64,000 nucleotides of DNA from the NCBI GenBank assembly GCA_022829145.1, contig CM040764.1, forward strand, positions 12,792,049 to 12,856,048. The letters are read 5' to 3'. The notes beneath the pieces are model-generated. The model did not search any database and was not told the DNA's origin. It worked only from the letters and a program-made list of their open reading frames with translations. This DNA comes from Albula goreensis. Taxonomy: Eukaryota; Chordata; Actinopteri; Albuliformes; Albulidae. A program made the position numbers and the translations under genes. Of this stretch, positions 1 to 64,000 are shown one piece after another; within the stretch, counting starts at the first letter, position 1; every line of letters begins with the position of its first letter.

Positions 1-2464
1 GTCTGTGTAGAAATTATGTGAGAGTATGTGCTTTTTACTCAAGCAAATTAGACTTCCTTTGCCAATTGGTGTGCCATAGTTCTTTGTTCTTGCACAACTA
101 ATTGTCTGCCTGCTTTCTCAATGGACAGCCAAACAGTTTCTAAACAGATATTTACGGCAGAGCCTCTTCTTTGCAGAGAGCTGTATTTTTTTATTCCCAT
201 AATGAATTCATTAAAGAGCCGCTTTGGTCTCTTGTGTTTGGTGCAACATTGTGAAAAGCCAGACGATGGTTGGTTCTCTCAGCTCTGTTAGATTGACATG
301 CTTTCCTCAGGGCTGTCGTGAAAGAGGAAAGCCGCTGATTTACTGCCTCACCAAGCTCCCTCACAGCTGTCTTATATTTTGCCTATAAAAAGAAAGGCCC
401 AATCAAAGGGAATGGAAGGGGCCTATGTGGTCTTAATTAAGTCTTATCATGGAAATAAACATGGTCAATTAGGCGGACAGATCATATGTGAGATCGCTAT
501 GAGTTTTAATCAGTGAGTCTCTTGGGAGCTCAAGAAAGGGGTGGGGGTGGGGTTGCAAGGGATCGATGTGGTCGGTCCACATGGACTTTACCGCTAGGTT
601 TTCATTCTGCTTTTCTCATTAATGTTGAGATCCATCCCCTGCGATGTCGGGTCTGGGGCTGTCTGTGTCAGGAAGACGTCTGCAGGAAGTGGGCCTATTT
701 TTCAGCCTCTCGATCCCTCCAACATGACAGTTGTAAAGGAGGAAAAAATTTTTAAAAAAACTGTCTTCATTCACTTTCCTTCACAAATTTTACAAACCAT
801 TCGTGTAGTGCTGCTTATTAAACAAAGTGGAGCTAAAATCCGACTTCCACCGAACACAAATCCATAACTCTTGAGTGATGGCAGCTAATCAGGCTTATGT
901 CACAGAAAGGTTTTTTTCCCTCCTGTCTATCAGCTGAGCTGAAAAGTAACACCAGCTATATCTTTGCTATCATGTGCTGACAAAGTGGTTTGTGATTAGA
1001 ACTGCGGCCCTAATGAACCCCCCACTCGCCCAGGTTCCAGCACACCACAGTTCCCCCCTCCTCGCCCACACCCACCCCCTCCCCTCCTCTGCTCCTCTCC
1101 CTCGCTGTCTGCCTGCTCTGACCCCTCTCACACCTTCTGCGTGTGAAAGAGGTCAGGGGTTAAGGCCTGGCTCCATGCCTCCCTCCCCCCTCTGTGAAGA
1201 AGGGGATTGTGGGTAATTATCTAGCTAGTTGGCTCCCTCCGATTCAAGCGCCGCACAGCTCTGGCCAGATAAGTCGCGCTTGGCTAAACAACCCCCTCGA
1301 TTAAGGCGCCCTAATTGTCAGCCCAAACCCAACCCCCCACAAAATCCAAGCTTTCCATTTTCCTCCCCCTGTCTCCACCGCACATTCACACAAACTTTAG
1401 AGCACATCTTTTCACATTGTGTCTCCTCTGCAGCGTTTTTTTTTTTCTTTCTTTCTTTGTGTGGTTGGTCACAAATCAGCTAGTTGCTTTGTGGACCCTC
1501 CACCCTTCCCAGGGTTAGTGAGAAGTTTCTGGGAAGAAAATAAATCAAACCATGAGACACAAGAACAATTTTACAGCTCTCATTCATGAGCTTATCATCA
1601 GCTTTAGTTGAAATGTTGAATAATTAAGAGCAGAGGTCGGTATGAAATCCAGAGACGGACACGGCTGCCATCCTTGACCACCTCATCTTGATAGTACCTT
1701 CCCTAAGGGGGCCAGTAGCAGATGAACCATCCAGTATTCAAACCTGCAGCCTCCTGAAATCCAGCCAGGTTTGTTTGAAAGGATGACATGTGAGGAGGCC
1801 GGGGGAGAATCCTGCCCTGCCTGCTCAGAGGAATGCGTCTGCACCTCTGGGGGCTGGAGGAGCTGGATCAGGGAGCAGAGGGGAGCCAGCAGCCAGATGT
1901 GAGACTTGGAGCCCCGCCAGAACGGGCCCCAATATCCTGAGGGCCCCCAGGCCGTCTCAGCAGCCCCTAGCAGGGGGGATGCTGGAGCTCGGGGAGCTGG
2001 AGACAGGCTGGGAGTGAAGACAAATGTGCCGCAACCTGGCTGGATCACTGAGGTGCCCGAAACAAAAATACCACCAACCGCCCACCGTCGGCCTGCAGCA
2101 ACTCAGAGGGGTCACTGTTCAATTAAAATAATACATAAAATAGATGAAAATGTATACCTCTGATGATCGTATTCTTTATACACACACACACACGCACACA
2201 CACACACACACACAATCCATAGTATGTACACCAGTTTCGTCCAACCGAATCTAACTGAGATGTGATGCTCTGGCTTCCAATAGAAACATATATTTGAAAT
2301 ACTACCATCCCAGTTTTTCTTCAGTGTAGTTCTGTTTTAGGCAACCATGAGAAGGTGAGCTAGAAACTAGTACACACGAAAAGGAATTATACTGTCAATA
2401 AAATCCACACATATGTTTTGGTTGTCATGGAAGCAGTGTTGACAGTCTATCAAGGACCTTAATT
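1..2464. other. Upstream intergenic DNA, no gene recognised
   Basis: No exon recognised on either strand. The first ~500 bases and 1190-1340 are non-repetitive with homeodomain-type cores; a 14-bp palindrome TAATGAATTCATTA is at 200-213. A CA microsatellite is at 2180-2214. The open frames at 1683-2048 and 1906-2163 show no protein family features. Confidence 0.6.
2180..2214. repeat. (CA)n microsatellite
   Basis: About 35 bases of CA with one CG interruption. Confidence 0.95.
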
Positions 2465-2655
2465 TGAAACCAGGAGGTCATAGGCTTTGTTCCCAGGTGG
2501 ACTAACCTCTGCAGTAGCCTTAAGTGAGGCACTTAAGTTGAATTGCTTGAGTCAAGCATCCAGCTGTATAAATGGACAATACGTAACGCACAAGCTATTT
2601 AAAGCAACCCTGGATGAGGGGTGTCAATACAGAAAATGAGTAATAAGAATAATGA
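2465..2655 (+). mobile_element. tRNA-derived fish SINE, degenerate
   Basis: A degenerate Pol III B-box (GGCTTTGTTCCCAGG near 2483) is followed by GAGGCACTTAAGTTGAATTG and then CCAGCTGTATAAATGGACAA. The end resembles the ...CCTGGATAAGGGCGTCTG family tail shared with L2-type LINEs. This block order is characteristic of tRNA-derived fish SINEs. The A-box part is not clear. Confidence 0.65.
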
Positions 2656-5600
2656 CATGTGGGAAAACAAGAGGCTGCTGGTTGCTCAGCGTTCACTGAG
2701 TCACTTGCTCACTGAAGGCTACATTTAACAGCATCTGCTTCTAATTAATTGAAATTTTAGTGCTGTTATTCACTTATTTGTTTTACATTTTATATGTTAA
2801 GATGCGTGTTTGTGTTGTAAAAACTCTGCAGTCTGATAGGTAATGTAGTTCATTAGCAGGTAACATGATGGCAATGCAAAGGATGGAATCCTGATTAAGT
2901 CCCCTGTCATGTCCTGGTGGAACCAATAGGAGACCAGACCATCTCTTTCCTCCATATATGGAGCTAGCTGCAAAAATATCTGCTCAGTCAAACAGAGGTT
3001 TTCTTAATCATAGAAAACCAGTGTTCTTTTAGTGTGCATAATATTAAGAAAAAAATGTTTTTTTTTTTTTTTTTTTTTTTTTACAAACTAGTCTTGCAAT
3101 GAGGCTGTCTCTGTCGCATGGTATATTTTATTCATCAGCATTGGGGGAGAGTGATGTTAGATGTATTGTGCTGCTTGGAGTGTTTTGCTTTCGGAAGTAT
3201 AACAGTACCTTGAATAAAGATGTTCACCCTGTCAGAATTTAGGTATTTTTGCATGTTTTTCATCTGACTAATTTAAGCCCTTACAATCAGCATACAGTTT
3301 TTCCAGCACACAGGTCTAAGGCATATCATGTCATGGTAAAACAAACTGCTCAGAAACACCAGGAAAAAAGGTCCCAAAGCCTGTAAGTCTGGAAAGGGTT
3401 AAAAAGTCATTTTTGTGACTCTGAGGTCTGTTCCAGGAGAATTTTAGCTGAGGTGCTGTTGCGTAAGAGGTATCCTAGTACTGCTATAGCTGTTCACCAG
3501 AGGTAATTCCAGTTGTGTTTTAAGTTAGAGTTGTAATTGTTTTGTATACCATTTGAAAAGGTTAACCTGAGTTATCATTTTGTGTCAGAGTTAGGGCCGT
3601 GACTTACTAGTTTATTGTGCTATGAGTTAGTCCTTGTCAAAATGCAGCATTTGCCAGCATTTTTGTCTCAAACCCAGCACCCCCTCATCATACACTCATC
3701 TTGAAAAATGGTCTAGTTTTTAATTATAGTACCTTTTTCTCTCCTTGAGCGATTCCAAAAGACAAGAGCACGTCAGCCGCCTCAGACTAAACAGTCTTCA
3801 CTGCGGACAAATTTTACGAGCTGTTTATTGTAGTTGAAATATGGACCTGCTTCACAGTTGCGTCAGCGCGCACACAGATGTCTGCCCTGCCAGAGAACAA
3901 TCGGTTCTGTATTTTAATTGTGCGGGGGAATTTTGAGAGGGTGTGATCGAAGAGAGCATCTGCAGACTTCAGAATCAGCCAAAATTCAACCAGATGTGGG
4001 ACTAGGAAGCGAGCCAAGTCTCTCCTGGCTGGCTCGCCTCAGCCCTCCCAAGGGTGGCATGTATAATAGCTCACTGTTTTCAAGGGAAATTGGCAACAGG
4101 TAGGCCCACGTTTTCACAGGTACTCCGCAACAGGGGGCCGGGCTGCCAGGGTCTGCGCTCTCGCCTGGCAAGAAACGGATCGGAACAAACGATGGGGAAG
4201 ACCGGGCTCCGGCTTTATTTGCATGCCGCCCGTGGGCCCGCGGAGCGTGTTGGTTAAGTACGGACACCCACCGTGACTCGCCTAGCCCTGCCCCATGAGA
4301 AATTCAGCGCATGTCATGAGCATCTGTGAACGTTACTGGATTTTATTTTTAACAACATCTCCACAGACACAAGTTGAATGTGGAATAAGCATTTATCATT
4401 TCAAAATGATTTGTTAAAGAGCCTTTTAAGATCCACGGTGCACTTCACCTGCATTTGAAGTTTTAAATGCCCCCATTGTGGTAGACCCACTTTCTACCAC
4501 ACATTAATGTGGTTAAGTTACAGAGGGGACGTTTATTTGAGAACCGTTTTCCTCACAGGAATGAAGTTGGTGGCCAAAGCTGTTACAGTGTTGAAAAGTC
4601 AGTGGCAGAGTGATTGCATAGCTGCTGAGCAGATCCTGATGACACGCCTTTCAGAGGCAAGGGGAGGCGGCGAAAACGGCCACCCTGCCACACGCGCCAT
4701 GCTGCCAACCCCGGGCATGCTCTCCTCTCCTCCCCTCTCTGTTGCTCTCCTGCACGGCTCCATCGAACTGGCCTCATTCCTGGCACTGACCCTGCTGACC
4801 CAGTCCTTCCTGGACCTTCTGTAGGGGATTTTTATTTATTTATTTCTTTTTTTTAACCACACAAAGTTTGTACAAGGTAAAATTCAGCTGCCCTGGAGAT
4901 TGTAATACTGTCTGGTGCTACAGACCACATGGCTGCTGCAGAGGCAGGCAGGGAGAGTGTATGAGCCAGGGACTATGAATCTGATAGACACACAGACACA
5001 TCCTCACACATACCTGCATAAACACATAGTCTAAGAGAGCACATTCTCACTTATGTGTCTTCATCACAGCTGGTTCTACAATACATTATTTTCCTGAGAA
5101 CTTGCCTTAGGTTGCATCCGATATATTCTATGTATAACCTCTTTTTAAAAATAGACCTTTGATTCAACCTGTTACATGTTACTGAGATCATTCGACTCAT
5201 GACAGTAGGAGTGTTCTACCAAGGTGTCAAAGTCCAACTCTCACTTGCGTTAACCTGAATTTACTTGTTTTCTGGACACTCTGGCTTGATTTAGAAACAC
5301 CGAAAGAGCACATTACTGTTTCTAGCAATGTTTCATTTGAGAGAACTAGCAGCATGTCAATGCATGCCCCCTCTGGAGAGACATAGCTCTGCCCTATCTT
5401 TCTGCTGCTGGGGTGCTGTGTGGTTTCATGGACCTCTGCTAAGTAGGGAGATGAGTCTAACCCAGATCATAGCTTTCAGATATGTAATATAGGGGAGGGT
5501 TAGAGAATCTGCCCTAATGCTCACCTCAGCCCTCATCACCAAACAGGAAATGGCTGTCCATGGGTGTAGAGAGCTTCCTGTGCGCTCCATCTGGCCTAAA

Positions 5601-7007
5601 ATTCCACACGTATAGCCATGTATCACTGGTGGCTGAATGACTTCAGCCCAAGGAAAAAGTGCATGGATCTGCAGAGCCAAAACAGGCAGCAAGCGAAAGG
5701 CTGGCTCTCCGGTAGGAGAAAATGACGGCTGTAATCGGAAGTTTCGATGGGAGGAGGGGCTGAGGCTTGCTCATTCCAGACCCCTCTAACGAGTGAGGCC
5801 TGCTTTCCCAAGAGGCTCATGGGAAGTCACAGGTTAAAGAGTCAACACCCCTTTCCTGATGCACCATATGTTAAAGATATACCCCCACCCCCCAAAACAG
5901 ACTCCAAATCACTGACACACCCACATACACAAACCCTGCCTTCTTTTTCTCTGCAAGATTGATTTACCAGTGAGGGAAAATCAGTAATGGCAGTAAGGCA
6001 TAGTGGTATTGTTTGTCTGTTTTTGAAAAATGTTTTATCCTGTAGTTTCTCCTCCCAGCTTGTAATTAAACTGAGAAGTCATGTTTCATTTGCATTGACT
6101 ACCTGGAGATTCAGATATGGAAAGTGCAAGAGTCATGACCCATATTTGATCGAGGGACGCATTTTGACAAAAGAAGGTGTGATGAATGTACAAATAATGC
6201 TACATGAAAGTTTGCAGTAGTATGAAAGGGCAGGAGTTTCATCTGTGTTCTTATTGTAAAGCAATTTAAAGTGTGATATCTTGTTGGCAGAGGGCAGATA
6301 TGCAGAATAGCACAGCCCTCATTGAAGCTTTTTGAATTTTTTGTTTCCTTGCTGCTCATTTTTGGTACACACATTCCTCCCTGGGTCTTAAAGTGGCTGC
6401 CCAGTCTTTACTGCTGCAGCCATAAAAAGTGTCCATTCATGCAGAGGCCTGGCGCCCAAGCCGCCATAGCGCCAGCCTTTGCACCCTATCAACAGGAACT
6501 GTCAACACCGACACTAATTGGGCAATCCCGGCTCACACCCTGAGTGTTACCTGATTAATCCGCCAACGTGCCACTAACGTGTTTAACAACACCTCCTGGT
6601 CCACCCACCCCCCCAGGTCTGGTCAGTCAGGTCCAGGCCTGTGAATGTTTGTGCCTGTTTCTTTTTTCATTTCTGTTGTGAGGGTTGCAGATCCTCACTC
6701 CTCACATTTTCACACATAGTTTCCTGAAGTTTGCAACCCATGTGTGCGTGTGTGTGTTTTTTTTCTCATCATGGTTTTTTACGTGCTGTGTGTTTGTGAG
6801 CTCATGGCAAACATGCACCACCTTGTTGAAGACCTGCAACGATTACGTCTCTGTGGTGGCGAAAGGTTTGCAGTGTTCTGGCAGGTTCAGCTGTTTACTC
6901 TATTTGCTATGTTGATGTCATCTGCATGATCTGTTTACACCATTTGTGGTGAAAAAACATAGAAAAACTGAAGCTGCAGAACACTGTGGAGCAGTGACTC
7001 TTTTGAG
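2656..7007. other. Intergenic DNA, no gene recognised
   Basis: A poly(T) run lies at 3058-3082. A CpG-containing block at 4120-4280 carries an octamer word ATTTGCAT at 4217-4224. Nothing coding was recognised; the open frames are short and without family features. Confidence 0.6.
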
Positions 7008-7168
7008 CAGTGGCATCAGACTCATGGGTGTGTTTCAGCACAGAAGTGGTCAATGAAGGTCATTGATTGGTTGAAGAGTCCACACACAGACATTTAAAAG
7101 TGTAAATTGGTCACTGATTGAAAGGAAATACAGCCGTCTGTAGGACTTCCAGGAGTTTGAAACCCCTG
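7008..7168. mobile_element. Small hAT-like MITE with imperfect TIRs
   Basis: The left end CAGTGGCATCAGACTC and the inverse of the right end (CAGGGGTTTCAAACTC) match at most positions. The flanking 8-mers CTTTTGAG (7000-7007) and CTGTAGAG (7169-7176) agree at 6 of 8 positions, in line with the 8-bp target duplication of hAT elements. Confidence 0.55.
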
Positions 7169-7176
7169 CTGTAGAG

Positions 7177-12254
<5,078 letters not shown>

Positions 12255-12866
12255 TAGAACTAAACTATAGAATACACATACACCAATTACATAGCTTATT
12301 TTTTCAGTACACATCTTCACTCACACTCACATGCTTGGAGACTGAATTACACACACACTCAACACATAAGCACACACAAACATACACTCTCATAAGATAA
12401 ATGCCTCTTTTAGCTCTTTTCTTGGTGTTTCTCTGATACAAGAAGGCTTTGCAAAGCTGCCTGGTTCCACAGAGAGAGATTTAGAAACACTGGTCAGCTG
12501 TTTACATGAATGCACATGGGACTCAGATTCCAGTGGTCATCCAAATCCATAGAGATGAATTTGGTGTGAAATACCCAACATCAGGTAGAATATATACCAA
12601 ATTTGTCAGTTGGCTAGAAACAGTAGCTTGCTAGCCTCTGCTTGACGGAGGAAAAAGGGGAAAAAGTCTTCTCTTCTCCCTAATGGCAACAAAAGATCCA
12701 GGTTTAGGAGCAGGTCAGACTTGCTTTGTTTAAAACCCTGGTTAACATTATCAAAACAATCCTGCATTTATCCATAGAAATTAATGGAAAGAAAGAAACT
12801 CAAACACCAATGCAATCAGTGTGGACCTCCAGCCAATGGTAACGACACGGCTGGGAGTCTGAACAC

Positions 12867-12868
<2 letters not shown>

Positions 12869-12952
<84 letters not shown>
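12869..12952. repeat. (TG)37 followed by (CG)5
   Basis: TG repeat at 12869-12942 runs straight into GCGCGCGCGC. This is an uninterrupted alternating purine-pyrimidine stretch of over 80 bases. Confidence 0.95.
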
Positions 12953-15067
12953 TTTTTGCTGTTCACATGCTTGTTTGCTTGTACCTGTACATAGGTGTGT
13001 GTGTTTGAGACTATAATCGTGTGTGGGTGTTTGCACTGCGTTTGGGTGGTATTGAGGACCCTGTTGACTGTAAAGGAATGGAACTTTTTAAAAAGACCTA
13101 AATTACTCTATCACCATGGAAGGCCTGGTAGGTGCCATTATGGAGAAGCCCTGGGTGCATTCCCTGTCATCCATTCTGCAGTCTGGAGCTGCTGAGTGAT
13201 AGCAGCCTGCAGCCTGTGGCCTGTCAACTCTTTATAAATCTGCAGCGGCTCTCTGTCCTGGAGCCACATCCACAGATCCATTACCACAGCCACGCTGAAA
13301 ATCTCTCACATTGTTGAGCAAAATACAAAGGGTCCTGATTTACAGGCATTTTTAAAGGGGGGTCACATGTTCAGTCCTGTCCATAAACTGTAGTAATGAT
13401 TAAGTCTTTGAACCGAATAAAAAGTCCTACAAATCACGGCTGTAATCGGGACGGGACAGAGAGGATACAGCATGGTTCCTCTCTGCATCTGTTTGGGCAT
13501 GTGTCCTGAATGAGTTCCAAATTTATGAATGCTTTTCCGGTAGAGAATGACTTTATTATAAACTTACTGGGGAGTTTTAGGGCTCAGAGTTTGAGGTCAA
13601 TTTAATGGAAATACTTCTCTATCATTTCATTACTCATTGATTTCTAATGAAATGTTTTGTTTAAATGGAAGTGTCTTGTTTTGTTAGGAGCTGAGTTGTA
13701 AATGGTATTTGTACCAAGTGCTCTCCCAAAGGATGGGGGGGGGCTGTTTGTGTATTTTGTTCAAGTGCAGGGGGGTTAGGGGCCAAATATTAACACTTTA
13801 TTCAGTGCTAGATGTGTTAACCTGATAATTCAACATGTTTGTCAGGCCAGTTTATCATGCTAACTCAGCGGTTGATTTCTAGCTATTTTATTCACAATCT
13901 TACTTGATGTAAAAGTGTAATTATCTATTTTGGCAACTATGGCTGCTCTTGTGAAAACCTTTTGAATAACTCAATGTACTTTGTTTTGCAACTCACCATT
14001 GATAAGAGCTTATGATAAAGAAAACCAACTCAATAGCATGCAAAAGTTTTTTTGAGCGCAGTGTGGACAAGTTTGCTGGTAACTCCCAGGAAAACTGTGG
14101 CTTGTCATATTTGCATCTTGGTGCTGCAAATTGCTGGAAGCCTTCTTCATGTACCCTGGATGTATGATCTCCACCTTCAAGCATGTGAGTCAAAAACCAT
14201 TCTTTCATCACCGTCAAAAAGTGGCAAAGTGAGAGATTGTCTTTATTATGGTTCGCACAGCACGTTCACCGACCCAAAAAGTTTCTGGAACACTGGCACC
14301 CCCATGCAATGTAAAAAAGAAACTTCATGGGTGGCTGCTTGTGCTGTGAAAATCATAACATTATAAAATAGGTCACTTAAAACACGTTTGTTTGTCATTG
14401 ACTGTTTCCATTGAAATGTACATGATGTGTTGATAATCTGAGATCACTGGAACACAGGCCAGATTAATGGCTAATGTGTAGCATTATTTAGTGCACAGTC
14501 ACTACCAGCAGTTTCACAGTATTTTCCTGTGATTCAGTCATGTTTTTTTATTTGCCTTTCACATGCATATAAGCCCGTTTACTGAAAGCAAACTGGGATT
14601 AGCCAGAAAGAGGAGTTAAGTATGTCCACTTAATGCTTCCCTGCCCTCCTGGATGCTGCTGATTAGTGTATTGAATGTTTTTTATACTTATATTTTATAA
14701 AATTATTGTATTATCTATTTTATCACAGGTTTATTGCAGTTATTCCGTGCCTCTTCCTCCTTCCCCTCCTCCTCATCTTCTACCTCCTCCTTCTTCTTCT
14801 TTTTTTTTACCTCTACCACTTCTTCTGCTATCATTAATTTTCCATTATAATAAAAGTCACTTTGTTGTAAAATGACGCCTTGTTATAAACCCAGGCAGGG
14901 TCATTATTTTTCTGGACTGAATACCACTTTCCCTTTAATATGTCTTGGCAGGATTTTATTGAATCCAGGCGAAAGTTATTTTGTGCCTGAGTTTGAATTT
15001 TGCACTTTCTTGTGATTAGAGACATCCCTGCATCAACAGGAAGCATTAAAAAAATAAAAGGCACATA

Positions 15068-15071
<4 letters not shown>

Positions 15072-15126
<55 letters not shown>
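15072..15126. repeat. (CA)27 microsatellite
   Basis: About 55 bases of CA, followed shortly by a second short CA tract near 15149-15170. Confidence 0.95.
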
Positions 15127-15128
<2 letters not shown>

Positions 15129-15815
15129 CATATGGATATGTATATACTCGCACACGCACACACACACACATAGTATATACAAAGGGAAGACTGGCCCATG
15201 ATGTGCCCAGATGTGTTTGCAAGCAGAAAAAACACATAAACCCACATCTGCTCGTCCCTTTTATCGCTCTGCTGGGATTATTGAATTAGTGCGTTAAACT
15301 GTGCGCTGCTTGCGCTGTTCACCATGGGGTTGGGATTCCGAAAGGACGAGACGCGGCCACAAGAAAGACATTGTTTCACGGGTGGAGAGTGATGACATTC
15401 ACGTCGACGGGGATTTCGCCGACAGAGAAGGTGTGCGTGGCAGACGCCACGGCCATGCACAGAGGGGATGATGGATTTGTTTCAGGTTATTTATGAGCGC
15501 TTTGACACGACTTCGCGCACGTCTATGCAGATCTCTTTAACTTCACACACACAAAAAAACAACTGGCTTTAGTGGTAAATTTTTGTCTTGACTGAGCAAA
15601 AATTGAGGTGCACTTTATACACTGTAATAATACTGGGCAAATCTGTGAAATTAAAATGATAAATGAGTTTGGTGTATGGTTTTTGAAGTTACTGTGATGT
15701 GAAATTGGTGCAAGTCATACCAATTGCACATTATTTTCTGGAGACATATTTTGCCATTGCTGTGCATGTCTTTTGTTGGTATGCAAATCCGTATAACAAT
15801 TGTTTTGACGGCACA

Positions 15816-15969
15816 CAGGGGTGTTGCACCAGGGGAAAAAGGGTACTAAGTATACAGGGCCCAAGGGTTTGAAGGGGCCCACGAAAACCTGGGAATTTTT
15901 TTATAAAGAGTGGAGGGGCCCTCAGAGCCTGCCTGTGTACAGGGCCCACAATTTATAGCTATGCCCGTG
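15816..15969. mobile_element. Small hAT-like MITE with 8-bp target duplication
   Basis: A 154-bp element with ends CAGGGG...CCCGTG and internal GGGCCC words. The flanks ACGGCACA (15808-15815) and ATGGCACA (15970-15977) agree at 7 of 8 positions. It has no coding capacity. Confidence 0.6.
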
Positions 15970-15977
15970 ATGGCACA

Positions 15978-18900
15978 CATCAGTAGAGATGAGGACATGG
16001 CTAGGGCTTTAACTAAAAAAATGTCAAAAAACATCTCTACAAACAGAGGTCATTATAAATATCAGGTCGTATATTTTACAATAATCTCAGTGATTTTTCA
16101 TTTTCTCCATGAAGCTAATAATGTAAATAGTTTACTTTATCCCATGAAAGCACACCCACCCCCCACTAAGCATTTCTGTTAAACCCTTTCTGGGTCACTG
16201 AGTTATACAGGGGAGCCAAGCTCATAAAGGTCGCAGAAAATGCTTAAACCCCCATCAGCTGTTGTCTTCACCTTTGTCTGTTTTATTGTCTAATGATTGG
16301 TTTTTACCAGCTCTGCCTGTGATCTCCACAGGACAGTGAGAGCGGATCCCGGCAGTCATAACCAAGCAAAAGTCTCACTTTTACTGTCTCTTTCTGTTTT
16401 TTCTAAGAGGGACGTGTGAGAAAGAGCGGGGCATCAAGTTCTGCTCAAACTCTTATGCTGGGACACAGTCTATGTGGGGGAAAAGTAAAAAAAACACACA
16501 CAGCAAAGGTGTTTCGAGAAATGAGGGGCAGCAAAGGGTGAAGCCAAAATAAGTGTGTATAAAAAGAACAGCCTGCAATATGCTAATTTCCTGCCAAGTC
16601 TGATATTATGGTCTTGGCTTGTGTAGTCTGAGAGGTTGATTTGCCATGTTACTGAAAGAACAATCTGTCTTGTATCTTATAATGTGTACCCATTGCAACA
16701 GCATGACTTATGGAATTTGCCCATTATTAATCACTAAATATTTGAAGTTTTCTGTCGCTCCATTTTTTTCAGCTTTGCGGTGTACTCCTAACGTTACATA
16801 AATGCCTCCAGATCACACACCAATGCCAGCCTGCGCTCTTCTGATACCCAAAAGGGTCTCTGGCCTTTCTGCACTGAGAAAACCACAGTCCTCTGTGCTG
16901 TGGTTTCACCAGGGTGAGCGCACTTTTACAGCCCCTCTTCCCCGCAGCCGCTGAAGCCCCCGAGCACATTACACCAGGAAACCCACTTTCTGGCACCACC
17001 AGCATAGTGGGGGTGGGCAGGAGGGGGGAAGGGGGGTAATTTTGGCATGCCACAGGAAAAGAAAAACATGTTACTAAAAATAAAAATGTAGACATCACAC
17101 TGAGGCAGCAGGAGTGTGCAGTAATGTTTATCAGCTGTGATGCAGAGGCTGTGTGTTGGAAACAGTAATGACATAACATTGTCCTTTGACCCCGCAATTC
17201 TCAGACAAAGAGCAATTTTTCAAAACTGACATTCAAAGACATAAATTCAGAGCCTGTTTCCTGGTACTGAACAGGACCTTCTGTGTAAATACAGAATCCT
17301 TTAAATGAGCGAAAGGAAAAAAACACAACTTTTTTTGGCAAGACAGTGTGTATGCGTGTGCATGTGACCATGTGCAATATTGTGAAATCCTCAGTATTGT
17401 ATCCTTTTGTGAGTTTGGGGACTTGGAAGATTTTATTTTTTTAACAACGGTTTAAATAACTTTTTAAATAATTTTCATACCACGCAGACATAGGAGTCTA
17501 TGTGGAGCAACACATGTTTCTGGAGAGGGCTCAGGGCCTCCCCTCTGTGCAGGTATGAGGGGATTGGTTTCAGGCCCACTTCCAGGAGGAGAGATGCTAG
17601 CAGGGGGCTGGGCTGCCCACCCCTAGAGACCCTGGGTCTGCCACTCAGTGTGAAGTGTGTGAGGGGGCAGAGGAGCTCCCAGCATGGTTCTGTAGAAATC
17701 ACCAGGCCATATAACGAGCATAAGGTCAGTGTAACAGAGGTGAGCCTGTTGCAGGCTTCGAACTGCAGCCCACTCCTCACTACTAGCAATACCTTCAGCC
17801 ACTCCAGGCTAAAGGCCAAGGTCCCAGGGCATTTATCCATCCCCCTCAGGTGATGTCACATCCTGTAACAGATTTTCAAGTGCTAATCTGAGTCTCCTAC
17901 TACATTCCGCAACTCAAGGATTTGTGACGGCGGCATGGAGACCGTTGCCGTGGAAGGCAAGTGGAGCTGAGCGCAGCCACGTCTGCTAAGCAGATCAGAA
18001 ATGCACAGTTGACACTCTCATAGCCTTTCAGCAATGCAGCATGGGAAGGGAGCTGTTCTTTATAGGGCTGTTTGACGGGGCTGTGGTGGAGGGATGGGGG
18101 TGCCCTGAGTGTTAGCCCTGACTGGTTGCTTTAATCCTGGCTGCGGTGCAGTGGGGCTTATGGGAAATACATGAGGCGCGGGCCAAGGCTGTCCTGGCAG
18201 TGTGAAGAACCTAATCAGGAACATGTGGAGTAGACCAGACACACAGTCCAGCGAAATGCAATCCCTCTCTCTCCCCCTCTCCTTCCTCCCTTTTTCTCCC
18301 TGTCTCTCTCTGGCTGTCTCTCTCTCTCTCACTCACACACTCAATGTCTCTCATTCTGTCCAGCTGTTTCTCCCACTGTTGTTTCTGAACACTCACACTC
18401 TTTCTCTCCCTCTCATTTCTGGTCCCACCCTATTCTTTTATGTGAATGTTTTCTTCCACAAAAAGTCTTTTTTTTTGTTGTGAGTGATTTTTTCACTATC
18501 TATCTTATGTCTCGTCTCTGTGTTTTCCCCCTTTCATTTGCACCACCTTTGCACACCCAAACCCCCCGGACTGTGCACAGGGATCAGACGTTCCCTCTCA
18601 CTGGTCTGGCATGCAGGCCCTGCCGTTAAGTCGGATGGCTAATTTTACCAGGCTGACCTCATTCCTCTGTTGTATTGGAACAAATGATCCAGTGTCAGGA
18701 GAGCTATTCTGCCCCTTTTTTTTCTCTACCTGATGCACCCCAGCAATCCCCCCCCAACATCTTCTATTCCCTCTCATAATAACTAGAAAAAAGTTCTGCT
18801 TTTTCTGCTTATTTTAGTTATTATCTATTATATATTATATTGCCTTTTCAACTTCTCAAGAAAAGGGAAACCCTGTGTGGTCACATGATGTTTTGAATGA

Positions 18901-21499
18901 ACTTTATCAGACTCAGAGCCATATATACTTGAACAACTAATGATGAAATCCTTTTTAATTTTTTAAAAGGATACTTTTTTTTAACAGTGCTGAAGATACA
19001 CTGAAAAGAAGAGAAAGGAGAGGCCAACCCCCCTCTCCACCTCTCCTCTTCCCCCTCCACCCCCCCCACAAATATGCAGAAATCCCTCCATGGACTTGTG
19101 TTCTCACTGGCTCTTCCTGTCCACCTGGACACAGACTTGCTCCAGTGAGCCGTGTCTCAGCACAGACCACCCCGGACACTGCAGTCAGGCCACACTCACA
19201 CCCACACCCCCTTGTTTTCAATGCCAGGCCTGTGTACAAGCATCGAAGATTGAAACAAAAATTCATACAAAATAGTTTTGATTTGAAAAAGGAATAGACT
19301 AACCATGGCTGGACATGTATAAAATGCATTTTAAATATGGAAATAATGTATGTAAAATGACAGGCAGTGAAACTGATTAGTCTAATTAAATAATTAAGAT
19401 CATGAATTGGCATGGCAACCAGTAATCAAAACTGTATGGTCTGCCTTGCAAATCCCTGTCCTTGAATAGTCCTTTATATGTAATTAGATGTGAGGGCCAA
19501 ACGGTGAAATCTGATGGCTGTGAATATTTGCCTGTTCATACTCTTGCACATTCTTCTATACCTCTATATGAGATTTTATTTTTAACTTTCATTTTTCTTG
19601 TTTTACTTATTTACTTTTTTATTCCTTTTATTTATTGTTTTTTGGGCTGCTGACAAAGTGAAACAGCATGGCTCTGAAGAGGGGATTTATAGCTTGCTTC
19701 TCACTGAGACTGTGTGCAGTTTTTGACACGTTTTCCCTGTTACAGAGGGCTCCGACTGCAGCCCGTCTGTGGCTTATCGCTTCATTCCTGCGTCTGCCAC
19801 TCGATGCCTTCCACATGCGCAAGGGCCGCACAGCCGTTAACGCCACTGTGACAGAGTGATGCTTCGGAAAGTGAGTGGGCGTAATTACGCACACAAACCA
19901 AACAAACTCTCTGCTCTCTTTCTCCACACCTCCTTTTTTCCAGCTGTAAAAAAAAAAGACACGAGGTGAAGGGAACAATATAAACAAAAAGAATACAGGC
20001 CACACACCACATAAAAAGAATAGTATATGGGTTGTATTCTAAAAATGGGGGTTGGGATGGGTGGTGGGGGTCTTGGAAAAAGAGTGGTTGCACAGCAGAA
20101 TAAAATTAGGCCTAGATTTGTTCTTTTCCTCCTATTTTAAAAGTGATAAAGGAGTTAAGAGCTCATAACGTCCCCAGAACAAGAAGTATTTGATCTCTGC
20201 AAACACCACTCATAAATCTGGCAGGGACCCGAAGGAGAACCCGCTGTCGGGACGGGTTTCTTCCACTGCCAATCGAGGATTTATGGTCAGCTCAAACCTT
20301 AAAGCTAGCTCCCAGACCCCCCTGCCCCCTGCCAAGCTTCTTTTTGGCTTTGCTCTTTGCCAAATGTGTTTTTTTTTTGGTGGTACAGAGGACACACCCA
20401 CTGCCTTGGGCTAATCAAAGTTTATATCAACTTACCCGAAGCTGAGATTCTTGAATTGTCAATAGTTATGCAGTTATGCCCCATTTGTTTTGTACTTATT
20501 TGCACTTATCTTTTACTTCTATCATTTATGTATTTTTTTCTGTGCAAGGAAATAATCAAACTTTCATTCTGTGGGAAACTCCATGGTCTGATTTTCCTTA
20601 AAAAATATTTACTGAATTATTTTCAATTAATGTCAATTAGTTATGCTATTCTATACATTTAAGATGCCAAAAAAGTGCCAAAAAAGCCCAACCTCAATCA
20701 CACACTCACTTTAGTTTTAAACTTAAACTTAAACTAGAAACTCACACTGAGTTAAATAGAACTTTTGCAGTTGCCTGTGGGTAATGTAGTCCATAACTTA
20801 TGCTACAGTTGCCCAGCATGTCAAGCTTTTGCAGGCTCATACAATAACATTATGGGTGGGGGAAATCACTAAGGTTTTGTGACATTATTTTTCCTGGTAC
20901 ATAGTTTGGGATATTGTCATATTTTGGTTGCATTTCAGTGAAACTGTTGTCAAACGAAAATAAATAATAATAATATTTAACAGCAACATACAAAAACTTT
21001 GTCAAACTACAAAATGCAATATTCATATTATTTCAGAAATATTGTATCATGTCCTATGTATTGTGATAATGTTGGAACATAAGGTCCCTGGTCATTTGTG
21101 TTATGGCAAAAGCAATGTAGTTCAAAGCGATAAACCCACCCACATTCAGGATGTAACAATACATTCTATTCAATCACATCATCTTAGTGAAACCTGGCCT
21201 GAGTTGGAAGTGGAAATTCAAACCAACAATTCAGACATAAACCAGAGAGAGATAAAGCGTGTGAAGTGTGCCCTACTTCCACAAATCACATTTACAGAAC
21301 ATGGCCCATGTCTTGGCTGCCCATGTCCCTGGCATGTTGACTGCAGGGCCAGCCACACACACGTCTAAACATTCTTAGAATTTTTTTTTTTTTTTCGTTT
21401 CTTGACTTTGGACAGCTAAGCTGTATAAGTAGATTTTTGTAACCACGCGAAATATAAAATGTTAAGTCTCAAAGCACATTGTAACCGCCGTGGTTCTTT
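15978..21499. other. Intergenic DNA upstream of RGM, no gene recognised
   Basis: It contains CT-rich stretches near 18260-18330 and CA/CT words but no recognisable exon. An open frame at 21042-21368 has no family features. The last part may belong to the RGM promoter region. Confidence 0.55.
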
Positions 21500-22375
21500 T
21501 TGTCATTTCTTAACTTACGCAGAAATAAGAAGTGGAAAGCATACATCACTGAAAAAGAAGCTATAATCGAACTGGCTTTGGCGAATTTTGCAGTCGGCCC
21601 CCAGACTCCGTCTGACGTTTTTATTTGTGTGTAGTTTTCCAAGTTTCAAGGTCTGCCTTAGCTTGGCTGCAATAAAGTTTTGAAGGCGGGGCGAGTCATT
21701 TTGAGTGCTTTTGCTGGAAAGCAGCGGGGACTGTTTGTATTCGACCATCAGGCCAGGAATGATCAAAAGACATCTAAAGCAGTTGAAATCTCTGCGTGGT
21801 ATTTGCAAAAACAGCTTGCGCAGACGGTGCTGCAGCAAGACTATCACCATGAAGGAATTTCGGTGCGCTCATTTCATTTTTGTAGCGGAATTTGAGTAAC
21901 GGGCACCAGATCATCTGCGCTTCTGTGCTATTGGGTCGGGAAGTTACCCACATTTTCTTCATTGCGCCCATTGCGCCTAACACTTTTTGGCAGACTTGTA
22001 CTCAAGTCTCCATTTCTGTTGTTCTTCAGCTGTGAAGTTTTTGGGATCTATCCCTCCTCTTCTGTTTGCCAGGAAAAGCGCTATTTCAATTGGCTCCCTT
22101 CAAGCAGTAAAGCTGAACAACAATCTAAATATTCAATGTTTAAGTTATCTTAAGTCTGCCATTGGCCAAGAGGCCCCTTCGCTTTTTCCATTTTCTGCTC
22201 CACCCGCTCAGATTGCCGAACTCCACCCCCTAGTTAGGTTGCGCAGCCCGGAGTTCCAGGCTACTTTTGAATCTCAGGCGCCTTGTGAAGAGGTCTTTGG
22301 AGTTTTCGTCCACTTTCTCGTTGGAAAAGCATCGCGGAACAGTGGAGGAACTCCATTCGAACTGAATGGATTGGC
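21500..22375 (+). promoter_or_regulatory. rgmd: Putative RGM promoter and 5' UTR
   Basis: This stretch directly precedes the start codon. It has more CpG than the surrounding DNA, two inverted CCAAT-type cores (ATTGG near 22086 and 22160) and a GC-box-like CCACCCCC near 22225. A TATAAG sequence lies further up, near 21424. The transcription start cannot be read from sequence alone, and a separate non-coding first exon remains possible because other RGM genes have one. A 150-codon open frame at 21987-22439 overlaps in another frame and shows no recognisable protein. Confidence 0.4.
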
Positions 22376-22469
22376 ATGGGGAAAAGCGGATCTCAAAACC
22401 TGGCTAATAAGCGGCTTTGGATCTCGATATATTTTGTGATGGTTTTAGTTGCGCTTTGGTTTGTACCAG
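22376..22469 (+). CDS. rgmd: RGM exon 1 (coding part): start codon and signal peptide
   Basis: The first ATG in this frame, with G at -3 and +4, follows an in-frame TGA at 22286-22288 with no other ATG between them. It encodes a short basic N-terminus (MGKSGSQNLANKR) followed by a hydrophobic stretch ending WFVP, a typical signal peptide. The exon ends CCAG before a GTAAGG donor and leaves one base (phase 1). That base completes an Ala codon with the first two bases of the exon at 26059. The exact phase match, and the fact that RGM genes place the signal peptide on its own exon, support the assignment. No homology is expected in so short a leader, so this is the least certain exon. Confidence 0.75.
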
Positions 22470-22711
22470 GTAAGGCATAACTATATCAAATTGTATTTGC
22501 GTGTTGATATTTGCATGCGTATTCGGCAACGGAGTAGTGATCTCTTTTGCGTGAGCAAATGGTATGACGGAGATGTGTTAAAGGACAGCATCTGCTACTA
22601 GTCGGGAGTGTGTCAGCTTTCCCTCGATTTAATTTTATTGTTAAATTTTAACTTGTCTGACAGTCATCGCGGCATCGCTTATTCCACCTATTAGAAAGTA
22701 TCAGACACCAA

Positions 22712-22746
<35 letters not shown>

Positions 22747-25700
22747 AAGAAATGAATAAATATAAAAGAAGAATGTAGTCGTGTGTAATTCCGTGGGAGA
22801 AGAAAATGTTGATTTGCTGGTCTTGCAATCATAATCAAATCACTCCATATGATAAGACGAGTCTTTTTCCACAAAAGTAGACCGCATAACACTGGCTTTG
22901 CTGTCAGGCTCCCCTTCAGTCGTTTGGGCTGTTCACTATTTCTCCTTCGCCTGGTTTTTGATGTTGATCTCTCCCAGCGCCCCGAAGAACAGTTCGAGCT
23001 TTGTTGTGGGCGAATGTGGTCTGTGAATATTTTGTTGGCAATTATGTACCAAAACAAAGCGAAGGAAGTGGCGGGCGAGGGTGGATGCAGACGGCTTAGG
23101 TAATATAGGGGACATATTTGTTTATATTGTTGTTTTTTATGGTTGTTTTTGTTATTGTTATTATTTTGACAGTTTTGTTTTAATTGTTTATTTATACCCA
23201 ATATTGACGATTATTGTTACCATTTTTGTTATTGCATGTGTCGTGTATTCTTTGGTAACACAATATCTTGAAAATATTGAGTACCCATTTAAAAATGCCT
23301 GAAAGGGAATGTTTACATTGTATTCAGTTCAATTAAGTATCGAATTTTGAACTGCGAACATCCCTGTTACAATAAAATACGCAATTTAACACAAAAGTTC
23401 ACAGGATATTCTGCTCTATGTCTTCTGTACTTGATATATGTGGATAGCCTTTTCCCTCCTAAAACTAGGAGGCTGACAGAACAAGCTGCTAAGATATGAG
23501 AATATATCCAGCGGATTGGCTCTAGTGTTAAGCCATATCTGCTCAGAGACGTTTTACCGGCCATACATGGATGCTGTACTAAAGACTCTGTTAGTACTTT
23601 GAGTGAACAGTTAGAAGATAACCACTTCAGGTGGATCCTCTAACAGAGATGTCCATTTGGCCTCCTTTGCAGGGTCAATATTTTTGAGGGAAACAAAATG
23701 ATTTATGCTATCATAATTCTGCCAAAACTGAATTTCTTCAGTCCTTTTTCATACTTTTGCTAAGGTTTTCCTCAGAAAGGGAGATGAGAAGCTGCCTGAT
23801 CACCATTTCTCCTCATTTATTTACTGATGCCATTTGTCATTGGAATCATTTAGGATCCGGTAATAGAACTGCCCTAATTGCAGTGAATGGTTTAGTGTAG
23901 CTGAAATTGAAAGTGTTAGATAGGTGCTGAGTTTTCCCGGTGAAGAGTTATAATACTGCCCTGGTTTACACATCAGAGACCCAGCTCGTTAAGCTTCTCC
24001 GTGCAGCTGTGAACAGGGCTAGTACCATAATTATCCCACTTATATTGTGTAGTCCTCAAGTATAGAATATTTCAGCAATGTATACGTTTAAGAAAAATAT
24101 GCATTGCATCTTCTATTTAATTTACTCAGTGAATGCATTGTCCTCAAGCCAAGCTCAGGACTCCTGGTCTGCTGTGTGCAGGCACTAAGCCTCCCCTAAG
24201 CCTGTACAGGGGAACACTTGAATGACGTGTGACATCATTAGCTCTTCTCCACATGCACATACTGTAATTTTGAGATACCCAAGGGTTTATAATTTCCATT
24301 TCTCACATCATAGAATAATTACAGGTGTGCCGGCTATGGTGAAGCCAAAGGACAGTGTGGAGAGTCTTATTGTGTTAATATTTTCATTAAATCAAAGCTC
24401 TTCTTTTTGTGTCAGGGAGTGGGGTTGGGGGGGGGGGGGGGCGGGCGGTTTGGGGAGCAGATGAACGCAGAGCGGTGAAAATGAAACTGCACTAAAGATG
24501 AAGCACAATAAACTGCGTGAACTTCACAAGATGAAGCCGCCACACCTTTTTGCGGTAATACTCTGCTGAGATAGGCATCTATGCAAATGCACAGATTAGT
24601 AATTTGAGAGTGAGTTATCATCAGGCCAGAGTGAAGCTGGCTTGGCCCGAGCCACAGACTGCACCCACAACATGTAACATGTCTTTCCCAGGTTTTCTTC
24701 TTAAAAAAAACACGCTACAACACTAAACCTTATTACTTATTTGTATTGTAGGGTATATTGTATACCACTTGGTATTGTTTTTGTTATGGTAAAGTGCTAT
24801 AAGGTTATAACCGCCTGAGCAGAGTGGCTATAACCTTATGGTACTATGATGCAGACCAGGTTGCTCATAACCTAATTGGTCTATGAGCCTGACATGGCTG
24901 CTCATAACCTCACGTAAATATGAACCTTAACACATTTCAGCTAAGAAAAGGGTGTCAGCATGCTGAACACTCAACTGAACATACTTTTTTGCACCAGCAG
25001 AAAATCCGTACCCTGTGGTTCTCCAGCACAAAGCTTAGGTCTGCTGGAGAAAGCCACATTAAGACTCCACATTGGATTTTTCTATGGTGGATTTCTGTGG
25101 CATTGCCCAGTTCTTTCAGATGTTTATGACTTGCTGCTGTCGCTATTTTGGAGCTGTCAACTTTTTTTTCACTGGAGCTTTTTTCACCTTAATAAGAGTA
25201 GTTACGAAATGGGTGGAATTATGGTAGACATGTATTAGTCTGTTTTTACTGTGGAGGGTGAGGAGGAATTGGCATATTAAGTATATATTAAACTATGTAT
25301 GATTGTGAGTCATCATTACAGAGGCTTCCAATGAATGTGATGTAAAAATGAATGCGTGTGAAAATATTTACATAGGTTGACTGATTGACTTGAATTGGGA
25401 GCCTTTTTGGTTGACATAGAGAAAAAAAGTACAGGTATATCTGTGTGTCTCTCAGCTATGAATTCAAATCACAACCGTACTGCTTCCTTCAGAGTCTGTG
25501 GGGGAGGTTTCGCAGGGCACTTGATTACATAGTTGGATGCGGGTGGGGGAAAAACTATCTGGAATTAATCACAATCATATTTTAGTCTGAATAAACTTTG
25601 TATTGTAGTCATTGGAGGAAACTCCAGCCAAAAGACCTCACTGCATTCATCATGATTCTGTGCGCCTTTCCCCATTTTACATGATTTTGCAGTCTGCTTA

Positions 25701-28700
25701 CTTTTATGATCAGATAAATGAGGTGCAACTAAGTTTCCCTGGCAGTGAATGTTGAAAATCTAAAATTATTAGAAAAATGTTTTTCTAATAAACAGAAGTA
25801 ACCAGACTGGTGATGACTCTCTGATCTAAAGAGCACAGACAAAGCAGGAACATGCTGCATGGCTGAAACCACACCTAGTTAGTCAGCTGTCAGTTCAGAT
25901 TAGTAAAATACCAAAGGAAGGGAGGGCACTACTTCAGAGTATTCACACAGGAGTTTAGTGGGACTTACTCTGAGCCTGCGTTACAGGAAGAGGATGCGAC
26001 GATGTTCTGGCAGTGGTGAGTGTCTAATGTTGGTCTCTTTGCCCGACACCCCCTGTAGCCCGCTGCCTGCAGTGCCGGATCCAGCGCTGCAACGCGGAGT
26101 ACGTTGCCTCCACGTCGCCCTCTGGTGGCCTCCAGGAGGAGCCGCTGGCCAGCGTGGGCTACTGCACCGCTCTGCGGGCCTACTCCCTCTGCACCCGCCG
26201 AACGGCCCGCGGCTGCCGTGGCGACCTGGTCTTCCACTCCGCTGTCTTCCGTATCAAGGAGCTCTTTTCCCAGCACAACTGTTCCAGCGAGGGCCCCACG
26301 TCCCCCACTAGGGCCGCCGGAACCCCCAGCCCTGCCGCTGCGTCACTGTGCGACTATGAGAGCTGGGCGCTGGCCTCGGGACCCGCCTCCGCCGGTTCAC
26401 AGGTCAGCTACGCCCACTGCGGACTATTCGGCGACCCCCACCTACGGACGTTCCGTGACGAGTTTCAGACATGCAAGGTGGAGGGGGCCTGGCCCCTCAT
26501 CGACAACCGCTACCTGTCTGTGCAGGTAACCAACGTGCCCGTTGTACTGGGCTCCAGCGCCACGGCAACAAGCAAGGTAAGCCACGACCTGTGGCATGCT
26601 GTTTTCAGTGACGGTGTTGTGCTAATCTCTGAATGAGAGCCTAATGTTTTACTGCATCAGCCGCCCATAGGGCTGTCTAGCACACTCTTGCCTCAGCTTA
26701 GGTTTGTCATATCTCTGACTCTGAGTGGTGTGGAAGATTTTAGAAAAAAAGTTATCTCAGTCATTTTTTTAATAATTTACACACAGTACAAAGCGTTATC
26801 CTGAGGCAACAGCCATCATTTTCCTAAGTAACAGTTCGGAAGAGGAACTTTTAAACAATTACATCCCTTGAAATTTGGCTTGCCCAATACTTCACTCAAT
26901 TTTCGCTCTTGCAGTGCATTCCACATGCAGAGACTTTAGCATATTTGCGCACATTTGTTTTGTCTCAGCCGCTACATTTTGCTGGTAAACACCTCCACAC
27001 TGTAAGGAACGAGAATCTCTGAACCCCACATATGTGAAGTGTTTGTGCGGGTAATGGCATGGTTTAAAGTGTAAAGTGTGAAACTGGTCATTAATGTCAG
27101 AAGGCGCTCACCACACTGCCTGGGAACAGCACGTACGCATCAGAAATCACCACACCAGGGATGATGCAGTTTGGACATTAGGGCAGCGGAGTTTTCCCAA
27201 CCCTGATCCTCTATCCTCACCTCAGACCGGCCCTCGCCGGCTTTGTAATCAGGAAATATTTGTTCTGGCTGTGAACGCTGCCAGGGTTAGGGCTCCGCAC
27301 CGCGCTGCTTTTTCCAGACTTATAGCACAGAGTTAGAAACGCAGTGGCAAATGTTAGGAAACTTGAGAAGAATTCCTGGTAATCTCTCAGATTTGGTGTT
27401 CAACCATTTGTTCTCAACTTTGAACTGCATTACATTCTAACTTCAGATGCACAGCATTTAAAAATGGGCAGATCTGTGCATAGTTCTGAAGTATCTGTTA
27501 CAATAAATGACCTGTATACTCTTCATGGAGGATCTGTGCGTATACTGTGGGTATATACAGAGTTGTTATGATGGTAACAAAGTGCTTTCCCTGAAATGAA
27601 CACAATATTCTGGGTAGCAGAATGGGTCTGGGTCATCAGTCTTTAAATGTCCCAGATAGCTTGTCTATTAGTTTTGCACATCTACACATGGGCCCCTAAA
27701 GTTTTTCATTTGTTTTTCTGTACATATTCACTTGCGAGAGTCACCTCTCTTTACCTGCAGTGTGCAGTCTTCTGTCCTGGATGTAACTGTATTCATATAA
27801 CGTAGTTTCTTGGAGCTCTTTGGGCTTTTCTGTCCTTAGGGGGAGAACTTTAATCTCAGGCTGGGGGCAGTTAGGTCTTCCCTGGCCACAGAGCACATTT
27901 CCACATGGCTCTGAGATGGAGCTGAACTCCAGCAGTTTCTAATAGTGGAAGGAGAACTGTGGAGCCTCCTTTGAAAACATTTTGGCTCTGAGGAATGTTT
28001 TTCCTATTTCTTATTGAGGGCCGCAGTGGAGAAATTCCTGTAGTTGACGGCTACGTGCTGAGATGCTCTTTCCTCCCTGTCAGACAGATTTCTCTGTTAC
28101 TTGACTTTTGTGACGTTTGTCAGTTTAATTTCCCCAGAGGTTAGAGCCGGGTTTGCAAACTCAATTCCTGGGCAGCTATAGTGTCTGCTGGTTTATTGGT
28201 GTTTTCCAGGTCCTAAGCTGCCCGATTTAAGATATCAATTGGTTAAAGAGTCCTCGCACTGTGTTTCCAAGGCCTACCTTGGCTTTTGATTCAGAGGAAA
28301 CCACAAAAACCTGCAGGCACTACAGAGTTTGAGTTTGTGGTCTTTTGGTTAGAAAGAACTTAGACTTAAATATCCTGTGATATATACACTTTTTTTTTTG
28401 TGTTATGGTAAGAAGCACAACTGTGTCTGATGATTTTCTAAATACTGTACAAGAAGTGATTGCTCTTGTTTTGGAATATATAATTAGATTATTTCTTAGA
28501 ATTTCTTCAAGCAAAAAATAAGGAATTATTTTATAAGAATAACTATTTGTCATGTATATATTACAGTTTATTCCATTATGTATTCCATAAAGAAAAGAAG
28601 TGTGTTGGAAAACCTAAAGTAAAATACAATGGAATAAACACTGGTAGTGTGTGTGGGAGATGGCATAGATCCTCAGTCTTGTTCTTTTACATCCACCAGA

Positions 28701-29799
28701 TGTAAATCATGTTGAGATGTTTGTTTCATAGTCTTTTCAAAGGAATGCCTCTTTAAGTATTACAGTGCCACCCTGTGGAGCTTTTAGGTACTACAGATGA
28801 GAATAACTTCCAAAGCAAGATAAAGCATTGTCATTTAGGAACTGTATAAGGTGTAAATATAATCATGTGCAATGAATAGAGATTAGGGAATTATTTTATA
28901 TAACAATTTATTATGTAATTTATCATAAAAATAGCTTGCCCTGTTTCTTGCCCATTCACTGTGGATGATAGATACACGATAAATGTAAGTGCATAGTTAT
29001 TTAATTTATTATTACTCTACCCCTCTCCCCTTCCTGCTCAGTCATTGTGTATGACAGGTACAGTTTAAGTATCAGTATATAGTTATGTAATGTATTGTTA
29101 CTCAGCCCCTCTCCCTTCCTGCTCACTCAGATCACAGTAATCTTCAAGGCGTTCCGCGGCTGCACGGAGCAGAAGGTGTATCAGGCTACTACAGAGGACC
29201 TGCCCTCGGCCTTCCTGGATGGGACACGAAGCGGCGGCGATGGGGCCAGCCTGTGGATCACGGAGCGGGGCGGGGTGGCAGATGGTGAGGGCCGTCAGGT
29301 GAAGATCCGGGCGCGCTACGTGGGGACCTCCATCATTGTGCGACAGGTGGGGCGCTACCTCACCTTTGCCATCCGCATGCCTGAGGCAGTACTTGGGTCG
29401 GCTGAGCAGGGTAGCGGCCTGCAGCTCTGCTTGACTGGCTGCCCGCAGGGCGAGCTGATTGGGGACGCCCATCCTGCCCTGCCCCAGGCCCCGCCCCAAC
29501 GCCAGGCCTTCACAGCAGAGCGGGCAGCGGCCAGGTGCAGAGAGACCCTAAAGGTGGAGGACGTTTACTTCCAGTCCTGCGTCTTTGACCTACTCACCAC
29601 AGGGGACCCCCAGTTTTCACTGGCTGCGTTTGGGGCGCTGGAGGACCTCAAAGCCCTGCCCCCCAGCAGGCTGGAGCAGGAGCAGGGCCCACTTGAGACT
29701 GGGACGTCCCAGATCTCCAACGCAGCTGCTCCATGTGGGACAGGGATGAAGCCCCACCTCCTGCTGCTCCTCCTCACACTGCTTCTGCTGCTTCTGTAA
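22376..29799 (+). CDS. rgmd: Repulsive guidance molecule (RGM) family GPI-anchored co-receptor, probably RGMd; complete, 3 coding exons
   Basis: Exons 22376-22469, 26059-26576 and 29131-29799 join in frame (phases 1 and 0) to give 426 residues, a normal RGM length. The order is: signal peptide (about 1-31); Cys-rich N-terminal domain with CRIQRCNAEY at 37-46, an RGD at 85-87 and an N-glycosylation sequon NCS at 105; a partial von Willebrand D domain with the FGDPH autocleavage motif (Asp157-Pro158); and a very hydrophobic leucine-rich C-terminus that fits a GPI-anchor signal. RGM proteins bind BMP ligands with the N-terminal domain and neogenin with the D domain at the cell surface. The N-terminal part resembles hemojuvelin (RCNAEYV, CTRRTARGCRGDL), while the second half resembles RGMa (CKVEGAWPLIDN, YFQSCVFDLLTTGD). 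The neighbouring celf5 favours rgmd over hjv or rgma. The family is certain; the paralogue is inferred. Confidence 0.9.
22711..22747. repeat. (AAAT)n tetranucleotide microsatellite in RGM intron 1
   Basis: About nine copies of ATAA/AAAT in phase. Confidence 0.95.
24415..24455 (+). repeat. G-rich tract with a 15-base G run
   Basis: GGGAGTGGGGTT, then about 15 G, then CGGGCGGTTTGGGG. At least four runs of three or more G are present on the RGM sense strand. Confidence 0.9.
24799..24839. repeat. 11-bp inverted repeat in RGM intron 1
   Basis: ATAAGGTTATA (24799-24809) and TATAACCTTAT (24829-24839) are exact reverse complements with a 19-base loop. CTCATAACCT recurs at about 24864 and 24900. Confidence 0.85.
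26059..26576 (+). CDS. rgmd: RGM exon 2: N-terminal Cys-rich domain, RGD, start of von Willebrand D domain with GDPH cleavage site
   Basis: The acceptor CCCCCTGTAG precedes 26059 and the donor AAG|GTAAGC follows 26576. The exon encodes residues 32-204, from ARCLQCRIQRC to GSSATATSK. Visible landmarks are the RGD (26217-26225), the NCS sequon (26277) and LFGDPHLRTF. Its Asp-Pro bond (26433-26438) is the known autoproteolysis site of RGM proteins. CKVEGAWPLIDN and SVQVTNVPVV follow. The exon is much richer in GC than the flanking introns. The phase 0 end after the ATAT(N/S)K motif is where RGM genes normally split. A second AG at 26071-26072 was rejected as the acceptor because it breaks the phase. 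Confidence 0.95.
28152..28340. mobile_element. Imperfect foldback (MITE-like) element in RGM intron 2
   Basis: The left arm GCAAACTCAATTCCTGGGCA...GTGTCTGCTGGTTT pairs imperfectly with the right arm AAACCTGCAGGCACTACAGAG...TTTGAGTTTG. This palindromic layout recurs in fish repeats. No clean target duplication was found. Confidence 0.4.
28956..29130 (+). repeat. Tandem duplication (~86 bp) containing the RGM intron 2 acceptor
   Basis: Copy one (about 28956-29041) and copy two (about 29042-29130) align along their length. GTGGATGATA at 28961 matches GTGTATGACA at 29047, ATAGTTAT recurs at 28993 and 29079, and TTCCTGCTCA recurs at 29031 and 29116. Each copy ends with a pyrimidine tract and an AG (29041 and 29130). 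The two AGs lie 89 bases apart. Confidence 0.75.
29131..29799 (+). CDS. rgmd: RGM exon 3: rest of von Willebrand D domain, C-terminal domain, GPI-anchor signal, stop
   Basis: The exon follows the acceptor TTCCTGCTCACTCAG and encodes residues 205-426, starting ITVIFKAFRGCTEQKVYQ and ending at TAA 29797-29799. Family signatures are VGRYLTFAIRMPE, LQLCLTGCP and VYFQSCVFDLLTTGDPQF. The last ~17 residues are almost all Leu after GMKPH, as expected for a GPI-attachment signal. The anchor residue is probably among the small residues just before it (SNAAAPCGTG). The linker rich in Pro, Ala and Gln (ALPQAPPQRQ) is low in complexity and looks poorly conserved. Confidence 0.95.
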   Translation: MTVIFKAFRGCTEQKVYQATTEDLPSAFLDGTRSGGDGASLWITERGGVADGEGRQVKIRARYVGTSIIVRQVGRYLTFAIRMPEAVLGSAEQGSGLQLCLTGCPQGELIGDAHPALPQAPPQRQAFTAERAAARCRETLKVEDVYFQSCVFDLLTTGDPQFSLAAFGALEDLKALPPSRLEQEQGPLETGTSQISNAAAPCGTGMKPHLLLLLLTLLLLLL

Positions 29800-30584
29800 G
29801 ACTGACTCAGCAACAATGCATAACTGTAATCATACGTGTAATAACAAAAATGGCTGATAGAGGCAGGTGTACAGGGACAGTGTGATCACGTTGGTGTGTG
29901 TTAAAGAACAGAGACAGACATGGACCACGCTCACACCTGCTCTCCTGTGCTCCGCCAAGGGATTTCAGAACGGCATAACAGACTCTCCCACACTGGCACT
30001 GTGCCTCTTTTTTAAGGCATGGAGCATGAATCTGAAGATATATTCCATATTCAGGGACCCCTACCCCCTCCCAAACAGATGCATTTTTTTCCGCTGGGTT
30101 TGCACAGATATTGGAGACTGCCGCAAGTGTGAAGTGCAGCACGGTTTTGTTTCCTCGGAAAGGGGGCGTCAAGGCAGCTGATCCACAAACCTTTGCAAAA
30201 GACCGCTGCCATTCAGAACATAGCCTGTTGCAAACCTGCGAAAGGGATGTTGTAATGTTCTTGTCAGAAAAGGGGCGCGCATGTGTGAGCGTTGATGAGG
30301 CTGGAACAGAGTGACTGAGCACTGCGGTCCTGTAAATGGAAATGCCATGATGTAACATCCCCCAAAGGGCCATGGGCTTTCCTGGATAATCATTCATTTT
30401 TAACCCTGGTAACAGTTTACTTCCTTGAATGTGTGGCTGGTGTCATAAAGAAATGAATATAGAATGTACAGGAATCCGATACGGGAATCCAACAACCATG
30501 TTAAAATACTACCTATCCATAAAAACAAGCAGACGTATCCCTTTCATTTCCTGGGCTGGGTAAACAGTGTGTCTGTGTGTCTGT

Positions 30585-30637
<53 letters not shown>

Positions 30638-30860
30638 TGTGTGTGTGTGTGTGTGTGTGTGTCTGTGTGTCTGTGTGTCTGTGTGTGTGTGTGTGTATTT
30701 TTGTGTGGATGGGTCCATATGACTAATTTACTACTAAACACACCTCTTTGAACGGCCTTGTCTCCATCTTTGTTATCTTGTTAAAGAGACAGATCTTCTA
30801 AACACTAATATATTAAATCATTGTGTATAAATGTTCAATAAAATGTAAATATGTATGTAC
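29800..30860 (+). other. rgmd: RGM 3' UTR with poly(A) signal AATAAA at 30837-30842
   Basis: The first canonical AATAAA I noted after the stop codon is at 30837-30842, followed by a T/G-rich stretch (TGTATGTACATACTGTACT). That gives a 3' UTR of about 1.05 kb. It contains a GT/CTGTGT microsatellite at 30567-30696. The true cleavage site is inferred. Confidence 0.55.
30567..30696 (+). repeat. (GT)n microsatellite with CTGTGTGT interruptions
   Basis: About 130 bases of GT repeat, with CTGTGTGT variants at both ends flanking purer GT cores. It lies in the presumed RGM 3' UTR, so the transcript would carry a long UG tract, the preferred ligand of CELF and TDP-43 proteins (established knowledge). 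Regulation through it is inference. Confidence 0.9.
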
Positions 30861-31177
30861 ATACTGTACTTATAAATGGCTGTACGTATAAACCTTTGAC
30901 CTTACTTACTGTTTTCCTTTTTCATATTTGTAAGGAAAAAAATAATGAAAAGGAATGAATGTGCCTCCTTATATTCTTTGTCTGTTTCTATATTAAATGT
31001 GATGGACAAATGTGAGGTCCTGTGGTTGTTTATTATACTGCAGGATATAAAGTTTTTCTTTTTAAGCCAGTTAATTTCTGTATGCTGGCATACCTGATAT
31101 ATTCAGTTCTCAGCCACCTGAAATGTACCTGCTACATCCAGCATTGTCTGACTGGGGGCTATTCATCTGTACTGTGG
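30861..31177. other. Intergenic DNA downstream of RGM
   Basis: AT-rich sequence after the presumed RGM poly(A) site; nothing recognised. Confidence 0.5.
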
Positions 31178-32220
31178 AAGAATAATAATACATTTCATTT
31201 ATATTGTAGTTTTCTCAAATCCAAGGTCACTTTATATTATGTATAACATGAGCAAATGCACGAAACAACACAACGAACTCAGCATTACAATATCAGTATG
31301 AATCTAACCCTCAAATAAAGGGATAATGAAGGATTCAGAGGGACCCTGGCATGTGGAGGGAAGGGAAACGGTACTCTTTCAAGGGATATGTCTTTAACTG
31401 GGTTTTGAATGAAGTGTTGCTGGTGCAGCTCGAGTGTTCCAGAATTTTGGTGACTTCCGACCCCTGTAGAGGAGAGTCTGGTCCGAGGGGCTACGCAGCA
31501 GTACAGTGCTGGAGGATGTGCGGGGAGGGTACGCTCTGGAATGTGGGATGTAGGATTTTGTTCTGGATGTGGGATAAGATGGAGGACCAGTGTGGCCGAC
31601 AAAGGGGGCTGATTTTGATCATCTTTGAGGCTTGTGGATGGTTTTGCCAGTGTTATATTTAAAAGAAGCACTGCTATAGTTGAGGCTGAAGGTTATGAGG
31701 CCATGGACCAAGGTTTCAGCATCTTTCATAATGAGTGATGGGCACAATGGTGCAGTGTCACTGAGGTGAATTAATGCATTTTTGGTGAGTGAGTTCGTGT
31801 GAGGCTCGAGGCACAGCGAGGGATAAAAGATTACACCAAGGTTACAAACAGCTGTGGAGGTTTCGACAAGGACACTAGGCCCATTTGTGATTTTGGAAAC
31901 AGGTTTTGTTCTGATTAACACATTCAGTTTTGTCAGAATGTACTTTCACGACATCTGTGGTGATTTAGTGTTTCATGTCAAGATTGCAGGCTGACAGATG
32001 GATTTTGTACTGACGCAGGTCTGTGTATTATCAGTGTAACAATGGAAAACGGAGACCATGGTGGGAAATGACATGACTAAGGGGTTGTATGTTAATGATG
32101 AAAAAGGTAATGATGTAAAAAATTAAAGGGGGCCAAGAGCTGATCCCCGGTGAACACTTTGTGTGGCTGGAAAGATTGGTGTTTTCATACTGTGTCGAGG
32201 TGCTGTTTGTTGGTAAGGTC
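31178..32220 (-). mobile_element. Degraded L2-type LINE, 3' part of reverse transcriptase and tail
   Basis: Read on the minus strand, several reverse-transcriptase blocks survive with stops and frameshifts. They are a GDQLLAPFNF-like remnant of the GVPQGSVLGPLLF block, a remnant of the FHCYADDTQ block near 32000-32060, and NLGVIF then KDAETLVHGLITFSLNYSSA at 31700-31850. The 3' end carries AAAGTGACCTTGGATTTGAG, AAACTACAATATAAATGAAA and a short ATT repeat, the usual L2-clade tail. It cannot encode a functional protein. Confidence 0.75.
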
Positions 32221-32224
32221 TTTT

Positions 32225-32360
32225 TATGAGATCAATTTGTTCCTTTTCCAGATCGTCCTTCCTTAGGATGTTACCTGCTTCAATTTACAATGCTTGAAAT
32301 CTTTTCTAGTGTTAGTTTTGATGAGAACATCTGCTAAAGGAGTAAATGTAGCCTGGAATG
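32225..32360 (+). mobile_element. SINE or L2 3' tail fragment
   Basis: GATGAGAACATCTGCTAAAG followed by GAGTAAATGTA matches the GGATAAGAGCATCTGCTAAATG tail common to fish SINEs and L2 elements. Only the tail is recognisable. Confidence 0.5.
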
Positions 32361-35318
32361 TAAATATTAACCGCATGTTTGCCGGATTATCTGATCTCGG
32401 GTTTGAGCATTAATGCATTGCTTGACAGTACGTATATCCTGCTTCTCTCTTATTCATAGCTCTGAAAGACATCCATTTTTCATGACACAGAGCAGAAATG
32501 GGAAAAGTGAAAGCTCGTTAAATCAGCGATTCGATATTTAACAGGCCGAGTCTTCAGTGAGAGATCATTCAACATAATGCACACGTTATAGCATTCGCGG
32601 CTGGTGATTTTAATTAATGGAACCCAACCCCCGGCCCGGCAGCTGCTGCAACTCCAGTATCTTTAGGGTTGAGGGCTGATAAAGTGTTAAAATGTGCTTG
32701 GTCGCTTGAAAAACATGAACACTTCCCAAACCCTAACACTTATGTGGCCAGGTTATAGAGGAGCATTGAGGATTTGATTAATTAATTGAAAACTCTATCT
32801 GGAGGGTAGGTAAATCTCTATAATTGGCACAGAATATCTAATGCCCATATTGCCGGGGTACATTTGGGTCACCCCAAATGTTCTCCGCTCATTCAACCAC
32901 GTCTTTATGGTTTCGCCGCGTACAAGACATGAAACTGTCGCCAAACATATTTGTAATGTAAAATGAGGGCTAGTCGTGCGCGAGACCACCTGAACCTGAC
33001 GTATGGCAAAATGGAAGAGGTTTAGCGGTTACCCGATGACTGTGAGTATTTGTTTATTGAAATAATGTAGGTTAGCCCATTTAAAAACGCAGCAATGTAA
33101 TGCCGAGACGCACCTTAATGTAAATACACAGGGTTTTGGAGACGTTGTAGGTAGTTTTTTTTTTTATCACGCTGACAATAATGTAGCTGGACGGTCTTAA
33201 TATTGACATTTTCTTATGAATACAGAGAGAATTTTAGCCTAACCGAAAAAACATGGTATCTTTTCGAACACAAGAAACAATTGGAGAACATTTATTAAAG
33301 CAAGATGAACATTTGAAAAGTCACGAGACAAAATCCGGGAAACTGAGGGGAAAAAAAAAATCATTTCTGTCAGTGTTTCCCCACAACTTCTGTGCGGACT
33401 CCTCCTGTGGTTTGAACAGACGATATTTATCTGTCCGTTTTAGCACCGTTATGCAGAGTTTGGATCTCTATCATCTTCATGATGGACGGCTCTTGGCAAA
33501 GACAGATTCGCACCCTCCCAAGGCCGCAGGTAGAGTGCCACTTTTTACCTGTAACAATGTGACTGGGGAACCTGAAGTTCACACTACTACTACTACTACT
33601 AATAATAATAATAATCATAATCATAATAATGTATTTATATGGTGCTTGATAATTAAGGGAAGAACAAAATGGAGACAAAGCGTTGCTGTATTGATAAGTG
33701 TTATTGTATTGATATGTGATCTCTGGGGAATGAAAACCAATGCTTTTAGTGGAATGAGTGACCACAAGCTTATTGAATTCAGAAAATATTGACATTTATT
33801 GATGGGTTTCATCCACACACATTCTTACCAGGACCCATAAGAGTCAAAACACATCAATAGGTTATCTTATCTTGTACATTAAATGAGTTTGAGGCAATCC
33901 ATCCCACATGAGAAATACTCCCCTGAAAACTAATGGTCATATTAGGGCCCTCTTCACTGCACTGGGCAGCCATTATTTCCAAATACTTACAAATCATGGA
34001 TCATTGTGTTGTTTTTCTTCTTGACACTTTTATGTGTAGAACCAAACTTCCTTGGTCCAAATGACTGACAAATGAACCATAGTTGCATCCATGTTGTATT
34101 GTTTGTGGCAAAGTTGACTTGACTCCATCAATCTAACAGGTCTTCTTGTTTGTCTTTGACTGAGCCTTTATCAAATTTGTCTGCTACTTTGAAAATAGCA
34201 TCCATCACATATCTCAAAGCCATTGTTTTTGTGTATTCTAAACATTCCTGGTAGATGGCACACACAGGATTTATAGTACTTGGAAAGAACAATAACATAT
34301 TTGGTAAAAATAGCAAAATAGTTGGCATTGTGGGCATTGTGATTTTTTTAATGTAAGCTAGCGCTGTTGTGTTCTCTCAACTTTGCTATTCCAAATGTGC
34401 ATCACACCAGGCTTCCACATTAATTACAAAAGTGTTCTTTTTAAAATTCCTGATTAATTCTCACTGATATCTCTGAGTCAGATGCACTTTATTACATTTG
34501 AGATAAATATTAATGGATGAGGTAGATCGCAACTTACCACACAAAGAGAAAGTGGTTCACCAGTGTTGTGAAAAATATTCTCAACCTGACTCTCTCAATC
34601 TAGCCTTCTAATCATCTGCCTTTTTAGTTAGCTCCTTGGTCCCTCCCTCTACACCTCAGCCGATGTGGACTGAGTATTCTGGGGAAAGACAATGGCCGCT
34701 GTGCATGAACCATCTTTCCCATTTGAGTGGAGTAGTTTGGTGAAGAAATTCGAGGTCCTGATTTGCATAAAATGTAATTTTACTATGTACATGAGACCCA
34801 CCCCATGTGGTTGTTGGCATTGATGCAGACATGGTATCATAGTTACCTGTGACATCATAAAGGACTGCACTGCAGACACAAGAAGCTCGCCGTATATCCT
34901 TCTTAATGAGGCCCTGTCGCCAAACTTTGAACAAATGACATCTCTGCCCCTCGAAGTCTCGAAATAACCCCCAGCTCGGATATTAAGTACCTGCATCATA
35001 AATCTCGAAATGTGATAATTGGCAATCCACTCTCTCATCAAATGCAGTATTACCCTAATTTATTATTGGGCTGCAAATGGTGGCGTATGGATACAGTGGA
35101 GATGAGAGTTTATCGGGGAGAGGTATTGATTTTCATTAGCTGATGGTAATAAAGATGAACCGTCAGGCCTCTGCACTGACCAGCGGCCACACTTTACCGT
35201 AATTGGGTCAATTTATTTCATAAAGCCTGCAGGTCAGGCTTTTTTTTTGTCATCCTCTTTTTTCTTTGCAAGACTGCCTTTTTTCATAAATAATTAATAC
35301 GTTTAGATTAGAACTTTG

Positions 35319-35354
<36 letters not shown>

Positions 35355-36150
35355 GAACCTCAGTATTTTGGGAACACTGGTTATCCAAATTGGGTGTAAA
35401 CCAGGAGGTACCATGATAATTATGATTTATTGTCTCCACACACTGCTGAAAAAGGGTGAACATTAAACTAAAATGTTAACATATTACGCTTAGATAAAAA
35501 AACACAAAATACATGAATATAATTTGACAAAGGGACATGCATTGATACTGTTGCTAAAGGATAGTATCTAGATTTATATTCATATGTGCTGATGAAGAAT
35601 GATAATTTGTAATGGTGTAGGGAGAAGAAAAGCCAGAAGGGTCCATAAAAAGTTTTTTTGTTTTTTTTTGCTGTTTTTAGAATGATATGTCCAGGATAAT
35701 CTGTTTTGGGTATGGGCAAGAAGTAAGAAAGTTAGGTATTTGGACAGCATTTAGAACTGAATCCCCATGTTCATTACTGAAATAATTAAGAAAAAAATCA
35801 TATGGGTACATTTATATTTATGTCAATGCACATTCAAGAAAATTTCTCCAGATTTATTTGATGGCGTTTTGAAATGCACCCTGACTCTGACCCTAAGCAT
35901 GCTGCTAACTAGATCCAATGATTTGTTGTAAAAATAAAAAATAGAAATGTTGAGTGGTCATTTTATATTGAAATGATATTGAGCACCATTCTACTCAATA
36001 TCTAATGTATTCTGCTGAGTGCCAATGAAGTCCTGCAGACCATCTGAGATCATCCGAGTCTGGTGATGGCAGTATTACACAGGCTTTGTGCTGTTATGGC
36101 TTACAAAGAACGTGCAACAAAAAAAGTGAAGATGTATATAAATCACAATA
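32361..36150. other. Intergenic DNA, no gene recognised
   Basis: Two long non-repetitive stretches (32361-32720 and 34640-35240) look like regulatory DNA. Between them are an ACT/AAT/CAT trinucleotide cluster at 33583-33632 with an adjoining TATTTATATGGTGCTT (L2-tail-like), and a CA tract at 35321-35349. A 179-codon frame at 33253-33792 runs through the trinucleotide repeat and has no family features. Confidence 0.55.
35321..35349. repeat. (CA)14 microsatellite
   Basis: Twenty-nine bases of uninterrupted AC. Confidence 0.95.
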
Positions 36151-36151
36151 T

Positions 36152-36179
36152 ATGTGTGTGTGTGTGTGGGGTGTGTGGT

Positions 36180-36240
<61 letters not shown>

Positions 36241-36298
36241 ACGCAATTCTGACTTCACTGCCCTTGGTCTTATGGAGCAGGTCACTGTTTCTGCAAAT

Positions 36299-36329
<31 letters not shown>

Positions 36330-36430
36330 GTGGGGGTGTGTGGTGTGTGTGTGTGTGTGTGTGTGTGTGTGCACGCAATTCTGACTTCACTGCCCTTGGT
36401 CTTATGGAGCAGGCCACTGTTTCTGCAAAT

Positions 36431-36501
<71 letters not shown>

Positions 36502-36540
36502 TGTGGGGGGGTGTGTGTGTGTGTGTGTGTGTGTGGGTGT
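36152..36540. repeat. Compound (GT)n satellite with a duplicated 62-bp spacer
   Basis: Three GT blocks are separated by two copies of a 62-bp spacer at 36239-36300 and 36371-36432 (period 132). The spacers start GCACGCAATTCTGACTTCAC and end CTGCAAATAC. They differ at one base (GGTCACTG versus GGCCACTG). Confidence 0.95.
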
Positions 36541-38856
36541 CTAAGTAATGAACAAAAATATGCACAAAAATGAAGTTAGTTAACAGGCCGTTAATAATGG
36601 GGCCTTATGGCCTGTGTGATCTATATGCAACATGGCGTATGGAGTGTCTGCAGGACCTCCCCATGGTGAAATGTTTAGTGTTACTTTACCCAATCAGAGT
36701 TTATATGAGTGCAAGAGGGATTAGATGTGCTCTATCAGAGTTAATTTAACTCTGCAGAGAGTGTGCATTGGGAATACCGAACTATGATTTTTATAGTAAA
36801 CCAATTGTACTGGTCTCATCCAGTTTCAAACCACTAATATACATGAATTGTATTGATTACGAGGCTTAAAAAAACACTTTTTTTGAGAGTTTGATGGATT
36901 GTTTGAAAATTTTTTTATTGTAAAACTGAAAAAGGAGAGAAAGAGAAAGCCCCAGTAAGCATTTCATTTTATACAGACTTTTTTAGAACATAAATGATAA
37001 GTAATACATCATAAATAAATTAATAAATAGAAACAAAAAATCCTTCAAATAAATTAATACATAAATAATTACATAATCTATTAACGAAACCCATAGTAAT
37101 TGTAAAACATCAAAGCAGCAAGTATAAGAGAGAATTGAAAAGGGGGAAAAGCGTTTGGTTTCTCAGATTACGGTTGAACCTTTTCATAATTGAAATAAAA
37201 ACAGAGAGGGTACCGTGATTTCACTTTGTCTCCTTGAAGAAAGCACGCAGACAGCACCCTCTCACGGACTATTTCATAACACAAATTTCTGTCCGCCTCC
37301 CCCTTCCAAACAAGTTCCATTCATGTGTTAAACAGATTTTTTTCATTATATCTGTTATGTATGTTTTTGTGCTGAAAGCCCTGAAGTAGAACATAATGTT
37401 AAAAAAGCATCCCACCCCAGTCTACCCTCCCCCTTTCACCCACCCCATACCCCACCCCCATACCCTACCCGAAAGGTCCTGTGCTGACAAATCTTCCCTA
37501 AATATACAGATTCAATATTTATTGTAAGCTATTTCTAGTATTTCATAGCATTCAAATCATAGTTAAAGAACCATATTATTCATAAGAGAATTATCAATAT
37601 AATAACCTTTATCCCACACCCCCTCCCTTAACCCCCCCTTCCCCAACCACCAACCCCCCAACCCCCCCAACTCAGCATGCGAAGAGACTGGGTTGGCATC
37701 GTGGATGGAAAAAGTGGAGCGATTAGAATGAACTCAGCTGAATACAGGTAGTTAAAGAGGAGATGAAGAAACAAATGCTCTCCCTTATGTAACCCCCCCT
37801 CCCCGCCCCCCCACGACCTGAACAGAAGGTAGGGATGGTAGAATGGGGTTTCATGAGCCCTGCGAAGGGTGGGGCTGTAATGAGCTGTCAGTTATGGACC
37901 TGCATGAACAAATCGAAGGATTGTACTATCAATAGAAACACAATGTTTAGTTCAGTTTGGTGAGTCACTGACTTATTTCATGACACCTCATTCCTCCATC
38001 ACTGAGAGAAGGTAAAATGCCTTTTCTTTGAATTTAACATCCTTTGCCTTAAGCAGAGAATTAGCTTTTTTTTTTTTTTTTTAAGTGACGAGGCAAGGCT
38101 CGACACACTCGCTGGTTAATTTAATCTAAGTGCACGGCCTGTCTCTTAGTGCAATGAGAACTATTGCTGTCAAGCTCAAAGTCAGACAACCTGCAAAGAC
38201 GACTCAACTGGTGTCACGAGTTGCGTAGTGGGCTCCCCCCAGCCTACCTTTGTCCTTAAAGTTGATGCATGATTTTGCCACAGATTCTATAGACTGACCA
38301 GATACTCAGCTCCAGAGTCTAAATATTGAAGGGTCCGTCTCTCTACCCATGAAGCTAAAAATTACAGCTTGGCACGGCCTGTGTATATTTGGGGGGCTGG
38401 GGGGCGAGTACAACAGCGTGACAGTGGATGTTCTGTGATGCTGGGATCCCCATACTGAGTGGAACCTCCTGGGATTCGGTCAGGGAGAGGATGGAAGGAC
38501 CTTGTCAGTCAGTCTATAGAATCTGTGATCGTACAGCTGCCAATCAATGAGCTCAAGGTGCAGCAGCAGTCGTTCGCTGGCTCCCGTTTGGTATCGCCCA
38601 AGATGTTTGGTACAGGAAGGCCAAATTTTAGTAAGATTTTAATAATTCAGCAACTAACCTTGTGACTAAGTCCTTGTCCAGGAACTGCTGTTGAAAAGCC
38701 TGTCTGAGCAGTGCACGTTAATGTGGCCAGGGGGGTTTGTGTCTGTTTATCGCACTCTCTCCTCCATGGTGAGAGGGAGGGCAGTTTAGGGGATGAGAGA
38801 AACACACCTCTCTCTCCCCCACACCATTCCATCATTTGCTGCTGATTGGTCTAAAG
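36541..38856. other. Intergenic DNA or distal celf5 3' UTR
   Basis: No exon recognised. AT-rich sequence at 36960-37080, C-rich sequence at 37400-37860 and a non-repetitive stretch at 38100-38660. A minus-strand AATAAA lies near 36915, so a very long celf5 3' UTR reaching here cannot be excluded, but nothing shows it. Confidence 0.4.
37619..37671 (-). repeat. C-rich tract, G-quadruplex-like on the minus strand
   Basis: Runs of three to seven C separated by AA, AACCACCAA or TT. The minus strand reads GGGGGGGTTGGGGGGTTGG and onward. Confidence 0.8.
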
Positions 38857-39048
38857 CAGTGGTCCCCTATCCTAAAAGTGGAGAGCTGTAGAACCTGCTG
38901 TTTTTTCACCTTAAGTTCCATGGACAGATCAGACCCAAGAAACCAGGGTGAGATTAGGGCGTTCATGCAATCAACTGCTTTCGAGTGGTGAGTAACAATG
39001 AAAACCATCACATCGTTTAGCCTCTGGGACCTGGATTGAGGACCACTG
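38857..39048. mobile_element. hAT (Charlie-like) non-autonomous element, 192 bp
   Basis: The ends are CAGTGGTCCCCTATCC and its partial inverse GGATTGAGGACCACTG. The flanks GTCTAAAG (38849-38856) and ATCTAGGG (39049-39056) share TCTA, in line with the NTCTAGAN target preference known for Charlie-type hAT elements. Confidence 0.65.
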
Positions 39049-39078
39049 ATCTAGGGAGAAGCATGTGTGAGTCTAGGC

Positions 39079-39339
39079 CAGTGGTTTCCCAAATCCTCTG
39101 GGCCTATGACCCACTTAATGAGTTTATAGGGTGGGGGCGCATTCATATTAAAATGTAGGCTGAATATCTGCTGTTGCAAAGGTGTCACAAGTCAAAACAT
39201 TTGCATGCAACAAGATAAGTACTGAATTTGGCAATGGAACTATGCTATACCTGAAGCTTTTTTTGTCTTGTTTAACACGTGATGCACCTCAACCCTTCCT
39301 ATGACTGGCAGGACCTGGCCCATGGTTTGGGAACCACTG
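39079..39339. mobile_element. hAT (Charlie-like) non-autonomous element, 261 bp
   Basis: The left end CAGTGGTTTCCCAAA and right end TTTGGGAACCACTG are near-perfect inverse copies. The flanks GTCTAGGC (39071-39078) and GTCTAGAT (39340-39347) agree at 6 of 8 positions. It has no coding capacity and lies only 30 bases from the preceding element. Confidence 0.75.
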
Positions 39340-39347
39340 GTCTAGAT

Positions 39348-42300
39348 TAATGAGAGGATAGCATCTCAGGTCAGTGATTGGAAAATGAGGTATCATGACA
39401 CAAAGTACTGACGCTACAAGATATTGGTCGACTAATTTAAATGACCAGATCTGAATGAGTCATTGTGTTTTGCTGTAAAGAGTAAAACCATCTGATTGAC
39501 AGAACTAAATATCCACTTACAGCAGATTGTACCCCACCCTTTTTTTGGGTGTCATGTTACCTCATTCACCCACCTCAGAGGAACCACTAGCAAATCAGAC
39601 CATTCCCAAGGAAATGTGTGTCATGGCAACTCCATCCTGGCATGGTCTTAATTTAACAACGTTTTTTTTTTTTCCTTCGCAAAGTTTCAAAGTTTGCACT
39701 TCCCGTTTATTTTTCATGTTAATTCCACTTTCCCAGAGGCCTTTGCAAATGGTATGTACGACGCCAAGCTCACTGACACCAGGAAACAATTGAACATCTG
39801 TCTCCATCTACGTTTGTCAAGTTTGAGTTTGCAGCTGTATGTGATAACCTTCTGAGGGCTTTGTGAGGTCTGAAGACAGATGTTTAAGTGTTTGATAATC
39901 TCACTAGAGCAATAACCTGAATTTTACAGTGTAATAACTTAATTTTCGAGGCAGAGTGTGCCACTACATTTCTCTGCTTTTAGTGGCTGTGTAGATACAG
40001 TATGTGCGATACCTATAGTTTGGCAATATCCCCTTTTTAAAGGCATTAAATATATTTTCTTGTTGACTGCATGCCACAACTGCCACCGTGTACCGGACTG
40101 GTCAACATCTCTGGCACCAGAAAAGAGAAGAGCATTCCCAGTGCGTAGCAGTGTTAGCGGTTCCAGGTCGTACTAGTACAGACATTGCACAGGCTTTGTA
40201 TTTAATCTTTACCCACTCACTGAACAAATGAAGTGCAAAAATGCCCCCCAAAAAAAAAAAAAAAATAGCAGAGCCCAGGGCAATGTGGAGGTTAGCGTAC
40301 TGACTGCATGCTACCAGCTATCTTGCATCTTCTAAAACCTGGACTGCATGCACAGGCACAATGCATTGGGAGTGCTCTTTATGTCCTTGACTAGCACTTT
40401 CAGCTCTGGAAAAAAAGATGTAAATACATAAAATCCCAAATAAAAGAAATGGATTTTAAAAAATGATAAACTATTATGTATGTTTTAAAACATATTAGTC
40501 TATATATGACTGTTCTTAAGAGTAGGATCAAAATAATATGCATATATTGTAGAAGACTGGTCAAACAAAATCTTGCAGAATATATTCTACAATGCATGCA
40601 TTAATGTATGACAGCAGCAATAAATGTAGCATTCTGGAACATTAGACACTTCATGTGTGAGGGTGTGTATGTAATGCAATATGCAGGTGGATATAGACTA
40701 CCTCCTTAGGTTATGGTTACAGATTGACTCCTTAGGTTATACCTCATTGGGTAATTTCATATGTCATTTATTTCATCGTTTCATGTGTGTTTTTAAGGTA
40801 GAATGCTTGTGTAGTTTGGCAGGGTCTGGGTTGCAGTTTGAACATGGTACATAAAAATGGCTTGTTGCTCCTGCCACCTATGTTTCTATAATAAAATGTT
40901 GCTGTGGCAGGTGGGCATTGAGCAGAGCCAGTGGGCTGTGACATCACACAGGTGAGGGTCATGTGACATCACACAGCTGGGGTCATGTGGGCTCTGCTGC
41001 CCCAGTCCACCAATAAAGGCAGTGATAATGTACATTATCAAAGAGGAGGCAAAGCCTTCCATTGATTGAAATACCGTACTTGGAATGATCCCCCCACCCC
41101 CAGAATACCAAAAGAAAAAGACTGCCCCTGAAGGCAAATGAATAGACTTCGTCCAGGAGACATTTCGAATGTCTTTCTAATCCAACTGCCTCTTTCCTCA
41201 CTCACCATTTATCTCAAAGTGAGGATTTTTTTTCTAATGTGTTTTAGGGCTCAGTTTTGACAGCACAAACTCACAGAGCAGTGATAACAAAATCCTGTTT
41301 ACATTGAATTGTGTGGCACATTGTTTTTGGAAAATGTTGTGACGATACCCTGTGATATCCATGTAAGGGCAAAGTTCAAATTTAAGCAGTTTCATATGCT
41401 GCATTCTACTTGTGTATGCTTGCTTCCATATAGAATAAGCAGGACAGCAGTTCATCTGGGTAAAACACTCTATTTGGACCACTGCTCAATGAGTTCGGAC
41501 CATTAATACAGAGCCCCAAGTCTTCGTATACCTCTGTTGATGATTGGCTGGTGCTTGGCTATCAGAGCATGCCGGCGCTTGCAGGCAACACGTTCACAGT
41601 CTGTTTCCTGTACCGCAGAGAGTGCTTTTTTAATCTCCCAGAATGGTTTTAGGCTCCCACGCCAGTCTCCGAGCTGTCTGTTCACTGTCACCCACAGCCA
41701 CTGCAGTATACTGGCCTGCTACACGCTTCGGGTCTGAGGCGATGTCACCAACGTAATATTTCATTCTGTGTGACACCCTGTTCAAACATGCCATAACAAC
41801 TTTCACAGACAGAGTAAAACCTCAGAGATGCAAGCCTCAGACAGACCGACCAAATTTGTATGAAAACAAAAGTACTAAAAAAAACTAAATGTACTATTAA
41901 AGATGCTAAATTTTTAATGGAAATTGTGATTTTTTTCCCTCACTATTGCAAAACATGGCAAAGACAGTTGGTTAAGATGGATAGAGGTTTTGTTCAGAAT
42001 GCTAATATTGGGGTAAAACATGGAAGTTATGTGATCCTGCTTACTATTGGTTTGATTCATGTTTAATTTATGGTTACGTTTCAAAGCTACAAAATCAGAG
42101 ATGGAATGTAAGTATCAATTTCAAACAATAAATGGGAGTAGCCACCATTGGGACGCGCCTGTGTAATTTGCTGTGTGGCAGTACAGTTTCACTCATCTGC
42201 GGTGTCAGGACTGATGTCTGTCATTTGCTTTGTCGGGTCTGCGGCAGCGACTAATGGATTGCTCATCTCTTGGCCCCTATGGCAACACCTTTCATCAGAT

Positions 42301-43219
42301 CAATACTGTCATTGCCCTAATTATGCTGTCCCGTCCCTGAAAACGCCAGTCCCTAGAGTTCACATGAAGCCCTTGATGCGATCAGTAGGAAGAGGCTGGG
42401 GTGGGGTTGTGTGTGGGGGGGGGGTGGGTGTGGTGCTGGACCTCTCAAGCCCAGAGAGGGTTAGTCTGCTCTTTCGTAGCCTTAAGGCCACTTCTCTGCC
42501 TTAAAGCCCATGGTGAGTGTAGTTGGCACTCACATAACCACAGTTGCGGTGATTTGTGTGTTTTATTAACCGTCAGAAGATGAAGCACTTTTTTCCCCTT
42601 CTCTTTTTAACTGCGTTTGTGTGCCAGGTACCAGGTGGTACATTAACTGCTTGGCCCCACTGGCAGATTATCAGTGTTATTGCTGCTGTAATGGCACTGC
42701 CTTTGCTCATCTTGACACGGGTGGCGGGTGGGGGGGAGGGGGGTTGTTTCAGTCACTGGAGATAAGATCTGTAATCTACTACAGCAGTGAATCACCTTTT
42801 CAAAGCAGGATGGCAGTGAACAGAGCCTAACATTTGGGAAGGGGCGGGGGGGATGCAGGGGTTTGTGCCGTGGTGGGGGTAGGAGGCATTCATGATCAAT
42901 GTTGCAATTAATATTTGGATTCAAACTCTCTATTTGTGCTTCATCTCATTGAGTATCAATGTAATGTTTTAAGTTGTGTTGTCTGTATAAGCAAACAACC
43001 AATTTCTACCCATATATCTGTCATATTTCTGGCAGGGGATTCTTGTTTGATGAGAATGCTCTGATCTGTTCACAGACTAGCAGCTATACTACCTTATACT
43101 CTCCTCATGCCAACTATCAAACTGCTGTAGCTATGTAGATATGGGCTCGGTTAGTACTTGGATGGAATCCCTGCTCTACCTGAAGGCCCCACAGAAAACT
43201 GCATTGTGATCCTTGTTTA
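39348..43219. other. Intergenic DNA, no gene recognised
   Basis: Short poly(A) run near 40250-40265 and G-rich runs near 42414-42430 and 42725-42745. No exon, RNA gene or clear repeat family was recognised; the open frames are short and featureless. Confidence 0.5.
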
Positions 43220-43592
43220 TTAAAGTGATGTTACCCAGGCAGTTGGGTGGCCTGTCCAATTTAAAGCACTTGTTGGATGTTAAACGAATCAACGTTTATA
43301 ATTGTTTTAATTGATGAGGTTTTATGCTTTTATTTCAATCGGATGATTGGCTGATGCTTTTAATTTAGCATTTTATGTGTTTTAATTTTGTAGGTTTTAT
43401 TATTTTTTTATTGTCATTTATAATTCAAAATGTTCCGTAATTTTTTTTTGATTATCTTTTTTTTAGATTATCATGAATGTTTTTCTTTTGTTTCATTTCA
43501 TTTATGTAAATCAGGTCTCTCGTTAAAATGAGATCTCTATCTCAATGGGATTTACCTGAACAAACAAAGGTTGAATAAATAAATAAAATAAT
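43220..43592 (+). mobile_element. L2-type LINE 3' tail, degraded
   Basis: A T-rich stretch is followed by GTCTCTCGTTAAAATGAGAT, CTCAATGGGATTTACCTGAA and AAAGGTTGAATAAATAAATA. This is the usual 3' end of fish L2-type elements. The upstream part is too decayed to read as reverse transcriptase. Confidence 0.65.
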
Positions 43593-45060
43593 CTGTTCCT
43601 TTTATCTGCAGTGGCTAAGTGACAGCAAAGTAACAAATGCCTGGTACCAATTCTGGTACTGACCCTTGACCATTCTAGTGCTGGCTGACTGACCAGCAGC
43701 CCCATGGGGGCGACGTGTGATTGGCTGTAACTTTGCACTGTTGTTGAGGGTGTGTCCCCGATGCATTGTGATTGGAGAGAGTCCTTGCATGGCTGTGTGA
43801 TTGTGCAGCTGTGTTGATTGAGAAGGGGTGATGGATGGCGTGTCTCTTTCATATCTGACACGGGGGCACCGTAGCGATGACTTGTCAGGCCTATGGGTTC
43901 GACTGGGTCTCTGCTTTGAGAGAAACACCAACCCAAAGGCAAACAAACGGAGTCATAAAACCCAAGTGGTGTAGAATAAAAAGAGCACAACCGCCAGGGA
44001 ATTTGGTGCCACTACAGCAGACGCCGACGTGACATCTCCTGGAGCCAAGCTGTAGAAAGAAGTAAGAAAGACTTGTCCTGGGCGAAGGCATTGGGATGTT
44101 GAATTTAGCTGTTGTTCCCATGGCTGAAGATGGACTGTGCCAAAACATCCAAATCATGCCTGTAACAAACTCACACCAACATGTTGTAGGCCATTAAAAC
44201 TAGTTTGAAATTTTTTCCGCATGTAATATTTCTCCCCTTTTCCCAATCCCATTTTGAATTATCCTGAAATCCAGTAAGCTATAAAGCATAAAAAGGAAAA
44301 CGAAAACCAAAACTCTTCTTTGTTTGTTCTCCACCCTGAAGCTCATATTTCTTTGTGTTCTTACTGGTAACATTATCAGTAGTTTGTAGTAATATAGTTA
44401 ATAATACTTATATTATACATAACTGTTGAGAATAATAAAAATGTTTGGTCCTTTGGTCCCTAAAGGGGTGAGAGAAAGAGAGAGAGAGAGAAAAAGAGAG
44501 TTTCGGTTTGCACCGTTGCTGTGGAAACCTCTGTGACCTCAGAAAGTTGTTCTGCGCTTGCTGAGAGGCAGGAAGAGAAGGAGCGAGGGAGGAGGAGGAA
44601 TAGCAAGTCCGCCAGCAGGACAGAAAGGCTTCATTTTTCCCCATTGTTTCCTTCATCTTCGAGTTTTAACCCTCATTTGTCCAGTTCGGTAGAATGCCAC
44701 AAGCGCCTCTTAGACTTAGATATATGTGTTTATATTTATATATTTATATATATAGATTTCTATAATGTATGTGTATATATAAATCTATTTATCAGTGTTG
44801 CTGCTTTTTTTGTTTTGTTTGTTGCTTTGTTAACAGTTCAAGTCTTGGTGAGAAAAAGCTGCATTGTTGAAAGTTTTCCTGTCGTTTTCATTGAACGCTT
44901 TGTTGTTGTCGATGTCCTTATTCCGCCGTTGCTGTTATTGGTGTTGTCTCCACACAATGCCTCTTCCTTTCCCAGTTTCCATTCAGTCTCCATAAAATAA
45001 ATGCTGATATGTATTCAGAAATCCCTTTACTTATGCAGTTTTTTGTTCCGTTTTTTTCAG

Positions 45061-45061
<1 letters not shown>

Positions 45062-45088
<27 letters not shown>
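45062..45088. repeat. Poly(T) run
   Basis: Twenty-seven T in a row on the plus strand; poly(A) in the presumed celf5 3' UTR. Confidence 0.9.
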
Positions 45089-45092
<4 letters not shown>

Positions 45093-45457
45093 GAACAATG
45101 TTTTAACTCCTCAAACTCCAGATATCTTCATTTCCCTCCAGACCTAAGGAAGAGAGATTGAGTTATGGACTCTGGAGGACTTTTTTGAAGTGCCAAAAAT
45201 AAAATGTAAAAAGAACAAACACCAGTAGATCAAAATCCTTTGTGTGGTTTGGTTTCAGTCACTGTTTGATGGAAGCCAGCCAAATGAATTCATTGCATCC
45301 TTTTCGTTGATTCTCTTTGCTAATCTTTAGATTTACAGTCACATATTGATACTCCACCATTTATGACAAGACCCATTATTGCTCAGAAAGAGTTATATAC
45401 ACTGAACACTATGTTCTGAAGGTGAAATGTATGATTAAATATTAGCATTACTTGATG

Positions 45458-45512
45458 CACCAGAGGGAGCGGCACGCTGGTCATTTGTGTTTGTTGGTAG
45501 CTCCCTCTGGTG
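45458..45512. repeat. 13-bp perfect inverted repeat just downstream of the celf5 stop
   Basis: CACCAGAGGGAGC at 45458-45470 and GCTCCCTCTGGTG at 45500-45512 are exact reverse complements separated by 29 bases. The hairpin would sit about 45-100 bases after the stop codon in the celf5 transcript. CCACCAGAGGGAGC-type words also resemble CTCF sites. Confidence 0.9.
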
Positions 45513-45558
45513 GTGGGAGGCCTCACCTGTGCTGTCGTAGGGGAACGCTCGGGTTCCA

Positions 45559-45686
45559 TCAGTAAGGGCGGCTGGCGTCCTTCGGCCGCTTTAGCTGAAC
45601 TTTCAACCGCTTCATTCCGATCTGGAAGCCGTTCATAGCCTGGATGGCGGCCTGCGCACTGGCGGGGTTATCGAAGCTGACGAACC
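45559..45686 (-). CDS. celf5: celf5 last coding exon: end of RRM3 and stop
   Basis: The acceptor TATCTCACAG precedes GGTTCGTCAGC, and the stop TGA is at 45561-45559. It encodes [37 protein letters not shown] and ASRPY. GFVSF completes RNP1. The C-terminal pentapeptide differs slightly from the ANRPY of several CELF proteins. The 3' UTR continues to lower coordinates with no clear end. Confidence 0.97.
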
Positions 45687-47386
45687 CTGTGAGATAGAGG
45701 GGCAAAACACAGACGCTTTGACACACAAAGGAATGCACACCTGTTCTTGGCAAATGTGTAGCATGTTCACTGTGGTGAAGTGTATTGATGAACAAACCTG
45801 GGATAGTGGTTAGTGAGTCAGAATTGGGACATCTGATTTAATACAGGATTTTAATGAGTGTTTAACTGTAAGAAAGCTGGAATTTGAAGAACTAAAGCAG
45901 TGGTGATCGGTGCATGGCTACACCCACAGCTGGGGTTCAGGTTCCCTACTCAAATTCAGCTGGATAACTCAAACAAAGAGCCCAGGTGCTTTGCATAAAT
46001 GAATAAGATATCCCCCTGTAACAAGGTCTAGGGGGAGAAGAGGGAGTGACTGTGCCCCCATCACCCCCCTCCCCCCCACAAGTCCTGTCCTGAGGCAGAG
46101 AATCAAGCCCCTTTTGGATTTCACATTAACATAGTAAACATGAGTCATTTTGCATCTGTTTTTGGCATATCTGGGCCCTGCAACAGACTCTAAACACTAT
46201 CACTTGCTTCTTTGGGAACGCAATGTACCGTACCATACATGAACTAGCGAACATTAATTTCTAGCTAGCACGAACGCAGTGTGACCCAGACCCTGTTTTT
46301 CGGTGTCTTGATTTTAAAAACTGCCCATCTCTGTGCCCGACACACTTGGGAACATTTTGCGGCGGCGCTCCCGTCACATTGCAAAGCATGTGCGCTGACC
46401 GTATCAAACAGCAGCGGACTGCACTCTGTCTGCTCTCCGTGTGACAGTTCTGCTGAGAGACGTGCAGCGAAAGGGGGGAAGCCCGGGGCCATGTTCGCAG
46501 AGCGTCTCAGAGTACGCCTGCTACACCACGAAACAGCTTTGCCTTTTAGCTCACAGCCGCTGAGGTGAAAAATATGAGTTGGGACCCAATCAAACAAACC
46601 CGGCCTCTTCAAGGGCATCTGCGGTTCAAGGCAAATGGAATCTAGTCTTTTTAAGGGTGTTCTAGAATGAACAGAATATATGCAATAATCCAGTAAGAAT
46701 ATCGCTGGGAAGAAAATCTCAAGAATAATACCCCAGTCTGGCAGGCTGATTTCCATCTGGTCCTCAGTGCGCTTCCCAGAAGAGGGAACATGTCAGTGGC
46801 TCACTATGTTTGGTGTACGTGTCAGAGTAGAGATGATTTAATATGAGTGCTGGGAGAGAGAGCTCTTATGAACACTAATGAATGGAGCTGCAGTGTGATG
46901 TGTCACTGATCAGTGACTGTTTGAACCAGTCTGTAGTTTTGCTCTTCAATAAAAAAATGCAGTAATTTTTTCAAATTATTGAGTCTGGTTTTATGGTAGT
47001 TCTGTATGTTTTTTTTTGTTTAATGAAAACTTACTTTCCTGTCACCTCTGAATACATGTGATAGATGTAGAAAACCTCATTCCATCTCAAGTGATGCCTG
47101 ATCACTTGAGACTCACCGCCGCACTATTAAACTGTGTCTGACTCGCAGAAACGCTGTTTAATCGCACTGTTTGACTCACCGCAGCACTATTAAACTGTCT
47201 GACTCTCAGAAACACTGTTTAATCGCACTGTTTGACTCACCGAAGCACTTGCTCTGGTTGGTGGCCCGGTCCATGAACACCTTGGAGGAGATGACGCTGC
47301 CAAAGGGGAGGAACATCTGCATGAGCTCGCTGTCTCCAAACTCCTGTGGCAGGTGGTAGATGAAGAGGTTGCAGCCTTCAGGCCCT

Positions 47387-47431
<45 letters not shown>

Positions 47432-50400
47432 GCCCCACATACACACGCAAACACGCATACACAAAAAAAGAGTCATTTCATATATTATGTGATATATCAT
47501 GAGATTATTGCTTGTTCACATATTATGTGAAGATTATACAGCCAAATATAAGCTGTAATGTTTGTGCTGCAGACTCATTCTTTCCCTGCAACATGCCTGC
47601 TGCCAGCTTCTCTAGACTCTGCAGACCCCCTTTTCAGCTGCACAGTTGTTGTCAGAGGAGGAAAGCTTCGTGCGCAGCTGGTGCATGCAGATTGCAGGCA
47701 GGTTCCAAGCACCTGATTGGCTAGAGGAGTCTCTTTGTGCAATGAATTGCTCATGGTAACCATCCCACCCTGAGCGATTCTACAGCCAATTACGTGCTGT
47801 CCTGCAGGGCTGCCCAGCAACAGTCGATCCAAAGCCACAGAACAGATACACGTACTCTGGTGCCCAGTATGTTAGCATTGTGGGCTGCCATGCAGCCCGC
47901 ATACTTTCCCTGCCTGTTCTCACAGACAGCCCAGTTTCCTTCCCCACAGTCAGCCGATAAAAGAGGCATTCAGCTGCGCTCTGGCTCTCTCACCTTCCCT
48001 CTGCTGTGGTTGCTGGATGACCTGAGGCGGCTGTGGCATCGTCTGGCCAATAGGGGTCAGTGTGGTCGCTGGGTAAATGGCTGCAGAATTCAGAAGAGTG
48101 GTGAGGAGGGGGGAGGGGGGGGAGGGGTTGGGGAGGAGGATCAGAGAGTGTAACAGATTTGTAACATTTAAAGCATTATTGCATCAGTCAGAATCGTTTA
48201 GCTCTTTTTTTTCTGCTCGGATCGTTCCATCCACTGAACTTATGTTTGATGGCCAATTTAGAAACTGAATGCTCTAGGTGCTGTGCCATATGAATTCCCC
48301 CAGGCAAATGTTTATGGCTGTACAGCAGAGACTGCAACCCAAAGTTAATCTGTAACCCCACATCTGCTGGAACCTCTGAGACTTTGCTGACAGCGCACCC
48401 TAATCAAGGGTGTATATTGCACATACCGTTAGCTCAAATATTGTAATGGTGATAATTATGATAAATTAAACATACAGAGTGCTCGCATATTAGTCCAGCT
48501 TTCACTTCAGCAAAAATTTTCCACATATGTGATGTAAGATACTGTAAGAACTTGTATGGAAATCAACAAGGCCGAGTTCAGTTCAGTCATATGAGAGGGT
48601 GTCAGGACATATCAATCCTGGGTAATGGGCAGTGGCCCCTAAGGACTGTTGAGAAAGTCTGTGCTATACCCTGCAGCTGGATATTTATTGTGGGGAGGAG
48701 GGGGTATGCTCAAGTGCAGGATTGAAGCCTGCAACCTCGTTGACTTTGTATCTTTCCGTACCGGTGTATTGCTGGACCCCAGTGAAGGCCTGCTGGAGGG
48801 TGTCGGCGGCCGTGGGACTCTGGGCAGAGTAAGTAGGCAGGCCATTGGTGTAGACCGCCTCCACGGCCTGCGCTGGGTGCCCATTGGGCTGGTGGGGGAT
48901 GCCGGTGAAGCCGTTGACGATGGGCGTGACGATGCTGGGCACAGCGGAGGTGGCGATGCTGGCGGGAGGGGAGGTGAGGCCTGTGGGGGGGGAGCAAGAA
49001 AGAGTGTGCCTGTTTTACCCACTGTTCAGTACCATTAACAACGCAATAAGTGACTTTCCAAATGTGAATTTATAAGTTTTGTGCTCTTTATCATTAAGTG
49101 GTCCATCTAGAGCTCGATGAAAGTTAACTCGGCCACTTCAGCGTCAGCCTCAGCCTCCCCAGCCCGCAGTTTTGGGAACCACTGCACTGCGAGATAGGAG
49201 AGCACACAGAAACCATCTGGCCTGGCTGCGGTTTCTCAAACCCTGCATGATGCAACCGAGGTGTAATCGCTGTACTGTGGTGCAGTCTCTCTCCCTCTCT
49301 CTCTCTGGTGAATACAAATACGGCCTTTTACAGAATTTTTTGCTCCTTGTATGCGGCACTGACATTCTGTCCGTGCTAAAATGGGTGAGGTTTTATATTT
49401 TTACATTTTTTTTTTGGCGAATCAAATCTTTTTCAGGCCATATCGGCAGGGGACAGTCACTGAAAAAAGACCAGGTAAAAAAGAGAGAAGGCCCAGATAA
49501 CAGAACCTAACACAATATATAGAAAATAAATATGCATTTTAGGCAATGTTGAAAACAGTTCTCCATACATACGTACATTTTTGGTGGGGCGGGTGACAAA
49601 GTGGTTCATCTTTCAGCTTTTTGGGTTACATGCCGGTTTCTATTCTAAGTTCTATTATCAGTTATTATTTAGCCTGATTATCTATATAATCTGACATTTA
49701 GCAAAATTTCTCATTAAGATCATCAGTGACAGCTGAGAAATATTTTTGTCATCCTGTCTGACTTTTTCTATTGAGGTCTCATCCATGAGATAACCTGAGT
49801 TGGTGTGTATGGACAGCTAGCTGGCTGATCCAAGGTAACTGGCGGAAATGTAAGCCTGTATGACTACAGCCATCCGGGAGTGGAGACGCCCATCCTTGCT
49901 TTAGAGTTCGCGAGAATCTGTCCTTGTGACACAGTCTGCTCCTGTTGCTGAGTGTCACAAAGAGAAGGTGAAATGGAAGGGTGTGCGCTTCTGTGCGTTT
50001 AAGCCAGACCTGCACTTCACCTCCCCACCAGCACCTCCTCTGTGCCAGAGCGTTACGCAACAGCCTGCCTTCAGTCCATGGCCGAGAGGAGCTGGTTGCC
50101 ATGGAAACGCTTTGAGGCTAGCCGCTCTCGCAACATGGCCCTCAAAAGACCCTGAAACTACTGCTAATAATAACAACAACAGTTTCATAATCCCTTATTA
50201 TTTTTTTTAACATATTGTCATATTGGTTGTAATGCACAGTATCAAACTGGGTGTAGTCTCTTTGAATTTAGGGTCTTGAAGCCCTTAGGCTGTGCGGACA
50301 TGTTCAGGCAAACACTTTCACAGGGGCTGTGGTGTTAGACTGTCTGAATGACCCTCCCCAGTCTGACCAGTGCCCTTCGTCTCACCGTCCTTTGCTCCCC

Positions 50401-50568
50401 TAACACACACACACACACACACTCTCTCTCTTCTCCATTTTTGTGCTCTAAGTTGCGTGCCGCTGTATTACTCAATGTGGGGTTATGGATATTGCTTAGA
50501 ACGGGTGTAAATAATATCATGTTCAGTAGAGTATGAGGTTCCATTAAAGAACCTCTGTAGCAACAGAA

Positions 50569-50614
<46 letters not shown>

Positions 50615-53600
50615 TCTCTCTCTGATGAGTTTTCTCATTGTCTCTGTTTAGCCTGGGAAACAGCCTGATGTAGCTCCTCAGAGACACTGGAGCGCTCAGT
50701 CAGACTCATGGCAGCCGCTGCACCCGCGGCCCTGTCTCAGTCACGCGTAGCGTCGCACAGTCATCGGCAACCGGGCATGGCGTGATGCCTGAGGAGGGTG
50801 AGGGGAACTGTGGGTGATGTTCAATGTTTGCGTGCGTTCTGGGATCGCGGTCATTGCACTTCAAATGGGGACACAGACAAAACTACGCTCTTCAGATCCC
50901 TGTTTGAAAGTTCTTGAGGAGTTCAGCTAAAATTCCTTTTAATAGATCCCTGAATGTTTTTCCAGTTTTTTCCTATCTTGTTGGTTAAAAATTACTTTTT
51001 TTAATCCCTCTGGAAAAATTTACATTTTCATGTGTAGTTTTGCAACATGATTAAAAATGATAGTTCAGAAAGTAAACACTGGCTGAACTTTTTTAACAGT
51101 GTTATGAAATTGTGACTTGATGTGTTTGATGTGGTAATTCTTGTTTCACTTCAGATTACATCAGTTTTCTTACAGTGATAAGCATCACTGATTTTAGTTA
51201 GCTAGTACCATCTTAGTTTTTATCAAATTGATTCCATGTAACCCAGAATCTGTTATGACTGAGAAAAAATGCAGCTAGCCGCGAACTACTGAAATTACTG
51301 ATGGCAGTGATTGCATTATTTTATGCAAGGATAGTAATTTATACCCATAGCATTGATTCTGTAGGTCAGTAGGTTTTAGGATCCATGGCATTGATCACCA
51401 TGATTTCAAACGAATTTGCTTACAGCTTAAAATAAATAATCACGGACAGTTTGTCAGCTCATTCAGGAATCACTACATACCTACAGTTGAAGTTCTACCA
51501 AAACTGGTGGTCACAATGGCAAGCCCCAGGTGTGTTCAGCTACAAAGGGGCTGATTCACCCGATTTACAGTATTTCAGCACAATTCACTTTACGGGGAGA
51601 ATGTGGATCATGAAGCCCAACTACAGCACAGGTTTTTGCTCATGTTTTATGCATTACTTTGTTATGCTGGTTGCAGTCCCCCCTGGCTTCACCTTTGTGG
51701 GTCACAAAAGGGTCGCAGAGGGCTGGGAACTCACCAGAGACGGGGGTCACAGGAGTGGACGGCAGGCCGTTGATGTTGAGCGCTCCCACCTGGTGAATCT
51801 GCGCAGTGGGGAAGGCCACACTGGGCGTCAGGTAGCCCCCATGGGAGGCAGCCATGATGGCAGCCTGCTGCTGCATCAGCTGAGAGAGCAAGAGAGAAAT
51901 GGAGCAGGAGGGGGAGATGTAGGGATTGATTATGTAGTTGTCAGTGAACAATTTTGCTCACCCTTTGTTTTTTTTAATGAAAATGTAAATATAATAAATA
52001 TTCACTTATGCTTGTTTGTAAGTTAAGCCATTGACCAGAGATTGTAGAAGTGTGCAATGAGAGGAAACTAACCTTCTAAATTAAACCCTCAAATGGTCTG
52101 AAGATGGGTGGTAGACATTAGAGGTAGTTGAGATTACTTCCCTTCTCTTTCACTGTAAATTATTTTAATTTCCCTGTAAGGTGCTATATAAATGCAGTGT
52201 ATCACTATACACTTATCTTGTCTATGTCAGAATACAAAAACCTGCACAAGGACAAAAAGAAGGGTGAATCGCCCACAGTGTGTATATCGAATCATCCTCT
52301 AGCCTCTGCTGAGCAAAAATGTAAATACATAAATACATAAATAAATCCCAAGGCCTCTCCACACAGTGCTAATGACTGTAGCAGCAGGGACAGAGCATAG
52401 CTCTCTGGCTCCATTTGTATTGGAGTGCCTGGACAGGAAGAAAGGAGGCCGTTATTTCCCCCTGAAATAGCCCTTATCAGGTGTCCTTAGAGTGGCCTCC
52501 CCTGTCGTAAAACCAGGGGGCGCTGGCACAGCATCCATTAGCTGCCTGCTGTGCCACGGGTGTCTGCCTAAATCCCCTCTGCATTTGCATAATTGTATCA
52601 TCCTGACGAATGGGAGGGGGGCATTCATTTAGTGAAGAGCAGAGTGTACCCAGCCTTTAATGAAACACAGGAAGAGAGAGGGAGAGAAAGTTAAATTCAC
52701 TGGTTCAGAAATGCAGGGCATGTCACTCCCATACTGCCAGCTTTGATGCAGTCTTTCTGATTGGCTGGTAGTGTTGGAGGGAGTCGCCAGGGGAATGGGA
52801 ATTGGCCCCAAGTTTGAATCACCCGTCCAGGACACTTGCACTATACCCTGAAAAGGTACACTAAACACTGCCTCATTGCAAGATATCTGCTTGTGCGCAG
52901 TAATGTTCTGTACTAAAGAAAAGGCACCAACTGAGCAAAACTGCAAACTGATACTATGATAATACATACATGCCCACATGTATAAAAACTCTCTTGCACT
53001 TTCAAGGACACATATACTCTTTGCACACACACATGTTTTTGCACTGTTTCACTCAGTGACTGTATACCAACTCCACACACTTAATGTATTGTGTTTGCAT
53101 GAGAGAGCTAGAGCTGTCAATCATGCTTACACACACAAACGCACACACACACACAGAATGTTGAGGTTATGGTGTGCCCAGACTTTCAGCATGCCAGCTG
53201 TAGCTACTGTGGAGATTGTTTGCTCTAACTGTTGCAGAAGATGTATTGTCAATCATAGAGATGACCTGGAAAGCTCACCTACAGAGTGTTAGTGGTGTTC
53301 TGTACTGTGTGGGGAAAAAACAGGAGTAATAGTCGGTGACAGATGAGTTGTACAATGCAGGGAGTAGGGACCTCCTCATGCCAGTTTGAGTACACATGCC
53401 GCATAGCTAATTTCATCTCTCACCACTGCCTGGGTCTGTTCTTTCACCCGTCAAAAGCAGCTAATTGGAAGCTCATGTGTGCGGTTCTTGGTAGGAAAAA
53501 CACAGACAAGAAAAAAATCCACCTCCACCACCATCACCACCACAAGAGCAACTGGCCTGGTTTTTGATAGGGCCAAACAGTATGCATGTTATCTGATACT

Positions 53601-55222
53601 CTCACATTCATGCGCTTTAATATTTATTCTAGCAGCACAAACCTGTACTATGATTTATTTATTCTCTAACTGCGTGAGCCGATTGCTGAAGTCCCGTGGT
53701 TGTGGAGGAATCCGAAATTGCCTTTGGCTAAGTTTTTGTTTGCCATGGCTGGCTGTAACCTTTTCTCTCTCCTAATGAATAATTAAATAAGTATATGATA
53801 AATGCAATAATAAAAAAATAAATATGGGATGTGGGGGGTTAAAGAGGTTGTTTTTTGATGTTTGATGTTGAAAGTTGGCTGGTTTTAGGAGATAGTTAGG
53901 AGATGGATAGGGTTGGGAGGTTAGTCAGCGAGTTAGAATTAAGGTTTTGAGTTGGAATTTTTATGTTGGTTTGACGTTATGGTGTAGAGTTGGAATGGGT
54001 CAGGTTTTGCTAATTGGGAATCAGTTGAGGATATGGTTTTGGGTAAGGTGGGTTAGATTTTGTGTCTGCAATTGGCTGAATTTAAGGGCTTCTTGCATTG
54101 CATTCATGAGCTGTTGTATTTTGTTTTATTGTACAGAATTTCATTTTGTTATCATAATATTCTTTTTAACAGGCCGGGCTTGTTTGGTCATTTTTTTCCC
54201 TCCAAGCAAAATCAAATTTCCTTTTCCTCAAACACAACCTCAGGTAATGAAAGTACTAAAGCACTGTAGCCTTTGCCGCAAGCTTTTGAAATCCTATTCA
54301 CCATGGCCCTTTATTCTGCGTGTGTGTGAGAGAGAGGGAGGGAGAGAGAGAGAGAGTGAACTCAGGATATTAACAGGGTTCCAAGACCAGCAATATTCAC
54401 AAAATGCTGTGTACACATATGCAATCAAAACACAACTTTACAAGAGGCTGTTTCACTCCTGTCTTTAATTTTTTGTACCAAATATTGAGAATAGAAAAAT
54501 ATGTCTTAGAAACACTTAGCACAAAACTAGGGCACATTTCAACTTTGGAAATTCAGTGCAGTGGAGACAGTAGAGGGTATGTTTCTGAAGATCAACAATT
54601 AATTTTGGCTTGAGGCTTAAGTTGTGTGGAACAATATCTTGATGCAGCTCCCTGTGTGTCCAACAGAGGGTGATGTTGGCCACTGACAGTGATCCATTAG
54701 AACACACCCACTCTGTGTAGATTGTACATTAACACCACATTAAAAATCACACCCTTGTTTCAATTTAATTTGTTGTCTTTCTTGGATACAGTTTTAATGG
54801 AGTTTAGTTTACTTCTACCCTGATTGGTATGTACAGTCACCAAACCAAAGCCTAATTTATAGACCAAACACATTTTATAATATCAATACATGTTTTTCCA
54901 AAAAAGTACATTCATTCATTCATTCATTCATTTGGTTGGTAGACTATCCACTGTAACCACAGCTTTTTGATTGATTAGGCAGTATCTTACAGAAAGTTCT
55001 GTAGTATTTTGCAGTTGTTAAACCAAAGGTCCAAATTAATTAATGGTGACCTGGTCTCCATGGTGATAATCATATCTCAAGAGGCAGTGGCGACAGCCAA
55101 TCAGGGACTGCAATGAAATGATCGAGTATTAAATTGTCATTTGAACTTGAATTAGAATTTGAGATCCAGGGATATCTCAGTTTTCACAATGTATATTAAA
55201 TAAGGAATCATTCAACCCCCCA

Positions 55223-55260
<38 letters not shown>

Positions 55261-58200
55261 CTCTCTTTCTCTCTTTCTGGCAGTTTTACAACATGGGGAC
55301 TGACATCCAGGATGCTTCACTTGTCAAAATGGGCGTTCGTGCCTTGCCTGAAAAATGTACCTCCTCTTTTTTTTCTTTGCTTTTTTTCTCTCTCTCTCGC
55401 CACTTGTCGTCAGTGTCCTTCCCCTCTCCAGTTTGTGATCACAACCTCCTCCTCTGGTTTGACTAAAATCCAATTTACTGCATGTCAGCTCAACCGTATA
55501 ATCCTATCCAATACTGTATCTCTGGAGCAGCACTTTAAATTCCCCCATTTACTGGGCCTATACTCCGTACAAACCACACCACATCTGCGCCTCTGCATTC
55601 TCCTTGTTCAAATAACATGTGGTCCTATGAAATTACAGGCCTTACTGACAATGTGATCACCAAAAAAAGAGCAGTAGCGTGTGCTTCCTAGTGTATCAGA
55701 GCAGCACCAAAACATTGAGCTCGAGCTCAATTGAAAAGCAATGGTGTACAATCCCCCAGGACAGCCAGCCATTAACGGCCGAGCCACCAAACGCTTTTAG
55801 ACTCTTGTTTATTATCATTTACTTAATGATCACACTTAACGTTAGCCCGTGTCTTTGCTGTCGGCATTTACAGTCCACCCGTCATGCTGGATGCTGCACT
55901 GAAACAGCGCCTGATGTCATAAATGGAGTAGAATGCTCAGCTCCAGAGTGTTCTCCGGTGTACATTTCATCACGGCTGCTCGCAGAGCGCTGTTGCCTCT
56001 CCTGAGGCAGGAATCTCTCTGCTTAAGCACATTTAAAGATATTTAAAGATATTTATTGTAACACCGTTGCATATTTTGAGAATTACAGAAGGGGATACAA
56101 GGTTTAGAGGAGAGGGCAGTCCGTTTGTCTGGTGGGGATAGCGGTTTCTGCAGAGTTATCTCTTCCCACCCTAAGGCAGCCCCACACCCATCTCTACCCA
56201 GCTACTTTTCTCTTGGCCTGGCTCTTGTGTATCTACGTTTTTTATTTTTTAGTTTTCTTTGCGCTATAAGTTTATGCACTTGAATACCCATACTTACGCT
56301 ACATTTAACACTGTGTCCCTCTAATGCACTTACTTCATTTAAAGCACAATATCCTACCAGTGCACTTTACTTCATGCCATAAGTTTTTGTAATGCTAATG
56401 GATATGAAAAACAATTTAAGATTATGTGGATGCTAATATTGGTTGTGACACTGATAGCTTGGTAATGTATTTGCTCTTTGCCTAACTTTTGTGTATGCAC
56501 TTTCTGTAAGTTGCTTTAAACCAATTCATCTGCTAAATCTAAACATTTGCATGTTTGTTTAATGCACAAAATTGCACAGCCATTTGATACCATAAATGAA
56601 AAGTGCTTTAACATTAAAATCTTATTCTTCTTCCTGTTATTCTCCTTCTTCTTCTACTTCTCCCCCATCTGTCCATCAGCATTGTTATTATGAATACCAT
56701 TACAGGAGTGCATGGTGAGGACTCGGAGGTGTGGGTGACATGCAGGCAGTTTGCTTTGCGGTGGCTGAATATAGCTGCGGTGCAAGGTCAGGGAACAGGT
56801 GGATAGAGGGATTCCCGTGGGCTCTCCGTCTGTTCAGCTCCGGGCGGACGTCACACGGGGATCTCCGCTCTGCCATGGGCCACAGAAGGGCCGTCTTGGT
56901 CAGTGCTCTCTGGCTGGACAGCCGGAGAAAAGGTCACTCAAAAACAACCCAAAATAGGGTCCAGCTCTCACATGTTACGCTTAGTTCTGCATCATTGATA
57001 CTTTATGTATCAACATAAAATACTGTAAACATTACAGTTAACACTAGTCCAAAATAAGTGCTGCTCAAATAAGCCTTATGAACAACAAGATGCACATCAT
57101 AGTTTTGTGAATAAGCTCTGGTCTCCGATATTCACCGAGTCAAAAAATGTTGTTTGCAGTTGATAAAATTCATAAAATCACTGCAATCAGGTCAACTCAC
57201 TGCCTTCACACTGTTTCCAAAGCTTTCACTTCAGTCTTACTGTTTTAACAGAAGTGTTCACATGCCACACCGTATTCTCTATGAAACGCAACTCCACTGG
57301 CTTAATCATTTGGCCAACTGCCCTCATGCAGCTGTAATGCATTTGCATGCATTTATAGTTATTGTCTCCCAATGGCCATGTCTTAGCGAGGCATGACTCA
57401 TGGGGGCGGATAATGCAAACGCTTTTCAAAGTAAGCGACACAACGCTGTCCTCGCAGGACATGTAAGGAGCAGAGAAGGAAATAACAATAAAATGTGAAA
57501 AGTATATGGTTCAATGACCTGGGATTATTTTTTATTTATTTGTGTTTATTCTCAAGTATGTAAATAGATACAGTGAATCTGTACATCATGTAGTCATCAT
57601 GTAGTCATGATATTATAGCTGTGGTTATCTCTCCTGGATCTGCTTTTATCTGTGGTGAAAAGCTTTAGGGGATGACCAGAACATTGAGATGATTTGCCAA
57701 TTTTCCCATTAATTCTGTGTTTATTAGAGAGACGATAATGAGAAGGCAAACTGTATAAACTGTGACAAGAGGCAATGCTAGCTTGTTTAGTTTCCAGGCA
57801 CAGTAATATAAAATAATTGCAAACTTTATAAGAACAACAAAAATTACAATATTTTCTTTCCACATATTCCCACAATGCAGCACTCTTAAAGTGACATAGC
57901 ACCTTCTCTAACTTCACTATTGACATCAATGCTGTATACCTTGAGATATGAAAAGTGAATATCTTGTGAATGTATACAGATTTGTATTCATAAAATAAAA
58001 TATTTTGCTCTGGCTTCTTTCAGTTCACAAGCAAAGTTGGATATGCAGCTGTGTCAAAAAAGCACCCGGGCGACTATTGGAAGTTTTTCAGTACTTAATC
58101 ATCAGTTTGGACCGTTAAAATGTTGTCCTTTACTGAGAAAGCATACATGGTAACAGAACAATCAGTGTGTAATGCTATGCTGTGATACATCTCCAGTCCC

Positions 58201-59696
58201 CTGTGAAGATTTGAGGTTTTCCAGGCCCTCTTTAATATTCGATTAACATACGGTATAAACACAGAAAATCACCTTCAAGTACCCTTTAATGCCTGTATAA
58301 GTTCTCAATGTCCACCTGCCCTCCAGATAAACACAGTCTCTTAGTTAAAACCACAGCCAACTGTATGGTCTGAACCTGGGTTAATTTATAAGTATTCATG
58401 AAAAGGGCCTTGTAATTATGGTAATGCATAATTCACCATCTTTCAAAAAGGAGACCAGTGACAAGGACACTGTACAGTAGTTGGCCGTTAGCTTCAGAGC
58501 TATTATCATTTTTAATTTTTTTTTTTTTTTTTTGGCAGCCGTTTTTTTTCGTGGGCTGTTTTTGCCCTACATTTTTCGAGAATAAAGACGTTTGGGAAGA
58601 CTTTGTGCCCATGCGATTTTCTGGGGCTTGTGTTACACGGTAACAGGACCCCCCACTGGTGTTTGCTGCCGGATTCACTGCTTAAACACTGACATCTCCC
58701 AGCGCCTCCTGGAGCGGTGCTGTATCTCGTGAATTACAACGAAGGCTGAGAGTTTTATCCGGGCGGGCACGGGCATGGCCTCGCACTTTAGCGGGGGCTG
58801 ATTTACGAATTTGCCCCCCCATATAGACAGATGTACATGCTCCCCGCTGTGTATCTCACCCTGTTTATTTATGCATACTGTATAAGCTCCCCTGCTGGGG
58901 CAAACAGCTGAAGTATTTATTGGTGCCTGAAGGAGATGGTCCTCTTAAAGCTGCACTGTACTGTGCGCTGAGGAGCTGGGTGGTGTGTGGGGGAGGGGGA
59001 GGGGGGGTCTCTCTCTCTCTTTTGTCTTATGTTCGGGAGGCATTCAAGCAGTTGCTCTGAAATGCCTGGGACACGGGGTGGAGAGGTGGACAGGTGAAGA
59101 GCAGAGGGCATAGACAGTGAGCACAGGGCTTTATGACCTGTGCTACTGAGTGAGCTGTCTTATGACAGCAGGACTTTCGGGGTGTGGGTTAGGACTTGGA
59201 TGTTGGACTCAATCCAAAAACCAAATGGAATGCTTTATTGCTCTCTTCCTCATTACTCCTCACAGAGCTGGAGGATGTTAGTGAACATGGATGGTGTTAG
59301 CCTGAGAAGAGTTAACTAACTAAATCGACAGTTTAGTGCCTGGGTGGAACATAAAAAGTGTGCTGACATTGCCGTGCTGCTGTTCATGTCCAGGGCTGAG
59401 TAGACTTGTTGAAACGGAGAACCCTGTAGATGGGGGCTGAACAGCCCTGCAGGGACCATACCCCTGTAGGGTCAGAGTTGAGACGGGGGCCCTGCAGGCA
59501 CAGACAGGCGAGCTGCCTGGCCGCGCGCGGCTCCTGCCCGGGGACTCACCGCGTGTGCGTAGGTGCTGTAGGAGCTGAAGGGCAGGGCCACGGTGGGGTT
59601 GAAGATGCCGAACTGGCCCACCATCTGCTGCATGCGCCGGATGGTGCGCTCCTTGTCGGTGTCGGCGAACTTGACCACCAGGCTGGAGGAGGCGCC
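45559..59696 (-). CDS. celf5: CELF family RNA-binding protein, best match CELF5; last six coding exons, 5' part outside the window
   Basis: Six exons on the minus strand (59696-59550, 51879-51735, 48980-48762, 48080-47994, 47384-47241, 45686-45559) join in phase to give the last 289 residues. They run from the end of RRM2 ([17 protein letters not shown]), through the divergent linker, to complete RRM3 and the C-terminus [15 protein letters not shown] proteins bind UGU/UG-rich RNA and control alternative splicing, translation and mRNA decay; CELF5 is mainly neuronal. Paralogue choice: [18 protein letters not shown], the [13 protein letters not shown] linker, [19 protein letters not shown] and the [15 protein letters not shown] exon fit CELF5 best. 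CELF3 is excluded because its RRM3 starts GPDGCNIF, and CELF4 and CELF6 are poorer in the linker. RRM1 and most of RRM2 must lie beyond 64000. Confidence 0.93.
45687..47240 (-). other. celf5: celf5 intron splitting RNP1 of RRM3
   Basis: Intron of 1554 bases between the two RRM3 exons. Its first ~130 bases are a tandem repeat of the donor region. A CpG-containing stretch at 46330-46560 opens a 163-codon minus-strand frame with no recognisable protein. Confidence 0.9.
47110..47250 (-). repeat. Tandem triplication (61-63 bp unit) of the celf5 donor region
   Basis: The plus-strand word GACTCACCG starts at 47110, 47173 and 47234, each followed by a matching GCACT or AGCACT. The intervening ACTATTAAACTG, GCAGAAACGCTGTTTAATCG-type and TTTGACTCACC blocks also repeat. 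Read on the minus strand, each copy presents CGGTGAGTC, a near-perfect 5' splice site. The one at 47240 is the authentic donor. Confidence 0.9.
47241..47384 (-). CDS. celf5: celf5 exon: first part of RRM3 (RNP2)
   Basis: 144 bases, phase 1 in and out. It encodes [37 protein letters not shown] and [17 protein letters not shown] is the RNP2 motif. RNP1 is split by the next intron (KCF|GFVSF), as in other CELF genes. The acceptor is unusual: a (TG)18 tract then TTACAG, with no ordinary pyrimidine tract. The donor is CTTCG|GTGAGT, and the donor region recurs twice more in the following intron. Confidence 0.97.
47385..47993 (-). other. celf5: celf5 intron before RRM3
   Basis: Intron of 609 bases, donor GTGAGAG and acceptor (TG)18TTACAG. 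Apart from the TG tract no special element was seen. Confidence 0.9.
47391..47426 (-). repeat. (TG)18 tract at the celf5 RRM3 acceptor
   Basis: Thirty-six bases of CA on the plus strand, read as (TG)18 in the celf5 pre-mRNA. The tract ends six bases before the exon (TTACAG). It occupies the position of the polypyrimidine tract. Confidence 0.95.
47994..48080 (-). CDS. celf5: celf5 small exon between linker and RRM3
   Basis: 87 bases, phase 1 in and out, with acceptor TTCTGCAG and donor GAAG|GTGAGAG. With the bases carried across the junctions it encodes [19 protein letters not shown] followed by [10 protein letters not shown], then the Gly that opens RRM3. The length of 29 codons and the Pro/Gln-rich ending REG match the corresponding CELF5 segment. 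It is too short to show as an open frame and was found by joining phases. Confidence 0.9.
48081..48761 (-). other. celf5: celf5 intron
   Basis: Intron of 681 bases, donor GTACGG and acceptor TCTGCAG. Near the 3' end the transcript strand is C-rich (48103-48128 region). No other element was seen. Confidence 0.85.
48762..48980 (-). CDS. celf5: celf5 exon: divergent linker
   Basis: 219 bases, phase 1 in and out, with acceptor CCCCCCCACAG and donor ACCG|GTACGG. It encodes [43 protein letters not shown]-type sequence (here [10 protein letters not shown]), then [19 protein letters not shown]. The AQSPTAAD and GVQQY blocks are shared by CELF4 and CELF5. The donor GTACGG is a weaker than average 5' splice site. 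Confidence 0.95.
48981..51734 (-). other. celf5: celf5 intron
   Basis: Intron of 2754 bases. It holds a CT tract at 49288-49307, a short CA tract at 50403-50421 and a long CT tract at 50573-50623. A single hAT-like end (TTTTGGGAACCACTG near 49171) has no partner in range. No coding content was recognised. Confidence 0.8.
50573..50623. repeat. (CT)n microsatellite in celf5 intron
   Basis: About 50 bases of CT with one CC interruption. Confidence 0.95.
51735..51879 (-). CDS. celf5: celf5 exon: divergent linker
   Basis: 145 bases with acceptor TGCTCTCTCAG and donor TCTG|GTGAGT. It enters in phase 0 and leaves one base over. It encodes [17 protein letters not shown], then [18 protein letters not shown] and [14 protein letters not shown]. 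The Gln/Ala/Gly-rich linker is typical of CELF proteins, and the [12 protein letters not shown] part resembles CELF5 most. A 191-codon open frame on the opposite strand (51451-52026) is a shadow. Confidence 0.93.
52160..52210 (+). mobile_element. L2-like 3' tail fragment in celf5 intron
   Basis: CCCTGTAAGGTGCTATATAA followed by ATGCAGTGTATCA resembles the AAGCGCTATATAAATGCAAT tail of L2-type elements. Confidence 0.4.
54910..54933. repeat. (ATTC)6 tetranucleotide microsatellite
   Basis: Six ATTC units in phase. Confidence 0.9.
55226..55257. repeat. (CT)16 microsatellite
   Basis: Thirty-two bases of CT in the large celf5 intron. Confidence 0.95.
56495..56535 (+). mobile_element. SINE or L2 tail fragment in celf5 intron
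   Basis: CTGTAAGTTGCTTTAAACCA followed by ATTCATCTGCTAAATC matches the GTAAGTTGCTTTGGATAAAAG-type SINE/L2 tail. Confidence 0.5.
59550..59696 (-). CDS. celf5: celf5 exon: end of RRM2 and start of divergent linker
   Basis: 147 bases, phase 0 at both ends, with acceptor CCCTCCCAG and donor GCG|GTGAGT. It encodes 49 residues from [17 protein letters not shown] through [15 protein letters not shown] to SSYSTYAHA. The first part is the last beta strand of RRM2, nearly invariant in CELF proteins. This is the most upstream exon visible; the preceding intron runs off the right edge. Confidence 0.95.
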
Positions 59697-60226
59697 CTGG
59701 GAGGGGAGAGAATCGGAGCCGGTCTGAGGAGAGAGGTGCAGGCACACTTAACCTTCCTCCGCAGCACTGAGCAGCACTCATTAGCCATAACACCGACCCA
59801 ATGCCTTTACCCAGAGAATCCCACTAACACGCACATAGTTTACTACACACACAATCCCAGCACTACACACAATTTAAATACAAACAAACCCTGTACCACA
59901 CACATTTTAGTACCCTTACAATCCCAGCACAACACACAACTTCAATACAAAAACAAACCCCATACCACACACATACAATGACTGCAACACACATACACAT
60001 ACACATTCCCTCTACCATACATATACCTCATTACACACATAATCCCAATTACACACAATTAAAAATGCAGTGTATTATGAATAGAGGCAAATATTGCCAC
60101 ATGTTTTTGTGAAATGTTCTGAAATTCTTTGTTGAATAAGCTCTATCAATCCACTGTTTAGTGCTTGCAGTCTTGGCAGTCGCTCATGTTTCAAAGTTTC
60201 TTCAAATGTTTTTAACTGGTTAGAGC

Positions 60227-60288
60227 ACCAATGGGAAATTATAAATGATAAGATCACCCACCAATGGGAAATTATAAATGATAAGATC
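60227..60288. repeat. 33-bp tandem duplication
   Basis: ACCAATGGGAAATTATAAAT and GATAAGATC recur exactly 33 bases apart, with the copies starting at 60227 and 60260. The visible repeat is identical, suggesting a recent event. Confidence 0.9.
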
Positions 60289-61955
60289 GCCGCACATAAC
60301 CGATTCTCCATGATTGTCCCTGGACTGGAATCAGAAACTGCTCTATTGTTTATTGGACAGAAATTTGGCAAGGGGGAAGCTCACAAATATGACCTGCTTC
60401 GAGCACCTGCCTTTTGTTTACAAATTACGGTTTCGCTTGAAAATGGGGGCAGTGTGAGCCATAACAAATCCAAAGCTGCAAAACTAAAAGCTTAACCCTG
60501 ATTCAGGCTGAAGCAAACACAGTGTTGGTGGGGAAGTTCCTTTAAACCGCACAGCTGCAGCTGGCGCTCCTATTCCCCCCTGAGTCACTCCTGCACCGAG
60601 CTGCTGCTTCAGCCACTCATTCTGCTCATTTAGCTTCTCACATCAACTGTACTCCTCTCTGGAGAAGCCTGTTACTATTATATTAATATTATAATCTTAT
60701 ATAAACTAGCGTCTTTAGCAGACCTTATGTCTCCATAACTTTTCAGGAAATGAGAAAAGCTATTTGATGATTGCATTGTATCAGACAGGTTTTTACTCAT
60801 GTGGTGTTTTAAAAAAATTTTTATTAGTTGCAGATCTGTGAAATGTTTACAGTAGACAGCTGATGATATGAGCTTTAGGTTTATATAGTTCCTGTATTAT
60901 TAGCACAAAGTAATGGCATGGTGCCAACTGAAAGTGAGAAGACGTGCAGCTATATGGAGGAAATTCACACTCTGCTGTATAGCCTGTATAAAACTGTGAG
61001 TGATTTATCCTGAGTAGAATTACCCTGGTAGAAATTGTTTGGTAAGACCCTACAGAAACTTCATTCAAGATCTTGATAATATTCTGGTTACAATCTTTAT
61101 GGATCATGTGTAAGACCTTAGGAGGATCCTCAGAGATCCTGAAAAGATCCTGTAAGACCTTTGATATGGTGCTTAAGGATCCTCTGACAGATCTTTGGGA
61201 TGCAGTAAGATTTAAGGATGATCCTTAAGGATCCTACAAAAGATTTTTCCTTTTAAAATACCTTTGAGGCTCCTGTTCAAAACTCCTACCATGGTATCCT
61301 GAAAAAAAGGCTAGTGTTTAGAACAAAATTAAATTTTTCAAAGATATATCTTGGCCTGGCTGTTTTTTTCCACCCTAGATAATTGTAAAATAACCCTTCA
61401 CCCTACGTTTAGACATGGATTTCTGGTAAACATGTGTGTGATGACCTTGGCCAAGGTGCCTACAGTATGAGGAGGTGGGGGTTCCCGTCTACCTCCTCCC
61501 CCATTCTCTTCCCTTTTTCTGTCTAAATCTCTCATATCTCTGCCTGCCCCTCCACAGCTCAATAATAATACCGATAACCAATAGCTCTGCTGGCCACATG
61601 CATGCTGGAGTGTCCTCTGTAGACTTAACACAACACTTGACCTTTCTCATGGTCCACCTTCACCCCCACCCACTTCTCTCCCACCCCCAGCCCCAAAACA
61701 GGCACATCGATCCCTCCAAAAAGGCTGAGATATCCCTACGGTCTGCTGGCAGGGAAAGGTCGCGCTTCAGACGAGATAAGGTGCTGAAATTGCTGGGCTC
61801 TGTCAAATCTTTCTGCCTGTCCTTGTGTCAGAGTGGATGTCTCTGTCAGTGTCCGTGTGTTTCTCTGCACATCTGTGCTGCTTCCTGTGCTTATTCCTGT
61901 GTTTAAGCTTATTTCTGTGTGTCTGTGCCAGTGGGTTTCTGACTGTGCCCCTGCC

Positions 61956-61980
61956 TCTGTCTGTCTGTCTGTCTGTCTGT
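61956..61980. repeat. (CTGT)6 tetranucleotide microsatellite
   Basis: About six CTGT units in phase. Confidence 0.9.
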
Positions 61981-62115
61981 GCTTATTTCTTTGTGTTTTT
62001 GCAGTAAGTTTCTTTATGTCTGTGTGTACTTGTCTGAGCCTGTATCTCCCCTGGTGTGTTTGTGTGTTTCTGCGTTTATTCCCTTCCCTTTTTTGATTCA
62101 GTCATATTTGTAGGC

Positions 62116-62280
62116 AGGGACGTGCACACCTTCGTGCCATTGTTGCCCAGGCAACGGCCCATTTGCCCTCTTTTGGTCAAGCTGCCCTCTGAAGGATCTT
62201 GATAGCCGGGATTAGCCATTATTAGCACTAATAGAGCACTGGTAGAGCCACTGCCCCTCCGAACGTCTGTGCATGTCACT
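62116..62280. mobile_element. Small TIR element (MITE), 165 bp
   Basis: The left end AGGGACGTGCACA and right end TGTGCATGTCACT are inverse copies with two mismatches. The flanks ATTTGTAGGC (62106-62115) and ATTTTTAGGC (62281-62290) agree at 9 of 10 positions. An 8-10 bp duplication fits hAT or Mutator-type insertion. It has no coding capacity. Confidence 0.65.
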
Positions 62281-64000
62281 ATTTTTAGGCTTGTTGCAGG
62301 ACCCCAGTAATGTAGCAGCCTTTTGCCCCATCTTCTTTTCTACAGTTCCACCAGTCCAGCCATGCTGTCATCGCCTCTCCTCCAGCATTAGGAGAACTCA
62401 GAATTCAGCCCTTGTCCCTAGTTTTAAAGACGCTGCAGATGTACCTAAATACACATTTCAAATGATTTTTAAAGTTATCATCGGGTATAACTTTTTGGGG
62501 AGTCTGGGACAACAGACTCCGGGACGGAATACTCAAATCTGATTGAGCGCACAATGCACCTTACTCATGCAGCATTTAAATGAAAAGCTATCAAAAGAAG
62601 GAGCTTACAAGGTAATGAGCTTCTCCTTACGTTCTCCTGCTCCCCTTCCTCAGGGCTCCGCCGAAGTGCCAGAATGCATAATCTGACAGCATTAAAACCT
62701 TCTGCAAGGCCAAAGGACTTCTCCACAACTTTCCTTTTTTTTTTTTTGTCTTTGAACTCACGCAGCGCAGACTTACAGCTTGTCCCCAGCCTGGAGACTG
62801 TGGCAGCCGGTCATACCCCTTGTATTGGGTGCCCATTGCTGTGATGCCCAAAGTCTTTCAGCCATGAAACCCACCTAACATCTAACATGCTGGCTGTGAT
62901 CCCAGTGCTCACTAAAATGTAGCCTTACCCTGTGCTCAAATACAGAATTCAAATGTTTATACATTTAAAAAAAAACAGCTCCTTGTACAGCAAATACAAT
63001 AAAAACAATGCTTTAAGGGACTATTGCGAATATCAGTGGAGAGTATATAGTGTGTAGTCACGATCCTCAGCTTGGAAAAACACCAGACAGACGGCTGCTG
63101 GCACAGCCAGCTCCATTCCTGCTAGCTCGCTTGGAGGTCGCCTGTTCCATAGAGATGAGGGCAGAGGGGCGTGGCTGCATCAGAGCATGCCTGGGCTTCC
63201 CTGTTGCTGTTACAGACTCATTTGTGGGCATCTTTCCTAACCATGCAGTTCTCTCTCCGCGTTCTCCTGCTTCTCATCTTTCCATCAAACCTGCTGTGGG
63301 CTTCCACCAGTCGCTAACCTCTCTTCACAAAACCAAAATTATGCAAAAGAAAATAATTGGCTGACCCAGTGCCTCTGGGTCATTCTGTGATAATTGGACT
63401 TGTATCCCTTTTTTTCCACCAGCAGAATTTCATTAGCCCTCTTCATCTTTCAGTTTGTCTGTGGCTTCCCTTTTGCGCATTGATAATTGCTTCTGATTGG
63501 CCGGTAATGATGGTTTTTGATATGCTGTCCGCTCGGAGCGCGCTCCTGCTCATCTGCAGTCTGCAGGCGTGTGTGGCTGGGCTTCCCTGGCTGGGATCTC
63601 TCCTGAAGAACCTCATTTCCAGCCCGACATTCTAAGGTTGCGTCAACGCGAATCAACACTTTCCTGACAACTACGCTAGTGGACCGTTTGGACTGTTCTA
63701 TCGACTCTAGGCTATTTCAAGGAAAGGGTTATTTTAGGACAATGAAGGTTATGAAATACCGTACTGCTTAATATAATGCTGTTGTATCTGATGCTCTTCA
63801 AATGTGCCAGTACTACATAACTTGGTTTGCAGAAAAAGACAGCCCATCAAAGGACATAGGGAAATACATTGTTAAAAAAATTGTTAAAACAGAGTAAACT
63901 GTTTTTGACTGAAATACTAGAGCCGCTTTGAAATTTTTCTTATGCTACAGTGAGATATTGTGATATTGTGCACTACATTACACAGTGCTGTAAGAGTCCA

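Follow-up and report, generated by a model that had tools for sequence, protein, structure and literature searches.

A long UG repeat at the acceptor of an exon that encodes part of an RNA-recognition domain of a CELF protein raises the question of whether UG-binding proteins, and perhaps the encoded protein itself, control the splicing of that exon. We analysed such a case in a 64-kb stretch of DNA from the fish Albula goreensis (64,000 nucleotides, called the window below).

The RRM3 exon of a celf5-like gene

The gene lies on the minus strand, to which all celf5 coordinates given here refer. It was located with a human CELF5 query in tblastn, and its splice sites were read by eye. Six coding exons of the 3' half of the gene lie between 59696 and 45559; with the same query, tblastn produced no convincing match to RRM1 in the window, and only the end of RRM2. 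The RRM3 exon is 144 nt long (47241 to 47384, GGCCTG...GCTTCG) and encodes the first half of RRM3, from RNP2 to the start of RNP1. The second half of the domain, through to the stop codon, is encoded by the downstream exon (45559 to 45686). An intron of 609 nt (47385 to 47993, GTGAGA...TTACAG) separates the RRM3 exon from the upstream exon, which ends in ...QREG (47994 to 48080).

The product of the RRM3 exon and the exon that follows it matches Pfam RRM_1 and is an RRM3 of the CELF type: its matches in PDB are to RRM3 of CELF2 (2my7, E 1.9e-48) and to RRM3 of CELF1 (2cpz, identical in sequence to 2rq4 and 2rqc, E 1.9e-46). Over 49 residues, the RRM3 region is 91.8% identical to the human CELF5 query, a comparison confined to CELF5 among the CELF3-6 paralogues. 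We call the gene celf5-like, a choice among CELF3-6 for which human CELF5 is the sole reference. A tblastn search with a 49-residue RRM3 query found no relatives in viral and prokaryote contigs (0/21 and 0/103 pattern matches). The window also contains an RGM gene, with open frames on the plus strand at 26028-26633 and 29083-29796 (Pfam RGM_N and RGM_C).

The preliminary description of this locus held that the 144-base exon could be skipped in frame and that skipping would delete most of RRM3. Both statements agree with our analysis: joining the flanking exons keeps the frame, and positions 41-70 of the 70 in Pfam RRM_1 are all that remain of the domain. Thus, RNP2 would be lost from the skipped product.

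A mammalian exon of this kind has been reported. CELF2 exon 14 is an alternative exon of 144 nt, and the product made when it is skipped, the R3delta isoform, lacks (UG)3 binding; the skipped form accounts for 8.1-22.1% of transcripts across three mouse tissues, and the authors consider a similar isoform predictable for CELF4 (PMC3368720). The celf5 exon shares with CELF2 exon 14 its length, its frame and its position in the first half of RRM3, so that in both genes skipping removes the half domain that reads UG. However, CELF2 is another paralogue, studied in a mammal, and the available passages of that report describe neither a UG tract nor feedback at exon 14. The celf5 exon is best explained as the fish counterpart of the CELF2 exon 14 cassette, its skipping in the fish gene being hypothetical.

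A UG tract adjoining the RRM3-exon acceptor

On the minus strand, the intron ends with CTTTC, (TG)18 and TTACAG, and the exon begins GGCCTGAAGGC. Tandem Repeats Finder reports a pure (UG)18.5 tract at 47390 to 47426 (period 2, 18.5 copies, 100% match). Direct reading and this program thus confirm that (UG)18 followed by UUACAG immediately precedes the RRM3 exon, as had been described. The acceptor itself is TACAG (47385 to 47389), the end of the intron, and its AG fits the CELF reading frame.

Pyrimidines occupy 10 of the 20 positions from -23 to -4 at this acceptor, compared with 14-18 of 20 at the five remaining celf5 acceptors of the window; among the six, only the RRM3-exon acceptor is pyrimidine-poor. 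The AG-free zone upstream of the exon, which is delimited in the next section, has 19.0 UGU per 100 nt, a density that falls to 7.1 when the pure tract is taken out and that compares with 2.5 in the celf5 pre-mRNA of the window.

An interrupted UG array (47436 to 47463, with 22 of 27 positions in TG phase) lies between a U run and the pure repeat. Outside perfect tracts, neither strand of the window has another stretch of this kind. Its position and phase, in the one genome at hand, suggest that it is an older, decaying part of the same UG array.

The UG repeat had also been said to replace the polypyrimidine tract. That view holds insofar as the repeat adjoins the acceptor and the acceptor is poor in pyrimidines. 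However, a polypyrimidine tract of 10 nt, CUCUUUUUUU (47463 to 47472), is present farther upstream, just after a candidate branch point, and the UG sequence lies between CUCUUUUUUU and the AG.

A putative distant branch point

From the acceptor back to the previous AG, an AG exclusion zone extends over 126 nt (47385 to 47510). Within it, a stretch of 51 nt (47389 to 47439) contains no A and hence no standard branch point. A standard branch point must thus be located at least 55 nt upstream of the 3' splice site. The best-placed candidate is AUGAC (47472 to 47476), whose presumed branch A, at 47473, is 88 nt from the 3' splice site. AUGAC departs from yUnAy in its first base alone, and CUCUUUUUUU directly follows it. 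The As at 55 and 73 nt are in UGUAU and lack a U two bases before, whereas the A at 88 nt has that U. A full match to yUnAy is provided by CUCAU at 115 nt, but no pyrimidine tract comes after it (10 of the 24 following bases are pyrimidines); weaker candidates are at 100, 105, 112 and 120 nt.

The acceptor therefore combines an AG-free zone of at least 100 nt (126 nt), a lack of near As, and a far candidate that is accompanied by a pyrimidine tract. On these features, the RRM3-exon acceptor is probably a distant-branch-point acceptor in which the AG-free gap is filled by a UG repeat. Human distant-branch-point exons likewise have AG-free zones of more than 100 nt whose upstream part contains a candidate branch point and a pyrimidine tract, although the celf5 gap differs from those reported in holding a microsatellite, and the celf5 branch point is known as a sequence candidate. 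It has been estimated that a fifth to half of human AG-free zones of at least 100 nt mark distant branch points, and exons with such zones include 68 cassettes among 235, versus 47 expected (PMC1431707).

The acceptor of the preceding celf5 exon has an AG-free zone of 121 nt as well (48081-48201). This zone is C-rich near its end, where it contains ample pyrimidines and As. Thus, the length of the zone alone is weak evidence for a distant branch point.

A local structure that would join the branch point and the AG was considered and rejected, as the 96-nt stretch concerned is no stabler than its shuffles (z 0.28; 120 of 200 shuffles are at least as stable). When folded in its exon-intron context, the tract is paired with a mean probability of 0.69, spread across many partners of which none exceeds 0.33; a poly-UG quadruplex fold (12 repeats) is outside what the folding programs used can represent. 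A mobile-element origin for the end of the intron was also rejected: blastn of 47600-47430 against the window returned the query itself and one 29-nt match, in the TG tract at 8905-8933.

Repeated donors at the other end of the exon

The sequence GTGAGTC, directly after the RRM3 exon, is the exon's donor. A triplication of this donor had been described previously, and a tandem duplication at 47110-47249 indeed carries three near-identical donors. These are the exon donor and two near-copies, 61 and 124 nt downstream (47116 to 47240, with GT at 47240, 47179 and 47116), and each of the three agrees with the consensus at 6 of 9 positions. If the extra donors were used, the message would contain an in-frame stop at 47208-47206, which would precede the new junction by 26 or 89 nt. 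As far as can be read from the DNA, RRM3-exon splicing is unusual at both ends, and the donor repeat is a feature separate from the UG tract.

Base rate of GT tracts

Sense tracts of at least 12 units number 13 on both strands of the 64-kb window, some of them clustered. The expected number of tracts that end within 10 nt of a particular acceptor is ~0.001, or 0.006 for six acceptors, under random placement with clustered tracts counted singly. Beside the other twelve tracts, exons were sought for celf5 and the one RGM gene. However, ~10% of zebrafish introns are reported to carry a (GT)n tract before the acceptor and, paired with it, an (AC)n tract downstream of the donor (PMC6093180, citing Lin et al. 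2016), and poly-UG of at least 12 repeats is reported to be enriched near human splice sites (PMC12276007). Because GT tracts are thus reported to be enriched at splice sites in both fish and humans, the true surprise is smaller than the chance figure implies, and the coincidence of a UG tract with a CELF gene must not be taken for a rare event. Among the literature matches listed, no title mentions a UG tract at an acceptor of celf5 in fish.

Two other places in the window have AC and GT tracts in proximity. Pure tracts of (CA)63.5 (12126-12252) and (TG)37 (12869-12942) are 616 nt apart and give the order AC...GT on either strand, which is the layout reported for zebrafish structured introns. 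At 35321-36540, several GT tracts with a 132-bp repeat unit lie ~0.8 kb beyond (AC)14.5.

Possible control of skipping by UG-binding proteins

From the observed layout, the preserved frame and the domain lost, we infer a branch point, protein binding and skipping as follows. U2 would most likely pair at AUGAC, 88 nt upstream of the splice site, and U2AF would use the adjoining CUCUUUUUUU. The splice site would be the first AG downstream, which closes a 78-nt UG-rich stretch that ends in the perfect (UG)18. TDP-43 or CELF proteins that coat this stretch would probably hinder U2 and U2AF or the use of the AG, and some transcripts would then skip the exon. Without the first half of RRM3, the resulting protein would be missing the portion that recognises UG repeats. 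We consider it plausible, at somewhat less than even confidence, that skipping is tuned in this way by UG-binding proteins at a distant-branch-point acceptor of an exon resembling CELF2 exon 14.

The 51 nt free of A and the 126 nt free of AG, the low pyrimidine content and the UGU density favor this reading, as do the precedents of CELF2 exon 14 and of TDP-43 at CFTR. In CFTR, an extended UG repeat upstream of exon 9 leads to TDP-43-dependent skipping (PMC12171016). The (TG)m(T)n acceptor of CFTR exon 9 and the celf5 acceptor both have a long UG repeat and a short U run at the 3' splice site, but in CFTR the U run comes after the UG repeat, whereas in celf5 it lies 36 nt before the pure UG run, and that run adjoins the AG. 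TDP-43 is reported to prefer long UG repeats, and when nuclear TDP-43 is raised, constitutive exons with nearby UG motifs skip; against this reading, the UG motifs of exons skipped upon TDP-43 overexpression are short and are slightly commoner at the downstream donor (PMC11163724).

Counting against control by UG-binding proteins are the rival branch candidates, CUCAU in particular, the 121-nt zone at the preceding exon, and the frequency of GT tracts in zebrafish, where those at acceptors presumably occur mostly without regulated skipping. In addition, the available passages of the report on CELF2 exon 14 do not link its skipping to UG repeats (PMC3368720).

Alternative explanations

Nearly as likely as regulation by UG binders is that the tract is an ordinary fish microsatellite. 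UG would have grown where it was tolerated, since a UG run at an intron end is half U and introduces neither AG nor A; the exon would be constitutive, and the CELF identity of the gene coincidental. The purity of the repeat fits a young, length-variable microsatellite, and the 13 sense tracts in 64 kb and the poly-UG enrichment near human splice sites noted above (PMC12276007) are in keeping with this origin. So too is the zebrafish class of (GT)n introns (PMC6093180), except that those tracts are AC-paired and the celf5 tract is without the AC partner of this common fish class. The neighbouring interrupted array suggests instead that UG has long been present, and the tract falls on an exon whose CELF2 counterpart is skipped (PMC3368720).

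Feedback by CELF5 proper, in which rising CELF5 or a sister CELF protein represses the RRM3 exon of its own gene and so produces a protein unable to read UG repeats, is unlikely. Its model would be CELF2, which represses its own exon 6 through GU and UGUGU motifs, ~20 nt from each other, that flank branch points (PMC2715136). The celf5 intron likewise belongs to a CELF gene and has a UGUG (47520) and a UGUGU (47463) on either side of its branch-point candidates; the UGUGU starts 10 nt downstream, and the UGUG 47 nt upstream, of the best-placed one. However, these motifs are 57 nt apart, exon 6 is another exon, whose skipping shifts the frame, and a long repeat is absent from the available passages on CELF2 exon 6 (PMC2715136). 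CELF1 prefers UGUNxUGUNyUGU, and RRM3 is the strongest binder among its isolated RRMs (PMC3737555), which is consistent with CELF binding to the celf5 tract, but the preference of TDP-43 for long UG repeats means that it would compete (PMC11163724). Moreover, CELF2 mRNA is high in mouse brain relative to kidney and liver, yet exon 14 skipping is lowest there, at 8.1% (PMC3368720), which argues against simple negative feedback at that CELF2 exon.

It is very improbable that the intron is a structured AC/GT intron, in which an AC run near the donor base-pairs with the UG run and U2AF2 is dispensable for splicing. A short fish intron with a GT tract at its acceptor is what has been reported for the zebrafish class (Lin et al. 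2016, via PMC6093180), but the (AC)n partner that defines the class is absent from the donor end, so that class membership was rejected: the best 16-nt match to (AC)n is 7/16 in the first 200 nt and 9/16 in the intron upstream of the tract. The tract pairs with the donor end at -25.6 kcal/mol, an energy that 19% of 400 random celf5 stretches attain, whereas (CA)10 would give -37.0.

Implications

Regulation of CELF5 by a UG-binding protein already has a human precedent, as a cryptic exon repressed by TDP-43 has been reported in human CELF5 (PMC7619245); the exon concerned there is a different one from the RRM3 exon. A further form of self-regulation, which we regard as quite improbable, is a length-variable dial in fish brain: CELF5 would bind its own UG stretch and skip the exon for the half domain that reads UG, the product would be blind to the repeat, and the CELF5 dose point would differ between alleles according to (UG) length. 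If inclusion of the RRM3 exon is unresponsive, the tract simply adds to the ordinary GT tracts found at fish intron ends. If, however, inclusion responds to UG binders or to the length of the tract, the locus would be a natural example of a microsatellite that determines how much of its own repeat-reading domain a protein retains.
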